A stretch of DNA of 59,463 bases from Alphaproteobacteria bacterium (lineage in GTDB: Bacteria > Pseudomonadota > Alphaproteobacteria > Thalassobaculales > Thalassobaculaceae). A program made the translations under genes and the position numbers. This document shows, piece by piece, positions 1 through 59,463 of this stretch (within the stretch, counting starts at the first letter, position 1; the number at the start of each line of letters is the position of its first letter). Where the stretch lies: NCBI GenBank assembly GCA_024742605.1, contig JANSYC010000020.1:1-59463 (forward strand). The letters run 5' to 3'. The notes below the pieces were generated by a model. That model was not told the origin of the DNA. It was given only the letters and a program-made list of their open reading frames with translations, and did no database searches.

Positions 1-1261
1 CGGACTTGTTCATCCGATCTTCGAGAGCGGCCAGTTGCTCCTCGTCGATGAACACCGAAAGATCCCCCGCCTCGGCGAAATCCACCATGGTCGTGAAGAA
101 GGTGATCGACTTGATCCGGTCGTCCTTCTTGGCCGCCATATAGGACAGGGTGGCTGCCATCAGAGTCCCGCCGATGCAGTACCCGATCGCATTGATTTCC
201 TTCTGGCCGGTTGCCTTCTCGATCGCATCCAGAGCCGCGAGCGGGCCTTCCAGCATGTAGTCTTCGAAGGTCTTCTGGGCCAGCTTCTCGTCCGGATTGA
301 CCCAGGACACCACGAACACCGTGATCCCCTGATCGACCGCCCATTTGATGAACGAATTCTTCGCCCGCAAATCCAGGATGTAGAACTTGTTGATCCACGG
401 CGGCACCAGAACGAGCGGCCGGCGCATCACCTCTTCGGTGGTCGGTGCGTACTGGATCAGCTGCATCAGGTCGTTCTGGAAGACCACCTTGCCGGGCGTG
501 GTCGCCACGTTCCCGCCGACCTCGAACGCATCCTGGTCGGTCATGCTGATCTGCAGTTCCCCGTTGCCCCGTTCCAGATCGTCGAGCAGATTCTGCAATC
601 CTTTGACAAGGTTCTCGCCGCCGCTCTCGATTGTGGTGCGCAACACCTCGGGGTTAGTCATGAGGAAGTTCGAGGGCGCCATCGCGTCGGCGAATTGCTT
701 GGTATAGAAATCGACCTTCCGACGGGTTTTCTCGTCCAGGCCTTTGATGTCTTCGACTGTGTGCTGCATCCAGCGGGCGGTCATCAGATAACTCTGCTTG
801 ATGTAGTCGAAGACGACGTTCTCGTCCCAAGCGCTGTCCTTGAACCGCCTGTCGCCGGCCTCGGGCGTCACGGCCGCTTCGGGCTCCGAGCCCATGAACT
901 TCGAGGCGGTTGACTGCCACAGGGACATGTAACCCTGCCAGAGACCGATCTGCGCCTGCCAGAGCCGGGTCGGGTCCGACATCATTCTGGAGGTCAGTTC
1001 CACGAAAGCGTTGGTGATGTTCAACGGGTCGGACATGCCGAACTGACCGGCACCGCCGGTTTCCTGATGCCGCGCGATAAAGTCCGTCAGGATTTTGTTG
1101 CTGCGGGCCGCGATGTCGCTCATATGCCGAGAGAATTCGGCAGGATCGGCAAGCGCCGATTGGGTCGCGCCATCGTCGTCTGTGCCAGCTGCGGCGGCAT
1201 TCTCGTTCGCCGGTTTCGATTTGCCTTTGGAGGGAGCCCGTCCGGATGTGTTTTCGGCCAT
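1..1261 (-). CDS. phaC: Class I polyhydroxyalkanoate synthase, C-terminus cut by window edge
   Basis: Polymerises hydroxyacyl-CoA into polyhydroxyalkanoate granules in the cytoplasm. 420 residues are visible. Class I enzymes are usually near 600, so about a third, including the catalytic Asp and His region, lies outside the window. The PhaC N-terminal domain spans roughly residues 75-290 (with DPTRLWQAQ and the PPWINKFYILDL stretch), followed by the alpha/beta-hydrolase core. The lipase-like box GYCIGG at 360-365 carries the nucleophile Cys362. The first about 40 residues are a low-complexity Lys/Ala/Asp tail. I chose ATG at 1261 because AAAGGTGG lies 8 bases upstream; an in-frame ATG at 1267 is too close to that site. 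It is transcribed divergently from the OmpA-like lipoprotein gene. No phasin, phaA/B or phaR is next to it in the window. Confidence 0.95.
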   Translation of the reverse strand, partial: MAENTSGRAPSKGKSKPANENAAAAGTDDDGATQSALADPAEFSRHMSDIAARSNKILTDFIARHQETGGAGQFGMSDPLNITNAFVELTSRMMSDPTRLWQAQIGLWQGYMSLWQSTASKFMGSEPEAAVTPEAGDRRFKDSAWDENVVFDYIKQSYLMTARWMQHTVEDIKGLDEKTRRKVDFYTKQFADAMAPSNFLMTNPEVLRTTIESGGENLVKGLQNLLDDLERGNGELQISMTDQDAFEVGGNVATTPGKVVFQNDLMQLIQYAPTTEEVMRRPLVLVPPWINKFYILDLRAKNSFIKWAVDQGITVFVVSWVNPDEKLAQKTFEDYMLEGPLAALDAIEKATGQKEINAIGYCIGGTLMAATLSYMAAKKDDRIKSITFFTTMVDFAEAGDLSVFIDEEQLAALEDRMNKS

Positions 1262-1531
1262 GGTCATATCCACCTTTGGGGTCGCAAACTGAACGCCGGA
1301 CCGTCCCACAAACAGACGTGAACCGACGTCGTTTTGACGAGTTGTATCAGAAACGGCACAGTGATGGCCATTGGCTCACGATCCGGACGCTGAAAGCGTG
1401 TTTGTTCAGAGGATTCCGTGTTATTTTCGTGACTTGAGCGGTGGGGTCGGCCAAGTTCCCGCGGTCCATGAGCGTAACCCTTCGAGATCAGGACCCCGAA
1501 GCGGGCGGATCGCTGCAGTCTGGAGACGAGG
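1262..1531. other. Divergent intergenic region phaC / OmpA-like gene
   Basis: These 270 bases separate two divergent genes and must hold promoters for both. A TTGACG hexamer occurs at 1334-1339 on the plus strand, but the sequence 17 bases downstream is a poor -10. I see no convincing operator or small gene. Confidence 0.4.
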
Positions 1532-2911
1532 ATGAGTATGTCTGATCGCGATGTATCCAAACCCCGTTGGAGCGCCATCGTGCGCATCCCAGGACCTGTG
1601 ATCTCCATGGCACTGGCCCTTTCGCTGGCCGGGTGCTCCTCGGTTCCGGACTATGCCAACCCGATGGAATGGTTCTCCGACGATGAGCCGTCGGCGCAGC
1701 AGAGCGCCTCCGACCCGGGCGGAAGCACCAGCCAAGAATACCCTAATCTTTCCACCGTTCCCGATCGCCCGACGCCAAGCACCTCCGCAGACCAGCGACA
1801 GGAAATTCGTGATGGGCTGGTCGCGGATCGGGAAAATGCGCGCTATTCCTCTTCAACGTCGATCGGGTCGGCACCTGGGACGGTTACACCGACAGGGTTC
1901 GCGCCGCGATCGGCCGACAGCGCGCCGGAACCCGCCTTGACGGGTGTGCCCCCACAGGCTGAGAACGCACCGGCCGCTCCGGCTCCGACAGCCGTCGAGC
2001 CGACGCCTCCGCCGGTGCCTCAGACGGCGGTGGAGCAGACCGCATCTGCCCGCGCGACGCCGCGCAATGACAGTCAGTCCGCCCTGTGGCCGAACCGCCC
2101 GCCGCCGCCCTCTGCGATCAGGACAGGCACCACGACTGCGGATGTCGGTCACAGCACATCGACGCCGCATGCCAGCAATGCGGACACGCGGGGCGCGCTG
2201 ACCAATACGCCTGCCACCGCGACCCCCCGCCGGGCGCCGGAGAGCATGATCGGTCGGACTGCCCCGGCGGGCCCGACCGAACCGGGCTCCGGTGCCTCGA
2301 CGCGCGCGGCGCAGCTCGACTCGTCGTCGGCCGGAACGCCGGGGCGCGCTCCGTCAAACCAGCCTTCGGGCCAGGGAGCGGGGTCTGCACCGGACGTCAC
2401 CACGGATTTCTCGGCCCTGGATGATGCGACTGCAGCGCGTCCAGGAACAAATACCGGCGCCTATCAGGCGGCGCTTGCCGGATACGGTCTGCAACCGGGA
2501 GCCACCGAGTTCGGCAGCACAGCCTCGATTGTGTCGGGCTATGTTCCAACCGGTCAGGCCTATCTCGCCGGCACCGTCTATTTCGGCCATGGATCCGCCA
2601 ATCTGAGCGGGGCCGAGCAGGCGCAGATCCGGCAGCTGGCCCAGGAAGCGGAGCAGAGCGGTGCCGTGGTGCGCATCCTCGGACACGCGTCGTCACGCAC
2701 CGCCGACATGGAATTGCCGCTGCATGACCGGGTCAATTTCAAAGTGTCGGAGCGGCGGGCGCAGGCCGTCGCAAAGGTTATGATCCAGGCCGGCTTGCCT
2801 GCCGATAGGGTCTATGTCGAGGCGCTTGCGGACACGGCTCCCGCCTATTACGAGATCATGCCCTCGGGCGAAGCGGGCAATCGCAGAGCCGAGATCCTGT
2901 TTCAGTACTAG
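1532..2911 (+). CDS. OmpA-family lipoprotein with long disordered linker
   Basis: Probable outer-membrane lipoprotein that binds peptidoglycan. 459 residues. A charged N-terminus leads into a hydrophobic stretch ending in the lipobox LAGC, with acylated Cys35. Residues about 40-330 are a Pro/Ala/Thr/Ser-rich linker with no recognisable fold, long enough to reach across the periplasm. The C-terminal domain (about 345-459) is OmpA/MotB-like: it starts with GTVYFGHGSANL, carries the conserved helix around SERRAQAV, and ends in NRRAEILFQY. The start ATG has GGAGACGAGG just upstream; ATG at 1538 is a possible alternative. It stands alone between phaC and hom. Family membership is clear, but its partner (Tol-Pal-like or other) is unknown. 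Confidence 0.85.
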   Translation: MSMSDRDVSKPRWSAIVRIPGPVISMALALSLAGCSSVPDYANPMEWFSDDEPSAQQSASDPGGSTSQEYPNLSTVPDRPTPSTSADQRQEIRDGLVADRENARYSSSTSIGSAPGTVTPTGFAPRSADSAPEPALTGVPPQAENAPAAPAPTAVEPTPPPVPQTAVEQTASARATPRNDSQSALWPNRPPPPSAIRTGTTTADVGHSTSTPHASNADTRGALTNTPATATPRRAPESMIGRTAPAGPTEPGSGASTRAAQLDSSSAGTPGRAPSNQPSGQGAGSAPDVTTDFSALDDATAARPGTNTGAYQAALAGYGLQPGATEFGSTASIVSGYVPTGQAYLAGTVYFGHGSANLSGAEQAQIRQLAQEAEQSGAVVRILGHASSRTADMELPLHDRVNFKVSERRAQAVAKVMIQAGLPADRVYVEALADTAPAYYEIMPSGEAGNRRAEILFQY

Positions 2912-2962
2912 CTGTTGAAGGCGGCTGCGGGACGGTCGCCGAACTCACGGAATGAGGATGAT

Positions 2963-4267
2963 ATGAGCGAGGTTCTGGGGATCGGGATCGCCGGTCTCGG
3001 CACCGTTGGCGCGGAAGTCGCGCGCCTGATCACCGAACGGGGCGACCAACTGGCGGAACGGGCCGGACGTCCGATCAAGGTGATGGCCGTCTCCGCGCGC
3101 GACAGGACCAAGGATCGGGGGGTCGATCTCTCCGGCGTCACCTGGGAAGACGATGCCGTCGCCCTGGCCGCGCGCGACGACGTGGACCTGGTGTGCGAGG
3201 TGATCGGAGGCTCCGACGGCACCGCCAAGGACCTGGTCGAGGCGGCACTGGAGGCCGGCAAGAGTGTGGTGACGGCGAACAAGGCGCTGTTGGCCCATCA
3301 CGGGACCGATCTGGCAAAGCGGGCTGAGGCAAATGGGGTGGCGTTGGCGTATGAGGCCGCGGTCGCCGGGGGCATTCCGATCATCCGGGCCTTGCGTGAC
3401 GGCTTCGTGGCCGACCGGGTCCAGCGGGTCACCGGGATTCTGAACGGCACCTGCAATTTCATCCTGACGGTGATGCGCGAGACGGGCCGCGCGTTCGACG
3501 ACGTTCTGGCCGAGGCGCAGGCGCTCGGCTATGCCGAGGCCGACCCGTCCTTCGATGTGGACGGTGTCGATGCGGCCCACAAGCTGGCGCTGCTGACGGC
3601 CCTGTGTTTTGGGCGGGAAGTCGATTTCGCCTCGGTCCACATCGAAGGCATCCGCCGGATTTCGCCGGTCGACATCAGTTTTGCGACCGAACTCGGCTAT
3701 AAGATCAAGCTGCTCGGGGTGGCCGAGATCGACGGCGAAGGCGAGCAGGCGGGCGTCAGCCAGCGGGTTCATCCCTGCATGGTGCCGGTCTCGGCGCCGA
3801 TCGCCGGGGTCGAGGACGTGTTCAACGCGGTCACCGTGGATGCCGATCCGGTGGGCTCCGGCATGCTGCAGGGCAGGGGCGCGGGCGCGGGTCCGACAGC
3901 TTCCGCCGTCCTTGGAGATATCGTCGATATCGCAACCGGGCGCATGGCGCCGGCCTTCGGCCGTCCGGCCGTGGCTCTGGCGCCGGCGAAGGCGGCTCCT
4001 CCGTCCGCCCATGTCGGGAGTTTCTACGTCCGCCTGATGGTGATCGACAAGCCGGGTGTCCTCGCCGATATCACCGGCATCCTGCGGGACGAGCACGTGT
4101 CGATGGAAAGCATGATTCAGCGCGGCCGGGATCCGATGGAGATGGTTCCGCTGGTTCTGGTCACCCATGAGGTCGCCGAGTCCGCCATGCAGGCCGCACT
4201 CGCCAAGATCTCCGACCTCGACGTGGTGGTCGAAGAGCCGGCGATGATCCGGATCGTGGAAGGGTAG
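2963..4267 (+). CDS. hom: Homoserine dehydrogenase
   Basis: Reduces L-aspartate-4-semialdehyde to homoserine for threonine and methionine synthesis. 434 residues, the usual length of the ACT-containing monofunctional enzyme. The N-terminal Rossmann fold begins GIAGLGTVG (residues 6-14). The catalytic region includes TANKALLAHHG and GILNGTCNFIL. A C-terminal ACT domain (about 350-434) contains MVIDKPGVLADITGIL and is typically the site of threonine feedback. ATG at 2963 is chosen because a purine-rich AATGAGGATG precedes it and the Rossmann motif then starts at the expected distance; upstream in-frame codons would add non-conserved residues. glpX follows after about 120 bases and recJ after that, so the three may be co-transcribed. 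Confidence 0.96.
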   Translation: MSEVLGIGIAGLGTVGAEVARLITERGDQLAERAGRPIKVMAVSARDRTKDRGVDLSGVTWEDDAVALAARDDVDLVCEVIGGSDGTAKDLVEAALEAGKSVVTANKALLAHHGTDLAKRAEANGVALAYEAAVAGGIPIIRALRDGFVADRVQRVTGILNGTCNFILTVMRETGRAFDDVLAEAQALGYAEADPSFDVDGVDAAHKLALLTALCFGREVDFASVHIEGIRRISPVDISFATELGYKIKLLGVAEIDGEGEQAGVSQRVHPCMVPVSAPIAGVEDVFNAVTVDADPVGSGMLQGRGAGAGPTASAVLGDIVDIATGRMAPAFGRPAVALAPAKAAPPSAHVGSFYVRLMVIDKPGVLADITGILRDEHVSMESMIQRGRDPMEMVPLVLVTHEVAESAMQAALAKISDLDVVVEEPAMIRIVEG

Positions 4268-4390
4268 GCGAGGCTCTCGGCTACAAACCGGGCGTGCAGT
4301 TGGCTGCGCGCTTGACCTTTGTCGCCGTCCGCTAACATAAACGTCCAGATGAGATCCAAAAACCATTCCGCCTCGGGAGCGAACGAACCA

Positions 4391-5380
4391 ATGTCCGACT
4401 CAACGGCCTCGTCCGAAGTTTTCACCATGGACCGCAACATGGCCCTCGAGGCCGTGCGGGTCACCGAGGCCGCCGCCCTTGCCGCCTCCAAGCTGATGGG
4501 ACGCGGGGACGAAAAAGCGGCGGACCAGGCGGCGGTCGATGCGATGCGTACGGCGCTCAACAATCTCGAGATCGACGGCACGGTGGTGATCGGTGAGGGA
4601 GAGCGGGACGAGGCCCCGATGCTCTACATTGGTGAGAAGGTCGGTCGGGGCGGTCAGAAGATCGACATCGCCCTAGACCCGCTTGAGGGCACGACGATAA
4701 CCGCCAAGGGCGGACAGAACGCGCTGGCGGTCGTCGCGCTGGCCTCTGAAGGCGGGTTTCTGAATGCGCCCGACGTCTATATGGACAAGATCGCGGTCGG
4801 CGGCGGTCTGCCCCAGGGCGTGGTCGATCTGGACAAGTCAGTCGAAGAGAATCTGAAGGATCTCTCGAGCGCGAAGGGGATCGGAATCTCCGATCTGGTG
4901 GTCTGCATCCTGGACCGTCCGCGCCATGCCGAGCTGATCGCCAAGGTGCGTGAAGCGGGCGCTCGGATCACTCTGATCTCCGACGGCGATGTGTCCGGCG
5001 TTATCGCGACATCAGAGCCGACCAGCGGCATCGATCTCTACATGGGCTCGGGTGGAGCGCCGGAAGGCGTGCTGGCGGCGGCCGCCCTGCGGTGTATCGG
5101 CGGTCAGATCCAGGGACGGCTGCTGTTCCGCAACGATGACGAGCGGGCCCGCGCCAAGCGCTGGGGCATCAGCGATCTGGATCTGAAATACGACATCATG
5201 GATCTGGCCGGCGGCGATGTGATGTTCGCGGCCACCGGCGTGACCAACGGCTCGATGCTGCGCGGCGTGCGGCGCTATTCGACCGGCGCCGTTACCCATT
5301 CGATCATCATGCGGTCGAAGACGGGCACCGTGCGCACGGTCGAGGCGACCCATGATTTCACCCGCAAGCCGGCGGAGTAA
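4391..5380 (+). CDS. glpX: Fructose-1,6-bisphosphatase, class II (GlpX)
   Basis: Hydrolyses fructose-1,6-bisphosphate to fructose-6-phosphate in gluconeogenesis, as a metal-dependent cytoplasmic enzyme. 329 residues, normal for GlpX. Signature stretches are VIGEGERDEAPMLYIGE, the LDPLEGT metal/phosphate motif, and YMGSGGAPEGVLAAAALRC. ATG at 4391 follows GGGAG at 4375-4379 and starts the protein where homologues start (MSDS...FTMDRNMALE). An earlier in-frame ATG at 4349 has no ribosome-binding site. It lies between hom and recJ on the same strand, a neighbourhood seen in other alphaproteobacteria. Together with pgi and the glgCA pair further along it supports flux toward sugar phosphates and glycogen. 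Confidence 0.96.
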   Translation: MSDSTASSEVFTMDRNMALEAVRVTEAAALAASKLMGRGDEKAADQAAVDAMRTALNNLEIDGTVVIGEGERDEAPMLYIGEKVGRGGQKIDIALDPLEGTTITAKGGQNALAVVALASEGGFLNAPDVYMDKIAVGGGLPQGVVDLDKSVEENLKDLSSAKGIGISDLVVCILDRPRHAELIAKVREAGARITLISDGDVSGVIATSEPTSGIDLYMGSGGAPEGVLAAAALRCIGGQIQGRLLFRNDDERARAKRWGISDLDLKYDIMDLAGGDVMFAATGVTNGSMLRGVRRYSTGAVTHSIIMRSKTGTVRTVEATHDFTRKPAE

Positions 5381-5389
5381 GCTGACGAC

Positions 5390-7189
5390 GTGACCCCTCC
5401 GGACAGCGACAGCTCGGCCTTCCTGGGTGTCGGGCACTCGGCCTCGGGCAAGCGCTGGGTCTTGCGCGGTGGCGGAGCGGACGCCCGGGAGGTTGAGCGG
5501 CAGGGCTTGGCGATTTCCGAACGGTTCGGGGTTCCTGAGATCGTCGGGCGCCTGATTTCGGCGCGCGGGGTCGACCTGGACGCTGTCGAGCGGTTTCTCG
5601 ACCCGACCCTCAAGGCCGAACTTCCCGATCCCAGCCTGTTCAAGGATATGGACACGGCCGCCGGCATTCTGGCGGATCTGGTGGCGGACGGCGGAACCGT
5701 CGGGGTGTTCTCGGATTATGACGTGGACGGTGGGACATCGGCGGCCCAGGTCCTGCGCTTCATGGACCAGTTGGGCATCAAGACCCTGCTGCACGTGCCG
5801 GACCGGATCGACGAGGGGTACGGGCCGAACCTGCCGGCGATCCGGGATCTCAGTGCCCGCGGCGCCGATGTGATCCTCTGCCTGGACTGCGGCATCCTGG
5901 CCATCGAGACCTTGGGGGAGGCGGCGCGGGAGGGCATCACCCTGATCGTGGTCGACCACCATATCGCCGAGGTCGAGCTGCCGCCGGTTGCCGCCGTGGT
6001 CAATCCCAATCGCTTGGATCAGGACGGCGCCTTCGGCCATCTGGCGGCCTGCGGCGTGACCTTTCTCACCCTGGTGGCGCTCAACCGGACGCTGCGGGAG
6101 CGGGGCTGGTTTAAAGAGCATGCGGCACCTGATCTGCTGGGGCTGCTCGATCTGGTGGCTCTGGGCACCGTCTGTGACGTGGTACCGCTGCGGGGACTCA
6201 ACCGGGCCTTTGTCAGTCAAGGCCTGAAGGTGATGGCGCAGCGCCGTAATCCGGGCCTGGTCGCGCTGTCCGGTGTGGCCGGGCTCGACCGCAAGCCGGA
6301 TCCCTATCATCTGGGTTATGTCCTGGGGCCGCGGATCAATGCCGGCGGCCGTGTCGGCCGGGCCGATCTCGGCGCGCGCCTGCTGTCGTCCAACGACCCG
6401 GGCGAGGTCGGCCCGATCGCGGAGGAACTGGACCGGCTGAACCTGGAGCGCCGGGCGATCGAGGCCGAGATTCTGGAGCGCGCGATCGAACAGGCCGAAG
6501 GGCAGGGGCCGTCGCCTGTTGTCGTGGTGTCCGGCGAGGGCTGGCATCCGGGCGTGGTGGGGATTGTCGCCAGCCGCTTGAAGGACCGGTTCAACCGTCC
6601 GGCCTGTGTGATCGGGATCACGAAGGGGATCGGGACCGGGTCCGGCCGTTCGGTCGCGGGTGTCGGCCTCGGTTCCGCCGTGATCGCGGCGCACCAGGCC
6701 GGGATTCTGATCAAGGGCGGCGGCCACGCGATGGCGGCCGGCTTTTCCATCGAGGCCTCGAAAATCGATGCCTTGAGGGACTTTCTGGCGGAGCGCATTC
6801 TGACCGATCTGGCGGGCGCGGATCTGGTTCCGGAGCTTTCGGTGGACGGTGCGCTGAGCCCGGCGGGGGCGACGGCGGCGCTGGTCAATGCGGTCTCGCG
6901 GATCGGTCCGTTCGGCACCGGAAATTCCGAGCCGCGTTTCGTGATCTCGAACGCCAAGATCGTCCGCGCCGACGTGGTCGGCCAGAGTCACATTCGCTGT
7001 ATCCTGACCGGCGGGGACGGCGGCAAGCTCAAGGCCATCGCCTTTCGCGCGACCGACGGGCCGATCGGACCGGTGCTCCTGAAGGCGGGCGGGCTGCCGG
7101 TCCATCTGGCCGGGCACCTTCGGCTGGACGATTTCGCCGGGGGCGATGCGGTGCAGTTGGTCGTCGATGATGTGGTCGCGGCGACATAA
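5390..7189 (+). CDS. recJ: Single-stranded-DNA-specific exonuclease RecJ
   Basis: 5'-to-3' ssDNA exonuclease of recombination and mismatch repair. 599 residues, normal length. DHH-family phosphoesterase motifs are intact: FSDYDVDGGTSA (metal-binding Asp109 and Asp111), CLDCG near 165, and VVDHH with Asp189-His190-His191. The DHHA1 domain follows, with the glycine-rich substrate motif GGGHAMAAGFS, then the C-terminal OB-fold part. Start is GTG at 5390, nine bases after the glpX stop; no better ATG exists before the conserved region. The close spacing suggests co-transcription with glpX. A hairpin at 7219-7236 downstream is a candidate end of the transcript. Confidence 0.95.
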   Translation: MTPPDSDSSAFLGVGHSASGKRWVLRGGGADAREVERQGLAISERFGVPEIVGRLISARGVDLDAVERFLDPTLKAELPDPSLFKDMDTAAGILADLVADGGTVGVFSDYDVDGGTSAAQVLRFMDQLGIKTLLHVPDRIDEGYGPNLPAIRDLSARGADVILCLDCGILAIETLGEAAREGITLIVVDHHIAEVELPPVAAVVNPNRLDQDGAFGHLAACGVTFLTLVALNRTLRERGWFKEHAAPDLLGLLDLVALGTVCDVVPLRGLNRAFVSQGLKVMAQRRNPGLVALSGVAGLDRKPDPYHLGYVLGPRINAGGRVGRADLGARLLSSNDPGEVGPIAEELDRLNLERRAIEAEILERAIEQAEGQGPSPVVVVSGEGWHPGVVGIVASRLKDRFNRPACVIGITKGIGTGSGRSVAGVGLGSAVIAAHQAGILIKGGGHAMAAGFSIEASKIDALRDFLAERILTDLAGADLVPELSVDGALSPAGATAALVNAVSRIGPFGTGNSEPRFVISNAKIVRADVVGQSHIRCILTGGDGGKLKAIAFRATDGPIGPVLLKAGGLPVHLAGHLRLDDFAGGDAVQLVVDDVVAAT

Positions 7190-7218
7190 AACCAAATTTT
7201 ATCGTCGATATCCGCCGG

Positions 7219-7236
7219 AAGTGTCACTGGACACTT
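7219..7236. repeat. Perfect 7-bp inverted repeat between recJ and tRNA-Glu
   Basis: AAGTGTC (7219-7225) and GACACTT (7230-7236) are exact complements around a 4-base loop. The hairpin could help end the recJ transcript, but only a short T-containing stretch follows. Its right arm overlaps the likely -35 element of the tRNA-Glu promoter. Confidence 0.6.
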
Positions 7237-7263
7237 GATTTCGCGCGCGGCCAAGGGTATCTC
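7235..7263 (+). promoter_or_regulatory. Candidate sigma-70 promoter of tRNA-Glu
   Basis: TTGATT (7235-7240), a 17-base spacer and TATCTC (7258-7263) lie just upstream of the tRNA, putting transcription start near 7270. The -35 overlaps the right arm of the 7219-7236 inverted repeat. Confidence 0.5.
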
Positions 7264-7277
7264 CGTCCGACCTCAAC

Positions 7278-7353
7278 GACCCCTTCGTCTAGAGGCCTAG
7301 GACACCGCCCTTTCACGGCGGCAACACGGGTTCGAATCCCGTAGGGGTCGCCA
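7278..7353 (+). tRNA. tRNA-Glu (anticodon UUC)
   Basis: 76 bases including an encoded 3' CCA. The acceptor arms GACCCCT and AGGGGTC pair; discriminator is G. The anticodon stem CCGCC/GGCGG encloses loop CTTTCAC with anticodon TTC. The T arm ACGGG-TTCGAAT-CCCGT is perfect, and the D arm contains the conserved GG pair in GAGGCCTAGGAC. It lies between recJ and a membrane-protein gene. I looked for a second copy of the 3' end, which would mark an integrated element, and found none in the window. Confidence 0.97.
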
Positions 7354-7539
7354 AGCTTCCAACTCCTCACAATGCGCTTCGGATTTCGGCCTCAGGTCCT
7401 TCGTTCCGTCTGTCTTCGATTCCGCGTCGGGTCCGTCTTCGGCGTCTTTCGGGTATCGGTTTGAGCGTTGGGACAGCCGGCGCCTATCGGCGTACTGTCG
7501 GCATCCCGGAGATCGAAGCGCAGCGCGCAGCGGAGCACC

Positions 7540-8580
7540 ATGACCCTCAAGATCAAGCGCAGCCAGCTTCTGAACGCTGCTGCGGAGGCGGGGGTCGCGG
7601 CGGAGAGTGCCGCGGCAATTTGGGCCAATCTGGAGCGCGGGGACGCCGGGACTTCGGCCCGGCTCGACGCTGTGCACGTCCTCTATTATTTCGGCGCCCT
7701 GATCTCGATCCTGGGGATGGGCCTGCTCGGGGCCAGTCAGTGGGACAGTTTGAGCGGGCTCGGCATCGTCGGGCTTGGTCTCGCCTATGCGGCGGTGTTC
7801 GTCGGTGTGGCCGAATGGCTGAGGGCGCGCGTGGGACGGGTGACGGCCCCGGTTGGGCTGCTGGTCACCATGGCGGTCTCGCTCACGCCGGTCGTGGTCT
7901 ACGGAATCCAAAGGGAATACGGGCTTTGGCCCTTCGAGGACCCGGGCGAATACCGGGATTTCGACACCTGGATCCGAAGCGGCTGGTTCGTGATGGAGCT
8001 TGCGACGGTTGCGACCGCGTCCCTGGCGCTGGCGATCTACCGGTTCCCCTTCCTGACGGCGCCGATCGCCTTCGTGCTCTGGTACATGTCGATGGACCTG
8101 ACGCCGATCCTCTATCCCGAGGCGGATTGGGCGTGGGACGAACGGCAGCTGGTGTCCGTTTGGTTCGGGCTGGCCGTTCTGGTCCTCGCCTATGTGGTGG
8201 ACCTGCGCTTCCGCCGGGACTTCGCGTTCTGGCTCTACCTGTCCGGCCTGTTGGCGTTCTGGGGCGGGCTCAGCTCAATGGACAGCGGCAGCGAACTCGC
8301 CAAATTCGGATACTTAATCACCAATCTGGGGCTGATCGCCGCCGGCGTGTTCTTGCGCCGCCGCACCTTCATGGTGTTCGGTGCGTTCGGGGTGATCGGC
8401 TATGTGGGCTATCTGTCCTACGAGCACTTCGAGGACCAGATCCTGTTCACCATGGCCCTCGGCGTGATCGGGATCGCGATCGTGGCTCTCGGCGTGCTGA
8501 TCTCCCGCAATCAACAGCGTCTCAGCCTCTGGGCCGATCGGGTGATTCCCGTCTGGCTTCAGCGTTTCCGACCGGGCTGA
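7540..8580 (+). CDS. Polytopic membrane protein, DUF2157-like
   Basis: 346 residues with a soluble N-terminal part of about 45 residues and then eight or nine hydrophobic helices (first around HVLYYFGALISILGMGLLG; last around TMALGVIGIAIVALGVLIS). The layout, a short helical N-terminus followed by YFGALI and many transmembrane helices, resembles DUF2157 membrane proteins, but I cannot confirm the family. No catalytic motif is visible. Start ATG at 7540 follows CGGAG; an in-frame ATG at 7468 would add 24 polar residues with no conserved feature. It stands alone: tRNA-Glu is upstream and the convergent MDR operon ends 111 bases downstream. The function is unknown. Confidence 0.8.
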   Translation: MTLKIKRSQLLNAAAEAGVAAESAAAIWANLERGDAGTSARLDAVHVLYYFGALISILGMGLLGASQWDSLSGLGIVGLGLAYAAVFVGVAEWLRARVGRVTAPVGLLVTMAVSLTPVVVYGIQREYGLWPFEDPGEYRDFDTWIRSGWFVMELATVATASLALAIYRFPFLTAPIAFVLWYMSMDLTPILYPEADWAWDERQLVSVWFGLAVLVLAYVVDLRFRRDFAFWLYLSGLLAFWGGLSSMDSGSELAKFGYLITNLGLIAAGVFLRRRTFMVFGAFGVIGYVGYLSYEHFEDQILFTMALGVIGIAIVALGVLISRNQQRLSLWADRVIPVWLQRFRPG

Positions 8581-8691
8581 TCCGGCGATGTTGGCAGAGT
8601 CAGAAACCCCGAGGCCGCAATCATGACCATTTCGGCAGCCGGCGCGCCAAGGCCGAAGAGGCGGTCCCCGGCGCGCTAGTGCCTTCCGATC

Positions 8692-9717
8692 CTAGTCCCG
8701 GGTCGGGTCCGGGCTGACCCGAACGAGCTGCTTGCCGAAATTCTCGCCCTGCAGCAGTCCGATGAAGGCGGAGGGCGCATTCTCCAGCCCCTCCGTAATG
8801 CTTTCCCGGTACTTCAGCTTGCCCTCGCGGATGTAGCCGCCGACCTCCTTGATGAAGTCGGGAAAGCGGTTCCAGCGGTCGGTCACGATGAAGCCCTGGA
8901 CCTTCAGACGGTCGGTCAGGATCTGCCGCATCATCCGAGCCCGGGTCGGGCCCTCGTCCATGGAGGTGGCGTTGTAGAGCGAGATCATGCCGCAGACCGG
9001 CATGCGGCCGAACGGGTTCATCAAGGGCATGACCGCATCCAGGGTGGCGCCGCCGACATTCTCGAAATAGACGTCCGCCCCTTTCGGACAGGCCGCCGCC
9101 AGATCCGCGGAAAGGGAGGGAGAGCGATGGCTGACGCAGGCGTCGAAGCCGAGCTCGTCCCGAACGAATGCCACCTTTTCCGGCGAGCCGGCGACGCCGA
9201 CCGCACGGGCGCCCTTGATCTTCGCGAGCTGTCCGACGACCGAACCGACCGCTCCGGAGGCGGCGGAGATCACGACCGTTTCGCCTTCCTTGGGCTCGCC
9301 GATATCGAGCAGACCCACATAGGCCGTCAGCCCCGGCATGCCGAGCACGCCGACGGAGGTCGAGATCGGCGCGTCGGCCGGATCGAGCTTGCGCAGATCC
9401 TTGCCGTCGGCGATGGCGTGGCTCTGCCAGCCGGACATGGATTGCACGAAGCTGCCGACTTCATGCTTCGGATTCTTGCTCTCGATCACCTCGCAGACGG
9501 TGCCGCCGCCCATCATGCCGCCCACCTCCACGGGGGCCGCGTAGGAGCGCGCATCGCTCATCCGGCCGCGCATATAGGGGTCGAGCGAAAGGTAGATTAC
9601 CCGGAGCAGGACCTCGCCGTCCTTGAGCGCCGGCAGCTCGGTCTCGGCCATCCGGAAGGTCTTGGCGGTAGGAGCGCCGACCGGGCGTTCGGTCAACAGA
9701 ATCTGGGTGGTTTTCAT
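8692..9717 (-). CDS. NADP-dependent medium-chain oxidoreductase (CurA/LTB4DH type)
   Basis: Zinc-free medium-chain dehydrogenase/reductase that typically reduces the carbon-carbon double bond of enones or enoyl esters with NADPH. 341 residues, standard. It starts MKTTQILLTERPVGAP, carries the YLSLDPYMRGRM motif characteristic of leukotriene-B4-dehydrogenase-like enzymes, the cofactor loop SAASGAVGSVVGQLAKIKG, and the VYFENVGG stretch. The ATG overlaps the stop of the upstream dienelactone-hydrolase gene (ATGA at 9714-9717), so translation is probably coupled. It is the last gene of a four-gene operon (BKACE, SDR, DLH, MDR), implying that the enzyme reduces an unsaturated intermediate there. 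The substrate is not deducible from sequence. Confidence 0.93.
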   Translation of the reverse strand: MKTTQILLTERPVGAPTAKTFRMAETELPALKDGEVLLRVIYLSLDPYMRGRMSDARSYAAPVEVGGMMGGGTVCEVIESKNPKHEVGSFVQSMSGWQSHAIADGKDLRKLDPADAPISTSVGVLGMPGLTAYVGLLDIGEPKEGETVVISAASGAVGSVVGQLAKIKGARAVGVAGSPEKVAFVRDELGFDACVSHRSPSLSADLAAACPKGADVYFENVGGATLDAVMPLMNPFGRMPVCGMISLYNATSMDEGPTRARMMRQILTDRLKVQGFIVTDRWNRFPDFIKEVGGYIREGKLKYRESITEGLENAPSAFIGLLQGENFGKQLVRVSPDPTRD

Positions 9718-10463
9718 GACGGGGCCTTGAGGTTTCGGGCGTAAAGGGCAATCAGGCGCTGCCAATGGGTCTCGGCGGCGGGTTTGTCGTAGACCTCGCG
9801 CTTCGGAAACCCGAAGCCGTGATGGACGCCGGGGTAGATCTCCAACTCTCCCTTGGTCCCCGACGCCTCGAACAGGGATTTCAGTTCCGCCACCATCGGC
9901 AGCGGCGCCAGATCATCGTGCTCGGCACAGCCGATATAGAGCTCGCCCTTGGCCTGGGACAGGGTCAGATGCGGGCTCTCCTCCGCATCGCTGACCAGCC
10001 AGGTGCCGTAGAAGGAGGCGGCGGCCGCCACGCGGTCGGGGTAGCGCGCCGCGGCTGCCAGGGCATAGGGGCCGCTCATGCAGTAGCCGTGCACGCCGAC
10101 CGGTCCAGTCCGGGCATCCGGGTGGCTGTCGAGGAACTCCAGCATCGCGGCGACATCCTCCATCACCGGAGGGATCGTCATCTTGGTGCGGATCGCCCGC
10201 ATGGCCGTGTGGTCGGCGCTGCCCTTGGTCAGCACGTCCGGGCCGTATTTGGTGTCGCGTCCGGCCCGATAGTAAAGGTTCGGCAGAACCACCAGATAGC
10301 CGACGGTCGCCAGCCTCCGGGCCATGTCGTACAGCTCCTCCCGGATCCCCGGCGCGTCCATCAGCATCAGGACCGGCGGGAATGGGCCGCCCCGATCTGG
10401 GCGGACCACGAAGGTCTCCATCGCCCCGTCCCGGGTCGGGATATCCAGAATGTCCTCAAGCAT
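9714..10463 (-). CDS. Dienelactone hydrolase family protein
   Basis: Alpha/beta hydrolase of the DLH family, which opens lactones or hydrolyses esters and thioesters. 249 residues. The nucleophile elbow GYCMSG places Cys128 as nucleophile, with acid candidate Asp183/184 in CAEHDD and His214/215 in the VHHGF motif, as in canonical carboxymethylenebutenolidase. I chose ATG at 10463, which has AGAGAGG upstream and leaves 14 bases after the SDR stop; an upstream in-frame start would overlap that gene. The stop overlaps the MDR start. No other chlorocatechol-pathway gene is nearby, so a different lactone or ester is more likely than dienelactone. Confidence 0.92.
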   Translation of the reverse strand: MLEDILDIPTRDGAMETFVVRPDRGGPFPPVLMLMDAPGIREELYDMARRLATVGYLVVLPNLYYRAGRDTKYGPDVLTKGSADHTAMRAIRTKMTIPPVMEDVAAMLEFLDSHPDARTGPVGVHGYCMSGPYALAAAARYPDRVAAAASFYGTWLVSDAEESPHLTLSQAKGELYIGCAEHDDLAPLPMVAELKSLFEASGTKGELEIYPGVHHGFGFPKREVYDKPAAETHWQRLIALYARNLKAPS

Positions 10464-10477
10464 CTGCGAAACCCTCT

Positions 10478-11272
10478 CTAAACCTGACGGCCGCAATCGA
10501 CCACGACGGTCTGTCCGGTCATGGCGGTGTTGACCGCGAGGAACAGCATGGTGCGGGCGATGTCTTCAGGCTCGACCATCCGGGCGAGGCCCGAATTGGC
10601 GATCGAGCGGGCCTTCCGTTCTTCCGGCCAGGCCTGAGTCCACGGAGAGTTCACCAGACCCGGGGCGACCGCGTTGACCCGAATGTCCGGTGCCAACCCC
10701 TTCGAGAGGTTCCGGGTGATGTTCATCAGTCCGGCTTTCGAGGCGGCATAGGCGATGGAGCTGCCGATTCCGCCGAAGCTGGCGATCGAAGCAGTGTTGA
10801 CGATGGCCCCGCCACCGTCCCGGAGGGCAGGGGCGGCGGCCTTCACGCAGCGGAACGGGCCGAGGAGGTTGGTCGACAGGATCTTCTCCCAGAAGTCCTC
10901 GGTCATGGCGTCGATTTCGTCGAACGGGATCGGCTCGATCGACACCGGCGTGCCGGCGTTGTTGATCAGAATGTCCAGGCCACCGAGGGCGGCGATCGCC
11001 TTCTTGACCATGGCGTCGCAGTCCTCCGCATTGGAGACGTCGCCGGGCGCGGTGATGGCCTGATATCCAGCCTCATTGAACTCGCCGACGGTTTCGGCAC
11101 CGCGGCTGTCGGTCTCCAGATGGTTGACCGCGACGATGGCGCCGCATTCCGCAAACAGCCTGGCCGCCGCCTTGCCGATGCCGGAGGCACCTCCGGTCAC
11201 CAGAACCCGGCGACCGGTCAGGTCGGCGCGAATGTCCCAGACATCCGCGCCTCCGATCATCTGACTGCTCAT
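10478..11272 (-). CDS. Short-chain dehydrogenase/reductase
   Basis: NAD(P)-dependent oxidoreductase of the classical SDR family. 264 residues. The cofactor motif TGGASGIG lies near residue 26-33, NNAG follows, and the catalytic Ser and Tyr-x3-Lys are in SIAYAASKAG. A C-terminal VVDCGRQV ends the fold. Its ATG (11270-11272) overlaps the TGA of the BKACE gene in ATGA, so the two are translationally coupled. Pairing with a beta-keto acid cleavage enzyme suggests it oxidises a 3-hydroxy acid to the 3-keto acid that BKACE then cleaves, as dehydrogenase/BKACE pairs do in carnitine and lysine-type degradation. That role is inferred from context. Confidence 0.93.
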   Translation of the reverse strand: MSSQMIGGADVWDIRADLTGRRVLVTGGASGIGKAAARLFAECGAIVAVNHLETDSRGAETVGEFNEAGYQAITAPGDVSNAEDCDAMVKKAIAALGGLDILINNAGTPVSIEPIPFDEIDAMTEDFWEKILSTNLLGPFRCVKAAAPALRDGGGAIVNTASIASFGGIGSSIAYAASKAGLMNITRNLSKGLAPDIRVNAVAPGLVNSPWTQAWPEERKARSIANSGLARMVEPEDIARTMLFLAVNTAMTGQTVVVDCGRQV

Positions 11273-12159
11273 GCTGCGGTGTTCCGGCCGAGCCCGAAGG
11301 CGGTCCGGGTTTCATCGGGGGTTGCCACCGATCCACCGAGGCTCTCGATCACCGAAACCGCCCGCTCGACCAGTTGGGCGTTGGAGGACGCCAGTTCGCC
11401 ACGCGCGATGTACAGGTTGTCTTCCAGCCCGACCCGGGTATGGCCTCCGAGGGTGTGCGCCTGCGCCACCATCGGGAATTCGAAACGCGAGATGCCGAAG
11501 GCCGACCACCGGGCGTTGTCCGGCAACAGGCTTTTCATGAACGCCATGCCTTCCGGCGTTGCGGGACAGCCGTACGGAATGCCGAGGCACAGTTGAAAGA
11601 TCGAGCCCTCGGGAAGGTGACCTTCCTTCATGAGTTGCTTGGCGAGCACGATATGTCCGGTGTCGAACACCTCGAGTTCCGGGGTGACGCCCAGCTCCCG
11701 CGCCATATCGGCCATCACCCGCAGGTGCTTCGGCACATTGATCATCGCGCGCTCGCCGAAGTTCATCGTCGAGATGTCGAGCGTGCAGATGTCGGGCAGA
11801 TTGTCCTTCACGTGCTGCATCCGAACTTCGGGTGTCTTCATGTTGACCGAGCCGGTGCTTTCCACCGGATCCACGTCGCCGGGCATCAGGGAGCCGCCGG
11901 GACCGGTCGTCAGATTGATGACGAGGCCGGATCCCGCGTCCCGAATGCGCGCGACGGTCTCCTGGTAAAGGGCGCCGTCCATCGAAGCGAGTCCGGTTTC
12001 CGGATCGCGGACGTGTATGTGCACGGCACCGGCACCGGCCTTCTCGCAGTCGAGCGCGGATTGCGCGATCTGCTGGGGCGTGACCGGTACGGCCGGATTT
12101 CTCTTCGCGGTCGGGGCGCTGCCCGTAAGTGCACAGGTGATGACGGTTTTGTCGGCCAT
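11269..12159 (-). CDS. Beta-keto acid cleavage enzyme (BKACE, DUF849 family)
   Basis: Zn-dependent enzyme that splits a beta-keto acid with acetyl-CoA, giving acetoacetate and a new acyl-CoA. 296 residues, the family length. The TIM-barrel starts KTVITCALTGS; the metal-binding pair His47 and His49 sits in VHIHVRDPETG. Further barrel strands such as VINLTTGPGG match the family. ATG at 12159 has GGGAGG seven bases upstream; in-frame codons further upstream carry no family residues. It is the first gene of the four-gene operon and is transcribed divergently from the TAXI-TRAP receptor. Members differ widely in substrate (3-keto-5-aminohexanoate, dehydrocarnitine and others), so the substrate here is open. 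Confidence 0.93.
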   Translation of the reverse strand: MADKTVITCALTGSAPTAKRNPAVPVTPQQIAQSALDCEKAGAGAVHIHVRDPETGLASMDGALYQETVARIRDAGSGLVINLTTGPGGSLMPGDVDPVESTGSVNMKTPEVRMQHVKDNLPDICTLDISTMNFGERAMINVPKHLRVMADMARELGVTPELEVFDTGHIVLAKQLMKEGHLPEGSIFQLCLGIPYGCPATPEGMAFMKSLLPDNARWSAFGISRFEFPMVAQAHTLGGHTRVGLEDNLYIARGELASSNAQLVERAVSVIESLGGSVATPDETRTAFGLGRNTAA

Positions 12160-12538
12160 TAATTGGTTCCTCCCAGTTTTCGTTGCGGCAGTCTTGCAAG
12201 AGAACCGACCACCTGCAAACCGGTTAGCAAATCCTAGCCTGCGTTGACGTGGCCGATTTTGAATGGGCATAGTGCGCTACAGGAGTGGACCGGGGATGTA
12301 GACCCCGAATCGCCCTCATATGGACGGATCGCGGATCGAATGACTGAGTTTTCTTGGTTTTTTTGATTCAGAAGCGGACAGCCGGCGTGAGAATGCGCCG
12401 CGAAGCTTTGGGCCGCTCAAAGCGTTCGTGAAACAAAGGAAATAATTCTTCGGGATTGAACCTTTTGACGAGCGTGGCGGATCTGTCCCAATGCAAATGT
12501 TTTGGAAGTTTAGTTTGGGAGAGAAAGGAGACCTTCGT
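12160..12538. other. 379-bp divergent control region, BKACE operon / TAXI-TRAP operon
   Basis: This is the longest gene-free stretch. Near the BKACE side are two perfect 8-base palindromes, CTTGCAAG (12193-12200) and AACCGGTT (12218-12225), possible operator half-sites. A candidate plus-strand promoter lies at 12244-12273. A CGGGG/CCCCG hairpin with a 7-base loop occurs near 12292-12308. The rest, including a run of T near 12354-12363, is AT-richer than the neighbouring genes. No small open frame with a good ribosome-binding site is visible. Confidence 0.5.
12244..12273 (+). promoter_or_regulatory. Candidate promoter for TAXI-TRAP operon
   Basis: TTGACG (12244-12249) is separated by 18 bases from CATAGT (12268-12273). 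It would give a leader of about 255 bases before the receptor gene, so a nearer promoter is also possible. Confidence 0.3.
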
Positions 12539-13519
12539 ATGAAGCGAGTTCTCGCGACAACCTTCGCGGTGGCTTTGGCCGCAGGCGCATGGACTGTAGG
12601 CTCAACGCCTGCAAGTGCACAGGAGCAAGAGTTTATTTCGATCGGTACCGGCGGTGTGACCGGTGTGTACTATCCGACCGGCGGCGCGATTTGCCGGATG
12701 GTCAATCGGGATCGTAAAGAGCACGGCATCCGGTGCTCCGTGGAGTCGACCGGTGGATCGATCTACAACATCAACACCATCGGCTCCGGTGAGTTGGAGT
12801 TCGGTGTTGCGCAGTCCGATTGGCAGTATCATGCCTATAACGGAACCTCGAGCTTCTCGGATAAGGGTCCGTTTGAAGGCCTCCGTTCGGTGTTCTCCGT
12901 GCATCCCGAGCCGGTGACGATCGTCGCGCGCCGCGATTCCGGGATCGAGAACATCACCGATCTCAAGGGCAAGCGCGTCAACATCGGTAACGCCGGCTCC
13001 GGTACCCGGGGCACCTGGGACGTTATGGCTGCAGCCATGGGCTGGACCAACGACGACCTTTCCCTGGCGTCGGAGCTGAAGTCGGCTGAAACCGGCCAGG
13101 CTCTCTGCGACAACAAGATCGATGCGTATTTCTGGCTGGTCGGCCATCCGTCGGCTCTGACCCAGGAAACCCTGTCGACCTGTGACGCCACTCTGGTATC
13201 GACGATCGACCCGGGCATCGAGAAGCTGGTCGCCGACAATTCCTACTACCGTTGGGCCGATATCCCCGGTGGTATGTATCCGGGTGAGCCGGATGACGTT
13301 CGGACCTTCGGCGTGGGCGCGACCTTCGTGACCTCGACGGATGTCTCTGAACAGGCGGTTTACGTGGTCGCCAAGGCGGTTCTGTCGAACCTGGATGAGT
13401 TCAAAAAGCTCCATCCCGCGTTCGCCAACCTGAAGGCGGAAGAGATGATCAAGGACTCGCTGTCCGCGCCGCTGCACCCTGGTGCAATCAAGGCGTACAA
13501 AGAACTCGGCCTGATGTAA
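12539..13519 (+). CDS. TAXI-family TRAP transporter solute-binding protein
   Basis: Periplasmic receptor that delivers a small organic acid or amino acid to a TRAP permease. 326 residues. A Sec signal peptide ([21 protein letters not shown]) ends with cleavage after ASA. The mature protein begins with the TAXI signature [20 protein letters not shown], followed by [14 protein letters not shown] and the [22 protein letters not shown] segment. ATG at 12539 follows a strong AAAGGAG. The permease gene follows after 166 bases with a stable hairpin between them, which should let the receptor be made in excess. Closest relatives are usually annotated as glutamate/glutamine or aromatic-acid receptors; I do not assign a ligand. 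Confidence 0.96.
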
Positions 13520-13532
13520 GCCGAAACGGTGT

Positions 13533-13557
13533 GGGCCGGGGCGTTTGTCCCCGGCCC
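13533..13557 (+). terminator. GC-rich hairpin between TAXI receptor and permease
   Basis: GGGCCGGGG (13533-13541) pairs perfectly with CCCCGGCCC (13549-13557) around a 7-base loop, 13 bases after the receptor stop. The T-rich stretch (ATTTTGTTTTT) comes about 13 bases later, so it is more likely an attenuator or an mRNA 3'-end stabiliser than a full terminator. Confidence 0.6.
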
Positions 13558-13685
13558 ATTCCAGTCAAGATTTTGTTTTTAAGACTGAATTTATTCGGGT
13601 CGGTCTAGGGAGTTTCGCGAACCCGGCATGAAGCGCGGGTGCGAAGGTGGATCTGACTCCGGTTGCTTCTCGGGGGATATGCGAA

Positions 13686-16319
13686 ATGACTGATGCGTCG
13701 TCCGGCCGTCCAGAGGTCGACCTCCAGGACATGATCGCCGCGAGTGATACCGGCAACCGGAATCCGGCCGGCATCGTTGGCACCGGTCTCGCCCTTTTGG
13801 CACTCGCCTGGTCATTGTTCCAGCTGTACTATGCCTCGAACATCCCCTTCATGATCCAGGATTTGACCGGCCTTCGGGTAGTGTTCAATTCGGATGATGC
13901 ACGCTCGATCCATTTGGCCTTCGCGCTGCTGCTCGCCGCCTTGTCCTACCCGCTGCTGAAATCCTCGCCGCGTGATTACGTGCCCTGGTATGATTGGGTT
14001 CTGGGGGCGTTGGGCGTTGGAGCCTGTCTCTATCTTATTGTTTTTAAGAACGATATCGCACTTCGCGCCGGCCTGCCGACCACCTCGGATCTGGTCGCGT
14101 CCAGCATTGGCATGGGCGTTGTTCTCATCTCGACCTACCGGGCGCTTGGTCTGCCGCTGCTGATCATCTCGTCGTTCTTCCTGGTCTATGTGTTCTTCGG
14201 CGACCAGCCGTTCATCCCGGAAGTGATCCAGTGGAAGGGCGCCTCCTATGGCAAGGCCATGTGGCACTTCTGGATGCAGACTGAGGGTGTGTTCGGCATC
14301 GCGTTGGGCGTCTCCGCCTCCATGGTCTTTCTTTTCGTACTGTTCGGATCGTTGCTGGATAAGGCCGGGGCCGGCAACTACTTCATCCAGGTCGCTTTCG
14401 CGCTTCTGGGCCATCTTCGCGGTGGTCCGGCCAAGGCCGCGGTCGTGTCCTCAGCCCTGACCGGACTGATCTCGGGGTCATCGATCGCAAACACGGTGAC
14501 CACCGGCACGTTCACAATTCCCTTGATGAAGAAGGTCGGATTCTCACCGGAGCGGGCCGGCGCGGTCGAGGTTGCCTCCTCGGTCAACGGTCAGATCATG
14601 CCTCCCGTCATGGGGGCGGCGGCCTTCTTGATGGTGGAATACGTCGGCGTCACCTATCTGGATGTGGTGCGTCATGCGATCCTCCCGGCGTCGATCTCCT
14701 ATATCGCGCTGCTTTACATCGTGCATCTGGAGGCCCTGAAGGCGAACATGCAGGGCCTGCCCAAGCCGGGCGGTCCCAGCACGTTCCTGAGAGCATGTCT
14801 GGGCTTCCTGAGCGGCTTCCTGCCGTTGGTGATCCTGGCGTTTGTTCTGCATTACGGTCTCGGATGGACCAAGGAAGCGTTCGGCGATGCCACGTTCTAT
14901 GCGGTTTCGGTCATCTTCATCGCGGGGTACGTGGTGCTGGCCTATGTCGCGTCGAAGTTCCCGGATCTGGAGCTTGATGATCCCGACGCGCCGGTGACGG
15001 CGCTGCCGGAAGCGCGGCCGACCATCATGAAGGGGCTATACTATCTGCTCCCGATTGTCGTGCTGGTCTGGTGCCTGATGATCGAGCGGATGTCACCGGG
15101 GCTGAGCGCCTATTGGGCCTCGGTCGCGATGATCGTCATTATGCTGACCCAGCATCCGTTGAAGGGAATGTTCCGGGGGGCGGGCGATCTTGGGGCACGC
15201 TTCAAGCTGGGCCTCGCCGAGGTGATCGACGGGCTGATCGCCGGGGCGCGGAACATGATCGGAATTGCCGTCGCCACGGCGGCGGCCGGGATCATCGTCG
15301 GCACAATTTCGCTGACGGGGTTCCATCAGGTCATGGGTGAGTTCGTCGAATTTCTTTCGGGCGGCAACCTGATGCTCATGCTGGTGCTGGTTGCGATCTT
15401 CAGTCTGATCCTGGGCATGGGGCTGCCGACCACCGCCAACTACATCGTCGTGTCGTCCCTGATGGCGGGCGTGGTGGTCGAGATCGGTGCGCAGAACGGC
15501 CTTATTGTTCCGTTGATCGCGGTCCATCTGTTCGTCTTCTATTTCGGCATCATGGCGGACGTCACGCCCCCGGTGGGGCTTGCGTCCTTCGCCGCCGCGG
15601 CGATCAGCCAGGGGGATCCGATCAAGACCGGGCTGACCGCGTTCTACTACTCGCTTCGGACCGTGGCGCTGCCGTTCTTGTTCATCTTCAACACCGATTT
15701 GCTGCTGATCGACGTGTCCCTGGTTCAGGCGATCTTCGTGTTCCTGGTGGCGACCTTCGCGATGATGCTGTTCGCGGCAGGGACTCAGGGGTACTTCTTC
15801 GCGCGCAACAAAGCGTGGGAAGCGGTCGCGCTGCTGATGATCGCGTTCACCCTGTTCCGGCCCGGATTCTGGCTCGACTACGTTCAGGCGCCCTATGAGG
15901 CGGCGGATCCCGCCAGCATCGTGGAGGTCGCGGCCAACGAGCCGGATGGAGGCGATCTGCGGCTTGTGATCGAGGGCTCGGACATCAACGGCGACCGTTC
16001 GCAGGTGACCATGTTACTGCCTTTGGGAGCCGCCGACTCCGATGGGGCAGCGCGTCTTGCGGCTGCCGACTTTCAGGTGATTATCGCAGACGGTACGGTC
16101 ACTCTTGAGGAGCCTCTGGACTTTGCAGGCTACACGGCATCGAAGCTCGGCCCCGACGGAGCGGATTTCGATTTTTATACGGACGAACCGGTGAAGTTGC
16201 TCGCAGTCGAGTTGCATGCGGACCGGATGCCGAAGGAAGTCTTCTACATCCCGGCTCTGCTGCTGCTGATGCTGGTGATCGCAATGCAGCGGCGCCGCAC
16301 CGACGTGCCCGCCTTCTGA
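13686..16319 (+). CDS. TRAP transporter fused 4TM/12TM permease with DUF3394 tail
   Basis: Inner-membrane permease of a TAXI-type TRAP system, driven by a cation gradient. 877 residues, consistent with a DctQ-DctM fusion. The Q-like helices occupy roughly the first 180 residues. The M-like domain follows with the GxxxGSSIANTVTTGTFTIPLMKK motif, VNGQIMPPVMGAAAFLMVEY, and a second symmetric motif LILGMGLPTTANYI. Residues from about 735 onward (DYVQAPYEAADP... to the end) form a periplasmic segment closed by a last helix, matching the DUF3394 C-terminal domain. ATG at 13686 follows GGGGGAT and begins the protein at the usual point. UspA follows 33 bases downstream. Confidence 0.95.
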   Translation: MTDASSGRPEVDLQDMIAASDTGNRNPAGIVGTGLALLALAWSLFQLYYASNIPFMIQDLTGLRVVFNSDDARSIHLAFALLLAALSYPLLKSSPRDYVPWYDWVLGALGVGACLYLIVFKNDIALRAGLPTTSDLVASSIGMGVVLISTYRALGLPLLIISSFFLVYVFFGDQPFIPEVIQWKGASYGKAMWHFWMQTEGVFGIALGVSASMVFLFVLFGSLLDKAGAGNYFIQVAFALLGHLRGGPAKAAVVSSALTGLISGSSIANTVTTGTFTIPLMKKVGFSPERAGAVEVASSVNGQIMPPVMGAAAFLMVEYVGVTYLDVVRHAILPASISYIALLYIVHLEALKANMQGLPKPGGPSTFLRACLGFLSGFLPLVILAFVLHYGLGWTKEAFGDATFYAVSVIFIAGYVVLAYVASKFPDLELDDPDAPVTALPEARPTIMKGLYYLLPIVVLVWCLMIERMSPGLSAYWASVAMIVIMLTQHPLKGMFRGAGDLGARFKLGLAEVIDGLIAGARNMIGIAVATAAAGIIVGTISLTGFHQVMGEFVEFLSGGNLMLMLVLVAIFSLILGMGLPTTANYIVVSSLMAGVVVEIGAQNGLIVPLIAVHLFVFYFGIMADVTPPVGLASFAAAAISQGDPIKTGLTAFYYSLRTVALPFLFIFNTDLLLIDVSLVQAIFVFLVATFAMMLFAAGTQGYFFARNKAWEAVALLMIAFTLFRPGFWLDYVQAPYEAADPASIVEVAANEPDGGDLRLVIEGSDINGDRSQVTMLLPLGAADSDGAARLAAADFQVIIADGTVTLEEPLDFAGYTASKLGPDGADFDFYTDEPVKLLAVELHADRMPKEVFYIPALLLLMLVIAMQRRRTDVPAF

Positions 16320-16352
16320 TAAAGGGCATCCGAAAAAAGGGGTGGGATAAAA

Positions 16353-16781
16353 ATGTATAAGGACATTTTGCTGCCGGTGGACATGGGCCACGAAGCGGAG
16401 CAGACCAAGGCGGTCGAGACCGCTGTCGAACTGGCAAAGTCGATGGGCGCCCGGCTGCACGTCATCACAGTGGTGCCGGACTTCGGGATGAGCATCGTGG
16501 GAGGGTTCTTTCCCGAGGGGCATGAGAAGGCGGCGATCGCGAAGGCGACCGAAGCCCTTCACGCCTTTACCGCGCGGGTGATCCCGAACGATATCGAGAT
16601 TCAGCATATCGTCGGCCACGGTTCGATTTACCGGGAGATCTTGGCGCGGGCCGAACAGATCAAATGCGATCTGATCGTGATGGCCTCGCATCGGCCGGAA
16701 TTGCAGGACTACCTTTTGGGGCCGAATGCTGCCCGCGTCGTCCGGCACGCCACATGTTCGGTCATGGTGGTGCGGGGCTGA
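16353..16781 (+). CDS. Universal stress protein, UspA family
   Basis: Small cytoplasmic nucleotide-binding-fold protein, 142 residues, single Usp domain. It begins MYKDILLPVDM; the C-terminal nucleotide loop reads MASHRPELQDYLLGPNAARVVRHATCSVMVVRG. The canonical G-x2-G-x9-G-(S/T) motif is only partly kept (SHRPE replaces the usual HGRSG), so ATP binding is uncertain. RBS GGGGTGGGA precedes ATG. It is the third gene of the TAXI-TRAP operon. A Usp protein next to a TRAP system has a precedent in TeaD, which modulates the ectoine transporter TeaABC of Halomonas, so a regulatory role on this transporter is a fair inference. Confidence 0.93.
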   Translation: MYKDILLPVDMGHEAEQTKAVETAVELAKSMGARLHVITVVPDFGMSIVGGFFPEGHEKAAIAKATEALHAFTARVIPNDIEIQHIVGHGSIYREILARAEQIKCDLIVMASHRPELQDYLLGPNAARVVRHATCSVMVVRG

Positions 16782-16818
16782 CGGATGTTCCAAACGCTTT
16801 GAGGGGCGTCAACGAACT

Positions 16819-16838
16819 GCTAACTATTTGATGTTAGC
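16819..16838. promoter_or_regulatory. 6-bp inverted repeat upstream of DUF2336 gene
   Basis: GCTAAC (16819-16824) and GTTAGC (16833-16838) are perfect arms around 8 bases, located about 60 bases before the ATG of the DUF2336 gene and 38 bases after uspA. A possible operator. The surrounding TTGAGG...TAACTA is a weak promoter match. Confidence 0.3.
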
Positions 16839-16896
16839 GTTTCTGGATGCTGGTGGTGTCGGATTGCCTGGACACCTGCGGGCGGAAGGACGACGG

Positions 16897-18051
16897 ATGG
16901 CCTCGAAGAAATCATCGGATACGGATTCCAAGGGCGGAGCGAAACCGCTTCCCACAGCCGATCTTGTCGAGAAACTGGCGAAGGATTCGGGTGCGGAAAG
17001 TCGGGCCGACGTGGCGTCAGCGATGGGTGCCACTCTGGATCTCGACGGTTTGAGTGCCCAAGAGCGAGCGGCAGCGACCGAAATCATTCGGGCGCTGGCA
17101 GCCGATGTTGAACTTCATGTCCGGGAATGTCTGGGGCGTGCGGTTGCGGACTCGCCCCGGCTCGATCCCGATATCGCCAAGACTCTGGCCGGAGATGACG
17201 TCTCGGTGGCGACCCCGGTTCTCACCCTGTCGAGTGTTCTGAGCGACAGCGATCTCATGGAGATTGTGAACGCCGGAGATGAATCAAAGCAGCTCGCGAT
17301 CGCAGGTCGGGCGCATCTCTCCGCGACCCTTTCGGGCGCCCTGGTCGACAGCGGCACCGAGCCGGTGGTGGCTGCGCTGGTGTCGAATCCAGGCGCGGAG
17401 CTGGACGAACCCGCGCTGGGTCGAGCCATCGATCGGTTTGGCGAAAGCGAACGGATCCAAGGCCCCCTGGTCGGTCGTGCGGCATTGCCGATCGCGATTG
17501 CCGAGCGGTTGGTCTCGCTCGTCTCCGAGCGGCTGCGCGAGGAACTTCTGGTGCGCCATGCCTTGCCCGAAGATGTTGCCAGTGACCTGGTGCTGGCGGC
17601 GCGTGAACGCGCGACGCTGAACCTGTCGGGCAACGGTCAGCCTGTGGAGGAGCTGGTCGCTGAGCTGCATCGGAACGGCCGGCTCAGCGGGTCAATCATG
17701 GTGCGGGCGGCCTGCACCGGTGACATTCCTTTTCTGGAAGCGTCCTTGGCAACAAAGGGACAGGTGCCGCTTCGGAACGCCCGGGCCCTGATCCATGATC
17801 CAGGCGGGAAGGGCTTCGACGCTCTGATCGAGAAGGCGGGTTTGCCTGCAGGGGACAAGTTGGTCCTGCGTTGCGCCGTCGACGTGGTACGTGAGACCGA
17901 GATGAGCGACAGGCCGGACGCATTTGCGCATTTCGGCCGGACCGTGATCGAACGGGTCCTGACCACTTTTGATGCCGATCAGACCGGGGTGTCCGAGCAG
18001 GACGCGGCCTATCTGGTGCAGCGGCTGGAAGGGTTCTCCGCCGGCCGGTAG
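16897..18051 (+). CDS. DUF2336 domain protein
   Basis: 384 residues, largely alpha-helical and hydrophilic, without signal peptide or transmembrane helix. The central part (about 75-370) has the look of DUF2336 proteins common in Alphaproteobacteria: repeated acidic and hydrophobic helices such as SDLMEIVNAGDESKQLAIAGR, SERLREELLVRHALPEDVASDLV and VEELVAELHRNGRLSGSIMVRA, reminiscent of HEAT-like repeats. The first 30 residues are a charged, disordered tail. ATG at 16897 follows GGAAGGA. Some family members have been linked to envelope or c-di-GMP-related phenotypes. The convergent diguanylate cyclase gene ends 6 bases away, which may be coincidence. Confidence 0.8.
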   Translation: MASKKSSDTDSKGGAKPLPTADLVEKLAKDSGAESRADVASAMGATLDLDGLSAQERAAATEIIRALAADVELHVRECLGRAVADSPRLDPDIAKTLAGDDVSVATPVLTLSSVLSDSDLMEIVNAGDESKQLAIAGRAHLSATLSGALVDSGTEPVVAALVSNPGAELDEPALGRAIDRFGESERIQGPLVGRAALPIAIAERLVSLVSERLREELLVRHALPEDVASDLVLAARERATLNLSGNGQPVEELVAELHRNGRLSGSIMVRAACTGDIPFLEASLATKGQVPLRNARALIHDPGGKGFDALIEKAGLPAGDKLVLRCAVDVVRETEMSDRPDAFAHFGRTVIERVLTTFDADQTGVSEQDAAYLVQRLEGFSAGR

Positions 18052-18056
18052 CGGGC

Positions 18057-19043
18057 CTATCGATCGTCCGAGCTGACGACCCGATTTCGTCCGCCATTCT
18101 TGGCGAGGTACAAGGCTTGGTCGGCGCGCTCCAGCATCTGCTCGATGGTGTCGTCGCGTGTTCTTGCGTGAGCGATACCGATGCTGACGGTGCAGGAGAT
18201 CCGGTCGCCTTTCTTGATGTCGAAGCTTTGGGTCTCGAAGGCCGAGCGGATCCGTTCTGCCAAAGCGGTAGCCTGAGCGTCCGAAGTCTCGGGCATCAGA
18301 AGCGCAAATTCCTCTCCACCCAAGCGGCCGAACAGGTCGGAATCCCGGATCAGATCCATCGTCATGTTGGAAAGGCCGGCGATCACGATATCGCCCGCCG
18401 GGTGACCCCAGGTGTCGTTCACCGACTTGAACTTGTCGATGTCCATCATGGCGAGGGAGACCGGGTGGTCGTAGCGCGCAGCACGTCTGAGTTCCGCTTT
18501 CGCCTCGGCGACCCACGCCCGCCGTGTCATGGCGCCGGTCAGTGCGTCAGCGGACGCGGTCTGGCGCAACTCAATGCTGTCCATCAGGATCTTCGCGAAG
18601 TTCGAGAGGATCTCGACTTCCTCGAGGGTGAACGTGCGGGGGGCGGTTCCGATCGCGCACAGACTGCCTATATTGTATCCGTCGGGCGTGGTCAGCGGAA
18701 ATCCGGCATAGCTGACGACGTTCGGCTCGCCGGCCACGAAGGGGTGATCGGCATAGAGTGGATCCACCCGGGCGTCGGGAATCAGGAGGGCGCCGGATTG
18801 GTCGATGGTCCGAGAGCAGAACGACAATTCCCTCGGGAACTCCTGGGTATCGATGCCGCGCCGGGCCTTGAACCAATGGCGACGCCGGTCGATCAGCGAC
18901 ACTCCGCTCATCGGGACATTGAGGGTCTGCCGGACCAATGTCGCGACGAGTTCAAAAGCCGTTTCCTCCCGGGTGTCCAGAATGTCGAGCCGTTCCAGGG
19001 CCCGAACCCGGCCTTCCTCGTCGCCCAGCTTCGTGTCGAACAT
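18057..19043 (-). CDS. GAF-GGDEF diguanylate cyclase
   Basis: Makes the second messenger c-di-GMP from two GTP. 328 residues. The N-terminal GAF sensor (about 15-160) includes SFCSRTI and YAGFPLTTPDGYNIGSLCAI. The GGDEF domain (about 165-325) has the substrate region MMDIDKFKSVNDTWGHPAGD and an intact active site GGEEF at 242-246. The product-inhibition I-site RxxD is present as RDSD at 233-236, so feedback is expected. There is no signal peptide or membrane helix, so it is cytosolic. The start is at 19043; the divergent neighbour is a hemerythrin-like gene 126 bases away. The GAF ligand is unknown. Confidence 0.95.
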   Translation of the reverse strand: MFDTKLGDEEGRVRALERLDILDTREETAFELVATLVRQTLNVPMSGVSLIDRRRHWFKARRGIDTQEFPRELSFCSRTIDQSGALLIPDARVDPLYADHPFVAGEPNVVSYAGFPLTTPDGYNIGSLCAIGTAPRTFTLEEVEILSNFAKILMDSIELRQTASADALTGAMTRRAWVAEAKAELRRAARYDHPVSLAMMDIDKFKSVNDTWGHPAGDIVIAGLSNMTMDLIRDSDLFGRLGGEEFALLMPETSDAQATALAERIRSAFETQSFDIKKGDRISCTVSIGIAHARTRDDTIEQMLERADQALYLAKNGGRNRVVSSDDR

Positions 19044-19169
19044 GTGAATGGCTCTCTATTCCGATTCCGAGAAACACTGTCGTCAAACAGGAGGCGGTGT
19101 ATACGCTTTCCGCTGCGAACACCTTAAGTGAAACCTCATGCCGCGTCCTTAAACCCAAGGAACATTTTG

Positions 19170-19757
19170 GTGAATGAATTGCAGAACAGTGCCGATCTCG
19201 ATCACCTGGCGCTGGATCAGCGCGCCAAGCTGCCGGATTCCCTTCGGGTTCTGCTGGCCGATCTTCCGCGCACCGATTGGGAACGCCATGAGAACTTCGG
19301 TGGGCTGACCCAGTTCTGGCTGCAGCGACATCTGATGTTTCGTCAACTTTCCGAGATGCTGATCTCTGAAGCACAGGCATTCCGAGATCGGGAGGTTCCC
19401 GCCGCCGACTACGCCCCGCGCCTGAGCCAGGTGGCCGGGCTGTTCCTGGGGCAGCTGAATGAGCATCACAGGATGGAGGATGCGCATTACTTTCCGCAAA
19501 TGACCCGCCTTGAACCGCGCCTTGTAGCGGGGTTCGAGATTCTCGACCGGGATCATGTCGTCCTTGAGGGGGGACTGAACGGTCTGGTGGAGGCGACGAA
19601 TGCTGTCCTGCGCGCGATACAGACCGGTCGGGACGGCCAGGACCCGGCGGCGGCACTCGAAACCTCCCTATCGGCCTTCGCGCCTCTGCTGGAGCGTCAT
19701 CTGACGGACGAGGAGGACCTTGTGGTGCCGGTCATACTCAAGAACGGCGTGAGGTGA
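19170..19757 (+). CDS. Hemerythrin-like (HHE) domain protein
   Basis: Probable non-haem di-iron protein of 195 residues. Potential iron ligands occur in the expected four-helix pattern: His54 (WLQRH), His99/His100 and Glu103/His106 (NEHHRMEDAHYFP), His129 and Glu133 (DRDHVVLE), and His177 with Glu181 (ERHLTDEE). Function may be oxygen, NO or peroxide sensing, or iron handling. GTG at 19170 is preferred because AAGGAA lies 7 bases upstream; an in-frame GTG at 19128 lacks a ribosome-binding site. It is divergent from the GAF-GGDEF gene, which hints at a shared redox or oxygen theme, but this is inference. It is convergent with the PEPC-like gene, 39 bases away. Confidence 0.85.
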   Translation: MNELQNSADLDHLALDQRAKLPDSLRVLLADLPRTDWERHENFGGLTQFWLQRHLMFRQLSEMLISEAQAFRDREVPAADYAPRLSQVAGLFLGQLNEHHRMEDAHYFPQMTRLEPRLVAGFEILDRDHVVLEGGLNGLVEATNAVLRAIQTGRDGQDPAAALETSLSAFAPLLERHLTDEEDLVVPVILKNGVR

Positions 19758-19796
19758 AGCCCGTTCTGCTGCGGGCGTCCAGATCGCCGGGCCGGT

Positions 19797-22598
19797 TCAC
19801 CCAAAGGCCCCGTAGAAATGCGAGATGCCGACGGTGATCTCCTTGATTGTGGCATCGATCTCCCGCAGCGGGTCCGCGATAGTGGCCTTGATTTCGGGAT
19901 AGCCCGCCTGATTCGCCTCCGCCTCTCGCGGCTCCTCGAGGGCGGCGAAGGCAAAGGGTGTGGTCCGGGAACTCGGATAGATCAGCTCGATCATGTCGGC
20001 GACTTCCGAAAATCGAAGATCCAGTGCCAGATCGATCAGGCTCTCATGGGTCATCTCATGACGATGGGAGAAAACCGGTGTCGAGGCCGTCAGGAAAAAG
20101 CCCTCCATGATCAGAACCAGCCGGGTCGCGTGCAGGACATAGAGTTCCGCGTCGAAGGTCTCATCGCCGACACCTGTCGTGGTGGTGTCGTGGAACACCG
20201 CATCGAGTTGCCGGCGGTCCCGCGACAGCAGGTTGGCGAGCCGGTGAATGGCGTGGTCCAGGGCCCGTTCGTGGAGCCGGTCGGCGATCCGGTAGGCGAC
20301 CTTGGCGGTCTTGTCATCGTCGGTCCGGGCCGCCTGAATGGTCCAGAAGCTGGGGCTGAACAGATCGGCATAGGTCCGCAGGACCGACATGCTGGTCAGT
20401 CGTCGGGCGCGCAACGCCAAGCGGACCAGCCGCTCCAATCGTTGCGAGCGGTTCATATTTGCCACGAACCGCTCCGGCTCCCGGGCCGCCGCCGAACCGA
20501 GCCCGCCCGAGACATTGGCAGGCGCGGCGATCTGCTGGAGCGAGGCATTGTGCGGGATGGCGCGGAGCGAGCGGGAGACGTCGTCCTTTGACGTCCCGCT
20601 CTGGCGCCGGGCCTTGCGGGAGCCCGTGTTCGGCAGAAGGTTGGGCGGAAACCCGCTGAGGACCTCCCGGTAATGGGGGTCGTCGAACAACCCCTCCTGC
20701 CAGGACTTCACCGCCCGGTAGATGTCCCAGGAGAAATCGATATCCGCATAGAACGCGTCCTGAATATCCCGGGTCGGAGGCGCGAAGGCCCAAGCCGTGA
20801 TGCCGCGGATTGTGCCGGCGGCCAGGGACGCCGTGCCGAAATGCAGATAGCCGTCTCCCCCCTGAAAACTCATCTCCGGCAGGATTTTAAGCCGCTCATG
20901 CGCGTAGCGGGCGCGTGCCCAAGGGGTAACCAGATGGTCAAACCGTTCGATCAGGCTGCCCGGATAACCACCCCGACCCATGCTTTCCCCATGGGTGTTG
21001 AACAGCACGACCTCGACGTCCCGGATGTCGCGCTCGGCAAGGGCGCGGGCCAGCTGGATGTGCAGCCGCTCGATCGCCAGATTGGCCCCGATCTGCCCCA
21101 TGAAACGGCCGCTGTCGGAGAATCCGAACTGCACGCTCAACCGGCCCCGGTCGCGGATATAGTCCACATAACCCGGCTCGTCCAAGAGCCGCTCCATGAA
21201 GCGTCCGCCGCGTTCGATCACGTTCGGCGTCTCGAACAGAGGCGAGATGTCCAGCTTGTGGTCGATCCCGTAGAGCCGGGCGAGGTAGATCGTTCCCATG
21301 ATGGTGGCCGGGGCCTCGATCTCGGCGATCAGGAACCGGACCGGGGTGTCGGAATCCACATGCTTCAGGATCTGGGCACACAGCATCAACTGCCGGCGGG
21401 CGGTCATCTGTTCCTGGAAGATCATGCCGAAGTTGACCTGCTGGCCCTTGGCGGAGAGCGCTTTCTCGGCGGCGGCGGCAAGCGCCCTCCGGTCGTGAAA
21501 CTCGCTCAGACCGGATAATCCGAGGTCGTTCTGCACGGCGGAGCGGACCTGGGCGGCATTGACCCGAAGGTGGATCTCCGCCAGCCCCAAGCCCATCGCC
21601 GACATTTCGGCGGCGACCACGCACAGGGCCTTCTTCCGTTCGGTGTCGGGTTCCGCCGCGATGATCTCCGACAGGGTCTTGATCACCGGTTGAATGGAGG
21701 TCAGTCGGTGCGGACCCTCGGCAGTCAGCCGGTTGGCGGCGGCGACGATCCGGTCCGGATTCTCAAGGTCGCCGGAAAACAGCTCCGCCTGTGCCTCGGC
21801 CTCGCGCCCGGCACCGCGCAGGCGGGAAGCCAGATCCGCGGTATCCGCACCGCCGATCGCCTCCAGCGCGTCGGCATAGCGATGCAACTGAACCGATTTC
21901 TCACCCAATCGAATGCCGATGGTCTGCGCCCAGTGGATATCGGTCCTGCCGTCCAGGTCGTAGCCGACCCAGGTGGCGAGCCGGAGCGGGGCCGGCAGGA
22001 TCGTCCACCAGGGCCCGTCCACATGGGATTCGAGCCAGGTGAGGATTGTTCCGGCCAGCGTTCGGAGGGCGTCCTGGGCGTTCAGGATGGTGGCGTGGGC
22101 GTCTTCGTGCTCGTCCCACAAGGTCACGGTGGAATCGGGCGCATGCGGCAAGCCGGCCAGGGCATCTGCCCCGGCGCTTTCGTCCGCAATCGATGCCAAG
22201 GCCCGGCGCAGCTTGCGCGACATGGCGAAGGTCGGGTGCGCGGTGAAGACGATCCCGGTCTGCGGGCTTTCCAGCGTCGACTTGATTTCCTCGAAGCTCT
22301 TGCCCTTCAGCGCCGCCAGAGCGGTATCGACCGTCTCCGTAAGGGGGCCCCCCGGCGCCTGATCGCCAAGACGCTTCGCGCGGTCGAACAGCGCGTGATC
22401 GCCGATCTGCTTGACCATGTTGCGGAGGCCCGGGAGGTCGACGGAGCCGTCGTCCAGATGCTCGTGGAGGTCGATCGCAAGGCTGCGGACGCTCGTCGCC
22501 ATTGGATCGTGGCGCGCCGCTTCCGTGTGTGTCGCAAGCCGCTCCAGACACCAGGAACGGAGCGCATCGGGCGCCGGGGCCGGGTTATCGAAATTCAT
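19797..22598 (-). CDS. Divergent phosphoenolpyruvate carboxylase-like protein
   Basis: 933 residues, the length of bacterial PEP carboxylase, which makes oxaloacetate from PEP and bicarbonate. Homology runs end to end: TAHPT with His121 (E. coli catalytic His region), LFETPNVIERGG, FGFSDSGRFMG near 492-501, HGESMGRGGYPGS at 537-548, and TGSRKARRQSG with RSLRAIP. Several hallmark motifs are altered: TAHPTE reads TAHPTF, GGDRDGNP reads GYDLDGRT, the FHGRGGxxGRGG loop is two residues shorter and has lost its first Arg, and the C-terminus lacks the usual NTG ending. ATG at 22598 has GGAG upstream. It is divergent from glgC. Activity as PEPC is plausible but should not be assumed. Confidence 0.8.
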   Translation of the reverse strand: MNFDNPAPAPDALRSWCLERLATHTEAARHDPMATSVRSLAIDLHEHLDDGSVDLPGLRNMVKQIGDHALFDRAKRLGDQAPGGPLTETVDTALAALKGKSFEEIKSTLESPQTGIVFTAHPTFAMSRKLRRALASIADESAGADALAGLPHAPDSTVTLWDEHEDAHATILNAQDALRTLAGTILTWLESHVDGPWWTILPAPLRLATWVGYDLDGRTDIHWAQTIGIRLGEKSVQLHRYADALEAIGGADTADLASRLRGAGREAEAQAELFSGDLENPDRIVAAANRLTAEGPHRLTSIQPVIKTLSEIIAAEPDTERKKALCVVAAEMSAMGLGLAEIHLRVNAAQVRSAVQNDLGLSGLSEFHDRRALAAAAEKALSAKGQQVNFGMIFQEQMTARRQLMLCAQILKHVDSDTPVRFLIAEIEAPATIMGTIYLARLYGIDHKLDISPLFETPNVIERGGRFMERLLDEPGYVDYIRDRGRLSVQFGFSDSGRFMGQIGANLAIERLHIQLARALAERDIRDVEVVLFNTHGESMGRGGYPGSLIERFDHLVTPWARARYAHERLKILPEMSFQGGDGYLHFGTASLAAGTIRGITAWAFAPPTRDIQDAFYADIDFSWDIYRAVKSWQEGLFDDPHYREVLSGFPPNLLPNTGSRKARRQSGTSKDDVSRSLRAIPHNASLQQIAAPANVSGGLGSAAAREPERFVANMNRSQRLERLVRLALRARRLTSMSVLRTYADLFSPSFWTIQAARTDDDKTAKVAYRIADRLHERALDHAIHRLANLLSRDRRQLDAVFHDTTTTGVGDETFDAELYVLHATRLVLIMEGFFLTASTPVFSHRHEMTHESLIDLALDLRFSEVADMIELIYPSSRTTPFAFAALEEPREAEANQAGYPEIKATIADPLREIDATIKEITVGISHFYGAFG

Positions 22599-22887
22599 AC
22601 AAGAGTCTCCATCTACACCGCGCGCCCGTGCGGGTGATCCGATGATCTCTTGGCGTCCTCCCTCGGAGTGGCCCAGGGCTGTTCTTGAGCCTTTTTGGGT
22701 AGATGACGCATCAAGGCCCCCTGGAAACCGCGCGTCAATGAGCAGATTAGCACCGATCCCGATGGATGGAAAATCGGTCCGGCCTGTTGAGCGAGACTGA
22801 AGCATCCACATCCCGCGCGGAATCAGCAGATATTGGCGTTGCCCGCTGGTCTCCGCACCGTAATCCCCTACATTGAAGGAGGAAAAG
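22599..22887. other. Divergent intergenic region PEPC-like / glgC
   Basis: 289 bases with outward promoters expected for both genes. I found no strong -35/-10 pair, tRNA, hairpin or small open frame with a ribosome-binding site. Only the strong AAGGAGG of glgC near 22876-22882 stands out. Confidence 0.4.
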
Positions 22888-24213
22888 ATGCCGGCAACAG
22901 GCATCGGAAAGAACCGCTGCGGCAGTGAGGAGGAAACCCTTTTGGTAGATCGATCCCCGAATACGAGATTGGCTCAGAATGCCATGGCGTTCATCCTGGC
23001 GGGTGGTAGGGGCAGCCGCCTTATGGAACTCACGGATCGCCGGGCGAAACCGGCGGTGTTCTTCGGCGGCAAAAGCCGGATCATCGATTTTGCCCTGTCC
23101 AACGCGATGAATTCCGGGATCCGCAAGATCGGCGTCGCCACCCAGTACCGTGCGCACAGTCTGATCCGACATCTGCAGCGCGGCTGGAGCTTCTTTCGGG
23201 CGGAGCGGAACGAGTTCCTCGACATCATGCCGGCCTCGCAGCAGCCGAGCGGCGAATCCTGGTATCTGGGGACGGCCGATGCGGTCACCCAGAATATCGA
23301 CATCATCGACGGCTACGAGCCTGAGTACATCGTGATCCTGGCCGGTGACCACATCTACAAAATGGACTACGAGCTGATGCTCCGCCAACACGTGGAGACC
23401 GGAGCGGATGTGACCGTCGGATGCCTCACCCTGTCGCGCAAGGAAGCCTCCAGTTTCGGGGTGATGGCGGTGGACGAGGCGTCCAATATCAAGGATTTCG
23501 TCGAGAAGCCGGCGGATCCGCCGAGCATCCCTGGCAATCCCGAGATGTCGCTCGCCAGCATGGGAATCTATGTCTTCGACTGGAAGTTCCTGCGAAACCT
23601 GCTGCGGGAAGATGCGGAGAACGCGGGTTCCAGCCACGACTTCGGCAAGGATCTGATCCCTTACCTGGTGAAGAACGGCAAGGCGGTCGCCCATTACTTC
23701 TCGGATTCCTGCGTGACCAGCGGCTACGAGAAGGAGCCCTATTGGCGGGATGTGGGAACCGTGGATGCGTTCTGGGAAGCCAATATCGATCTGACCGATT
23801 TCGTTCCCAATCTGGACATTTTCCACGAGGAATGGCCGATCTGGACCTATGGCGAGGTCGTCCCGCCGGCGAAGTTCGTCCACAATCAGGAAAACCGGCG
23901 CGGCAGTGCCGTGAATTCGATGGTTTCGGGGGGATGCATCATCTCGGGCACGAACATCGAGCGCTCGCTGCTGTTCACCAAATGCCATACCCATTCCTAT
24001 TCCGAGCTGTTTGGCGTGGTGGCCTTGCCGAGCGTTGTGGTGAACCGGCATGCCCGCCTGTCGAAGGTGGTTGTTGATCGCGGGGTGCAGATTCCGGAGG
24101 GTCTGGTCGTCGGAGAGGATCCGGTCGAGGACGCGCGATGGTTCCGGAGAACCGCGACCGGAATCTGTCTGATCACCCAACCGATGGTCGACGCCTGGTC
24201 CGCTGCCCGATGA
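22888..24213 (+). CDS. glgC: Glucose-1-phosphate adenylyltransferase
   Basis: Forms ADP-glucose from glucose-1-phosphate and ATP, the committed step of glycogen synthesis. 441 residues, about 20 more than the E. coli enzyme at the N-terminus. The nucleotidyl-transferase fold shows [19 protein letters not shown] (residues 34-52), [22 protein letters not shown] and the metal region [10 protein letters not shown]. The C-terminal left-handed beta-helix follows, with [17 protein letters not shown] at 22888 is fixed by AAGGAGG immediately upstream. The stop overlaps the start of glgA in ATGA, so the two are coupled. Branching enzyme and phosphorylase genes are not in the window. Confidence 0.97.
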
Positions 24214-25673
24214 AAGTTCTGTTCGTCGCCTCCGAATGCGCGCCGCTGGTGAAGACCGGCGGACTGGCGGACGTGGTGGGCGCGCTCCCGAAAGCGCTGA
24301 CGGCGGCGGGGACCAACGTGCGCGTCCTGCTGCCGGGCTATCGGGAGGTGATGGCCTGGCTGTCGATTCAGGCCGAGGAGCCGGTCGAGGTCGCGACGTT
24401 CGGCGATCTGTTCGGCGAGGCGGGCCGGGTCCTTGCCGTGCGTGGGGCCGGGCTGGACATTCTGGTGCTCGACGCGCCGGGGCACTTCGATCGGGAGGGG
24501 CCGATCTATGTCGGGTTCGACGGGGCGGACTGGCCGGACAATCCGTTCCGGTTCGGCGCGCTCGCGCGTGTGGCGGTTGAGATCGCCGCAAACGGCCTTT
24601 CGGACAACTGGGCGCCGGACCTGATCCATGCCCATGACTGGCAGACCGGTCTGATCCCGATCTACCTGGAAGAGCGGGCGGCAGCGCGCGTGCCGGTGGT
24701 CTTCACCATCCACAACATCTCCTACCAGGGCCGGTTTTCCGCCGGATCCCGCAGGCGGCTGGGATTGCCTGAGGCCGGGTTCACCAGCGAGGGTTACGAA
24801 TTCTACGGCCAGATCAATTTCATGAAGGCGGCCCTGGTCGGCGCCGATGCGGTCACCACCGTCAGCCCGACCTACGCCCGAGAACTGGAAAGTCCGGCAT
24901 TCGGCAACGGTCTTGAGGGCGTGCTGGCGGCTCGGGCCGCCCATGGGACGCCCTTGACCGGAATCCTGAACGGGATCGATGAGGAGGTATGGGATCCGGC
25001 GGTTGATCCTGCTGTGGCGCCATTCGATGTGAAGCATCTTTCCGCCCGGGACCGCGGTAGGCAGGGGCTGGCGGCCGAATTTGGACTCAAACTGGATCGG
25101 GCGGCACCGCTGTTCGGCGTGGTCAGCCGGCTGACGGAACAGAAGGGGCTGGATCTGCTGCTGGCGGATGTTCCGCGTCTGGTCTCGGCGGGCGGAGGGC
25201 TGGTGCTGCTCGGCTCGGGCGACGCGGCGCTGGAGGCGGCCTTTCGGGAGGCTACGGCTCGGTACCCCGACCGTATCGGCATCCGGATCGGGTACGACGA
25301 AGATCTGGCGCACCGTATTTATGCCGGTGCGGATGTGATCGCGGTTCCGTCCCGGTTCGAGCCCTGCGGCCTGACCCAGATGTACGCCATGCGCTATGGC
25401 GCTCTGCCGTTGGTGGCCCGGACCGGTGGTTTGGCCGACAGTGTGATCGATGCGAATGACGCAGCGTTGCGGGCCGAGGTCGCGACTGGATTTCAGATCG
25501 AGCCCGGTTCGCAGGCGGCTTTCTCCGACGGTCTGGAGCGGGTGTTCGCCCTGTATCGGGATCGCAGGGCCTGGCGCGGGATGCAGCGCAACGCGATGCG
25601 CCACCCGGTCGGGTGGGACAAGGCGGCGGGAGCCTATGTCGAACTCTACAGCGGGCTTCTGGGGGTCGGCTGA
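24210..25673 (+). CDS. glgA: Glycogen synthase, ADP-glucose type
   Basis: GT5 glycosyltransferase that extends alpha-1,4-glucan from ADP-glucose. 487 residues, normal. The ADP-glucose-binding KTGGLADV motif is at 15-22. The N-terminal synthase domain contains [11 protein letters not shown] and [10 protein letters not shown]. The C-terminal GT domain has [14 protein letters not shown] and the [15 protein letters not shown] motif with the catalytic Glu. The ATG overlaps the glgC stop. The last 28 bases overlap the convergent antiporter gene. Together with glgC, glpX and pgi it points to glycogen as a second carbon reserve beside PHA. Confidence 0.97.
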
Positions 25674-28156
25674 AAGCCCTGATCCAGCTGACGGTCGGCC
25701 ACTTTCCGGATCGCGCGTTCGAGCTCCGGGTCCTTTCTGGCCAACCGGTTGAAGTCGCGCCGGGTCAGGACCAACAACCGGCAGAACCCGCGTGCGACAA
25801 TCTCGGTGCTGCGTCGGCGGGTCGGCGCGATCAGGGCCAGCTCTCCGAAGAAGTCGCCATTCGAGAGCAGGACCTCACGGTCCAGGCCGCGCACCTCCAG
25901 CACGCCAGAGGTCACGAAGAACATTTCGCTGCCCCGCGCATCCCGCGCGGCCACGACCTCGCCCGGAACGGCGAACCGGTTGCGAAGCCGATTGGAGATC
26001 GTGGCCAGACGCTCGGGTCCCAGATCGGCGAACAGGGGCACGCTGCCGACCAGCCCTGCAAGTTCCAGCCGCAGATCGATCTTCGGCAGCTTGTAGAGGC
26101 GGCCCATGCGCTGGTCGAGCTCGCGGAGCAGTGAACGGTGCAGTTCCTGGCCGATGATGCCCTCCCGGAACAGCTCGTCGTACCGGGTGCGTTCGCGGCG
26201 CGCGCCGGCCCGCATCAGCAAAAGGACCTCCATGTTCTTGGTGTAGGCGGGATACTGAAGGCCGATGACGTCGATTTCACCGCGGACCAGGGCAAGGCGC
26301 TTGTGATGCAGATCTTTCAGGTTCGCGGCCGCGTCGGGGCCGACCATCGGCAGGATCACGCGGTCGATGAATCCGTCGAGTTCCCGGACGACCGTCTCGG
26401 TCTCGAGCAGCATGGTCAGACGTCGCGCCAGCAGTTCCCGCAGCAGCCAATCGGAGAAGGCGAACCGATAGATCCAACTCGCGACCCGGAACTGCCAGGG
26501 AAACCGGACGCTGAGCTGCATCGAACTCTCGTAGCCCTCCCGCCCACCGAGCCGGGCGGCGTCGGCCATCCGCTCGGCATTCGTGCGCAGCACCCGGGTG
26601 GTGCGGGGTCCGACCGCGCCCTCCTCGAAGGCGCGCAGGACAAGCTGCAGCTCCTGGCTGGCAACGATGGTGATGCCCAACCGCAGACGTTCGCCGAACG
26701 GGATCGAGACCCCCTTGATGCTGGCGAGAATTTCCTGGATGTGGGGCTCGTAGGCTGCCCGCATGTCAGCGATCACAGCCTCGTCCATCTTCCGTTCGCG
26801 GGCGAGATCGACGACATGCTCCTGCACTTCCTCCTGGGCACCGGCGACGATCCGCTCGCGCAGGGCCAGATCTCCCGGGGAGAGACGGTCCAGACCCAGA
26901 CGCCGGGTAACCGCCGCCAGGGTTGAGGCGTTGAGCAGCAGGGTGAGGAAGACGTAGCCGGCACCGACCGCGGCGATCAGCTCCGCGTCCTCCTCGTCCA
27001 GCCCGGGCACATCGGCCAGGCTGAGCGCGAGCACCAGGGTGACCGCGCCGCGCACGCCCCCCCAGACGGCAAGAGTCTTCTGGTCGCTTGTGATCGGCGT
27101 GGACAATCCCAGCTTGGTCAGAAGCGGGAGCAGGCCGAACAGAACCCCGGCGCGGGCACCGATCGCGGCCAAGTAGACGACGATGATCAGCAGGACCTGG
27201 ATCCCGTTGATCGACAGCAGCATGAACGGCGCCATGGTCGCGGCCAGCAGCAGGATCAGATTGTTGGCCCAGAATCCGATCTGGCTCCACACGCGGGTCA
27301 TGGTCCGCCAGTTCCGGGGCCCCATGCGCAGGGTTCCTCCGGTCGAGATCGCCAGGCTGGCGAAGACGACGGCCACAACGCCGGAGGCGCCCAGAACCGT
27401 GTCGGCGACGATGTAACAGCCATAGGCCAGTGCCACGGTCATCGTCATCTCGGCGACCGCCGATCCGCCCAATATGCTGAACACCCGGCTGACCAGCCAG
27501 CCCATCAGGAAGCCCGTGGCGGCTCCGACGCCGAACGCGTAGCCGAACCCTGCCACGAAACTCGAGGCCTGGATCGGCTGATTGGCGGCGATGGCGCCGG
27601 CGATCAGCGAGAACAGGGCGATCGCGGCCGCATCGTTCAGCAGGCTTTCCCCCTCGAGGATCACCAGCAGGCGTCTGGGCGCCCCGATCTGCTTGAATGC
27701 GGTGATCACGGCTGCCGGGTCGGTCGTGGATACCGCCGCACCGAGCAGGAGGCAGCCGAGCAGGCCCACCGGGGCCACCAGCCACAGCAGGACACCGACC
27801 GTGCCGGTGGCGAAGATCACCGCCACCACCGCCATGGTGACCACAACGCTGGCGTCCTCGACCAGACGGCGGACGTTGACGTGAAGCGCCATCTCGAACA
27901 GCAGGGGCGGCAGGAAGATCAGCAGGAGGGAGCGGTTGTCGAAGGCCAGGGTCTCGAACAGCCAGCGATCATAGTCCTCCAGCGCCAGGCTCATCGGATC
28001 GAATCCGAATCCGAGCGAGATCGAACCGTAGACGAGCCCTGCCGTCCCGATCACAACCGGCAACGGCAGCCGCAGCCGGTCGGCGACCGGTGTGGCGATG
28101 GCCACGAACGCGAACACCACGCAGATCGCGGTCAAGGCGAAGATCAACAGATCCAT
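25646..28156 (-). CDS. CPA1-type Na+(K+)/H+ antiporter with cyclic-nucleotide-binding domain
   Basis: 836 residues. The N-terminal about 430 residues form a monovalent cation:proton antiporter membrane domain of about 12 helices. Typical stretches are LIFLPPLLFEMALHVN, TDPAAVITAFKQIGAPRRLLVILEGESLLNDAAAIALF (with the ND pair) and VWGGVRGAVTLVLALS. A long helical cytosolic linker (about 430-690) is followed by a C-terminal cNMP-binding fold (about 695-815) with the phosphate-binding-cassette-like FFGELALIAPTRRRS. This suggests control by cAMP or a related ligand. The gene overlaps the glgA 3' end by 28 bases in convergent orientation. Ion selectivity cannot be told from sequence. Confidence 0.92.
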   Translation of the reverse strand: MDLLIFALTAICVVFAFVAIATPVADRLRLPLPVVIGTAGLVYGSISLGFGFDPMSLALEDYDRWLFETLAFDNRSLLLIFLPPLLFEMALHVNVRRLVEDASVVVTMAVVAVIFATGTVGVLLWLVAPVGLLGCLLLGAAVSTTDPAAVITAFKQIGAPRRLLVILEGESLLNDAAAIALFSLIAGAIAANQPIQASSFVAGFGYAFGVGAATGFLMGWLVSRVFSILGGSAVAEMTMTVALAYGCYIVADTVLGASGVVAVVFASLAISTGGTLRMGPRNWRTMTRVWSQIGFWANNLILLLAATMAPFMLLSINGIQVLLIIVVYLAAIGARAGVLFGLLPLLTKLGLSTPITSDQKTLAVWGGVRGAVTLVLALSLADVPGLDEEDAELIAAVGAGYVFLTLLLNASTLAAVTRRLGLDRLSPGDLALRERIVAGAQEEVQEHVVDLARERKMDEAVIADMRAAYEPHIQEILASIKGVSIPFGERLRLGITIVASQELQLVLRAFEEGAVGPRTTRVLRTNAERMADAARLGGREGYESSMQLSVRFPWQFRVASWIYRFAFSDWLLRELLARRLTMLLETETVVRELDGFIDRVILPMVGPDAAANLKDLHHKRLALVRGEIDVIGLQYPAYTKNMEVLLLMRAGARRERTRYDELFREGIIGQELHRSLLRELDQRMGRLYKLPKIDLRLELAGLVGSVPLFADLGPERLATISNRLRNRFAVPGEVVAARDARGSEMFFVTSGVLEVRGLDREVLLSNGDFFGELALIAPTRRRSTEIVARGFCRLLVLTRRDFNRLARKDPELERAIRKVADRQLDQGFQPTPRSPL

Positions 28157-28286
28157 GGAGGTGTCGGTCCCACTATGCGGACGGCGAAGGTCGGTACGAA
28201 GACAGATCTAGATCAAAGGTCCGGCGGAAGTATGGCACACTCCGAGACGGAAATTTCCAGCCGCCCCCAAACACATCGAGCACATC

Positions 28287-29288
28287 ATGACCGAACCCAC
28301 CGACAAAGCCACCACCGCGGACGACGGGTCTGGGGATCGGCCGGCGGTGGCCATCGGGATGCTGCTGTTCGGCATGTTTCTGTTCACCGCAATGGACGGG
28401 ATGGCGAAAACGCTAGCCGGTCAGGGGCTTCCGCCGGAGCGGATCACCTTGCTCCGTTTCCTGCTGGTGATGCTCATGCTGGTCCCCGTGGTGGCGCTGA
28501 AATGGCAAGACCGGCCCTTGCGGACCAGGCGGCCGGGTCTGCACATCCTGCGTGGGGTGCTGCTGATCAGTTCGGCGACCCTGTTCGTCTACGCGATGCG
28601 TTCGCTGCCGTTGGAGACCGCGACCGCGATCGGGTTCGTCTCGCCGCTCTACGTGACGGCCCTGTCGATCCCGTTCCTGGGCGAGAAGGTCGGGGTTCGG
28701 CGGTGGATGGCGGTGATCGTCGGGTTCGGCGGGGTCATGGTGATCCTGCGCCCCGGGACCGACGCGTTCCAATTGGCGATGCTGATTCCGCTGCTTTCGT
28801 CGCTGCTGTGGGCCGCCGGACTGATCATCACCCGCTGGATGCGTGGACATGAAAGCCCGCTGACGATCCTGATCTGGTCCACGGGCAGCGGGCTGATCGC
28901 GGTCGCTCCGCTGGGTCTGTATGGGTGGGAGAGCCCGACCTGGCCTCAGCTCGGACTCCTGGCCCTGATCGCGTGCTGTCATATGGCCGGACAGTATCTG
29001 ACGATCCGTGCCTTCATGATGGCCTCCGCCTCGATGCTCGCACCATTCTCGTACAGTACGATCATCTGGGCGACCCTGATCGGGGTCTTCGTCTTCGGAT
29101 CGTTCCCGGACATGCCGACCCTGATCGGAACGACGGTCCTGGCCGCCTCCGGACTCTACGTCTGGTATCGGGAACGCCAGCGGGCGATCGAACCGACCGT
29201 TCCCGGGGGCTCGATCGCCGAGGTGGCGCAGGACCTCATCCCGTCGACTGACACTGACGGTGCGGAAGCCGACAAGCGGGAGGCTTAG
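28287..29288 (+). CDS. EamA-family (DMT) transporter
   Basis: Inner-membrane transporter of the drug/metabolite superfamily with two EamA repeats, about ten transmembrane helices and 333 residues. The first repeat begins around AIGMLLFGMFLFTAMDGMAKTLAGQG, and the region RSLPLETATAIGFVSPLYVTALSIPFLGEKVG is a typical EamA middle. The second repeat starts near LAMLIPLLSSLLWAAGLIITRWM. Short acidic tails lie at both ends. It is divergent from the antiporter gene (130-base spacer). The stop overlaps the convergent small membrane protein by four bases. Members export amino acids, metabolites or drugs; no substrate can be named. Confidence 0.93.
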   Translation: MTEPTDKATTADDGSGDRPAVAIGMLLFGMFLFTAMDGMAKTLAGQGLPPERITLLRFLLVMLMLVPVVALKWQDRPLRTRRPGLHILRGVLLISSATLFVYAMRSLPLETATAIGFVSPLYVTALSIPFLGEKVGVRRWMAVIVGFGGVMVILRPGTDAFQLAMLIPLLSSLLWAAGLIITRWMRGHESPLTILIWSTGSGLIAVAPLGLYGWESPTWPQLGLLALIACCHMAGQYLTIRAFMMASASMLAPFSYSTIIWATLIGVFVFGSFPDMPTLIGTTVLAASGLYVWYRERQRAIEPTVPGGSIAEVAQDLIPSTDTDGAEADKREA

Positions 29289-29620
29289 CCGGCGATCGGT
29301 GTGCCGCCGCCGGCCGGAGCGGCCTTATGCGGCTCGCGCAGCAGTTTCCAGCCAAACCTGACGAGAAGGATCCCGCTCAGGGTCCCGAGAGTGATAATGG
29401 CGAACCCTGCGCCTCCGGTCGCCAATGCGGCGGAGGCCACCAGCATCGACAGCCCGACCGCGAACAGCATCGTGATGCCGATCGACAGGATGGAGGGCAG
29501 GAGGAAGGCCTGCATCCGCTGCGCGTCCCGCTCAAGCCAGCGGGCGGAGAGGGGCAGAGCGATCGCGCCGAGGGCCAGCAAGGCCAGCGCGGAGGACAAC
29601 TCAACCAGAATCAGTTCCAT
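29285..29620 (-). CDS. Small membrane protein of unknown function
   Basis: 111 residues with three predicted transmembrane helices: ILVELSSALALLALGAIALPL, AFLLPSILSIGITMLFAVGLSMLVASAAL, and AIITLGTLSGILLVRFGWKLL. The C-terminal tail is Gly/Pro-rich. ATG at 29620 is taken because it begins the hydrophobic helix; a TTG nine bases upstream is an alternative. It lies on the same strand as copA, 134 bases downstream of it, so read-through from the copper promoter is possible. I do not recognise the family and infer no function beyond a membrane location. Confidence 0.6.
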   Translation of the reverse strand: MELILVELSSALALLALGAIALPLSARWLERDAQRMQAFLLPSILSIGITMLFAVGLSMLVASAALATGGAGFAIITLGTLSGILLVRFGWKLLREPHKAAPAGGGTPIAG

Positions 29621-29754
29621 GTTCTTCAATCCGGCCCCGAATGCTATCGGCGTCGGGCCGGGGCGACCTGAGACGCCTGCTTACAATGAGGCCTAAGGGG
29701 CCGGGCAATCGATGACATTTCGTCCGGTAAGCGGTGCACCGGACGCATAGCTCC

Positions 29755-32130
29755 CTAGAGTCTCTTGGCACGCAATCTCAGCGCGTTGCCGATCACCGAG
29801 ACCGAGCTCAGGCTCATCGCCGCCGCGGCCAGCATCGGGCTCAGGAGCAGCCCGGTTACCGGATACAGGACGCCAGCCGCGATCGGCACGCCGACCGCAT
29901 TGTAAACGAAGGCGAAAAACAGGTTCTGTCGGATATTGCCCATGGTCGCCCGGCTCAACCGGATCGCGCGGACCAGACCGTTCAGATCGCCTTTGACCAA
30001 TGTGATCCCGGCGCTTTCGATCGCCACATCGGTGCCGGTGCCCATGGCGACGCCCACATCCGCCTGGGCCAGGGCAGGGGCGTCGTTCACCCCGTCACCG
30101 GCCATGGCCACGATCCGGCCTTCGTCCTGCAGCCGTTTGATGACCGCATGCTTCTGCTCCGGCAGGACGTCCGCCTCGACCCGGTCGATTCCCAGTTCCT
30201 GTGCGACCGCTCCTGCGGTGGTCGCGTTGTCGCCGGTCAACATGACCACCGTCATGCCTTCCTCGTGCAGTGCCTTGAGGGCGGCGGCGGTTGTCGGTTT
30301 GATCGGGTCGGACACCGCGACCAGTCCGGCGAGCGCACCGTCGACCGCCACGAACATGGCGGTTGCCCCGCGCGCCCGGAGCGCCTCCGCGTCGGACATC
30401 AGGGCGTCGAGAGAAATGTCGCTTTCCTCCAGGAACGCCGCGTTCCCCAAGAGCAAGATCTTGCCGCTGACCGTGCCGCGCACCCCCCGTCCGGTGACGG
30501 ACGAGAAATCCTGGGCATCGGGGATCTGCAGGCCTTGGTCCCGTGCCCCTGCCACAATCGCATTTGCCAGGGGATGCTCGCTCGCCCGTTCGAGCCCGGC
30601 GACCATCGCCAGAAGGGTATCGGACTCCATGTCGCCGACGGTCCGCACTTCGGTCAATTTCGGCTTGCCCTCGGTCAGCGTACCGGTCTTGTCGACCACC
30701 ACGGTATCGACCTTCTCCATCCGCTCGAGCGCTTCGGCGTTCTTGATCAGCACACCCGCCTGCGCGCCCTTGCCGGTTCCGACCATGATCGACATCGGAG
30801 TGGCCAGACCGAGCGCGCAGGGGCAGGCGATGATCAGCACCGAGACGGCGGCCACCAGCGCATGACTCATTTGCGGTTCCGGGCCGAAGATCGCCCAGGC
30901 GGCGAAGGCCAGGATCGCGATCCCGATCACCGCCGGTACGAAATAGCCCGCCACATGGTCGGCCAGCTTCTGGATCGGCGCGCGGGAGCGTTGCGCCTCC
31001 GCCACCATCTGGACGATCCGGGACAGCATGCTGTCGCCGCCGACTTTCTCGGCCTCGACGATCAGCCCGCCGGTGCCGTTGAGGGTGCCGCCGATGACCT
31101 TGTCACCGGCCTGCTTTTCGACCGGAATGGGCTCTCCCGTCACCATGCTCTCGTCGATCGAGCCATGGCCGTCGACCACGACGCCGTCGACCGGGACGCT
31201 CTCGCCGGGACGCACGCGCAGCCGGTCGCCGACCGCGATCCTGTCGAGCGCCACGTCCTCGTCGCCCCCGTCGTCGGTGATCCGCCGTGCGGTTTTGGGC
31301 GTCAGGTCCAGCAGTGCCTTCAGGGCGCCGCTGGTCTGTTCGCGGGCGCGGAGCTCCATCACCTGACCCAGAAGGACCAGTGCGATGATCACCGCCGCCG
31401 CCTCGAAATACAGCCCGACCCGTCCGTCCGCGCCCTGGAACGAGGCTGGGAAGATATCGGGCGCCACGGCGGCTACGACACTGTAGGCGTAGGCGGCCCC
31501 GGTCCCGATGGCGATCAGCGTGAACATGTTGAGGTTAAGGGTCCGGATCGACGACCAGCCGCGCTCGAAGAAGGGTTTGCCGCACCACAGGACGACAGGG
31601 GTCGCCAGAACGAGTTCCGTAAAATCCAGGGCCCGGCCCGGAAGTCCCGAGAACATCTCCGGAATCAGGTGTCGGCCCATTGCCAGAACCATGACCGGCA
31701 AGGCCAGCGCCAGGCTGATCCAGAACCGGCGGGTCATGTCGACCAGTTCGGGGTTCGGGCCCTGATCGACCTCGACCGTGGTGGACTCCAGGGCCATACC
31801 GCAGATCGGACAGCTGCCGGGCTGATCCTCCATAATCTCCGGGTGCATCGGGCAGGTGTATTGGGTCTTGGTCATTTTCTGCGCCGGGTTGGCCGGCTCC
31901 AGCGCCATGCCGCATTTCGGGCAGCTGTCGGGGGTGTCGCTCCACACACCGGGGCACATCGGACAGATGTATCCGCCGCGTCGCTTTTCGTCCTCGGACA
32001 CCTCTCTGTCGTGGTGGTGGCCGTGCGCGTGGCAGGAGGGTGCGGCCTGCTCCGGCTTCGCGGCATGACAGGACGGGGCATCCGACTTCGCCTGTGCGGC
32101 GTGGCAGCTCGGCGTCGGGTCGGCGGACAT
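29755..32130 (-). CDS. copA: Cu(+)-exporting P1B-type ATPase with Cys/His-rich N-terminus
   Basis: Pumps Cu(I) out of the cytoplasm. 791 residues. P-type ATPase motifs are complete: [10 protein letters not shown] (metal-transporting CPC), DKTGTLTEG (phosphorylated Asp), HPLANAI, and [20 protein letters not shown]. The YN in FVYNAVGVP and MSLSS near the end are Cu(I) P1B-1 signatures. No classical HMA CxxC domain is present. Instead, residues 7-41 hold three 12-residue units each starting PSCHA, then HGHHHD. Two HMBD-type zinc-ribbon-like modules follow at about 54-78 and 91-115 (CPMC...CPKCGM and CPMH...CPICGM). ATG at 32130 follows AGGAGA. A CueR-type promoter lies directly upstream. Confidence 0.96.
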
Positions 32131-32169
32131 GGCGTTCTCCTGGTGCAGGCATCGTCGTAGGACGCCCCG

Positions 32170-32200
32170 CATATGGGGCTTCCTGTAACTGGAAGGTCAA
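32170..32200 (-). promoter_or_regulatory. CueR-type MerR promoter/operator of copA
   Basis: On the minus strand TTGACC (32200-32195) and CATATG (32175-32170) are separated by 19 bases, the overlong spacer typical of MerR-family promoters. Between them sits the dyad CTTCC-N7-GGAAG (32179-32195), matching CueR operators such as that of E. coli copA. The predicted start is about 33 bases before the copA ATG. Confidence 0.88.
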
Positions 32201-32267
32201 GGGCGCCTGACGCAGTGTCGTCCAGAGGTTATAAAGCTCGGGCCCCTTTCAGTTTGAGGCTTGGCCG

Positions 32268-33161
32268 ATGTCCGAGACACACGATCCCGCCACCTATGCC
32301 ACCTATCCCACCTTTCTGGGCCTGCGGAGCGCATCGCGCTCGGCGGCGTTCACGATCGCGGGTGTCCCGTTGGATCTGGGGACCACCAACCGGTCAGGAA
32401 CCCGGTTCGGGCCGGCGGCAATCCGGGTGGCAAGCCGGATGCTGGTCGACGGTGCGCATCCGGATACCGGCTTCGATCCCCGCACGCTGGATCTTGCGGA
32501 TATCGGGGATTTCCAGCCGGTCATCGGGGATATCGCAGCCTCCCATCGGCAGATCGAGGCGGCGGCGCAGGGATTGCCCCATCTCATCGCACTCGGCGGT
32601 GATCACAGCATGACTCTGCCGCTGATGCGGGCCCTGTGCGCACGGACCGGTCCGATCGGACTGGTCCATTTCGATGCCCATGTGGACACCTGGTCGGACA
32701 ATTTCGGTCAGGTCCTGGCCCATGGCTCGCCATTCTACCACGGCATCAAGGAGCGGCTGGTCGACCCCAGGCGGCATATCATCCTCGGCGCGCGGTCGCC
32801 GATCGGGACCGAAACCCTGTCCTGGACCAAGGACCAGGGCGTCACTGTTCTGTCGGCGGAGGACATTCACCTGTCCGCGCTCGACGCGGTCGTCGCACGG
32901 GTGCGCCGGGTGGTGGGGCAGGGGCCGACCTATCTGACCTTCGATATCGACAGCCTGGACCCCTCGGCCGCGCCCGGCACCGGCACGCCGGAGATCGGAG
33001 GTCTGTTCAGCTGGCAGGCCCGGGCGATCTTGCGCCGGCTGACGGGTATCAATTGGGTCGGGATGGACGTGGTCGAAGTGGCGCCTGCCTATGATGTCTC
33101 GGAGATCACGGCCCTGGCGGCGGCCCATATGGTGTTCGAGTATCTGTGCCTGCAGGGATGA
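32268..33161 (+). CDS. Agmatinase / ureohydrolase family protein
   Basis: Mn-dependent hydrolase of the arginase superfamily that releases urea from a guanidino compound. 297 residues, normal. All metal ligands are in place: GGDHS (His113), FDAHVDT (Asp136, His138, Asp140) and TFDIDSLDPSAAPGTGTPEIGG. Closest general types are agmatinase, guanidinobutyrase and guanidinopropionase. These cannot be separated without structural or phylogenetic comparison, so I give no gene symbol. It is divergent from copA; the copper operator lies in the shared spacer of 137 bases. The small gene at 33165 is convergent, three bases away. Confidence 0.92.
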   Translation: MSETHDPATYATYPTFLGLRSASRSAAFTIAGVPLDLGTTNRSGTRFGPAAIRVASRMLVDGAHPDTGFDPRTLDLADIGDFQPVIGDIAASHRQIEAAAQGLPHLIALGGDHSMTLPLMRALCARTGPIGLVHFDAHVDTWSDNFGQVLAHGSPFYHGIKERLVDPRRHIILGARSPIGTETLSWTKDQGVTVLSAEDIHLSALDAVVARVRRVVGQGPTYLTFDIDSLDPSAAPGTGTPEIGGLFSWQARAILRRLTGINWVGMDVVEVAPAYDVSEITALAAAHMVFEYLCLQG

Positions 33162-33164
33162 CGG

Positions 33165-33458
33165 CTAAGGGCCGTCGGTCAGTGCGCCAGCGATGTTCCG
33201 CCATTCCTGACGGAGCGGGTCGGAACAATGGGGGCGCCCCGCGCGCCGGTACCAGTATCCGGCGTTGCTTTCATCCCCTTCCACCCGGTGCAGATACGCG
33301 TGCACCCAGGCCGCGTCCTCTCCGGTATCCGATTGGGCCGCCTGATGCGCGCGCGCCCAGTCCCCCTTGGCTTGCCACCAAAGGCCGAGCAGAGCGGAGT
33401 TCAATCCCTCAGGAGGCTGCTCCGCTGTAAGGCTGTCATCGAAGCTCTTGAAATCCAT
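33165..33458 (-). CDS. Conserved small protein with WYRRAGR motif
   Basis: 97 residues, soluble, no signal peptide. The core reads GLWWQAKGDWARAHQ, DAAWVHAYLHR and NAGYWYRRAGRP. I recognise this pattern from small conserved hypothetical proteins found across Proteobacteria, and it resembles a single TPR-like helical pair. The start ATG follows GAGGGAAAG. The function is unknown. Confidence 0.75.
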   Translation of the reverse strand: MDFKSFDDSLTAEQPPEGLNSALLGLWWQAKGDWARAHQAAQSDTGEDAAWVHAYLHRVEGDESNAGYWYRRAGRPHCSDPLRQEWRNIAGALTDGP

Positions 33459-33659
33459 GGCTGGCTTTCCCTCGACGTTGTTCTACCGCATTCGGCGCGC
33501 CATTGATCCCGATCACATCCGATCCGCCGAGCCCGCGCCGATGACGGACCGGCCCGCCGGTCGCGCGCGGCGCGACCTAACGTCTTGTTAACGCATTTCC
33601 CGCAAAGTCGAAAAAAAGCGTATCATAAACATCTTATGCAGCCGAGACAGGTGTACGCG

Positions 33660-34853
33660 ATGGCCGGTTCGGATCCTCGTGATCCTTTTGAGGATGAGAG
33701 CTCTTTGCGATTGATGCCGTCGTCTGCATTGAGTGCAGAGCCGGAGGAGGCCGCCGTCGAGGACGGCTGGGAGTCAAAGATCGGGGGCGCGGAATTCACC
33801 CATCTGATGACCACCCACGAAGCTTTTCTGAAATCCGGAAACCTGGACGCCCGCCTGAATGTGGCTGGTGCCGTCGTTGAGGGTATCCAGGCAACCGAGC
33901 TGGATATGTCTGGGGCTGTCTTCACGGCTTCCACGCTGCGGTACTGCACGTTCTGGCGGTCGAAGTTCGATGAGGCGATCTTCGATCGGGCGACGCTGCG
34001 GGGCGCTGTGTTCGAGAACAGCAGTTTCATCGATGCGAAGATGCGCGGCGCGATTCTGCGGGGGGCCAGCTTCAAGGGCGCGGACATGACGGGGGTGGAT
34101 CTGAGCCCCAACCGCTATGGCGGGGGAAATCAGCCATCGGATCTGGTCGGCGCAGGCTTGTCCGAAGCCAATCTCAGCGGCGTGCGCATGGCGGAAGCGG
34201 ATCTGGAGCGGGCGGATCTGAAGGATGCCAATCTCGACGATGCGGACATGCGCCATTGTAACCTGTTCGAAGCCAATTTCGCCGGTGCGACCCTGAAGGG
34301 CGCCAATCTGGCGAACGCCAATCTGGCCGGTGCCAATCTGGAGGGGGCCGATCTGACGGGGGCCGATCTGAGCGGTGCGACCCTGCGGAATGCCAAGCTG
34401 TCGAACACGGTTCTCGACGGTGCCAATCTCAGCGGAACCGGTCTCAACCGGGCCTACGAGCACCTGGACGCGGACATGCGGGGCGACATGGATCGGCATG
34501 TGGAATGGGTGATGTCCGAGGGCAAGAGCGGCAAACGGCTGTCCTGGGCTGGGAAGACGATCCGGTCGCTCGACCTGTCGAATTTGGATTTCACGCTTGC
34601 CGACCTGACCGGCATGGAGATCATCGGGGTGAAGTTCAGAGGCGCCTTCCTGACCGGCGCAGATTTCACCGGCTCCCGCCTGGAGCAGGTCGACCTGACC
34701 GCCGCCGATATGCGTGGGGCGAATATGACGGACACCAAGCTGAAGGGCGTGAACCTGCCCGACGCGCGCCTCGAAGATCTGGCGATCGAAACCCGCGACA
34801 AGCGCCGCAGGACGATTCAGACCCGGATGCCGAAAACCGCCCTCGGCTCGTGA
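33660..34853 (+). CDS. Pentapeptide-repeat protein
   Basis: 397 residues. After a Ser/Glu-rich N-terminal segment of about 50 residues, tandem A(D/N)LxX pentapeptides form a predicted right-handed quadrilateral beta-helix. The longest clear run is around residues 170-260 (for example ANLANANLAGANLEGADLTGADLSGA). A non-repeat insertion of about 45 residues (YEHLDADMRGDMDRHVEWV...) breaks the helix before a second, shorter block near 300-370. The C-terminus is basic. ATG at 33660 is preceded by a weak GACAGGTG; ATG at 33636 is a possible alternative without a ribosome-binding site. Some pentapeptide proteins mimic DNA and protect gyrase; nothing here proves that. Confidence 0.88.
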   Translation: MAGSDPRDPFEDESSLRLMPSSALSAEPEEAAVEDGWESKIGGAEFTHLMTTHEAFLKSGNLDARLNVAGAVVEGIQATELDMSGAVFTASTLRYCTFWRSKFDEAIFDRATLRGAVFENSSFIDAKMRGAILRGASFKGADMTGVDLSPNRYGGGNQPSDLVGAGLSEANLSGVRMAEADLERADLKDANLDDADMRHCNLFEANFAGATLKGANLANANLAGANLEGADLTGADLSGATLRNAKLSNTVLDGANLSGTGLNRAYEHLDADMRGDMDRHVEWVMSEGKSGKRLSWAGKTIRSLDLSNLDFTLADLTGMEIIGVKFRGAFLTGADFTGSRLEQVDLTAADMRGANMTDTKLKGVNLPDARLEDLAIETRDKRRRTIQTRMPKTALGS

Positions 34854-34952
34854 TTGCGGTCCCGCCTGCCTGCGGCCAATATGATACCCGAGCGCATCGC
34901 CGGACCGGTCTCCGGGAATCCGGGAAGATGCCGGGGATCATGGGAGGTGGGC

Positions 34953-35672
34953 ATGCCGTCACGAGAGTCGTCAGCTACGGGCTACACCAGGCGGGACTGG
35001 GGCAGTCATCCGCCGCTGATCCATCCGGACTACAAGTCGACCGTACTGCGGGGGCCGACAAAGCCGCTGGTTCCGCTGCCGGCCGGTCTGACCGAGATGA
35101 CGGGGCCGGTCTACGGGCATGAGGCGCTGGCGCCGCACGACGCTGATCTGACCCGCAACGGTGCGCGGAACGGCGAGCCGGTGGGGGAGCGGATCATCAT
35201 CACGGGCCGGGTGCTGGACGAGCGGGGCCGGGCCGTCCCGAACGCTCTGATCGAGATCTGGCAGGCCAATGCGGCCGGCCGCTACGTCCATGCCGCCGAT
35301 CAGCACGCGGCGCCGCTGGACCCGAACTTCTTCGGCGGCGGCCGCTGCGTCACCGACCAGGACGGACGATACAGATTCTACACGATCAAGCCCGGCGCCT
35401 ATCCCTGGCCGAACCATTTCAACGCCTGGCGGCCGAACCACATTCACCTGTCGCTGTTCGGCACCGGTTTTCTGTCGCGCCTGGTGACCCAACTGTATTT
35501 TCCCGGAGATCCGCTTCTGGACCTGGACCCGATCTTCCTCGGGACACCGGCGGCGGCACGGGAGCGGCTCATTGCCAGGTTCTCGATCGACGCGACCGAG
35601 GAAGGCTTCGCGCTGGGCTACGAGTTCGACATCGTGCTGCGCGGCCCGCTGTCCACGCCGATGGAGGGCTGA
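34953..35672 (+). CDS. pcaH: Protocatechuate 3,4-dioxygenase, beta subunit
   Basis: Iron-binding subunit of the intradiol ring-cleaving enzyme that opens protocatechuate to 3-carboxy-cis,cis-muconate. 239 residues. The N-terminal dioxygenase region has HPDYKSTVLR. The Fe(III) ligands are recognisable as Tyr in AAGRYVHAAD, then Tyr and two His in YPWPNHFNAWRPNHIHLSLFG. ATG at 34953 follows GGGAGG; upstream in-frame ATGs add non-conserved sequence. pcaG follows after three bases. The other beta-ketoadipate genes (pcaB, C, D, I, J) are not in the window. Confidence 0.95.
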   Translation: MPSRESSATGYTRRDWGSHPPLIHPDYKSTVLRGPTKPLVPLPAGLTEMTGPVYGHEALAPHDADLTRNGARNGEPVGERIIITGRVLDERGRAVPNALIEIWQANAAGRYVHAADQHAAPLDPNFFGGGRCVTDQDGRYRFYTIKPGAYPWPNHFNAWRPNHIHLSLFGTGFLSRLVTQLYFPGDPLLDLDPIFLGTPAAARERLIARFSIDATEEGFALGYEFDIVLRGPLSTPMEG

Positions 35673-35675
35673 GCC

Positions 35676-36269
35676 ATGGCGGATTTCAAGCAAACCCCGT
35701 CCCAGACCGTCGGTCCGTATTTCGCCTACGGCCTGACCGCGAAGCAGTACGGCTATCCGCAGACTTCGATTGCCGAGGGCGTGCTCGCGGGCGACGACAC
35801 CGAGGGAGAACGGATCACCCTGATCGGCCGCGTGCTGGACGGGGAGGGCAAGCCGATCCCGGATGCGATGGTCGAGATCTGGCAGGCCGACGCCCAGGGC
35901 CGGTATGCCCATACGGCCGACCCGCGCGGCTCGAACTCGACCTTCGTCGGATTCGGCCGTCTCGGAACCGGCACCGACCCGCAGAACCGGTTCCTGTTCC
36001 AGACCGTGAAGCCGGGGGCGGTCGGAGACGGACAGGCGCCGCACATTACGCTGATCCTGTTCATGCGCGGCCTGCTGACCCATCTGTATACACGGGTGTA
36101 CTTCTCGGACGAGGCCGATGCGAACGCGGCGGATCCGGTGCTCGCGGCGGTATCAGAGGATCGGCGCGACACACTGGTTGCCGCCCGCGAGGACGGCGCG
36201 CAGGGCGTGGTGTACCGGATCGATATCCACATGCAGGGCCCTTGCGAGACCGTCTTCTTTGACGCCTAG
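35676..36269 (+). CDS. pcaG: Protocatechuate 3,4-dioxygenase, alpha subunit
   Basis: Structural partner of PcaH; forms the alpha-beta protomer of the dioxygenase. 197 residues, normal. It starts FKQTPSQTVGPYFAYGL, shares the VEIWQADAQGRYAHTAD core with PcaH, and has the APHITLILFMRGLLTHLYTRVYF segment in which the iron-ligand pattern of the beta subunit is lost, as expected for alpha. It starts three bases after the pcaH stop and is certainly co-transcribed. It is convergent with mnmC, with a 14-base gap. Confidence 0.95.
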   Translation: MADFKQTPSQTVGPYFAYGLTAKQYGYPQTSIAEGVLAGDDTEGERITLIGRVLDGEGKPIPDAMVEIWQADAQGRYAHTADPRGSNSTFVGFGRLGTGTDPQNRFLFQTVKPGAVGDGQAPHITLILFMRGLLTHLYTRVYFSDEADANAADPVLAAVSEDRRDTLVAAREDGAQGVVYRIDIHMQGPCETVFFDA

Positions 36270-36283
36270 ATGCGCGACTTGGC

Positions 36284-38194
36284 TTAGCCGTGGCCGGCTG
36301 TGCCCCGTTTGAGATCGCGGATCAGAAACCGGGCTGGATGAAGGGCCTCGGCCAGGGTCCGGTCGACCGGCAAGGGTTCGTCGAACATCAGGCTGGCCAG
36401 AAGTTCCGCCATGAGCGGCGCCGTGACCAATCCACGGGAGCCCAGTCCTGAGAGCACGAACAGCCCCGGTTTCAACGGAGCGAGACCTCCGGCGTGAACC
36501 GAGGCGTCCGTGCCGAGATGTGCGTAGGCGCTCCGGTAGCCGTCCGCCAGCGGCACCGGCCCCACCGCCGGAAGCTGATCCGGTGTCGACGCACGCAGGC
36601 TCGCCCGACCCGGGCCGGGGGCTGGCGAATCTTGGATTAATCTCTGAAGATGATCAGGCAATCCATTGAAATTACGTATATCGTCGTCAGAGAGTGCCGG
36701 TTGCGGCCAGAGGGTTGGATCGAATCCGCCGCGGTCGTAGGTGGCGCCCAAAGCGTGCACGCCGCCCTGCGCCGGTGCCAGATAGCCGCCATAGGTGATC
36801 ACGGATCTGAGCCGCAGGCTGGCGCGGGTTGCCGGCTGGGCGGTGAGCTGGCCGCGGACAGACACCATCGGCAAACCTTCCAGGAGCGGATGACCGACGG
36901 CGCCGGAGCCGAGCGCCAGCACCGTGCCCACGACCTCCGGCGGGATCGCGTCTCCGATCCCGTCCGAGCGTTCGGGCCTATGCCGGCCTGCCAGCCCGGC
37001 GACCCAATCGACCGGGGAGATCCATCCGCCGCGCGCATAGGCAATCGCCGGACGGTCGAGCGCCACGCCGGCCAGGCGGCTCGCCTCCGCCGCATCGACC
37101 AGGCGTCCACCGACCGCGTCCAGAGCTCCCGCCTCCGCCAACCTCAGCAGACGCTTGGCCGCGATCCCGTCAACCGCCAGCTCGATGGCGCCGCACGGAT
37201 TGTAGGGCACGCCCAGGCGGCCGATCTCGGCCAGGGCATGGCGGAAGGCGGCAGCCGACAGGGTGTCCGGCGGCGACGGGGCCACGGTCGGGCGGGGCAT
37301 CAGGATGCCAACCGGATTGCCGGAGGCTTCCGCCGCCAGCCCGTCCCGCCGGTCGACCCAGCGCACCTCCCGCCCGCGTCGGCGGAGCGCCCGCACCATC
37401 GACGCCCCGGCGATCCCGGCCCCCACGACCAGAATGGGTCCATTGGCGACGCGCGGTGGCGGCCGGAACCAGGGCGGGGTCCTGTCGCTGTCCGGGCCCG
37501 CGAAAGTTCCCGCGATGCACGACCATTTGCTGCCGAAACCAGGGCGCTTGCGGATCTCGAAACCGACGGCCTGAAGCTTTCGTCGGACATCGCCCGCAGC
37601 GGTGAAGGAGGCCAGACGGGCGCCCGGGCGGCTGAGCCGGGCGATCTGGGCGATCACCCCCTCGGACCACATCTCCGGGTTCTTGGCCGGCGCGAACCCG
37701 TCCAGAAACCAGGCGTCCATACGCCCGGAAATCCCGCGCAGCGCCTCTTCGGCCTCGCCGATGACCAGGGTCAGACAGATGCGGTCCCGGGGAAACCAGA
37801 TCCGGTGATGTCCGGGGCCGGGGCTCGGATAGCCGTCGACCAGTTGCCGGGCCAGCGGCGCCAGGTGCCGAAACGGTTTCAGGGCCTGTGCCAGCGCCCC
37901 GCGTCCGATCGGAAAGCCTTCGACCGAGACATAGTGAAGGATGCCGTCCGCCGGTCGCGTGTGCCGCCAGAGCTCCCAGGTCGCCAGGAAGTTCAGCCCG
38001 GTGCCAAACCCGGTTTCCCCGATGGCAAAGCTGTTGTGGTCGGCCCACGCGCTCGGCAGCTCGCAGCCCGCATGGAAAACATGTGCGGTCTCGGCCAGGC
38101 CGTTCTCGCGCGAGAAATAGACGTCGCCGAACCGCCCCGAGACGGGCGTTCCCTCGGTGAAGATCAGCTCCGGGTCGCCGGCGGGTCGGCGCAT
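36284..38194 (-). CDS. mnmC: Bifunctional tRNA mnm5s2U34 biosynthesis protein MnmC
   Basis: Completes the mnm5 group on wobble uridine 34: an FAD-dependent oxidase removes the carboxymethyl part of cmnm5U, then an SAM-dependent methyltransferase methylates nm5U. 636 residues, normal. Methyltransferase domain: about 1-240 with GETGFGTGLNFLATW and AWFLDGFAPAKNPEMW. Oxidoreductase domain: from about 250 with VVGAGIAGASMVRALRRRG and GLGSRGLVTAPLMAELLASL. ATG at 38194 is supported by GGAGGAC. One modified tRNA target would be tRNA-Glu(UUC), which lies in this window. A cluster of about 20 rare AT-ending codons occurs at 36626-36690. Confidence 0.95.
   Translation of the reverse strand: MRRPAGDPELIFTEGTPVSGRFGDVYFSRENGLAETAHVFHAGCELPSAWADHNSFAIGETGFGTGLNFLATWELWRHTRPADGILHYVSVEGFPIGRGALAQALKPFRHLAPLARQLVDGYPSPGPGHHRIWFPRDRICLTLVIGEAEEALRGISGRMDAWFLDGFAPAKNPEMWSEGVIAQIARLSRPGARLASFTAAGDVRRKLQAVGFEIRKRPGFGSKWSCIAGTFAGPDSDRTPPWFRPPPRVANGPILVVGAGIAGASMVRALRRRGREVRWVDRRDGLAAEASGNPVGILMPRPTVAPSPPDTLSAAAFRHALAEIGRLGVPYNPCGAIELAVDGIAAKRLLRLAEAGALDAVGGRLVDAAEASRLAGVALDRPAIAYARGGWISPVDWVAGLAGRHRPERSDGIGDAIPPEVVGTVLALGSGAVGHPLLEGLPMVSVRGQLTAQPATRASLRLRSVITYGGYLAPAQGGVHALGATYDRGGFDPTLWPQPALSDDDIRNFNGLPDHLQRLIQDSPAPGPGRASLRASTPDQLPAVGPVPLADGYRSAYAHLGTDASVHAGGLAPLKPGLFVLSGLGSRGLVTAPLMAELLASLMFDEPLPVDRTLAEALHPARFLIRDLKRGTAGHG
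36626..36690 (-). other. Rare-codon island inside mnmC
   Basis: About 20 consecutive codons around residues 502-522 use AT-rich synonyms (ATA, CGT, AAT, GGA, TTG, CCT, CTT, AGA, TTA), while the flanking codons of the same gene end almost always in G or C. The reading frame and the protein are intact. Confidence 0.7.
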
Positions 38195-38316
38195 GGGGTC
38201 GTCCTCCAAACTGCGGCCCGCCATTGTCAGGGTCACGACGGCGCGCTATGGCTGCGAAAACATTATGCGAATTGCAAGCACGAAGATCTTGATGGGATCC
38301 ACAGGGAGCAGATTTC

Positions 38317-38574
38317 ATGGCCGATGACGGGGATCGCGAACCGCCAATTCTTCCGGATGATGAGCAGAAGCGGGTCGCCTTGAAGCTGATGCTGGAGGCC
38401 TGGGACGAAGCCGTGGCCCAAGGGGCATCGCCTGAAATGGTCGCTTCGTCCGCGATCTTCGCAGCTCTGACCGATATGATCGATACCTATGGCGAGAGCA
38501 CGGTGGCCGATATGGTCGCCGAATGGCCGGAGCGGATTCGCGACGGGGAATTCACGCTCAAGGATGGGGACTGA
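38317..38574 (+). CDS. Small conserved-looking protein, unknown function
   Basis: 85 residues, acidic, soluble, mostly helical: VALKLMLEAWDEAVAQGASPEMVASSAIFAALTDMIDTYGESTVADMVAEWPERIRDGEFTL. ATG at 38317 has GGGAG ten bases upstream. The stop is two bases before the ATG of the SDR gene, so the two are co-transcribed and probably coupled. The sequence has no known catalytic motif. A role as a small partner protein is only a guess from context. Confidence 0.7.
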   Translation: MADDGDREPPILPDDEQKRVALKLMLEAWDEAVAQGASPEMVASSAIFAALTDMIDTYGESTVADMVAEWPERIRDGEFTLKDGD

Positions 38575-38576
38575 TC

Positions 38577-39314
38577 ATGGTGGCGGGGGAGCATATCGGA
38601 CGTACAGCGGTGGTGACCGGCGCCGCTCGCGGGATCGGCTTGGCGGTCGCACGGCGGCTGGCGGCGCTTGGCGCCCATGTGGTTCTGGTCGACCGCGATG
38701 AGGCGGCGCTGGCGGCGGCCGCCGAAAGCCTTTCGGGCGCGCGGGTGTCGACGCTTGCGCTGGACGTCGGAGATGAGGCTGCGGTCGCCCGGGCCATCGG
38801 TGGATTGGATTCCGTCCACATGCTGGTCAATTCGGCGGGCATCGCCGGGCCGACGGTGCCTGTGACGGAATACCCGTTGGCCGATTTCGAGGCGGTGATG
38901 CGGGTCAACCTGACCGGTACGTTTCTGTTCTGCAAGCACGCGGCTCCGAAGATGGCGGCGGCGGGCTGGGGTCGGATCGTCAACATCGCCAGCCTGGCGG
39001 GCAAGGAAGGCACCCCGAACGCGCCGATCTATTCCGCGTCCAAGGCGGCGGTGATCGGGCTGACCAAGGCGTTGGGCAAGGAGTTGGCAGGCACCGGTGT
39101 GCTCGCGAATGCCGTGGCGCCGGCAGCTCTCGATACCGATATGGTCAAGAACATGTCGGATGCCCATGTCGAGATCATGTTGAACAAGAGCCCGCTCAGG
39201 CGTCTGGGCTCTGCCGATGAATGCGCCGCCATGGTGCAGTGGCTGTGCTCCGGGGAGTGTTCGTTCTCGACCGGTGCCGTGTTCGATCTCTCGGGCGGCC
39301 GCGCGACCTATTGA
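38577..39314 (+). CDS. SDR family oxidoreductase (3-oxoacyl-ACP-reductase-like)
   Basis: NAD(P)-dependent reductase, 245 residues. TGAARGIG lies at about 14-21, the catalytic triad follows in NIASLAGKEG...IYSASKAAVIGLTKALGKEL, and the C-terminus has SFSTGAVFDLSGGRATY. It resembles FabG and sugar or 3-ketoacyl reductases. ATG at 38577 follows GGATGGGGA and lies two bases after the 85-residue gene. The 3' end overlaps the convergent PfkB kinase gene by seven bases. The substrate is unknown. Confidence 0.93.
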   Translation: MVAGEHIGRTAVVTGAARGIGLAVARRLAALGAHVVLVDRDEAALAAAAESLSGARVSTLALDVGDEAAVARAIGGLDSVHMLVNSAGIAGPTVPVTEYPLADFEAVMRVNLTGTFLFCKHAAPKMAAAGWGRIVNIASLAGKEGTPNAPIYSASKAAVIGLTKALGKELAGTGVLANAVAPAALDTDMVKNMSDAHVEIMLNKSPLRRLGSADECAAMVQWLCSGECSFSTGAVFDLSGGRATY

Positions 39315-40351
39315 TCCGCCTCCAAGGCATCCAACCGCAGCAAGCCGGTCTGGGTGTCGATGAAGCTGACCACCGAGGCGGCGTTTCGCGCCGCCAGTCT
39401 GGCAGCGTCGGCGATCGGCAGGCCGCGGACCAAGCTTCCGGCCAAGGTTGAGGCGAAGGCATCCCCGGCCCCGGCGGTTCCGACCACCTCGACTTTCAGC
39501 GTTGGTTCGAAATGGACCCCGTTCTGGGCATCGGACAGATACGCCCCGTCGCCACCCATGGTCACGGCCACGAAGCGGGGACCGTGATTGTGGACGCGCT
39601 TGAAATAGTCCTCGAGCGGCAGATGGAAGCCCTCGATGGCCAATTCCGGAAGCGGGCCCTGGTCCTGCGACTGAACATGGCGTCTGTCCCAGCCCATGCG
39701 GTCGACCAGAGTGGGCACCAGAGCCCGCGCCTCGTCGAAGTTACAGGTGAACAAATCGGCGTTCCGCAGATTGTCGAAGAAATCCGTCGTCCTCCGGGTC
39801 AGCTGCAGGATGCCGGGATTGACCGCGACGAAGGCCCCGGCCGCCTTGGCACGGGCGAGAATGTCCGGAAACCGTTCGACCGAGGCGTTGCTGAGATTCG
39901 TCACGTAGACCAGATCCGCGCCGGTAAAGGCCTCCGCCGGCACATCGGCATCCTCCAGGGTGCGATTGGCCCCACGATGGGTGAAGATCGCCGCGTTTCT
40001 GTCGTGGGAGGCGATCATGACCGAGACTGCGGTGGTCTCTGTTGCGCTGTGCCGGACCAGCCCGGTGTCGATCCCTTCCTCGCGCAGGCGGCTGAGGATG
40101 GTCTCGGCATCCGGATCGGACCCGAGCTTGACCAGGGCCGCCACCTGGAATCCCTGACGGCTGAGCGACACCGCCGCGTTGACGGCGCCTCCGCCGGTCT
40201 GCCGGACCACCGAGCGGGCGTCCACCTTCTTGCCCGGTTCCAGGAGCAGGAACGAGGTGTGACGGTTCTGCAGCGTCATGCGTTCAATATCGGCGCTGGG
40301 GACGGTCGCGATGACATCGACGGTGGCGGAGCCGACGGTGATGGCTTTCAT
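39308..40351 (-). CDS. PfkB-family carbohydrate kinase
   Basis: ATP-dependent kinase of the ribokinase fold, 347 residues. N-terminal strand KAITVGSATVDVIATV; the di-glycine region RQTGGGAVNAAVSLSRQG; the C-terminal anion-hole motif GTAGAGDAFASTLAGSLVRG with the catalytic Asp. Substrates in the family range from ribose and fructose to nucleosides. The upstream neighbour on the same strand is a PrpF-like isomerase (32-base gap), so the two may be co-transcribed, though no shared pathway is obvious. Confidence 0.92.
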   Translation of the reverse strand: MKAITVGSATVDVIATVPSADIERMTLQNRHTSFLLLEPGKKVDARSVVRQTGGGAVNAAVSLSRQGFQVAALVKLGSDPDAETILSRLREEGIDTGLVRHSATETTAVSVMIASHDRNAAIFTHRGANRTLEDADVPAEAFTGADLVYVTNLSNASVERFPDILARAKAAGAFVAVNPGILQLTRRTTDFFDNLRNADLFTCNFDEARALVPTLVDRMGWDRRHVQSQDQGPLPELAIEGFHLPLEDYFKRVHNHGPRFVAVTMGGDGAYLSDAQNGVHFEPTLKVEVVGTAGAGDAFASTLAGSLVRGLPIADAARLAARNAASVVSFIDTQTGLLRLDALEADQ

Positions 40352-40383
40352 GGGGCGGCTACCTTTGAAACGGAGTACGAATA

Positions 40384-41526
40384 TTAGATATAGGGAAGGG
40401 TCACTGCACCTTCCATCAAACGTCTCTGGGTCCGGAAGACAGTGACCTTCTCGGCCTGCCAGTGCCCCGTCGCATCCTTGGATGCGCTGGCCGCGACCGG
40501 CAGGGTGCCGGACGGCGAGCCGATGCGGATCTCGGCTCCGGCTGTGCGCGCGCCGACGATCGCGCCGGGAACACTATCCGGAACCTGACAGGCGGCGGCC
40601 AGGCACATGGCACCGGTCCCGGTCACCGCCTTGTGCACCCGTTCCATGGAGACGATACGGATCGCAATGTCATGCGCCTGGCCCTCGATCCGGGTGTCGC
40701 TGATGGTGGTGTAGGCGGCGGCAGGCGAGACGATGGCGATCTTCGGCGTCGAAAGCGGCACTTCGGCCGGGCTCGTGCCCAGCCCCATCCGGACCCCGGC
40801 CGCCCGGCGGATCTCGTCCATTTGCGCCATGAAGGCGGTATCCGCCTCCAGTGCGTCGGGCGATTCCGTGCCGGTCTTGCCCAGATCGGCGGCGCGCACA
40901 AAGGCGACCGGGCTGGTGGCGTCGACCAGGGACGCCTCGATCGCGGCGCCGCCGGAAAGATCAAGGGTATCGACGGGCTTGCCGGAGGGCAGAAAGGCAC
41001 CGGTCAGAGCCCCGCCCGGATTCACGTAGTCGAGGGTCACCAGGGCGCCGGTGCCGGAGACACCGGACATGGCGTAATCTCCGGTCTCGACCGCAATTCC
41101 ATCCCGGACCGGAAAGCGCGCGTGGTAAATCTTCGCGGTGTTGGTGTTATAGACCCGCACCAGCGCTTCGCCGTCCGCACAGGTGACCAGCCCCTCCTCG
41201 ACGGCGAACGGGCCGACCGCGGAGGACAGGTTTCCGCAGGTCTGGCTGTAGTCGGCGATCGGTTTGTCGACCGTGACCTGCACAAAGGTGTAGTCGATAT
41301 CGGCGTCGGGCCGGTCCGAGGGCGCCAGAATCACCACCTTGGAGACCGAGGACAGCCCCCCGCCCATTCCGTTCAGCTGTCTGCCATAGGGATCCGGGCT
41401 GCCGATCACCTGCAGAAAGATCTCGTCCCGCACGGCCCGGTCCTTCGGCAGATCGGCTTCCTTGAAGAACACACCCTTGCTGGTCCCGCCTCGGATGAAG
41501 ACGGCGGGGATCTTTCGACGGGTCAT
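40384..41526 (-). CDS. PrpF-family cis-trans isomerase / tautomerase
   Basis: 380 residues, of the DUF453/PrpF fold (two diaminopimelate-epimerase-like domains). The start KIPAVFIRGGTSKGVFFKEADLP is the family hallmark; FVQVTVDKPIADYSQTCGNLSSAVGPFAVEEG and MERVHKAVTGTGAMCLAAACQ are further signatures. Members isomerise 2-methylaconitate or tautomerise 4-oxalomesaconate in aromatic-acid degradation. No methylcitrate genes are nearby, so a tautomerase for protocatechuate or gallate-like compounds is an equally good guess. ATG follows CCGGAG. Confidence 0.9.
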   Translation of the reverse strand: MTRRKIPAVFIRGGTSKGVFFKEADLPKDRAVRDEIFLQVIGSPDPYGRQLNGMGGGLSSVSKVVILAPSDRPDADIDYTFVQVTVDKPIADYSQTCGNLSSAVGPFAVEEGLVTCADGEALVRVYNTNTAKIYHARFPVRDGIAVETGDYAMSGVSGTGALVTLDYVNPGGALTGAFLPSGKPVDTLDLSGGAAIEASLVDATSPVAFVRAADLGKTGTESPDALEADTAFMAQMDEIRRAAGVRMGLGTSPAEVPLSTPKIAIVSPAAAYTTISDTRIEGQAHDIAIRIVSMERVHKAVTGTGAMCLAAACQVPDSVPGAIVGARTAGAEIRIGSPSGTLPVAASASKDATGHWQAEKVTVFRTQRRLMEGAVTLPYI

Positions 41527-41557
41527 GTGCGGCTCCGGGTGTGCGAGGCGTTGGGGG

Positions 41558-41644
41558 TCATGTCAGCATGTCTACAATCATGAACAGGCTGGCGAGCAGC
41601 AGCAGAACCGTGAATACGATCAGGGCCTTGATACCGCCCGACAT
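41558..41644 (-). CDS. 28-residue single-helix membrane peptide coupled to cueR
   Basis: The reading frame encodes MSGGIKALIVFTVLLLLASL followed by FMIVDMLT and a TGA stop. It has one hydrophobic helix of about 17-19 residues, a Lys at the cytosolic side and an Asp near the other end. Its ATG overlaps the TGA of cueR in TGATG (41646-41642), the classic arrangement for termination-reinitiation. It has no ribosome-binding site of its own beyond sequence inside cueR. Being downstream of a copper regulator it could modulate copper transport, as small regulatory membrane peptides do for other pumps, but this is inference. Confidence 0.6.
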   Translation of the reverse strand: MSGGIKALIVFTVLLLLASLFMIVDMLT

Positions 41645-42048
41645 CACACGTTCCCCGAATCCGTTCCCGCCAGACCGCTGAGGATCGGGCAGTCGGGGCG
41701 GGAATCCCCCGAACAGGTCTCGACCAGATCGGACAGCACCCGGCGCAGGCTCTCCAGCTCATCGATCTTGCGCACGATCTCCGCCAGATGGGCCTGGGCG
41801 AGGGCCTTCACGTCCGCGCTCGTCCGGTCGCGGTCTTCGTAGAGCGACAGCAGGGCGCGACAGTCCTTGATGGTGAAGCCGAGAGATCGCGCGCGCTGCA
41901 GAAAACTCAGCTTGTGGACATCGCTCTCGGCGAAGGCGCGATACCCGTTGGCACCGCGGCCCGAGGGCCGGATCAGATCGATCTCATCGTAATACCGGAT
42001 TGTTTTCGCCGGCACGCCGGAGCGCGCGGCCGCTTCTCCGATGTTCAT
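41644..42048 (-). CDS. cueR: Cu(I)-responsive MerR-family regulator CueR
   Basis: Copper sensor that activates copper-export genes by untwisting promoters with 19-base spacers. 134 residues. The winged helix-turn-helix begins MNIGEAAARSGVPAKTIRYYDEIDLI, then the dimerisation helix, then the metal loop with Cys112 and Cys120 (TCSGDSRPDCPIL), exactly the C-x7-C of CueR. ATG has GGAG upstream. A fitting operator sits in front of copA, about 9.5 kb away, while no such site is seen before cueR itself. The stop overlaps the start of a 28-residue membrane peptide. Confidence 0.95.
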   Translation of the reverse strand: MNIGEAAARSGVPAKTIRYYDEIDLIRPSGRGANGYRAFAESDVHKLSFLQRARSLGFTIKDCRALLSLYEDRDRTSADVKALAQAHLAEIVRKIDELESLRRVLSDLVETCSGDSRPDCPILSGLAGTDSGNV

Positions 42049-42108
42049 GGCAACTCCACCCGTTTGAATGTCCTGCTGTCGGAACGATAACCCGGCCCGC
42101 CGGCTCGG

Positions 42109-43029
42109 TCACCGTCGGACCAGCAGCACCTGTTCCTCCGCCAGTCCGATCTTGGCCGGCAGATGGGTCACCACGTCGCCATCCGCCTGGACCGGGTCCG
42201 CCGCAGCGCCGTCCAGGGTCGAGGTCAGGCCGTCATCGGCGTCGATCGTGATGTCGCGGCCGGCGACCACTTTGTAGTCGGCCATACCGGACAGTCGGCC
42301 GGTGATCATGCCGAGACCATAGCGGATAACGGACATCCGGCCGGGTGTGAGATACAGGCAGACGTGGAGTTCCGGAGTGTCCAGGCTCGCGTTCGGCGCG
42401 ATCAGGAACGGTCCGGCATAGTGTCCGGCATTGGTCACCACGGCCGAGGCGGCATGATAGACGGTTCCGTCGACCACCACCCGGTAGCGGCGCGGAAAAT
42501 ACGCGATCCACCGGTCTACCGTGACCTTCACATAGGCGCCCTTGCGGAATACCGCCTTGCTGCGCCTGTCGATCCGCTCGCAGACCTCGGCATCGATGCC
42601 GATCCCGGCCATCAGGATGAACAGGCGCCCGTTCACCCGCCCGGTATAGGCGGGCCGCGCGGTCCCCTCCAGGATCACCCCTGCCAGGGCGCCGGGGTCC
42701 TTCGGCAGGTGCAGTTCGTAGGCCAGCACGTTCGCGGTGCCCAAGGGGAGGAAGGCAACCGGCATGAGCGCGCCGTCGAGCCCGTTGATCACGTCGTTGA
42801 AGGTGCCGTCGCCTCCGGCCACAACCAGCCGGGTCGGGGCGTTCTCGCCGCCGCCGGCCCAGGCTTCCGCCGCCGCCCGCGCGAACACGGCCGCGTCCCC
42901 GGGCGTCCGCACGTGCTGGATCTCGGTCTCTGCGCCGTGATCGTGCAGGTGTGCCAGAACCGCTTCGAACCGTCTCGCCCTGCGGCCGCCTCGGATATTC
43001 GCGATGATCAGCAGGCGCGGCGCAGGCAT
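42109..43029 (-). CDS. Diacylglycerol-kinase-family (YegS-like) lipid kinase
   Basis: 306 residues. The DAGK catalytic domain (about 3-130) shows the nucleotide motif VVAGGDGTFNDVINGL and LPLGTANVLAYEL; a C-terminal YegS-type beta-sandwich follows with YFPRRYRVVVDG and GHYAGPFLIAPNASL. These enzymes phosphorylate diacylglycerol or phosphatidylglycerol-type lipids or sphingoid bases. It lies 60 bases upstream of cueR on the same strand and may be transcribed with it. The exact lipid substrate is not known. Confidence 0.92.
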   Translation of the reverse strand: MPAPRLLIIANIRGGRRARRFEAVLAHLHDHGAETEIQHVRTPGDAAVFARAAAEAWAGGGENAPTRLVVAGGDGTFNDVINGLDGALMPVAFLPLGTANVLAYELHLPKDPGALAGVILEGTARPAYTGRVNGRLFILMAGIGIDAEVCERIDRRSKAVFRKGAYVKVTVDRWIAYFPRRYRVVVDGTVYHAASAVVTNAGHYAGPFLIAPNASLDTPELHVCLYLTPGRMSVIRYGLGMITGRLSGMADYKVVAGRDITIDADDGLTSTLDGAAADPVQADGDVVTHLPAKIGLAEEQVLLVRR

Positions 43030-43193
43030 AAGAGCGTCTTTCGGAACTGGAGGCGCGAACTCCGGCGCACCGGAGTGTCATCGTCTTGTAACGGTTCGGG
43101 GAGGGTCGGGGAATGGGGGGTGTCGAGGGCACCGTTTGCCAGGTGCGGGAGAGATGCTATTTCACGAGCTCGAAATCCAAGGGAGTGTGTCCG

Positions 43194-44198
43194 ATGAGAG
43201 CATGGCAGATCGTATCCGATGGCGGCATCGACGCCTTGAAACTGGCCGAGGTCGCTACGCCGGAACCCGGACACGGTCAGGTCCGGGTCAGGATCGAGGC
43301 CTCGTCGCTGAACTTTCGCGACCTGATGACGGTCAAGGACCCGGTGGCCCGCAAACTGCCCTATCCGCGGATTCCGAACTCGGACGGCGCAGGAGTGGTG
43401 ACCGCGGTCGGCGCGGGCGTCACCGAGGTCGCGGTGGGCGATCGGGTGGCGTCCTGCTTCTTCCAGAACTGGTCAGACGGAGCCTGCTCGGTCGGGGCGA
43501 TGAACAGCGCGCTCGGCGGCGCCCTCGATGGCGTGCTGGCGGAAGAGGTCGTGCTGGAGGCCTCCGGCGTGGTGCCGGTGCCGGACCATCTCTCGAGCGT
43601 CGAGGCGGCGACCCTGCCCTGTGCGGCGCTGACCGCCTGGAACGCGATCGTCGGCGTCGGCAAGACCAAGCCGGGCGATACGGTGCTGCTGCTGGGGACC
43701 GGCGGCGTGTCGGTTTTCGCCCTGCAGTTCTGCCGGATGATCGGCGCCCGCGCGATCATCACCTCCTCCAGCGACGAGAAGCTGGCCCGCGCTGCCGAAA
43801 TGGGGGCGTGGCAGACCGTGAACTATGCCAGGCATCCGGAATGGGATGCCGAGGTCCAGAAGCTCACCGGCGGGGTCGGGGTCGATCTGACGGTCGAGGT
43901 CGGCGGGGCCGGAACCCTGAGCCGCTCGGTCGGGGCCACGAAGGTGGCCGGCACGGTGGCGCTGATCGGCGTGCTCACCGGTGGACAGATCGATCCGACG
44001 CTGATCATGCGGAAGTCGATCACCCTGCAAGGCATCTATGTCGGCCCGCGCCGGATGTTCCAGGACATGAATGCGGCGATCTCGGCGTGTGGCCTAAGGC
44101 CTGTCGTGCACGAAACCTTTGGCTTCGAGGAGGCTCCGACGGCCTTCCACGCGCTGGAGGGGGCCAAGCATTTCGGCAAGGTGGTGGTGTCGGTCTAG
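43194..44198 (+). CDS. Zinc-independent medium-chain alcohol dehydrogenase/quinone reductase-like
   Basis: 334 residues of the MDR superfamily. GroES-like N-terminal domain with ASSLNFRDLMTVKDP and PNSDGAGVVTAVGAGV; Rossmann domain with LLLGTGGVSVFALQFCRMIGARAI. The structural and catalytic zinc cysteines of true alcohol dehydrogenases are missing, so it is likely an NADPH-dependent quinone or enone reductase. ATG at 43194 follows GGGAGTG. It is a single gene, divergent from the lipid kinase and convergent with the decarboxylase gene. Confidence 0.92.
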   Translation: MRAWQIVSDGGIDALKLAEVATPEPGHGQVRVRIEASSLNFRDLMTVKDPVARKLPYPRIPNSDGAGVVTAVGAGVTEVAVGDRVASCFFQNWSDGACSVGAMNSALGGALDGVLAEEVVLEASGVVPVPDHLSSVEAATLPCAALTAWNAIVGVGKTKPGDTVLLLGTGGVSVFALQFCRMIGARAIITSSSDEKLARAAEMGAWQTVNYARHPEWDAEVQKLTGGVGVDLTVEVGGAGTLSRSVGATKVAGTVALIGVLTGGQIDPTLIMRKSITLQGIYVGPRRMFQDMNAAISACGLRPVVHETFGFEEAPTAFHALEGAKHFGKVVVSV

Positions 44199-44225
44199 AC
44201 CGACCCTATACCGATACCGGCGCGC

Positions 44226-45176
44226 CTACAGTTGCAGCAGCGACTTGAAGTAGCCGATCGTCTCCCTGAGGCCGTCCTCCAGCTCGGTACGCGGCTGCCA
44301 GTCGAGGGTCTCGCGGGCCCGGCTGATGTCGGGGCAGCGCTGCATCGGGTCGTCCTGGGGCAGCGGGTGGCGCTCCAGCTTTGATTTGGAGCCGGTCAGC
44401 CGCAGGATGGTCTCGGCGAGCTGCAGGATGGTGATCTCGCTCGGGTTGCCGATATTGATCGGCCCGACGACGTCCACCTCGGTGTCCATCATCCGGATCA
44501 TGGCCTCGACCAGATCGTCGCAATAGCAGAAGGAACGGGTCTGCCCGCCGTCGCCATAGATCGCGATCGGATTGCCCTGCAGGGCGGCCACGATGAAATT
44601 CGAGACCACCCGTCCGTCATTCGGGTGCATGCGCGGGCCGTAGGTGTTGAAGATTCGCACCACCTTGATCGGCAGTTCGTGCTGGCGGCGGTAGTCGAAG
44701 AACAGGGTCTCCGCGCAGCGCTTGCCCTCATCATAGCAGGCGCGCGGGCCGATCGGGTTCACATGGCCCCAATAGTCCTCGGTCTGGGGGTGCACGGTCG
44801 GATCGCCGTAGACCTCGGAGGTCGAGGCCTGCAGGATTCTGGCCTTCAGCCGCTTGGCCAGCCCCAGCATGTTGATGGCGCCATGCACGCTGGTCTTTGT
44901 CGTCTGGACCGGGTCGTACTGGTAGTGCACCGGCGAGGCCGGGCAGGCGAGATTGTAGATCTCGTCCACTTCCACGTAGAGCGGAAAGGTCACGTCATGG
45001 CGCATCAGCTCGAAGTTCGAGCGGTCGAACAGGTGCGCCACATTGTCCTTGGTGCCGGTGTAGTAGTTGTCGAGCGCGATCACATCGTCGCCCCGCTCCA
45101 CCAGCCGGTCGCACAGGTGACTGCCGAGAAAGCCGGCCCCCCCGGTCACCAGAACCCGTTTGCGAACCCCACGCAT
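44226..45176 (-). CDS. UDP-glucuronate decarboxylase (UXS), extended SDR
   Basis: Converts UDP-glucuronate to UDP-xylose for surface polysaccharide. 316 residues. NAD-binding [14 protein letters not shown], then [26 protein letters not shown], catalytic Tyr and Lys in [10 protein letters not shown], and the product-binding region [21 protein letters not shown], all typical of UXS-type enzymes. It reaches full length with no deletion. No glycosyltransferases are nearby, so the polysaccharide it feeds is unknown. A perfect palindrome lies in the spacer to the divergent flavin reductase gene. Confidence 0.93.
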
Positions 45177-45197
45177 GTCGTCCTCACATTCAGAAAC

Positions 45198-45215
45198 AGC
45201 TCAATATGTTGAGCT
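45198..45215. promoter_or_regulatory. Perfect 7-bp inverted repeat between UXS and flavin reductase genes
   Basis: AGCTCAA (45198-45204) and TTGAGCT (45209-45215) flank TATG. It lies 22 bases upstream of the UXS ATG and upstream of a good -10 (TATGAT, 45236-45241) for the divergent gene, so it is placed to act as an operator on both. Confidence 0.4.
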
Positions 45216-45282
45216 TGCCAGCATAGCCTATCCGATATGATGTAGGTGACGGAAACGAAACCACCAAAATCGGAGTGGCTGG

Positions 45283-45936
45283 ATGACGGATGCGCGCAGG
45301 ACTGTCGATCTCGATGTGGCCGGACTGGCGGAGCGGGATGCCTACAAGATCCTCGGATCCCTGGTGATCCCCCGGCCGATCGCCTTTGTGTCCACCCGGT
45401 CCGCTGACGGTCGGCTCAACTGTGCGCCGTTCAGTTTCTTCAATGCGGTGGGCTACGCGCCGCCTGTGATCGCGCTGGGCATCGAGCAGTGGGACGATGG
45501 GCGGGAGAAGGACACGGGCCTCAACATCCGCCGCACCGGCGAGTTCGTGGTCAATCTGGTGGATGAAGCCCTGGCCGAGAAGATGAACCTGGCCGCGATC
45601 GACTTCCCCGAGGAGGTCGACGAGTTCGCCGAAGTCGGCCTGACGCCCGCACCCAGCGTCAAGGTCGCGCCACCGGGGATCGCGGAATCTCCGGTACGGC
45701 TGGAATGCGTCAGCAGGGCGCTGGTTCAGGTCGGGCGCAAGCATACGGTGGCGATCGGCGAGGTGGTCTGTTTCCGGGTGCGGGACGATCTGATCGATGT
45801 CGAGAAAATGCACGTCGATCCGGACCGCTGGCAGCCGATCGGACGTCTGATCGGTGGCGATTACGCGCGAATCGGGGACCGCTTCGGACTGCCTCGGGTT
45901 TCGCTTGCCGACTGGAACGAGTCGAAAGGCGGCTGA
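45283..45936 (+). CDS. Flavin reductase-like protein, FMN-binding split barrel
   Basis: 217 residues of the DIM6/NTAB flavoprotein family. It contains RPIAFVSTRSADGRLNCAPFSFFNAVGYAPPVIALGIE, the FMN-binding core, then FVVNLVDEALAEKMNLAAIDFPEEVDEF, and HTVAIGEVVCFRV. Such proteins reduce flavin for a monooxygenase or act as FMN-dependent oxidoreductases. No monooxygenase partner is adjacent. ATG at 45283 is preceded by weak purine-rich sequence. The 3' end contains one of the GANTC sites of the gcrA control region. Confidence 0.9.
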   Translation: MTDARRTVDLDVAGLAERDAYKILGSLVIPRPIAFVSTRSADGRLNCAPFSFFNAVGYAPPVIALGIEQWDDGREKDTGLNIRRTGEFVVNLVDEALAEKMNLAAIDFPEEVDEFAEVGLTPAPSVKVAPPGIAESPVRLECVSRALVQVGRKHTVAIGEVVCFRVRDDLIDVEKMHVDPDRWQPIGRLIGGDYARIGDRFGLPRVSLADWNESKGG

Positions 45937-46001
45937 TACGAGTCGAAACGAATCCAACCACTTCTGGTGTTATCCACAAGAAATTAGGCGATATCTTGTG
46001 G
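45919..46001 (+). promoter_or_regulatory. gcrA control region: GANTC cluster, DnaA box and inverted repeat
   Basis: Three GANTC (CcrM) sites lie at 45919-45923, 45940-45944 and 45950-45954. A perfect DnaA box TTATCCACA is at 45970-45978. It overlaps the left arm of an 8-base inverted repeat, CCACAAGA (45974-45981) and TCTTGTGG (45994-46001). In Caulobacter DnaA activates gcrA transcription, so this matches known circuitry. No CtrA TTAA-N7-TTAA box was seen. Confidence 0.65.
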
Positions 46002-46100
46002 TTAGCGTTGTAGCCACCCAATAGATACGGTAGCCTCTTGTCATCCGAACACAAGATGTGGAGGCAGCGAGTCGGCCTGCCACGCGACAGGAGGCTGAGG

Positions 46101-46496
46101 ATGACCCAACAAGCGAGTGTGTGGACCGAAGAACGTCTGGAGCAGTTGACCAAGCTCTGGGGCGAAGGGCTGTCGATCACGCAGATCGGGCTTGCCATCG
46201 GGGTGTCCCGGAACGCCGTTGTGGGCAAGGTGCACCGGATGGGGCTGCCGAAGCGACAGTCGCCGATCGTGCGTTCCGACAAGCCGAAGGCGCCGCGCCC
46301 GCCGATCCAGCGCCGCCGCGCCGTTCCGCTGACCCTGGAGCAATGGGACCGCAACACCTGCAGCTGGCCGATCGGCGACCCGAAGACCGACGATTTCAAG
46401 TTCTGCAGCGAGCAGTCGGAGCCGGGCCGCCCCTATTGCACGACCCATTGTGCCATGGCCTACACGACCTCGCGCGATCGCGACAAGGTCGCCTGA
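46101..46496 (+). CDS. gcrA: Cell-cycle regulator GcrA
   Basis: Sigma-70-associated master regulator that activates promoters carrying methylated GANTC sites. 131 residues. The N-terminal helix-turn-helix reads SVWTEERLEQLTKLWGEGLSITQIGLAIGVSRNAVVGKVHRMGL, the strict GcrA signature. A basic linker (PKAPRPPIQRRRAV) follows, and the C-terminal sigma-interacting part has NTCSWPIGDP...FKFC...YCTTHCAMAY. ATG at 46101 follows AGGAGG, which rules out the longer frame. The upstream region holds a DnaA box and GANTC sites. This gene is restricted to Alphaproteobacteria and their phages. Confidence 0.97.
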   Translation: MTQQASVWTEERLEQLTKLWGEGLSITQIGLAIGVSRNAVVGKVHRMGLPKRQSPIVRSDKPKAPRPPIQRRRAVPLTLEQWDRNTCSWPIGDPKTDDFKFCSEQSEPGRPYCTTHCAMAYTTSRDRDKVA

Positions 46497-46582
46497 ACGC
46501 TGTCGACAGGGTAACGGTTTCTGCTTCTGGACCGGGGCGGCCCGCCTGACTAGGCTGACCCTCCCATTATCCAGGAGCGTTC

Positions 46583-47362
46583 ATGAGACTGCAGGACCGA
46601 GTGGCCGTTGTGACCGGTGCGGCTGGTGGCATTGGCAAGGCGATTGCGAAGCGGTTGGCCTCGGAAGGCGCGATCGTTCTGGTCGCCGATCTGACCGAGG
46701 AGCCGCGCGAAGGCGGCGGCCGTACCGTCGAGGAAATCCGCGCCGATGGCGGTCGTGCGGAGTTCATCGCCTGCGATGTCAGCCAGGAGGCCGACATCGA
46801 GGCGGCAGTGGCCCGAGCGGTTGCCCTGGGCGGGCGCATCGACATCATGGTCAACAATGCCGCGATCGGAACAGACACGCCCCTGCTGGAGACGTCGGTC
46901 GCGGATTTCGACCGGGTGCTGGCTGTCAATGCGCGGGGGGTCTTCCTCGGCTGCCGGGCCGCGATCGCCCGGATGGTCACGCAGGACCCCCTTGACCCGG
47001 CCGGCGAGGTGCGGGGCAGGGTCGTCAACATCTCCTCCCAGCACGGCATGATCCGGGCGCCCAACGACATCGCCTATGGGGTCGGCAAGGCGGCTGTGGT
47101 CTACATGACCCGGCAGATCGCGGCGGACTACGCTCCCGACGGCATCGTCTGCAACGCGGTGGCTCCGGGCAAGGTGCTGACCGGCAAGACCGGCCGCGCG
47201 ATCGATCCCGAAATGCTGGCCTACAGTCATTCCCGCACGCCCTGGCCGCGGCTCGGCCGTCCGGGCGACGTGGCGAATGCCGTCCTGTTCCTTGCGAGTG
47301 ACGAGTGCAGCTACATCACCGGTGAGAACCTGATGGTCGACGGGGGCTGGATGGCCGGCTGA
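46583..47362 (+). CDS. SDR family oxidoreductase
   Basis: NAD(P)-dependent short-chain dehydrogenase, 259 residues. TGAAGGIG at about 12-19, NNAAIG, catalytic Ser-Tyr-Lys in NISSQHGMIRAPNDIAYGVGKAA, and C-terminal ITGENLMVDGGWMAG. Residues around 150 (TQDPLDPAGEVRG) form a longer loop than usual. ATG follows AGGAG. It is monocistronic or weakly linked to pepN downstream (49-base gap). The substrate is unknown. Confidence 0.93.
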   Translation: MRLQDRVAVVTGAAGGIGKAIAKRLASEGAIVLVADLTEEPREGGGRTVEEIRADGGRAEFIACDVSQEADIEAAVARAVALGGRIDIMVNNAAIGTDTPLLETSVADFDRVLAVNARGVFLGCRAAIARMVTQDPLDPAGEVRGRVVNISSQHGMIRAPNDIAYGVGKAAVVYMTRQIAADYAPDGIVCNAVAPGKVLTGKTGRAIDPEMLAYSHSRTPWPRLGRPGDVANAVLFLASDECSYITGENLMVDGGWMAG

Positions 47363-47411
47363 CGCTCCCCACATTGACTCACAACCAATTTCCAACTGGA
47401 GACGCTTTTTC

Positions 47412-50096
47412 ATGGATCGTGCCGTCACCACCGACGCAGACGCCCCCGCCGCCGCTCCGCAGCCGATCCGTCTGGCCGACTATCGCCCTCCGGCACATCT
47501 GATCGACACCGTCGCGCTCACCGTCAGGCTCGATGAGGACTGGACGCAGGTGAGGGCGGTTCTGACCGGACACCGCAACCCGGACAATGGATCCGGCGCG
47601 GTCCCGATCGAGTTGGACGGCGAGGCCCAGGAGCTGGTGTCCGTCACCCTGAACGGTGAGGCGGTTCCGGCGGATGCTTATCGGCTGACACCGGACGGGC
47701 TGACCCTGCCGGCCACCGACGGGACCTTCACTTTGGAGATCGAGGGCCGCATCCGGCCGCAGGACAACAAGGCGCTGGAAGGTCTGTATCAAAGCGGCGG
47801 CATGTACTGCACCCAGTGCGAGGCGGAGGGTTTCCGCCGGATCACCTATTTCCCGGATCGCCCGGACGTGATGGCGACCTACACCGTCCGGATCGAGGCG
47901 GACAAGGCGCGCTATCCGGTGCTGCTGTCGAATGGCAACAGGATCGAGACCGGGGATCTGCCGGACGGTCGGCACTTCGCGGTCTGGCACGATCCGTTCA
48001 AGAAGCCGGCCTATCTGTTCGCGATGGTGGCGGGGGATCTTGCCTGTGTTGCCGACAGCTTCACCACCGCGTCCGGCCGCGAGGTCACCCTGGAGATCTT
48101 CGTCGAGCACGGCAACGAGGATCGCTGCGGTCACGCGATGGATTCCTTAAAGCGTTCTATGAAGTGGGACGAGGAAGTATATGGTTTAGAATACGATCTT
48201 GATATTTTTATGATCGTCGCCGTCGGCTTCTTCAACATGGGAGCGATGGAGAACAAGGGACTCAATATCTTCAACGACAAGCTGATCCTGGCCGATCCCT
48301 ACACCGCGACCGATGGGGATTTTCAGCGGATCGAGGCGGTGGTCGCGCACGAGTATTTCCACAACTGGACCGGCAATCGGGTCACCTGCCGCGACTGGTT
48401 CCAGCTCTCTCTCAAAGAGGGGCTGACCGTGTTCCGGGATCAGGAGTTCTCCTCCGATACCCACAGCCGGGGCGTGAAGCGGGTCTCGGACGTGCGCCTG
48501 CTGCGGGCGGCTCAGTTCGCCGAGGACAGCGGGCCGACCGCCCATCCGGTGCGTCCCGACAGCTATATCGAGATCAACAATTTCTACACGCTCACGGTTT
48601 ACGAGAAGGGTGCCGAGGTCGTCCGGATGATCCACACCCTGCTGGGGCCAGAGGCGTTCCGGGCGGGCATCGATCTGTATTTCGAGCGCCATGACGGACA
48701 GGCCGTCACCTGCGAGGATTTCGTGAAGGCGATGGAGGATGCGAGCGGGATCGATCTTTCGCGCTTCCGGCTCTGGTACGAGCAGGCGGGGACGCCCAGG
48801 CTCGCCGCCAATTGGGATCGCAGCGCGGACGGGAGGTTCACGCTGGATCTCTCCCAGACGGTGCCGGACACACCGGGCCAGACCGACAAGAAACCGCAGC
48901 CGCTGCCGATCCGCCTGGCGCTGCTGGACCGGTCCGGGGCGGCGGTGCCTCTGCGTCTCGAAGGCGAGAACGTCGAGGGGGCTCCATCTGAGCGTACGCT
49001 GGTTCTCCATCAGACGTCCGGACGGTTCGTGTTCGAGGACGTGCCGGAGGGCGCGGTCCCCTCTCTGCTGCGTGGATTCTCGGCGCCGGTCACCCTGGAC
49101 GCGGCGTTCTCGGAAGCCGATCTCGGCTTCCTGGCCGCAAAGGATGACGACCCGTTCGGGCGGTGGGAAGCGGCCCAGTCCCTGGCCACCCGAAGCCTGA
49201 TCGCCATGGTCGACGATCTGCGGGCGGGCCGGCCGACGGAAATCTCACCGGCGGTCGTCCAGGCCGCCTGTGCCAGCCTGACCGATCAGCGGCTGGAGCC
49301 GGCGTTTCGTGCCGAGCTCCTCGCGCTGCCGGGGGAATCCACCCTGGGTCAGGCGATGGATGTCTGGCATGTCGACGAGGTCCACGCCGCCCGTGAGGCG
49401 GCACGGGTCGCGATCGGTACGGCGGCGATGGCAGATCTGCCGGGACTCTACGCGGCCCTTGCCAAGGCGGCACCCGATGGCGATCTGTCGACCGACGCCA
49501 TGGGCGCCCGCGCGCTGAAGAATGCCTGTCTGGCGCTGATGGTCGCGGCCGGATCGGAAGAGGGGATCGCGCTCGCCGCCCGTCAGGCGGAACCGGGCCG
49601 GCCCATGACCGATGTGATGGCGGGTCTTTCGGTGCTGAACGATCTCGACCGGCCGGAACGGGATGCGGCGCTGGACGTGTTCGAGACCAGGTGGAAGGAC
49701 AATCCGCTGGTTCTGGACAAGTGGTTCTCGCTCCAGGCGATGGCGCGGCGGCCGGACACCCTGACGGTGGTCACGGGGCTGATGACGCATCCCGGCTTCG
49801 ATCTGCGGAATCCGAACCGGGTCCGGGCCCTGATCTCCGCCTTCGCCATGGGTAATCCCACGGGGTTCCACCTCCAGGACGGGTCCGGCTACGGGTTCCT
49901 GGCGGACCGGATCATCGAGATCGACGATTTCAATCCGCAGCTGGCCTCCCGTCTGGCCGGGCCGCTGATGCGCTGGCGCAAGTTCGACGCGGGACGTCAG
50001 AGCCATATGACGGATTCCTTGCGCCGGATATCATCCAAGCCCAATCTGTCGAAGGATGTCGGCGAAGTGGTCGGCAAAGCGCTGAAGGGCGCCTGA
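47412..50096 (+). CDS. pepN: Aminopeptidase N (M1 family)
   Basis: Zinc exopeptidase that removes N-terminal residues from peptides in the cytoplasm. 894 residues, matching Gram-negative PepN. The substrate-anchoring GAMEN motif is at 277-281 and the zinc site HEYFH at 313-317, with the downstream Glu in LKEGLTVFRDQEFSSD. The C-terminal part is the alpha-helical DUF3458 type, ending in KDVGEVVGKALKGA. An island of rare AT-rich codons occurs just before GAMEN (48147-48212) although the protein there (SMKWDEEVYGLEYDLDIFM) is as conserved as in E. coli. It is probably co-transcribed with the racemase gene 18 bases downstream. Confidence 0.97.
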   Translation: MDRAVTTDADAPAAAPQPIRLADYRPPAHLIDTVALTVRLDEDWTQVRAVLTGHRNPDNGSGAVPIELDGEAQELVSVTLNGEAVPADAYRLTPDGLTLPATDGTFTLEIEGRIRPQDNKALEGLYQSGGMYCTQCEAEGFRRITYFPDRPDVMATYTVRIEADKARYPVLLSNGNRIETGDLPDGRHFAVWHDPFKKPAYLFAMVAGDLACVADSFTTASGREVTLEIFVEHGNEDRCGHAMDSLKRSMKWDEEVYGLEYDLDIFMIVAVGFFNMGAMENKGLNIFNDKLILADPYTATDGDFQRIEAVVAHEYFHNWTGNRVTCRDWFQLSLKEGLTVFRDQEFSSDTHSRGVKRVSDVRLLRAAQFAEDSGPTAHPVRPDSYIEINNFYTLTVYEKGAEVVRMIHTLLGPEAFRAGIDLYFERHDGQAVTCEDFVKAMEDASGIDLSRFRLWYEQAGTPRLAANWDRSADGRFTLDLSQTVPDTPGQTDKKPQPLPIRLALLDRSGAAVPLRLEGENVEGAPSERTLVLHQTSGRFVFEDVPEGAVPSLLRGFSAPVTLDAAFSEADLGFLAAKDDDPFGRWEAAQSLATRSLIAMVDDLRAGRPTEISPAVVQAACASLTDQRLEPAFRAELLALPGESTLGQAMDVWHVDEVHAAREAARVAIGTAAMADLPGLYAALAKAAPDGDLSTDAMGARALKNACLALMVAAGSEEGIALAARQAEPGRPMTDVMAGLSVLNDLDRPERDAALDVFETRWKDNPLVLDKWFSLQAMARRPDTLTVVTGLMTHPGFDLRNPNRVRALISAFAMGNPTGFHLQDGSGYGFLADRIIEIDDFNPQLASRLAGPLMRWRKFDAGRQSHMTDSLRRISSKPNLSKDVGEVVGKALKGA
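48147..48212 (+). other. Rare-codon island inside pepN
   Basis: Residues about 246-267 use TTA (twice), TCT, GTA, TAT, GGT, GAA, GAT, CTT, ATT and TTT, against a background of codons ending in G or C. Frame and protein are intact, so it is a synonymous anomaly immediately before the GAMEN motif. Confidence 0.75.
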
Positions 50097-50114
50097 ACGC
50101 TAAGGAGAACGGCC

Positions 50115-50816
50115 ATGTCCGGATCTATCATCGTCATCAATCCGAACTCGACCGTGGCCGTGACCGAGGCCATGGACAAGGCGCTCGACCCGCTGCGTCT
50201 GCCGGGCGGGCCGAAGATCGAAAGCGTGACCAATCCGGACGGTCCTCCGGGCATCGAATGCCAGGCCCATGTGGACGATGTCTCGCTGCATATCCGGAAC
50301 ATCATCCGGGCCCGCGACGCCGAGGCGGCGGCCTTCGTGATCGCGTGCTATTCCGACCCCGGCATGTATGCGGCCCGGGAGAGCACCTCGAAACCTGTCT
50401 TCGGCATCGCCGAGTCCGGCATGCTGAGCGCCATGTCCCTGGGCAGCGCCTTCGGGATCATCGCCATCCTCAACCGCTCGGTGCCCCGTCATATTCGATA
50501 TATCCGCAGCCTTGGCCTGGAAGGTCGGCTGGCGGGCGACCGGGCCTTGGAACTGCCGGTGGTGGAGCTGTCGAACGAGAGCAAGACCTATGAGCGGATG
50601 GTCCGGGTCGGGACCGAGCTGCGCGATCTGGACGGCGCCGATGTGCTGGTGATGGGGTGTGCCGGAATGTCCCGCTACCGCGCGCGGCTGGAAGACCAGC
50701 TCGGGATTCCGGTGGTCGACCCGTCCCAGGCGGCGGTCGGCATGGCGATCACGGCGGTGCAGCTGGGCCAGACGAACGGCCGGCTGCTGCAGCCGGTAGC
50801 CCAGGCGGCCGAGTAA
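50115..50816 (+). CDS. Asp/Glu/hydantoin racemase family protein
   Basis: Cofactor-independent racemase with two catalytic cysteines. 233 residues. Cys78 in FVIACYSDPG and Cys182 in VMGCAGMSRYR are in the positions of the acid/base pair. The start IIVINPNSTVAVTEAMDKAL is the hydantoin-racemase/maleate-isomerase signature. ATG follows AAGGAG. The next gene is a polysaccharide-deacetylase-family enzyme only eight bases away. Together they suggest metabolism of a cyclic amide such as allantoin or a hydantoin. Confidence 0.9.
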   Translation: MSGSIIVINPNSTVAVTEAMDKALDPLRLPGGPKIESVTNPDGPPGIECQAHVDDVSLHIRNIIRARDAEAAAFVIACYSDPGMYAARESTSKPVFGIAESGMLSAMSLGSAFGIIAILNRSVPRHIRYIRSLGLEGRLAGDRALELPVVELSNESKTYERMVRVGTELRDLDGADVLVMGCAGMSRYRARLEDQLGIPVVDPSQAAVGMAITAVQLGQTNGRLLQPVAQAAE

Positions 50817-50824
50817 ACCGGGCC

Positions 50825-51709
50825 GTGCCGCTCGCCAATCACGGCCGCTATCCGTTCAACGGTATCGACAGCCGCGAGGCACCCGATTGGCCCGGCGGCA
50901 AACGGCTGGCGGTCTATATCGCGCTCAATCTCGAGGTGTTTGCGTTCGGCGAGGGCATGGGGGCCGAATTGGCGCCCGGACCCGCAGCCGGTGGGCCGCA
51001 GCCGGACGTTCTGAACTACGCGTGGAAGGATTACGGCAACCGGGTCGGCGTCTGGCGGATGCTGGACATGTTCTACGATCTGGAACTGCCGGTCAGCGTG
51101 CTGGCCAATTCCGAGGTCTATGCCGAGTGCCCCGGGCTGATGGAGGCGTTCCGGGCGCGCGGCGACGAGGTGGTCGGCCACGGCCGCACCAATGCCGAAC
51201 GTCAGGGCACGCTGCCCGAGGCCGAGGAGCGGGCGCTGATCCGTGAGACCACCGAGGTGATCGCCGCGGCCGAAGGGCGGCGTCCTTCCGGCTGGCTGGG
51301 GCCGTGGATCTCGGAAAGCCGGACCACTCCGGACCTGCTGGAGGAGGAGGGCTACGGCTATCTGCTGGACTGGTGCCACGATGATCAGCCGACCTGGATG
51401 GCGACCCGGTCCGGCGGGCGAATCCTGTCGGTGCCCTATCCGCAGGAGCTGAACGATATCCCGGCCATCGTCGCCCGCAAGGTCGAGGGCCGGGAATTCG
51501 CCGAGATGATCGTCGACGGCTTCGACGAGCAGCTGGAGCAGAGCCGCAGGCAGCCGCTGATCTTCGGACTCGCCCTGCACCCGTACATCGTCGGCCAGCC
51601 GCATCGGCTGCGTCCGCTGCGCGAGGCGCTGCGTCATATCGCCGAACATCGCGACGAGATCTGGCTGTGCCATACCGGTGAGATCGCAGAGGCGTTCGCG
51701 GCCGTTTAG
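50825..51709 (+). CDS. Polysaccharide-deacetylase-family protein, PuuE allantoinase-like
   Basis: 294 residues. NodB-like TIM-barrel of the sub-group acting on cyclic amides: AVYIALNLEVFAFGEG, NYAWKDYGNRVGVWRMLDMFYDLELPVSVLANSEV, VVGHGRTNAERQG and FGLALHPYIVGQPHRLRPLREAL. The canonical peptidoglycan-deacetylase metal motif (DDG / HxxxH) is not seen in standard form, in keeping with allantoinase-like members. GTG at 50825 is the first plausible start, eight bases after the racemase stop; its ribosome-binding site is weak, suggesting coupling. Ureidoglycolate or urease genes are absent here, so the true substrate remains open. Confidence 0.85.
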   Translation: MPLANHGRYPFNGIDSREAPDWPGGKRLAVYIALNLEVFAFGEGMGAELAPGPAAGGPQPDVLNYAWKDYGNRVGVWRMLDMFYDLELPVSVLANSEVYAECPGLMEAFRARGDEVVGHGRTNAERQGTLPEAEERALIRETTEVIAAAEGRRPSGWLGPWISESRTTPDLLEEEGYGYLLDWCHDDQPTWMATRSGGRILSVPYPQELNDIPAIVARKVEGREFAEMIVDGFDEQLEQSRRQPLIFGLALHPYIVGQPHRLRPLREALRHIAEHRDEIWLCHTGEIAEAFAAV

Positions 51710-51741
51710 CGGGCTCTATCGGGCCGCTCCACGTAACCCGT

Positions 51742-52680
51742 CTAGTTGTGATCGGCGCTGAACACCGACCAGCCGGTCTCGGTGGTCAGCCGTTCCAGGG
51801 CCCGGGTTCCCAAATGGGAGTTTCCGTTGGCGTTCAAACCGGGAGACCAGACCGCGACAGAGGCCTTTCCCGGCGCGATCGCCAGAATCCCGCCGCCGAC
51901 GCCGGATTTTCCCGGCATTCCCACGCTGAACGCGAAATCGCCCGAGGCATCGTAGTGCCCGCAGGTCAGCATCAGGGCGTTGATCCGGCGCGCCCGGGCC
52001 GGGGACACCACCTGTCCGCCACCCGGATGCCGGCCGTCCAGCATCAGGAACCGTCCGGCGCGGGCCAACTGATGGCAGGTCATCTCGATGGCGCACTGAT
52101 TGAAGTAGGAGGCCAGAACCGGCTCCACCGGATTCTGCAGATTGCCGAACGCGCGCATGTAGTTTGCCAGCGCCGCATTCCGGTAGCCGTGCTCGGCCTC
52201 GGATTGCGCGATGGCGGGATCGACGACGATGCTGCCATCGTCGGTCAGATAGCGCAGAAAATTGATCAGCTCGCCGATCGCGTCCCCTGTCCGATGGCCG
52301 GCCAGATTGACGTCGCTGATCACGATTGCGCCCGCATTGATGAACGGGTTCCGGGGAATGCCGTTCTCGCGTTCAAGCTGGACGATGGAATTGAAGGCGG
52401 ACCCGGAAGGCTCACGCCCGACCCGGTCCCAGAGCGCGTTGCCGACCTTGCCCAGGGCGAGGGTGAGGGTGAAGACCTTGGAAATCGACTGGATCGAGAA
52501 CCCGGTTTCCGCGTCGCCCCCCAGAATCACCTCGCCCTCGGCGGTGACGACGGCGAGCCCGAACCGGTTCGGGTCGGCGCTGGCCAGCCCCGGGATATAG
52601 CTCGCGACCGTTCCCCGCTCGGTTTCGGCGCGCATATCCGCGACGATGTCGTCGATGATGGCTTTCAGATCGTGGCGCAC
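51742..52680 (-). CDS. glsA: Glutaminase
   Basis: Serine-dependent enzyme hydrolysing glutamine to glutamate and ammonia. 312 residues, normal for the bacterial GlsA/B family. The catalytic Ser65-x-x-Lys68 is in [37 protein letters not shown] and the [11 protein letters not shown] motif complete the active site. GTG at 52680 is chosen because GGGAGG (minus strand, 52693-52688) lies seven bases upstream; a TTG at 52710 would place that site inside the gene. Glutaminase feeds glutamate pools and may aid acid resistance. Confidence 0.95.
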
Positions 52681-52747
52681 GCCTGGACCTCCCGGAGTTT
52701 CGGTCGGCAAGGTCGCATGCTCGGAGCCCGGGAGCCAGAGCGGCCGC

Positions 52748-54382
52748 TCAGGTCCGGTGCGCGCCGCGCAGGGCGCCGACCGCCTGGATCAGTCCGTTGG
52801 TGGAGCCGTCCTTCTCGGGGGCGGGATGGCCGCTCTCGACCAGCGGTTTGATCTTGCCGGCGAGCTTCTTGCCCAGTTCCACACCCCATTGGTCGAAGGA
52901 GTTGAGGTCCCAGATCGCGCCCTCGACGAACACCCGGTGTTCGTACAAGGCCAGAATCCTGCCGAGCGTCTCTGGATCGAGCTTGCGGTACAGCAGGGTG
53001 GTCGAGGGACGGTTGCCCGGAAACACCCGGTGCGGCGCCAGGGCATCGGGGTCGGAAGCCCCCTCGGCGGCGGACTGCTCGCGGGCGGCGTCGAGGGTCT
53101 GTCCGGTCAGCAGCGCCTCGGACTGGGCGAGACAGTTCGCCAGCAACAGAACGTGATGTTCGTCCAGGCCCGCATCGTGTCCGGTCGCGGCCACCAGAAA
53201 TTCGCAGGGGATCACATCGGTGCCCTGGTGGATCAGCTGATAGAAGGCATGCTGGCCGTTGGTGCCGGCCTCCCCCCAGACAATGGGACCGGACGCCCGC
53301 GGCAGCGGTGTGCCGTCGCGCGCGACCCGCTTGCCGTTGCTCTCCATGTCCAGTTGCTGGAGATAGGCGGGCAGCCGGGCGAGGCGCTGGTCATAGGGCA
53401 GAACCGCGCGGCTCGGATAGCCGCAGATGTTGCGGTGCCAGATCCCGATCAGGGCCAGCAGCACCGGCATGTTCCGATCCAGCGGGGCGGCACGGAAGTG
53501 GTCGTCCATCGCCGACGCGCCCGCCAGCAGCTCGTGGAACGCTTTCGGCCCGGTCGCCAGCATGATCGACAGCCCGATCGGCCCCCACAGGGAGTAACGC
53601 CCGCCGACCCAGTCTTCGAACCCGAACACCCGGTCGCCGTCGATCCCGAAATCCCGCGCCTTGTCGCCCGCCGATGAGATCGCCGCGAAATGTCCGCCAA
53701 CGGCGTCCGCCCCGACCGCGGAGGTCAACCAGGCCTTCGCGGATTTCGCATTGGTCATGGTCTCGATCGTTGTGAAGGTCTTCGACGCCACGACCACAAG
53801 TGTCCTATGCGGATCGAGTGTCCGAACTGTGTCCGCCAAATGGGCGCCGTCCACGTTGGAGACGAAATGGACGCGTGGGCCGTCATGATAGGGCGCGAGC
53901 GCCCTGGTGACCATCAGCGGTCCCAGATCGGAGCCGCCGATGCCGATATTGATCACATCGGTGAACGCGCGGCCGTCCGGGGCCGGGATGGTTCCGCCCC
54001 GGACCCCGTCCGCGAATGCGGCCATACGCTCCAGGGTCTCGGACACCTCCGGCATCACATCGGCGCCGTCCACCTCGATCACCCGGTCGGCAGGCGCGCG
54101 CAGGGCAGTGTGCAGCACTGCGCGGTCCTCGGTCGTATTGATCTTGACGCCCGAAAGCATGGCATCCCGCTTGCGCTCGACACCGGTCTCGGCGGCGAGC
54201 GCGAGCAGCAGGTTCAGGGCCTCGGCATCGACCGACGTCTTCGAGAAGTCGAGAATCATGTCGTCCAGCCGGGCGGAAAACCTCTGGAACCGGTCGGGCT
54301 GCCCCTCGAACAGATCGGCAATCGGCCGGTCGGCGGTGGCCGCCCGGTGGTCTGCTAACTGTTCCCAGATGCGATCCGTCAT
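52748..54382 (-). CDS. pgi: Glucose-6-phosphate isomerase
   Basis: Interconverts glucose-6-phosphate and fructose-6-phosphate. 544 residues, normal. Signature stretches are [59 protein letters not shown], and [27 protein letters not shown] with the catalytic Glu and His. ATG at 54382 follows AAGGCGGG; the longer in-frame extension is not conserved. It supports the gluconeogenic/glycogen genes elsewhere in the window, though it is not in an operon with them. Confidence 0.97.
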
Positions 54383-54416
54383 GATCCCGCCTTGTGTTGA
54401 CTCCCGAACGAGGGCG

Positions 54417-55577
54417 CTAAGCCCGCTGATTGAACCTACGTCCGACCAGCGCGCTGGCAATGTTGATCTTCTGGATATCGATCGCCCCACCGGCGATGCC
54501 CCAGCCCCAGGCGTCGCGCATCTTCTGCTCCATGCCGTATTCCTTGGCGTATCCGTAGCCGCCCATCACCTGGAGTGCCGCGCCGGTGACCTCACGCACC
54601 ATCTCGTTGGCGAAGCACTTGGCGAGGGAGCTGTCCATGATGCTGGGCAGGCCGTCTTCGGCATTCTTTGCGGCACGCCAGATCAACAGCCGGGACGCCT
54701 CGACCCGGATCTTCATTTCCGCAAGCTTCATCTGCACCGCCTGAAACTCGACAAGCTCCTTGCCGAACGCCTTCCGCTCCTGGGTATAGGCGACCGCCTG
54801 GTCGAGGGCGGACTGGGCGATGCCCAGGCACATGGTGGCATTGCCGCAGCGTTCCAGATCGAAGGCCTCCATCAGATGCTTGAAGCCGCCCGCTGGCACG
54901 ATCAGGTTCTCCTTCGGGATCCGCACGTCCTCGAAAAAGATGTCCGCCGACGGAATGCCGCGAAAGCCCATCAGCTTCTCGCGCGGACCGAAGGACACGC
55001 CGCCCCGGTCCTTTTCCACATAGAGCGCACCGATGCCCTTCGCGCCCGGCGCGTCCGACATCTTGGTGTAGACCACATAGGAGTCCGAATGCCCGCCGCC
55101 GGAGCACCAGCGCTTCTGGCCGTTCAAAATGTAGTGGTCGCCATCCTCGACCGCTTTGGTCTTCAGGTCGGTCAGCGCGGTCCCGGCATCGGGCTCGGAC
55201 ATGGCGACGGCACAGACCAGATCTCCGGAACAGACTTTCGGGACCACCGAAGCGGCGAGGCTGGAGCCGGCAAAGTGTTCGACCGCGCGGATCGGACCCA
55301 CGGAGCTTTCGAAGATAGGGAAGGCGACGGCGGGGGAAACCTTGGCGAATTCCTCCAGGACGATGAGGGCTTCCAGATTGCCCAGACCAAGACCGCCCAA
55401 CTCTGTCGAGACATTGACGCCCAGGAACCCCATTTCCGCATACCGTTTCAGCCAGGACTTGGAGAGCGCTTCGTCCTTTTCCTCAAGCTCCTTGGCGATA
55501 TCCGGCATTTCGGTGGTGGCGAAGGCGCGTGCGGTCTCGCGCAGCTGTTCCTGATCTTCTGTCAGACGGAAATCCAT
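54417..55577 (-). CDS. Acyl-CoA dehydrogenase with displaced catalytic base
   Basis: FAD enzyme oxidising acyl-CoA to enoyl-CoA, 386 residues. Signatures: VCAVAMSEPDAGTALTDLKT, NGQKRWCSGGG, and ERKAFGKELVEFQAVQMKLAEM. The usual catalytic Glu (in YEGT) is absent: the C-terminal motif reads GIAGGAIDIQ with Gly363 in that place. Glu242 in FDLERCGNA aligns with the alternative base of isovaleryl-CoA and long-chain dehydrogenases, so activity on branched or long substrates is plausible. ATG at 55577; the CTGGGAG upstream is at the long end of normal spacing. It follows pgi with a short gap and is not clearly in its operon. Confidence 0.93.
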   Translation of the reverse strand: MDFRLTEDQEQLRETARAFATTEMPDIAKELEEKDEALSKSWLKRYAEMGFLGVNVSTELGGLGLGNLEALIVLEEFAKVSPAVAFPIFESSVGPIRAVEHFAGSSLAASVVPKVCSGDLVCAVAMSEPDAGTALTDLKTKAVEDGDHYILNGQKRWCSGGGHSDSYVVYTKMSDAPGAKGIGALYVEKDRGGVSFGPREKLMGFRGIPSADIFFEDVRIPKENLIVPAGGFKHLMEAFDLERCGNATMCLGIAQSALDQAVAYTQERKAFGKELVEFQAVQMKLAEMKIRVEASRLLIWRAAKNAEDGLPSIMDSSLAKCFANEMVREVTGAALQVMGGYGYAKEYGMEQKMRDAWGWGIAGGAIDIQKINIASALVGRRFNQRA

Positions 55578-55813
55578 AGCGTCATTCACTCCCAGAGGTT
55601 CTGGCCGGTTGGCCCGGCGGCGGCCCAAGGATGCGACGCCCGTCGGCACCGGCACAAGCCCGTTCTGTCGGAGATGAACGGTTGAGGGTTCTCCGCTCTG
55701 CCGGAAAGAATAGGGTGCGTTTTCCAGGGGGTCTGCTACGCTGTTGAACAGAAAGATGCAGGCCCTGACGACGGCGTGCTTTTCGAAATCTAGAAGCCAT
55801 CGGGAGATCTAGT

Positions 55814-56143
55814 ATGCGGAGATGCATCGCAGTTTTGGCGTTGGCCACGTTTCTCGTCGGCGCATCGCTGCAGTCGGCCAAGGCGGAAGGCCTCAGCACG
55901 GAAACCCTGGCCTACACCTTCGTCCTCGCCCTGGCGGGAACGGCAGCCGGTGCTGCCGTGATGCCGGTCGTCGCGCCGATGGCCGCGCCGGCGGTGGCCG
56001 GCGCCTACGCAACGACCGCCGGAGCGGTAAACGGCGCATTGGTGGGTTTCGGGTCGTTGATCATGTTGGAGCCGCGCTCGATGGGGGCCGTCCTCGGGAT
56101 GGGTGCCGGGCTGATGAGCGGACTGTATTTCTTCGGCGATTGA
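55814..56143 (+). CDS. Small glycine-rich membrane protein, first gene of an undescribed three-gene locus
   Basis: 109 residues. A signal peptide (MRRCIAVLALATFLVGASLQ, predicted cleavage after AKA at 24) is followed by hydrophobic Gly/Ala-rich segments around 33-70 and 80-107 (GAVLGMGAGLMSGLYFFG). They resemble glycine-zipper membrane helices, so it may insert or oligomerise in a membrane. A GGGAG precedes the ATG by about nine bases. The two larger paralogues follow 72 bases downstream in the same direction and probably share a transcript. I do not recognise the family. Confidence 0.7.
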   Translation: MRRCIAVLALATFLVGASLQSAKAEGLSTETLAYTFVLALAGTAAGAAVMPVVAPMAAPAVAGAYATTAGAVNGALVGFGSLIMLEPRSMGAVLGMGAGLMSGLYFFGD

Positions 56144-56215
56144 GGCATGTCGCAAGGGGAGGGGACGTGCGCCATAGGTCCGTGTCCGTGGAGCAATTCT
56201 GGAGAAGAGGCTCTC

Positions 56216-57427
56216 ATGTTGAGACGCAGGATCGTACGCTTAGGCGCCGCTGCCATGGGGATGTTCTTATGGTCCGGGGCGGCATGGGCACTGCAGGTCG
56301 GATCGGACGTCTCCGGCGAAGCGGAACTGGCGCAACGTCAGATCCCGCTGCCTGAAGGCGAATGGACGGTTGCCGGAGTCGGCACCAATACCTTGGTGAG
56401 CGGCGATCCCGGAGCATTCGGGACGATTGAGAACGCCGTACTGGTGCGGACCGGCTCCGACGGCGCGATCGACGCGGTGATCGAACTGAACGTGAACCGT
56501 TTATCGGTTCAGGGTGGCTGGGGAGTTGCCGCTGCCTGCACCAAGACGGTGAGCCTTTCGGCCGTGGCCTTCTACAAGACCAAGGTGGACGGGTTCTGTC
56601 TTTTCGTGGCGCCCACCGATCTCGGTGTTCCCAACGCACCCGGACCGGACGCATGGACCGAGGTGCGATCCATCCTGCATGCCGATGGTGCCACGCCTTC
56701 GCCAACCTGGTTGACAGTCGGCTATCGGGTCTCCGATCGCGGAGATGTGCTGGATGTGCGGTATCACTTCGACCCCAAGGCGCTTGGGCTTGAGCCGGTT
56801 ACCGGCGATGCGTGGACGCTGGAGTCGGTGCTGCAGACACCGGACCGGTACGCTGCGCTCAATCAGTTGAACGCATGGGGCGGTCTCGCGGCTGGCCTCG
56901 TTGAGGACGGCTTTCGCGGCGCGCTCGACGGCCGGATGACCGAAGCGCCGCTGCCGAATCCCTGGGAGGTCCCTGCCGCCCGTGTGACTGCGGTCGACGA
57001 CAAGCAGGACGCGGCTGCACCGGCCGCTGCAGCACCGATTGGTCAGGTCAGCCCGTCGGCCAGGATCCAGGCGCTGGACGCGTTGCTCGCCAAAGGCGCG
57101 ATCAGCCCGGAAGACCACGCTGCCTATATGGGCGCGATCAGGAGTGAGAACGAAAAGGCTCCTGAGACGGCCACGGACTATTACAGCACGCTCTGGGCCA
57201 AGGTTGTGTCCTATAACTTCTTTCGGGTCTCAGTGGACTACCTGTTGGCCTTCGTTGTAACGGTCAATTCCCTCATCTCCGGTTACATCACCGCAGCGAT
57301 CGTCGCGACCCACAGCGTCGTCCAGGTCTTCAACGACATGTGGTGGGACAGCTACATTCTGTCGACTACCAAGGGAGAAACGGTCGACTTCGTTTATATC
57401 GGCGCCGGCAAGGGAGCGGATTCATGA
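56216..57427 (+). CDS. Secreted SHOCT/DUF2061-like protein, paralogue A
   Basis: 403 residues. Signal peptide (1-25, ending GAAWA). A novel domain at about 27-235 holds QIPLPEGEWTVAGVGTNT, GWGVAAACTKT, FCLFV and TVGYRVSDRGDVLDVRYHFDPKALG; Cys108 and Cys128 may form a disulfide. An Ala/Pro linker leads to a SHOCT-like helical hairpin (281-310, RIQALDALLAKGAISPEDHAAYMGAI). Then comes a two-helix segment at about 325-375 (WAKVVSYNFFRVSVDYLLAFVV...NDMWWDSY) that resembles DUF2061 but has lost its HE pair. ATG at 56216 follows GGAGAAGAGG. The stop overlaps the start of paralogue B in ATGA. No function is known. Confidence 0.75.
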   Translation: MLRRRIVRLGAAAMGMFLWSGAAWALQVGSDVSGEAELAQRQIPLPEGEWTVAGVGTNTLVSGDPGAFGTIENAVLVRTGSDGAIDAVIELNVNRLSVQGGWGVAAACTKTVSLSAVAFYKTKVDGFCLFVAPTDLGVPNAPGPDAWTEVRSILHADGATPSPTWLTVGYRVSDRGDVLDVRYHFDPKALGLEPVTGDAWTLESVLQTPDRYAALNQLNAWGGLAAGLVEDGFRGALDGRMTEAPLPNPWEVPAARVTAVDDKQDAAAPAAAAPIGQVSPSARIQALDALLAKGAISPEDHAAYMGAIRSENEKAPETATDYYSTLWAKVVSYNFFRVSVDYLLAFVVTVNSLISGYITAAIVATHSVVQVFNDMWWDSYILSTTKGETVDFVYIGAGKGADS

Positions 57428-58626
57428 GGATGGGGGTTAAGGTCCTTTGGGCGGGATTGAGCCTGAGCATTCTTGGGATGCTCGGTGCGGCGGCGGACGC
57501 ATCCGCGCAGGTGGTCGGCGAGCAGGCGACGGGCAACCTCCTGGTCGCGGGCAAACAGGTTCCGCTGCCGCCGGGCACCTTTACCGTTATCTCGGTGGAC
57601 ACGGCTCCGGCGCGCGTCCAGGAAGTTGAAACCTTGGTCGAGCGGCTTGATCTGGGGCCGATCCAAACGGTTGTTCTGGCCAGCGCGGCAGAGGGACGGG
57701 TGAACAGTGTGGTCGAGATCTCGGCCAACCTCATTCCGCACCACGACGGCTGGGGAACGACGGCGGACTGTACCCGTACGGATCTCTACGCCGCCGTCAC
57801 CAACTACAAGAGCGGCTGGGACGTTTCCTGCCTTTATCTCAAGCCGATTGCCGTCGACGGGCGTGAGGGCATGCCGGGCGGTTCGCCGCTGATCGCCTAC
57901 GCGAAGCTCCAAGAGGCCGAGGCAAGCGATTTCTGGATCACTGCAGGTTTGCGGGTCGCCAACCGACAGGATGTGCTCGACGTGCGTTATCATTTCGACC
58001 CTGCGATGTTCGGGGCTTCGGCCTCGGCGGCAACGGCTGACACCTGGTCGCCGGCGGTGATCGAAAGGAATACGGCCCGGCTGATCGTCGTAAAGGATAT
58101 AGCGGCTTGGGCCAGCGCCATGGTTGTGGCCCTCGACCAGGGTCTGCGGGGGCGTTTGGCACCGGATCAGGTGGCCCTGCCGATCTCGGGTTCCTCGTCG
58201 GCGGTGGAGGGGAGCGGTGCTGAAGCGGCAAGTGTCGCCAATGCGGTTCGCGCGAAGGAGTTGCTGGCTCTGCGGGAGTCGGGTGAGCTGTCCCAGGACG
58301 AGTATCAGCGGCAGATGGCTCTTGTGAGTTCCGGTGCGGCGGCGGCAGCGGCGGCTGGCGGCTGGACCTACGCTCAGGTGGCGGGCTGGAAGGCGGCCAC
58401 ATACCGGGTGATGGTGACGGCCGTGAATGTCGGCATTGACTATATGTTCATCGGCCGACCGTTCGCTGCCGGCGTGCTGGTTATCCTGCAGGTGGTTGTG
58501 AACACCACCAAGTTCTTCTTCCATGAAATGCTTTGGCAGGACGTGTTCGGTGTCGGACCGCTCCAGCGCGAGAACCCGCGGGTGATCGAACTCGGCCCGC
58601 AACTGGTGACGGCTGCGACGCAATAG
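57424..58626 (+). CDS. Secreted SHOCT/DUF2061-like protein, paralogue B
   Basis: 400 residues. Signal peptide (1-28, cleavage after ASA). The same novel domain as paralogue A at about 30-245: QVPLPPGTFTVISVDT, GWGTTADCTRT, VSCLYLKPI and NRQDVLDVRYHFDPAMFG. Cys116 and Cys136 have the same 20-residue spacing as in A. A Ser/Ala-rich linker precedes a SHOCT-like hairpin (275-301, RAKELLALRESGELSQDEYQRQMALV). The C-terminal DUF2061-like two-helix domain (about 321-375) is well preserved: GWKAATYRVMV...NTTKFFFHEMLWQDVFG, including the HE-x-x-W motif. ATG 57424 overlaps the stop of A and has AAGGGAG upstream. Function unknown; envelope location inferred. Confidence 0.78.
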   Translation: MRMGVKVLWAGLSLSILGMLGAAADASAQVVGEQATGNLLVAGKQVPLPPGTFTVISVDTAPARVQEVETLVERLDLGPIQTVVLASAAEGRVNSVVEISANLIPHHDGWGTTADCTRTDLYAAVTNYKSGWDVSCLYLKPIAVDGREGMPGGSPLIAYAKLQEAEASDFWITAGLRVANRQDVLDVRYHFDPAMFGASASAATADTWSPAVIERNTARLIVVKDIAAWASAMVVALDQGLRGRLAPDQVALPISGSSSAVEGSGAEAASVANAVRAKELLALRESGELSQDEYQRQMALVSSGAAAAAAAGGWTYAQVAGWKAATYRVMVTAVNVGIDYMFIGRPFAAGVLVILQVVVNTTKFFFHEMLWQDVFGVGPLQRENPRVIELGPQLVTAATQ

Positions 58627-58656
58627 CGGAAAGCTTTGTTCTCCCGGACCGGGAAA

Positions 58657-58675
58657 CCCAGGGCCCATCCCTGGG
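58657..58675. terminator. Perfect 7-bp hairpin between paralogue B and map
   Basis: CCCAGGG (58657-58663) pairs with CCCTGGG (58669-58675) around five bases, 31 bases after the paralogue B stop. There is no T-run directly after it, so termination is uncertain. A weak promoter candidate for map, TTGACT (58692-58697), follows. Confidence 0.4.
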
Positions 58676-58767
58676 AAGCTCCAAGGAAGCATTGACTTTT
58701 CTTATCGGGAATTGTGTTTAGGTCAATTGGCATATCACAGGACGATTGATCGGGGTTTGGTTTGCAG

Positions 58768-59463
58768 ATGCTCAAGGGACAGACGGGCGGAAATCGGCGG
58801 TTCAGCAAGGGCCGGGATTACACGGGAAACCACGCCCCGCTGCATGACGCGGACGAGCTTGCGGCCATGCGCCGGGCCTGCCAATTGGCGGCAGCGACCC
58901 TTGATTACATCACCGAGTTCGTGGTGCCGGGTGTCAGCACCGGCAAGCTCGACCAGCTGATCGAAGCCTATATGCGCGAGAACGGGGCGGTGCCCGCGAC
59001 CCTCGGCTACAAGGGCTATCCGGCGTCCAGCTGCATCTCGATCAACCATGTGGTCAATCACGGCATTCCCGATGACCAGAAACTGCTGATGGACGGCGAT
59101 ATCGTGAATATCGACGTGACCGTCATCCTGGACGGCTGGTACGGCGATACCAGCCGGACCTACACCGTGGGCGAGAACGTGAAGGTGCTGGCCCGCCGTC
59201 TGATCGATGCCACCTACGAGGCCATGATGGCGGGGATCGCGCAGGTGGCGCCGGGCAAGCATATGGGTGATGTGGGCTGGGCGATCCGTCAGGTCTGCGA
59301 GCGGGAGCGGTTCACCTCGGTGCTGGAATTCGGCGGCCACGGGGTCGGCCGCAAGTTCCACGACGCGCCGTTCGTCCTGCACTGGGCCGAGCAGCCGGGC
59401 GAGGGGATCGAGCTGGAGCCGGGGATGTTCTTCACCGTCGAGCCGATGATCAACGCCGGCAAG
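58768..59463 (+). CDS. map: Methionine aminopeptidase type I, C-terminus cut by window edge
   Basis: Removes the initiator methionine from nascent proteins with a di-metal centre. 232 residues are visible; about 25-40 remain outside. Metal-ligand regions present: NIDVTVILDGWYGDTSRTY (two Asp), EFGGHGVGRKFHDAP (His), and TVEPMINAGK (Glu). The N-terminal extension before LHDADELAAMRRAC is about 25 residues, as in alphaproteobacterial enzymes. ATG at 58768 has only a weak GGGG upstream. It may share a transcript with the preceding secreted-protein locus, but a hairpin and 140 bases separate them. Confidence 0.95.
   Translation, partial: MLKGQTGGNRRFSKGRDYTGNHAPLHDADELAAMRRACQLAAATLDYITEFVVPGVSTGKLDQLIEAYMRENGAVPATLGYKGYPASSCISINHVVNHGIPDDQKLLMDGDIVNIDVTVILDGWYGDTSRTYTVGENVKVLARRLIDATYEAMMAGIAQVAPGKHMGDVGWAIRQVCERERFTSVLEFGGHGVGRKFHDAPFVLHWAEQPGEGIELEPGMFFTVEPMINAGK

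Follow-up and report, generated by a model that had tools for sequence, protein, structure and literature searches.

The question raised by positions 55814-58626 of the window (the whole 59,463-nucleotide stretch of Thalassobaculaceae DNA analyzed here) is what a small gene and two tandem paralogous genes for apparently exported proteins may jointly contribute to the cell. As argued below, the trio probably codes for an undescribed cell-envelope complex.

Gene Organization and Conservation

All three genes are located on the forward strand. The small gene (55814-56143) codes for a protein of 109 amino acids, in which a signal-like hydrophobic N-terminus is followed by three Gly/Ala-rich hydrophobic stretches. 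Downstream of it, gene A (56216-57427, 403 amino acids) and gene B (57424-58626, 400 amino acids) are joined by an ATGA overlap, in which the stop codon of A shares its bases with the start codon of B (57424-57427). The products of A and B are 26% identical across 383 aligned residues (E 4e-31), which indicates paralogy rather than chance resemblance, and the locus is organized as described in the initial annotation. The close joint is not peculiar to the window, since a four-base stop/start overlap occurs in 10 of the 11 A/B pairs examined (ATGA in seven, TTGA in two, GTGA in one); the most distant of these pairs (G216) contains a 10-base gap instead.

It had been proposed that the three genes form a conserved set, with the reservation that the pair might be confined to this strain. 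A check of their co-occurrence shows that the trio is inherited together. Of 61 genomes, seven (that of the window included) contain a match to the profile of the small protein, and these are the same seven in which the search with B detected A and B, so the pair is clearly present in other genomes. The order small gene-A-B is kept in all seven, with the genes adjacent. Within the family, the distribution of the trio is patchy (7 of 36 genomes, again counting that of the window), and additional A/B pairs exist beyond the Thalassobaculaceae. The flanking genes vary from genome to genome. In the window, they code for an acyl-CoA dehydrogenase and an M24 peptidase, with phosphoglucose isomerase also among the annotated neighbors, while the trio is flanked by transport permease genes in L021 (with fur about 1.3 kb away), by a TPR/glycosyltransferase gene and a methyladenine-glycosylase-like gene in L023, and by a chromate transporter and a GGDEF/EAL gene in L036. 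No constant neighbor was present among the flanks examined. Close homologues of fur lie at a like place in L022 and L026, and fur was seen as a neighbor of the trio in just a single genus of the family. Inspection by eye of the regions upstream of the small gene in seven genomes revealed no common site (the start in L022 being two codons off).

The N-Terminal Domain

The N-terminal domains of A (about residues 27-238, 56294-56929) and B (about residues 30-245, 57511-58158), as judged from the AF2 models and from matches to profile A5 (56291-56929 and 57514-58161, respectively), share the motifs PLPxGx[WF]TV, GWGx4CT[KR]T, and LDVRYHFDP. Each protein contains only two Cys, which are 20 residues apart in both cases (Cys108 and Cys128 in A, 56537-56599; Cys116 and Cys136 in B, 57769-57831), and exactly two Cys with a spacing of 20-21 residues follow the signal-like region in all 17 A and B sequences aligned. 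The hydrophobic N-termini fit signal peptides as judged from hydropathy only, and some relatives exhibit lipobox-like starts; together with the conserved Cys pair, these features are consistent with the envelope location suggested initially.

In an alignment of 26 N-terminal domains, invariance is confined to the L, P, and G of LPxG, while five further residues (W, L, C, C, and W) are conserved at 90% or more, and no catalytic signature was seen in these sequences. None of the 26 matched a Pfam or NCBIfam model significantly, the best E values being 0.014 and 0.067, respectively, each for one sequence. The domain may still be called novel by sequence, as claimed in the initial annotation, but its fold leans, marginally, toward the known Mog1/PsbP-like group.

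DUF2061- and SHOCT-Like Modules

The initial annotation had assigned SHOCT- and DUF2061-like modules to both proteins, which holds in part. The two-helix membrane segment of B (residues 323-372, 58390-58539, ending with HEMLW) scores as a member of the DUF2061 family (PF09834), reaching 37.8 bits against the curated Pfam cut-off of 23.1. The corresponding hydrophobic segment of A (residues 328-377, 57197-57346, ending with NDMWW) remains below this cut-off with 8.8 bits; an A orthologue in L036 attains 23.2 bits. In the AF2 models, the anchor helices are of low confidence, with 10-residue means of about 56-68 in B and 37-57 in A. An HE-x2-W motif that closes the second helix is typical of the DUF2061 family. 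It is found in all eight B sequences and in none of the nine A sequences, which contain [NS]D in place of HE as part of an equally conserved [NS]D-x2-WD-[SN]-Y motif (nine of nine); these counts leave out the L024 pair and the B of G022, which is frameshifted. The HE motif of A, previously regarded as degenerate, is therefore better described as replaced, and the proposed division of labor between A and B stands only in the sense that two different end motifs are kept. The architecture also differs from that of the genes matching just the DUF2061 end of the whole-protein profile A2, which are mostly frames of 57-140 amino acids with a few larger ones, whereas the hairpin of A and B comes after a signal-like start and a 200-residue domain, for which it is predicted to serve as the anchor.

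A short helical hairpin resembling SHOCT (PF09851) is common to both models, comprising residues 280-311 in A (57053-57148; helices 280-292 and 298-311) and residues 265-310 in B (58216-58353; helices 265-285 and 291-310). The scores of 13.8 and 16.1 bits, respectively, are both below the curated cut-off of 27, and a SHOCT search of the window's own genome yielded no match at E 0.001. Among ten N-domain relatives scanned, five showed SHOCT at E up to 1, and one of them (L084, 29.3 bits), carrying the same N-terminal domain, exceeds the cut-off. The combination of N-terminal domain and SHOCT is thus not unique to this locus, but recurs in other genomes without a DUF2061 match. The suggestion that the SHOCT hairpins mediate oligomerization is weakened, because their discoverers observed no multimerization in the one test found in print (PMC3581485), and a 2024 PSP paper proposes a role in membrane localization instead (PMC11237479). 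The same paper regards most SHOCT-like fusions as intracellular (PMC11237479), whereas the sub-threshold hairpins of A and B are predicted to be periplasmic.

Fold Comparison

The AF2 model of B reaches pLDDT values of 78-95 per 10-residue block over residues 31-240; note that the models of A and B were built on one common alignment. For both models, the best VIA row is Mog1 (1eq6) at Z 7.5, with an rmsd of 4.5 over 150 residues for B and 4.0 over 141 residues for A, although the tool gives Z values of 7-8 as typical of models without a clear match. The next rows are the PknH ectodomain, CyanoP/PsbP, and TiME at Z 6-7.4, so that Mog1, at a Z value under 8, is tied with PknH and CyanoP. We take Mog1, PsbP/CyanoP, DcrB, the PknH ectodomain, TiME, and Tsi3 to represent one Mog1/PsbP-like fold group. 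This grouping derives in part from a study on PA1624 of Pseudomonas aeruginosa, in which DcrB appears as a membrane-anchored periplasmic member (PMC7716261). PA1624 resembles the picture proposed for A and B in being an orphan of the periplasm that combines a disulfide with a distant Mog1p/PsbP-like domain, but unlike A and B it contains an OmpA-like second domain, and it is reported there as monomeric (PMC7716261). While Mog1 is the top row for A and B, the identity in the Mog1 rows amounts to 9-13%, and LPxGxW together with the Cys pair distinguishes the N-domain family.

UTRA domains follow in the VIA rows and mix with the Mog1-type ones from Z 5.7 down. Foldseek ranks UTRA first (E 0.009-0.02, nothing under 0.001), with an rmsd of about 9-10 and a query TM-score of about 0.2. 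Profile comparisons by hhalign gave no link to a DcrB alignment of only three rows (probability 0.1) and nothing against a 10-row UTRA alignment (PF07702, probability 0.2), and UTRA was not matched among the Pfam results of the 26 N-terminal domains. Taken as a whole, the AF2 models and their structure comparison lean, marginally, toward a Mog1/PsbP-like fold, and the enzyme fold considered in the initial annotation as a counterargument did not surface. Among solved structures, protein S (beta/gamma-crystallin) matched around LPxG at E 0.016 (57 positions) and 0.0086 (41 positions); this was taken for a short, local motif resemblance, protein S being absent from the structural rows shown.

Proposed Complex and Alternative Explanations

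We favor, giving it about an even chance, an envelope operon coding for a non-catalytic, inner-membrane-anchored periplasmic complex of A and B, to which the small protein would belong as a membrane partner. Sec would export A and B, so that the mature N-terminal domains reside in the periplasm, stabilized by a predicted disulfide of the conserved Cys pair. Both proteins would be anchored at the inner membrane by the C-terminal DUF2061-type hairpin, with the SHOCT-like hairpin adjoining the membrane and a short tail extending beyond the anchor. Translational coupling may provide matched amounts of the two proteins, which we envisage as an obligate pair and probably as a hetero-oligomer of two pseudo-equivalent domains; such a complex is plausible. 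The small Gly/Ala-rich protein may pack against the anchors of A and B. The N-terminal domain is, most likely, Mog1/PsbP-like and devoted to binding or assembly rather than catalysis. The complex would therefore not be an enzyme but a binding scaffold or a sensor that faces the periplasm from the inner membrane. A much more specific version, which we consider improbable, is a new kind of bacterial envelope machine, in which an obligate hetero-oligomer displays Mog1/PsbP-like ectodomains on paired DUF2061 hairpins and the SHOCT hairpins and small Gly/Ala-rich protein form a membrane ring or channel; it would represent the most complex form of an exported domain family, so far uncatalogued, that extends across the alphaproteobacteria.

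Alternatively, the N-terminal domains might, like UTRA effector domains, bind a small molecule or lipid that the anchor relays or simply retains, with the trio serving as a nutrient or metal-stress accessory. The UTRA matches of Foldseek and VIA (up to Z 5.7 for B and 5.6 for A) and the fur genes near some trios point in this direction, as do an iron-responsive DUF2061 gene listed for Caulobacter (PMC3751524) and a P. aeruginosa DUF2061 mutant impaired in polymyxin B resistance (PMC12632274). We regard this explanation as unlikely, as Mog1-type rows outscore UTRA in both models, the Foldseek superpositions are poor, hhalign returned nothing, and the fur neighborhood was seen in just one genus of the family. 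PsbP is an assembly-type factor for photosystem II, and proteins of such a role are among the best structural neighbors of A and B. The trio might accordingly assist an envelope machine in its assembly or act as its chaperone, as do other proteins of the Mog1/PsbP fold such as the Eag/DUF1795 chaperones for T6SS effectors (PMC12881460). In two genera, an N-domain gene directly precedes a ShlB/POTRA two-partner-secretion gene (the transporters being 56% identical), which fits this idea, but the trio itself lacks a constant neighbor among the flanks examined and the fold link is marginal, leaving the assembly role a rather low probability.

Very improbable, finally, is an immunity or conflict element, in which the tandem envelope paralogues protect from a toxin. 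Tsi3 occurs among the structural rows (Z 5.3 for B, 4.8 for A) and the patchy presence in the family would agree with it, but the neighbors in the window are the metabolic and peptidase genes listed above, no relative of B was found in collections of viral contigs, phages, and plasmids, and the three proteins matched no PADLOC-DB family at E up to 1. In PHROGs, B (E 0.0011) and the small protein (E 0.2) had only weak matches, both without a known function.

The Wider N-Domain Family

Taken together, the N-terminal domains with LPxGxW and paired Cys define a putatively exported family without a convincing Pfam or NCBIfam model, which occurs in no fewer than 22 of the 385 alphaproteobacterial genomes sampled (20 of 277 genera), and also in one genome of another class. 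These counts are lower bounds obtained with profile A5, for which the best few candidates per genome were scored; profile A2 was not used for them because many of its matches (48 of 385 genomes in the class search) cover only the DUF2061 end. With a small gene set kept together in all seven family genomes having it, the orphan modules DUF2061 and SHOCT become testable side by side, and an A-B complex, should it exist, would reveal the role of DUF2061 hairpins in the membrane.

The domain is encoded singly in 13 of the 22 positive genomes, as adjacent copies in eight (G249 and G338 among them), and as two copies far apart in the remaining one. In the N-domain tree, A and B each require two changes, and one old A/B duplication is recovered in only 39% of the bootstrap trees. 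A single chain in G249 contains two N-terminal domains, which are sisters in the tree and therefore represent a separate duplication rather than a fusion of A and B. In G338, an N-domain/SHOCT pair is joined by TAATG, and the second N-terminal domain of G413 is interrupted.

Organization and conservation of the locus

The locus occupies positions 55814-58626 on the plus strand of the window, which is one (C77) of 187 contigs in a draft assembly of 4.47 Mb, and consists of a small gene (55814-56143; 109 amino acids) followed by gene A (56216-57427; 403 amino acids) and gene B (57424-58626; 400 amino acids), with the bases ATGA common to the stop of A and the start of B. The products of A and B are 26% identical across 383 amino acids (protein alignment, E 4e-31) and have the same layout, namely a signal-like start, a domain of 200 residues (referred to as N-domain), and a linker that leads to a helical hairpin and then to a hydrophobic segment of two helices. 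Both N-termini are hydrophobic and, by hydropathy only, compatible with a signal peptide. The GC content of the trio (63.8% vs. 64.7% for the window) and its high third-position GC match the ordinary coding DNA of the contig.

A view on the window's family, whose members include the alphaproteobacterial genus Thalassobaculum, shows that A lies beside B in 7 of 36 genomes, including that of the window (98-genome search and ORF comparison). A scan of named genomes yielded eight A/B loci, designated by the labels of the records themselves: five belong to genomes already among the seven (T. fulvum, BAL199, T. litoreum, and MAGs labelled Thalassobaculaceae and Rhodospirillaceae), one (L035) is the same contig as in G383, a genome of another family, and two (L036 and L038) come from other MAGs, which carry the labels Asaia bogorensis and Reyranella. 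Stop and start overlap by four bases at 10 of 11 A/B junctions examined (ATGA in seven, TTGA in two, and GTGA in one, the latter three pairs presupposing non-ATG starts), and the genes of the distant pair in genome G216 are separated by 10 bases. In one MAG (G022; L026, 7040-8923, minus strand), the B gene is broken by a frameshift, which may be genuine or stem from the assembly.

A profile of the small protein matches in 7 of 61 genomes, which are identical to the seven with A/B, and found nothing in the remaining 54 at E 0.001. A similar small ORF also precedes the pair in G383 (L069); the contigs of L036 and L038 start just upstream of the pair. Since the flanking genes vary among the genera examined, the trio looks like a unit under selection. 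Thalassobaculum fulvum carries a second copy of the small gene just 3' of B (L022, 5529-5852, minus strand). In L036 (2663-3235) and L038 (2789-3382), a third plus-strand gene follows the pair; the two products are 59-60% identical, and that of L036 shows a weak sub-threshold match to a Sensor domain.

A and B as two subtypes

The initial annotation regarded the HE motif as degenerated in A. In an alignment of eight B and nine A proteins, all B rows contain HE-x2-W and all A rows contain ND (eight) or SD (one) followed by -x2-WD, which indicates from the aligned sequences that these are two kept versions rather than products of decay. All 17 proteins have exactly two Cys past the signal-like region, 20-21 residues apart. 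A single old A/B duplication would fit the N-domain tree without being proven by it, as it appears in 39% of bootstrap trees.

C-terminal modules and predicted fold

The earlier reading of SHOCT-like and DUF2061-like modules was right, with SHOCT as the weaker call. DUF2061 scores 37.8 bits in B and 8.8 in A (Pfam cut-off 23.1), and SHOCT stays below its cut-off of 27 in both (B 16.1, A 13.8). Across the 14 rows of the whole-protein A/B alignment, DUF2061 is matched in 13 and SHOCT in 7 (E up to 1). SHOCT also matches in five of ten scanned N-domain relatives (E up to 1), with 29.3 bits, above the cut-off, in the L084 relative, 23.9 bits, near it, in one L077 protein, and weaker matches in L076, in a second L077 protein, and in B of L036; the L110 relative gave no match at this threshold despite a similar-looking terminal stretch. 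The suggested role of SHOCT in oligomerization loses ground, as multimerization was a hypothesis tested by the SHOCT discoverers themselves and not found (PMC3581485). A later SHOCT paper proposes membrane localization (PMC11237479), and other studies list a DUF2061 entry among iron-responsive genes of Caulobacter (PMC3751524) and describe a P. aeruginosa DUF2061 mutant with a polymyxin-related effect (PMC12632274). The genome of the window also contains three tandem plus-strand genes on contig C136 (L086; 3447-4058, 4154-4693, and 4700-5263), whose products have signal-like starts and each seem, on visual inspection, to carry a pair of DUF2061-like hairpins; the A/B profile matched two of these genes with its DUF2061 end.

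AlphaFold2 models built from 17-row alignments reached mean pLDDT values of 76.6 (B) and 73.6 (A), with N-domain block means of 78-95 and 69-94, respectively; resting on one common alignment, they are not independent. Foldseek returned nothing below E 0.001 for either model, UTRA domains ranking first. After re-alignment with VIA-align, Mog1 came top for both with Z 7.5, a best value of 7-8 being usual for models without clear match according to the program's own warning. It is followed for B by the PknH ectodomain (7.4), CyanoP (6.7), BT_1490 (6.4), PsbP (6.1), TiME (6.0), DcrB (5.8), UTRA (from 5.7), and Tsi3 (5.3), and for A by CyanoP (7.0), PknH (6.8), TiME (6.5), BT_1490 (6.0), PsbP (5.8), UTRA (from 5.6), DcrB (4.9), Tsi3 (4.8), and human Mog1 and SciW (both 4.4). 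One fold group heading both lists leans, at a marginal Z, towards a Mog1/PsbP-like fold of the modelled N-domain. Comparison of the N-domain profile with a DcrB alignment of only three rows gave no link.

Taken together, A and B would be exported by Sec, their ectodomains stabilized by a disulfide, with the DUF2061 hairpins serving as putative inner-membrane anchors and the SHOCT hairpins probably placed at the membrane surface. The two proteins may form a hetero-complex with the small protein within the membrane, which would work through binding or assembly. No paper combining DUF2061 with SHOCT, or SHOCT with PsbP, was found in open-licence full texts, where DUF2061 by itself turned up in four papers, and as far as searched there, the A/B cassette is not in print.

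The N-domain as a wider family

In an alignment of 26 N-domains, L, P, and G of the LPxG motif are invariant, and a W, an L, the two Cys, and a late W are each present in at least 90% of the rows, both Cys occurring together in 24. Comparing these rows with Pfam and NCBIfam gave no convincing family (best E 0.014 and 0.067). The domain occurs in at least 22 of 385 genomes and 20 of 277 genera of a class-wide sample and in at least 5 of 397 genomes of a phylum-wide one, including one outside the class (G676); these are lower bounds, few candidates having been scored per genome. Of 19 relatives, 5 conform to a simple lipobox pattern, one of them doubtfully.

Adjacent copies are present in eight of the 22 positive genomes (G000, which is that of the window, G026, G216, G249, G333, G338, G383, and G413), one of the two domains being interrupted in G333 and G413; G366 has two copies far apart, and 13 genomes have a single one. 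G249 encodes one chain with two N-domains, which are sisters in the tree and thus point to a separate duplication. At the level of loci, L072 (330-1757, plus strand) encodes a single chain with two N-domains, and in L073 (6350-7887, plus strand) the second N-domain continues into the next ORF. In L071 (5964-7247, plus strand), about 190 more residues, for which Pfam gave no match, lie C-terminal to the N-domain. Loci L079 (4203-7510) and L081 (2827-5289), from two genera, carry an N-domain gene directly 5' of a gene for a ShlB/POTRA two-partner-secretion transporter; the two transporters are 56% identical, and in L079 a FecR-domain gene lies 5' of the N-domain gene.
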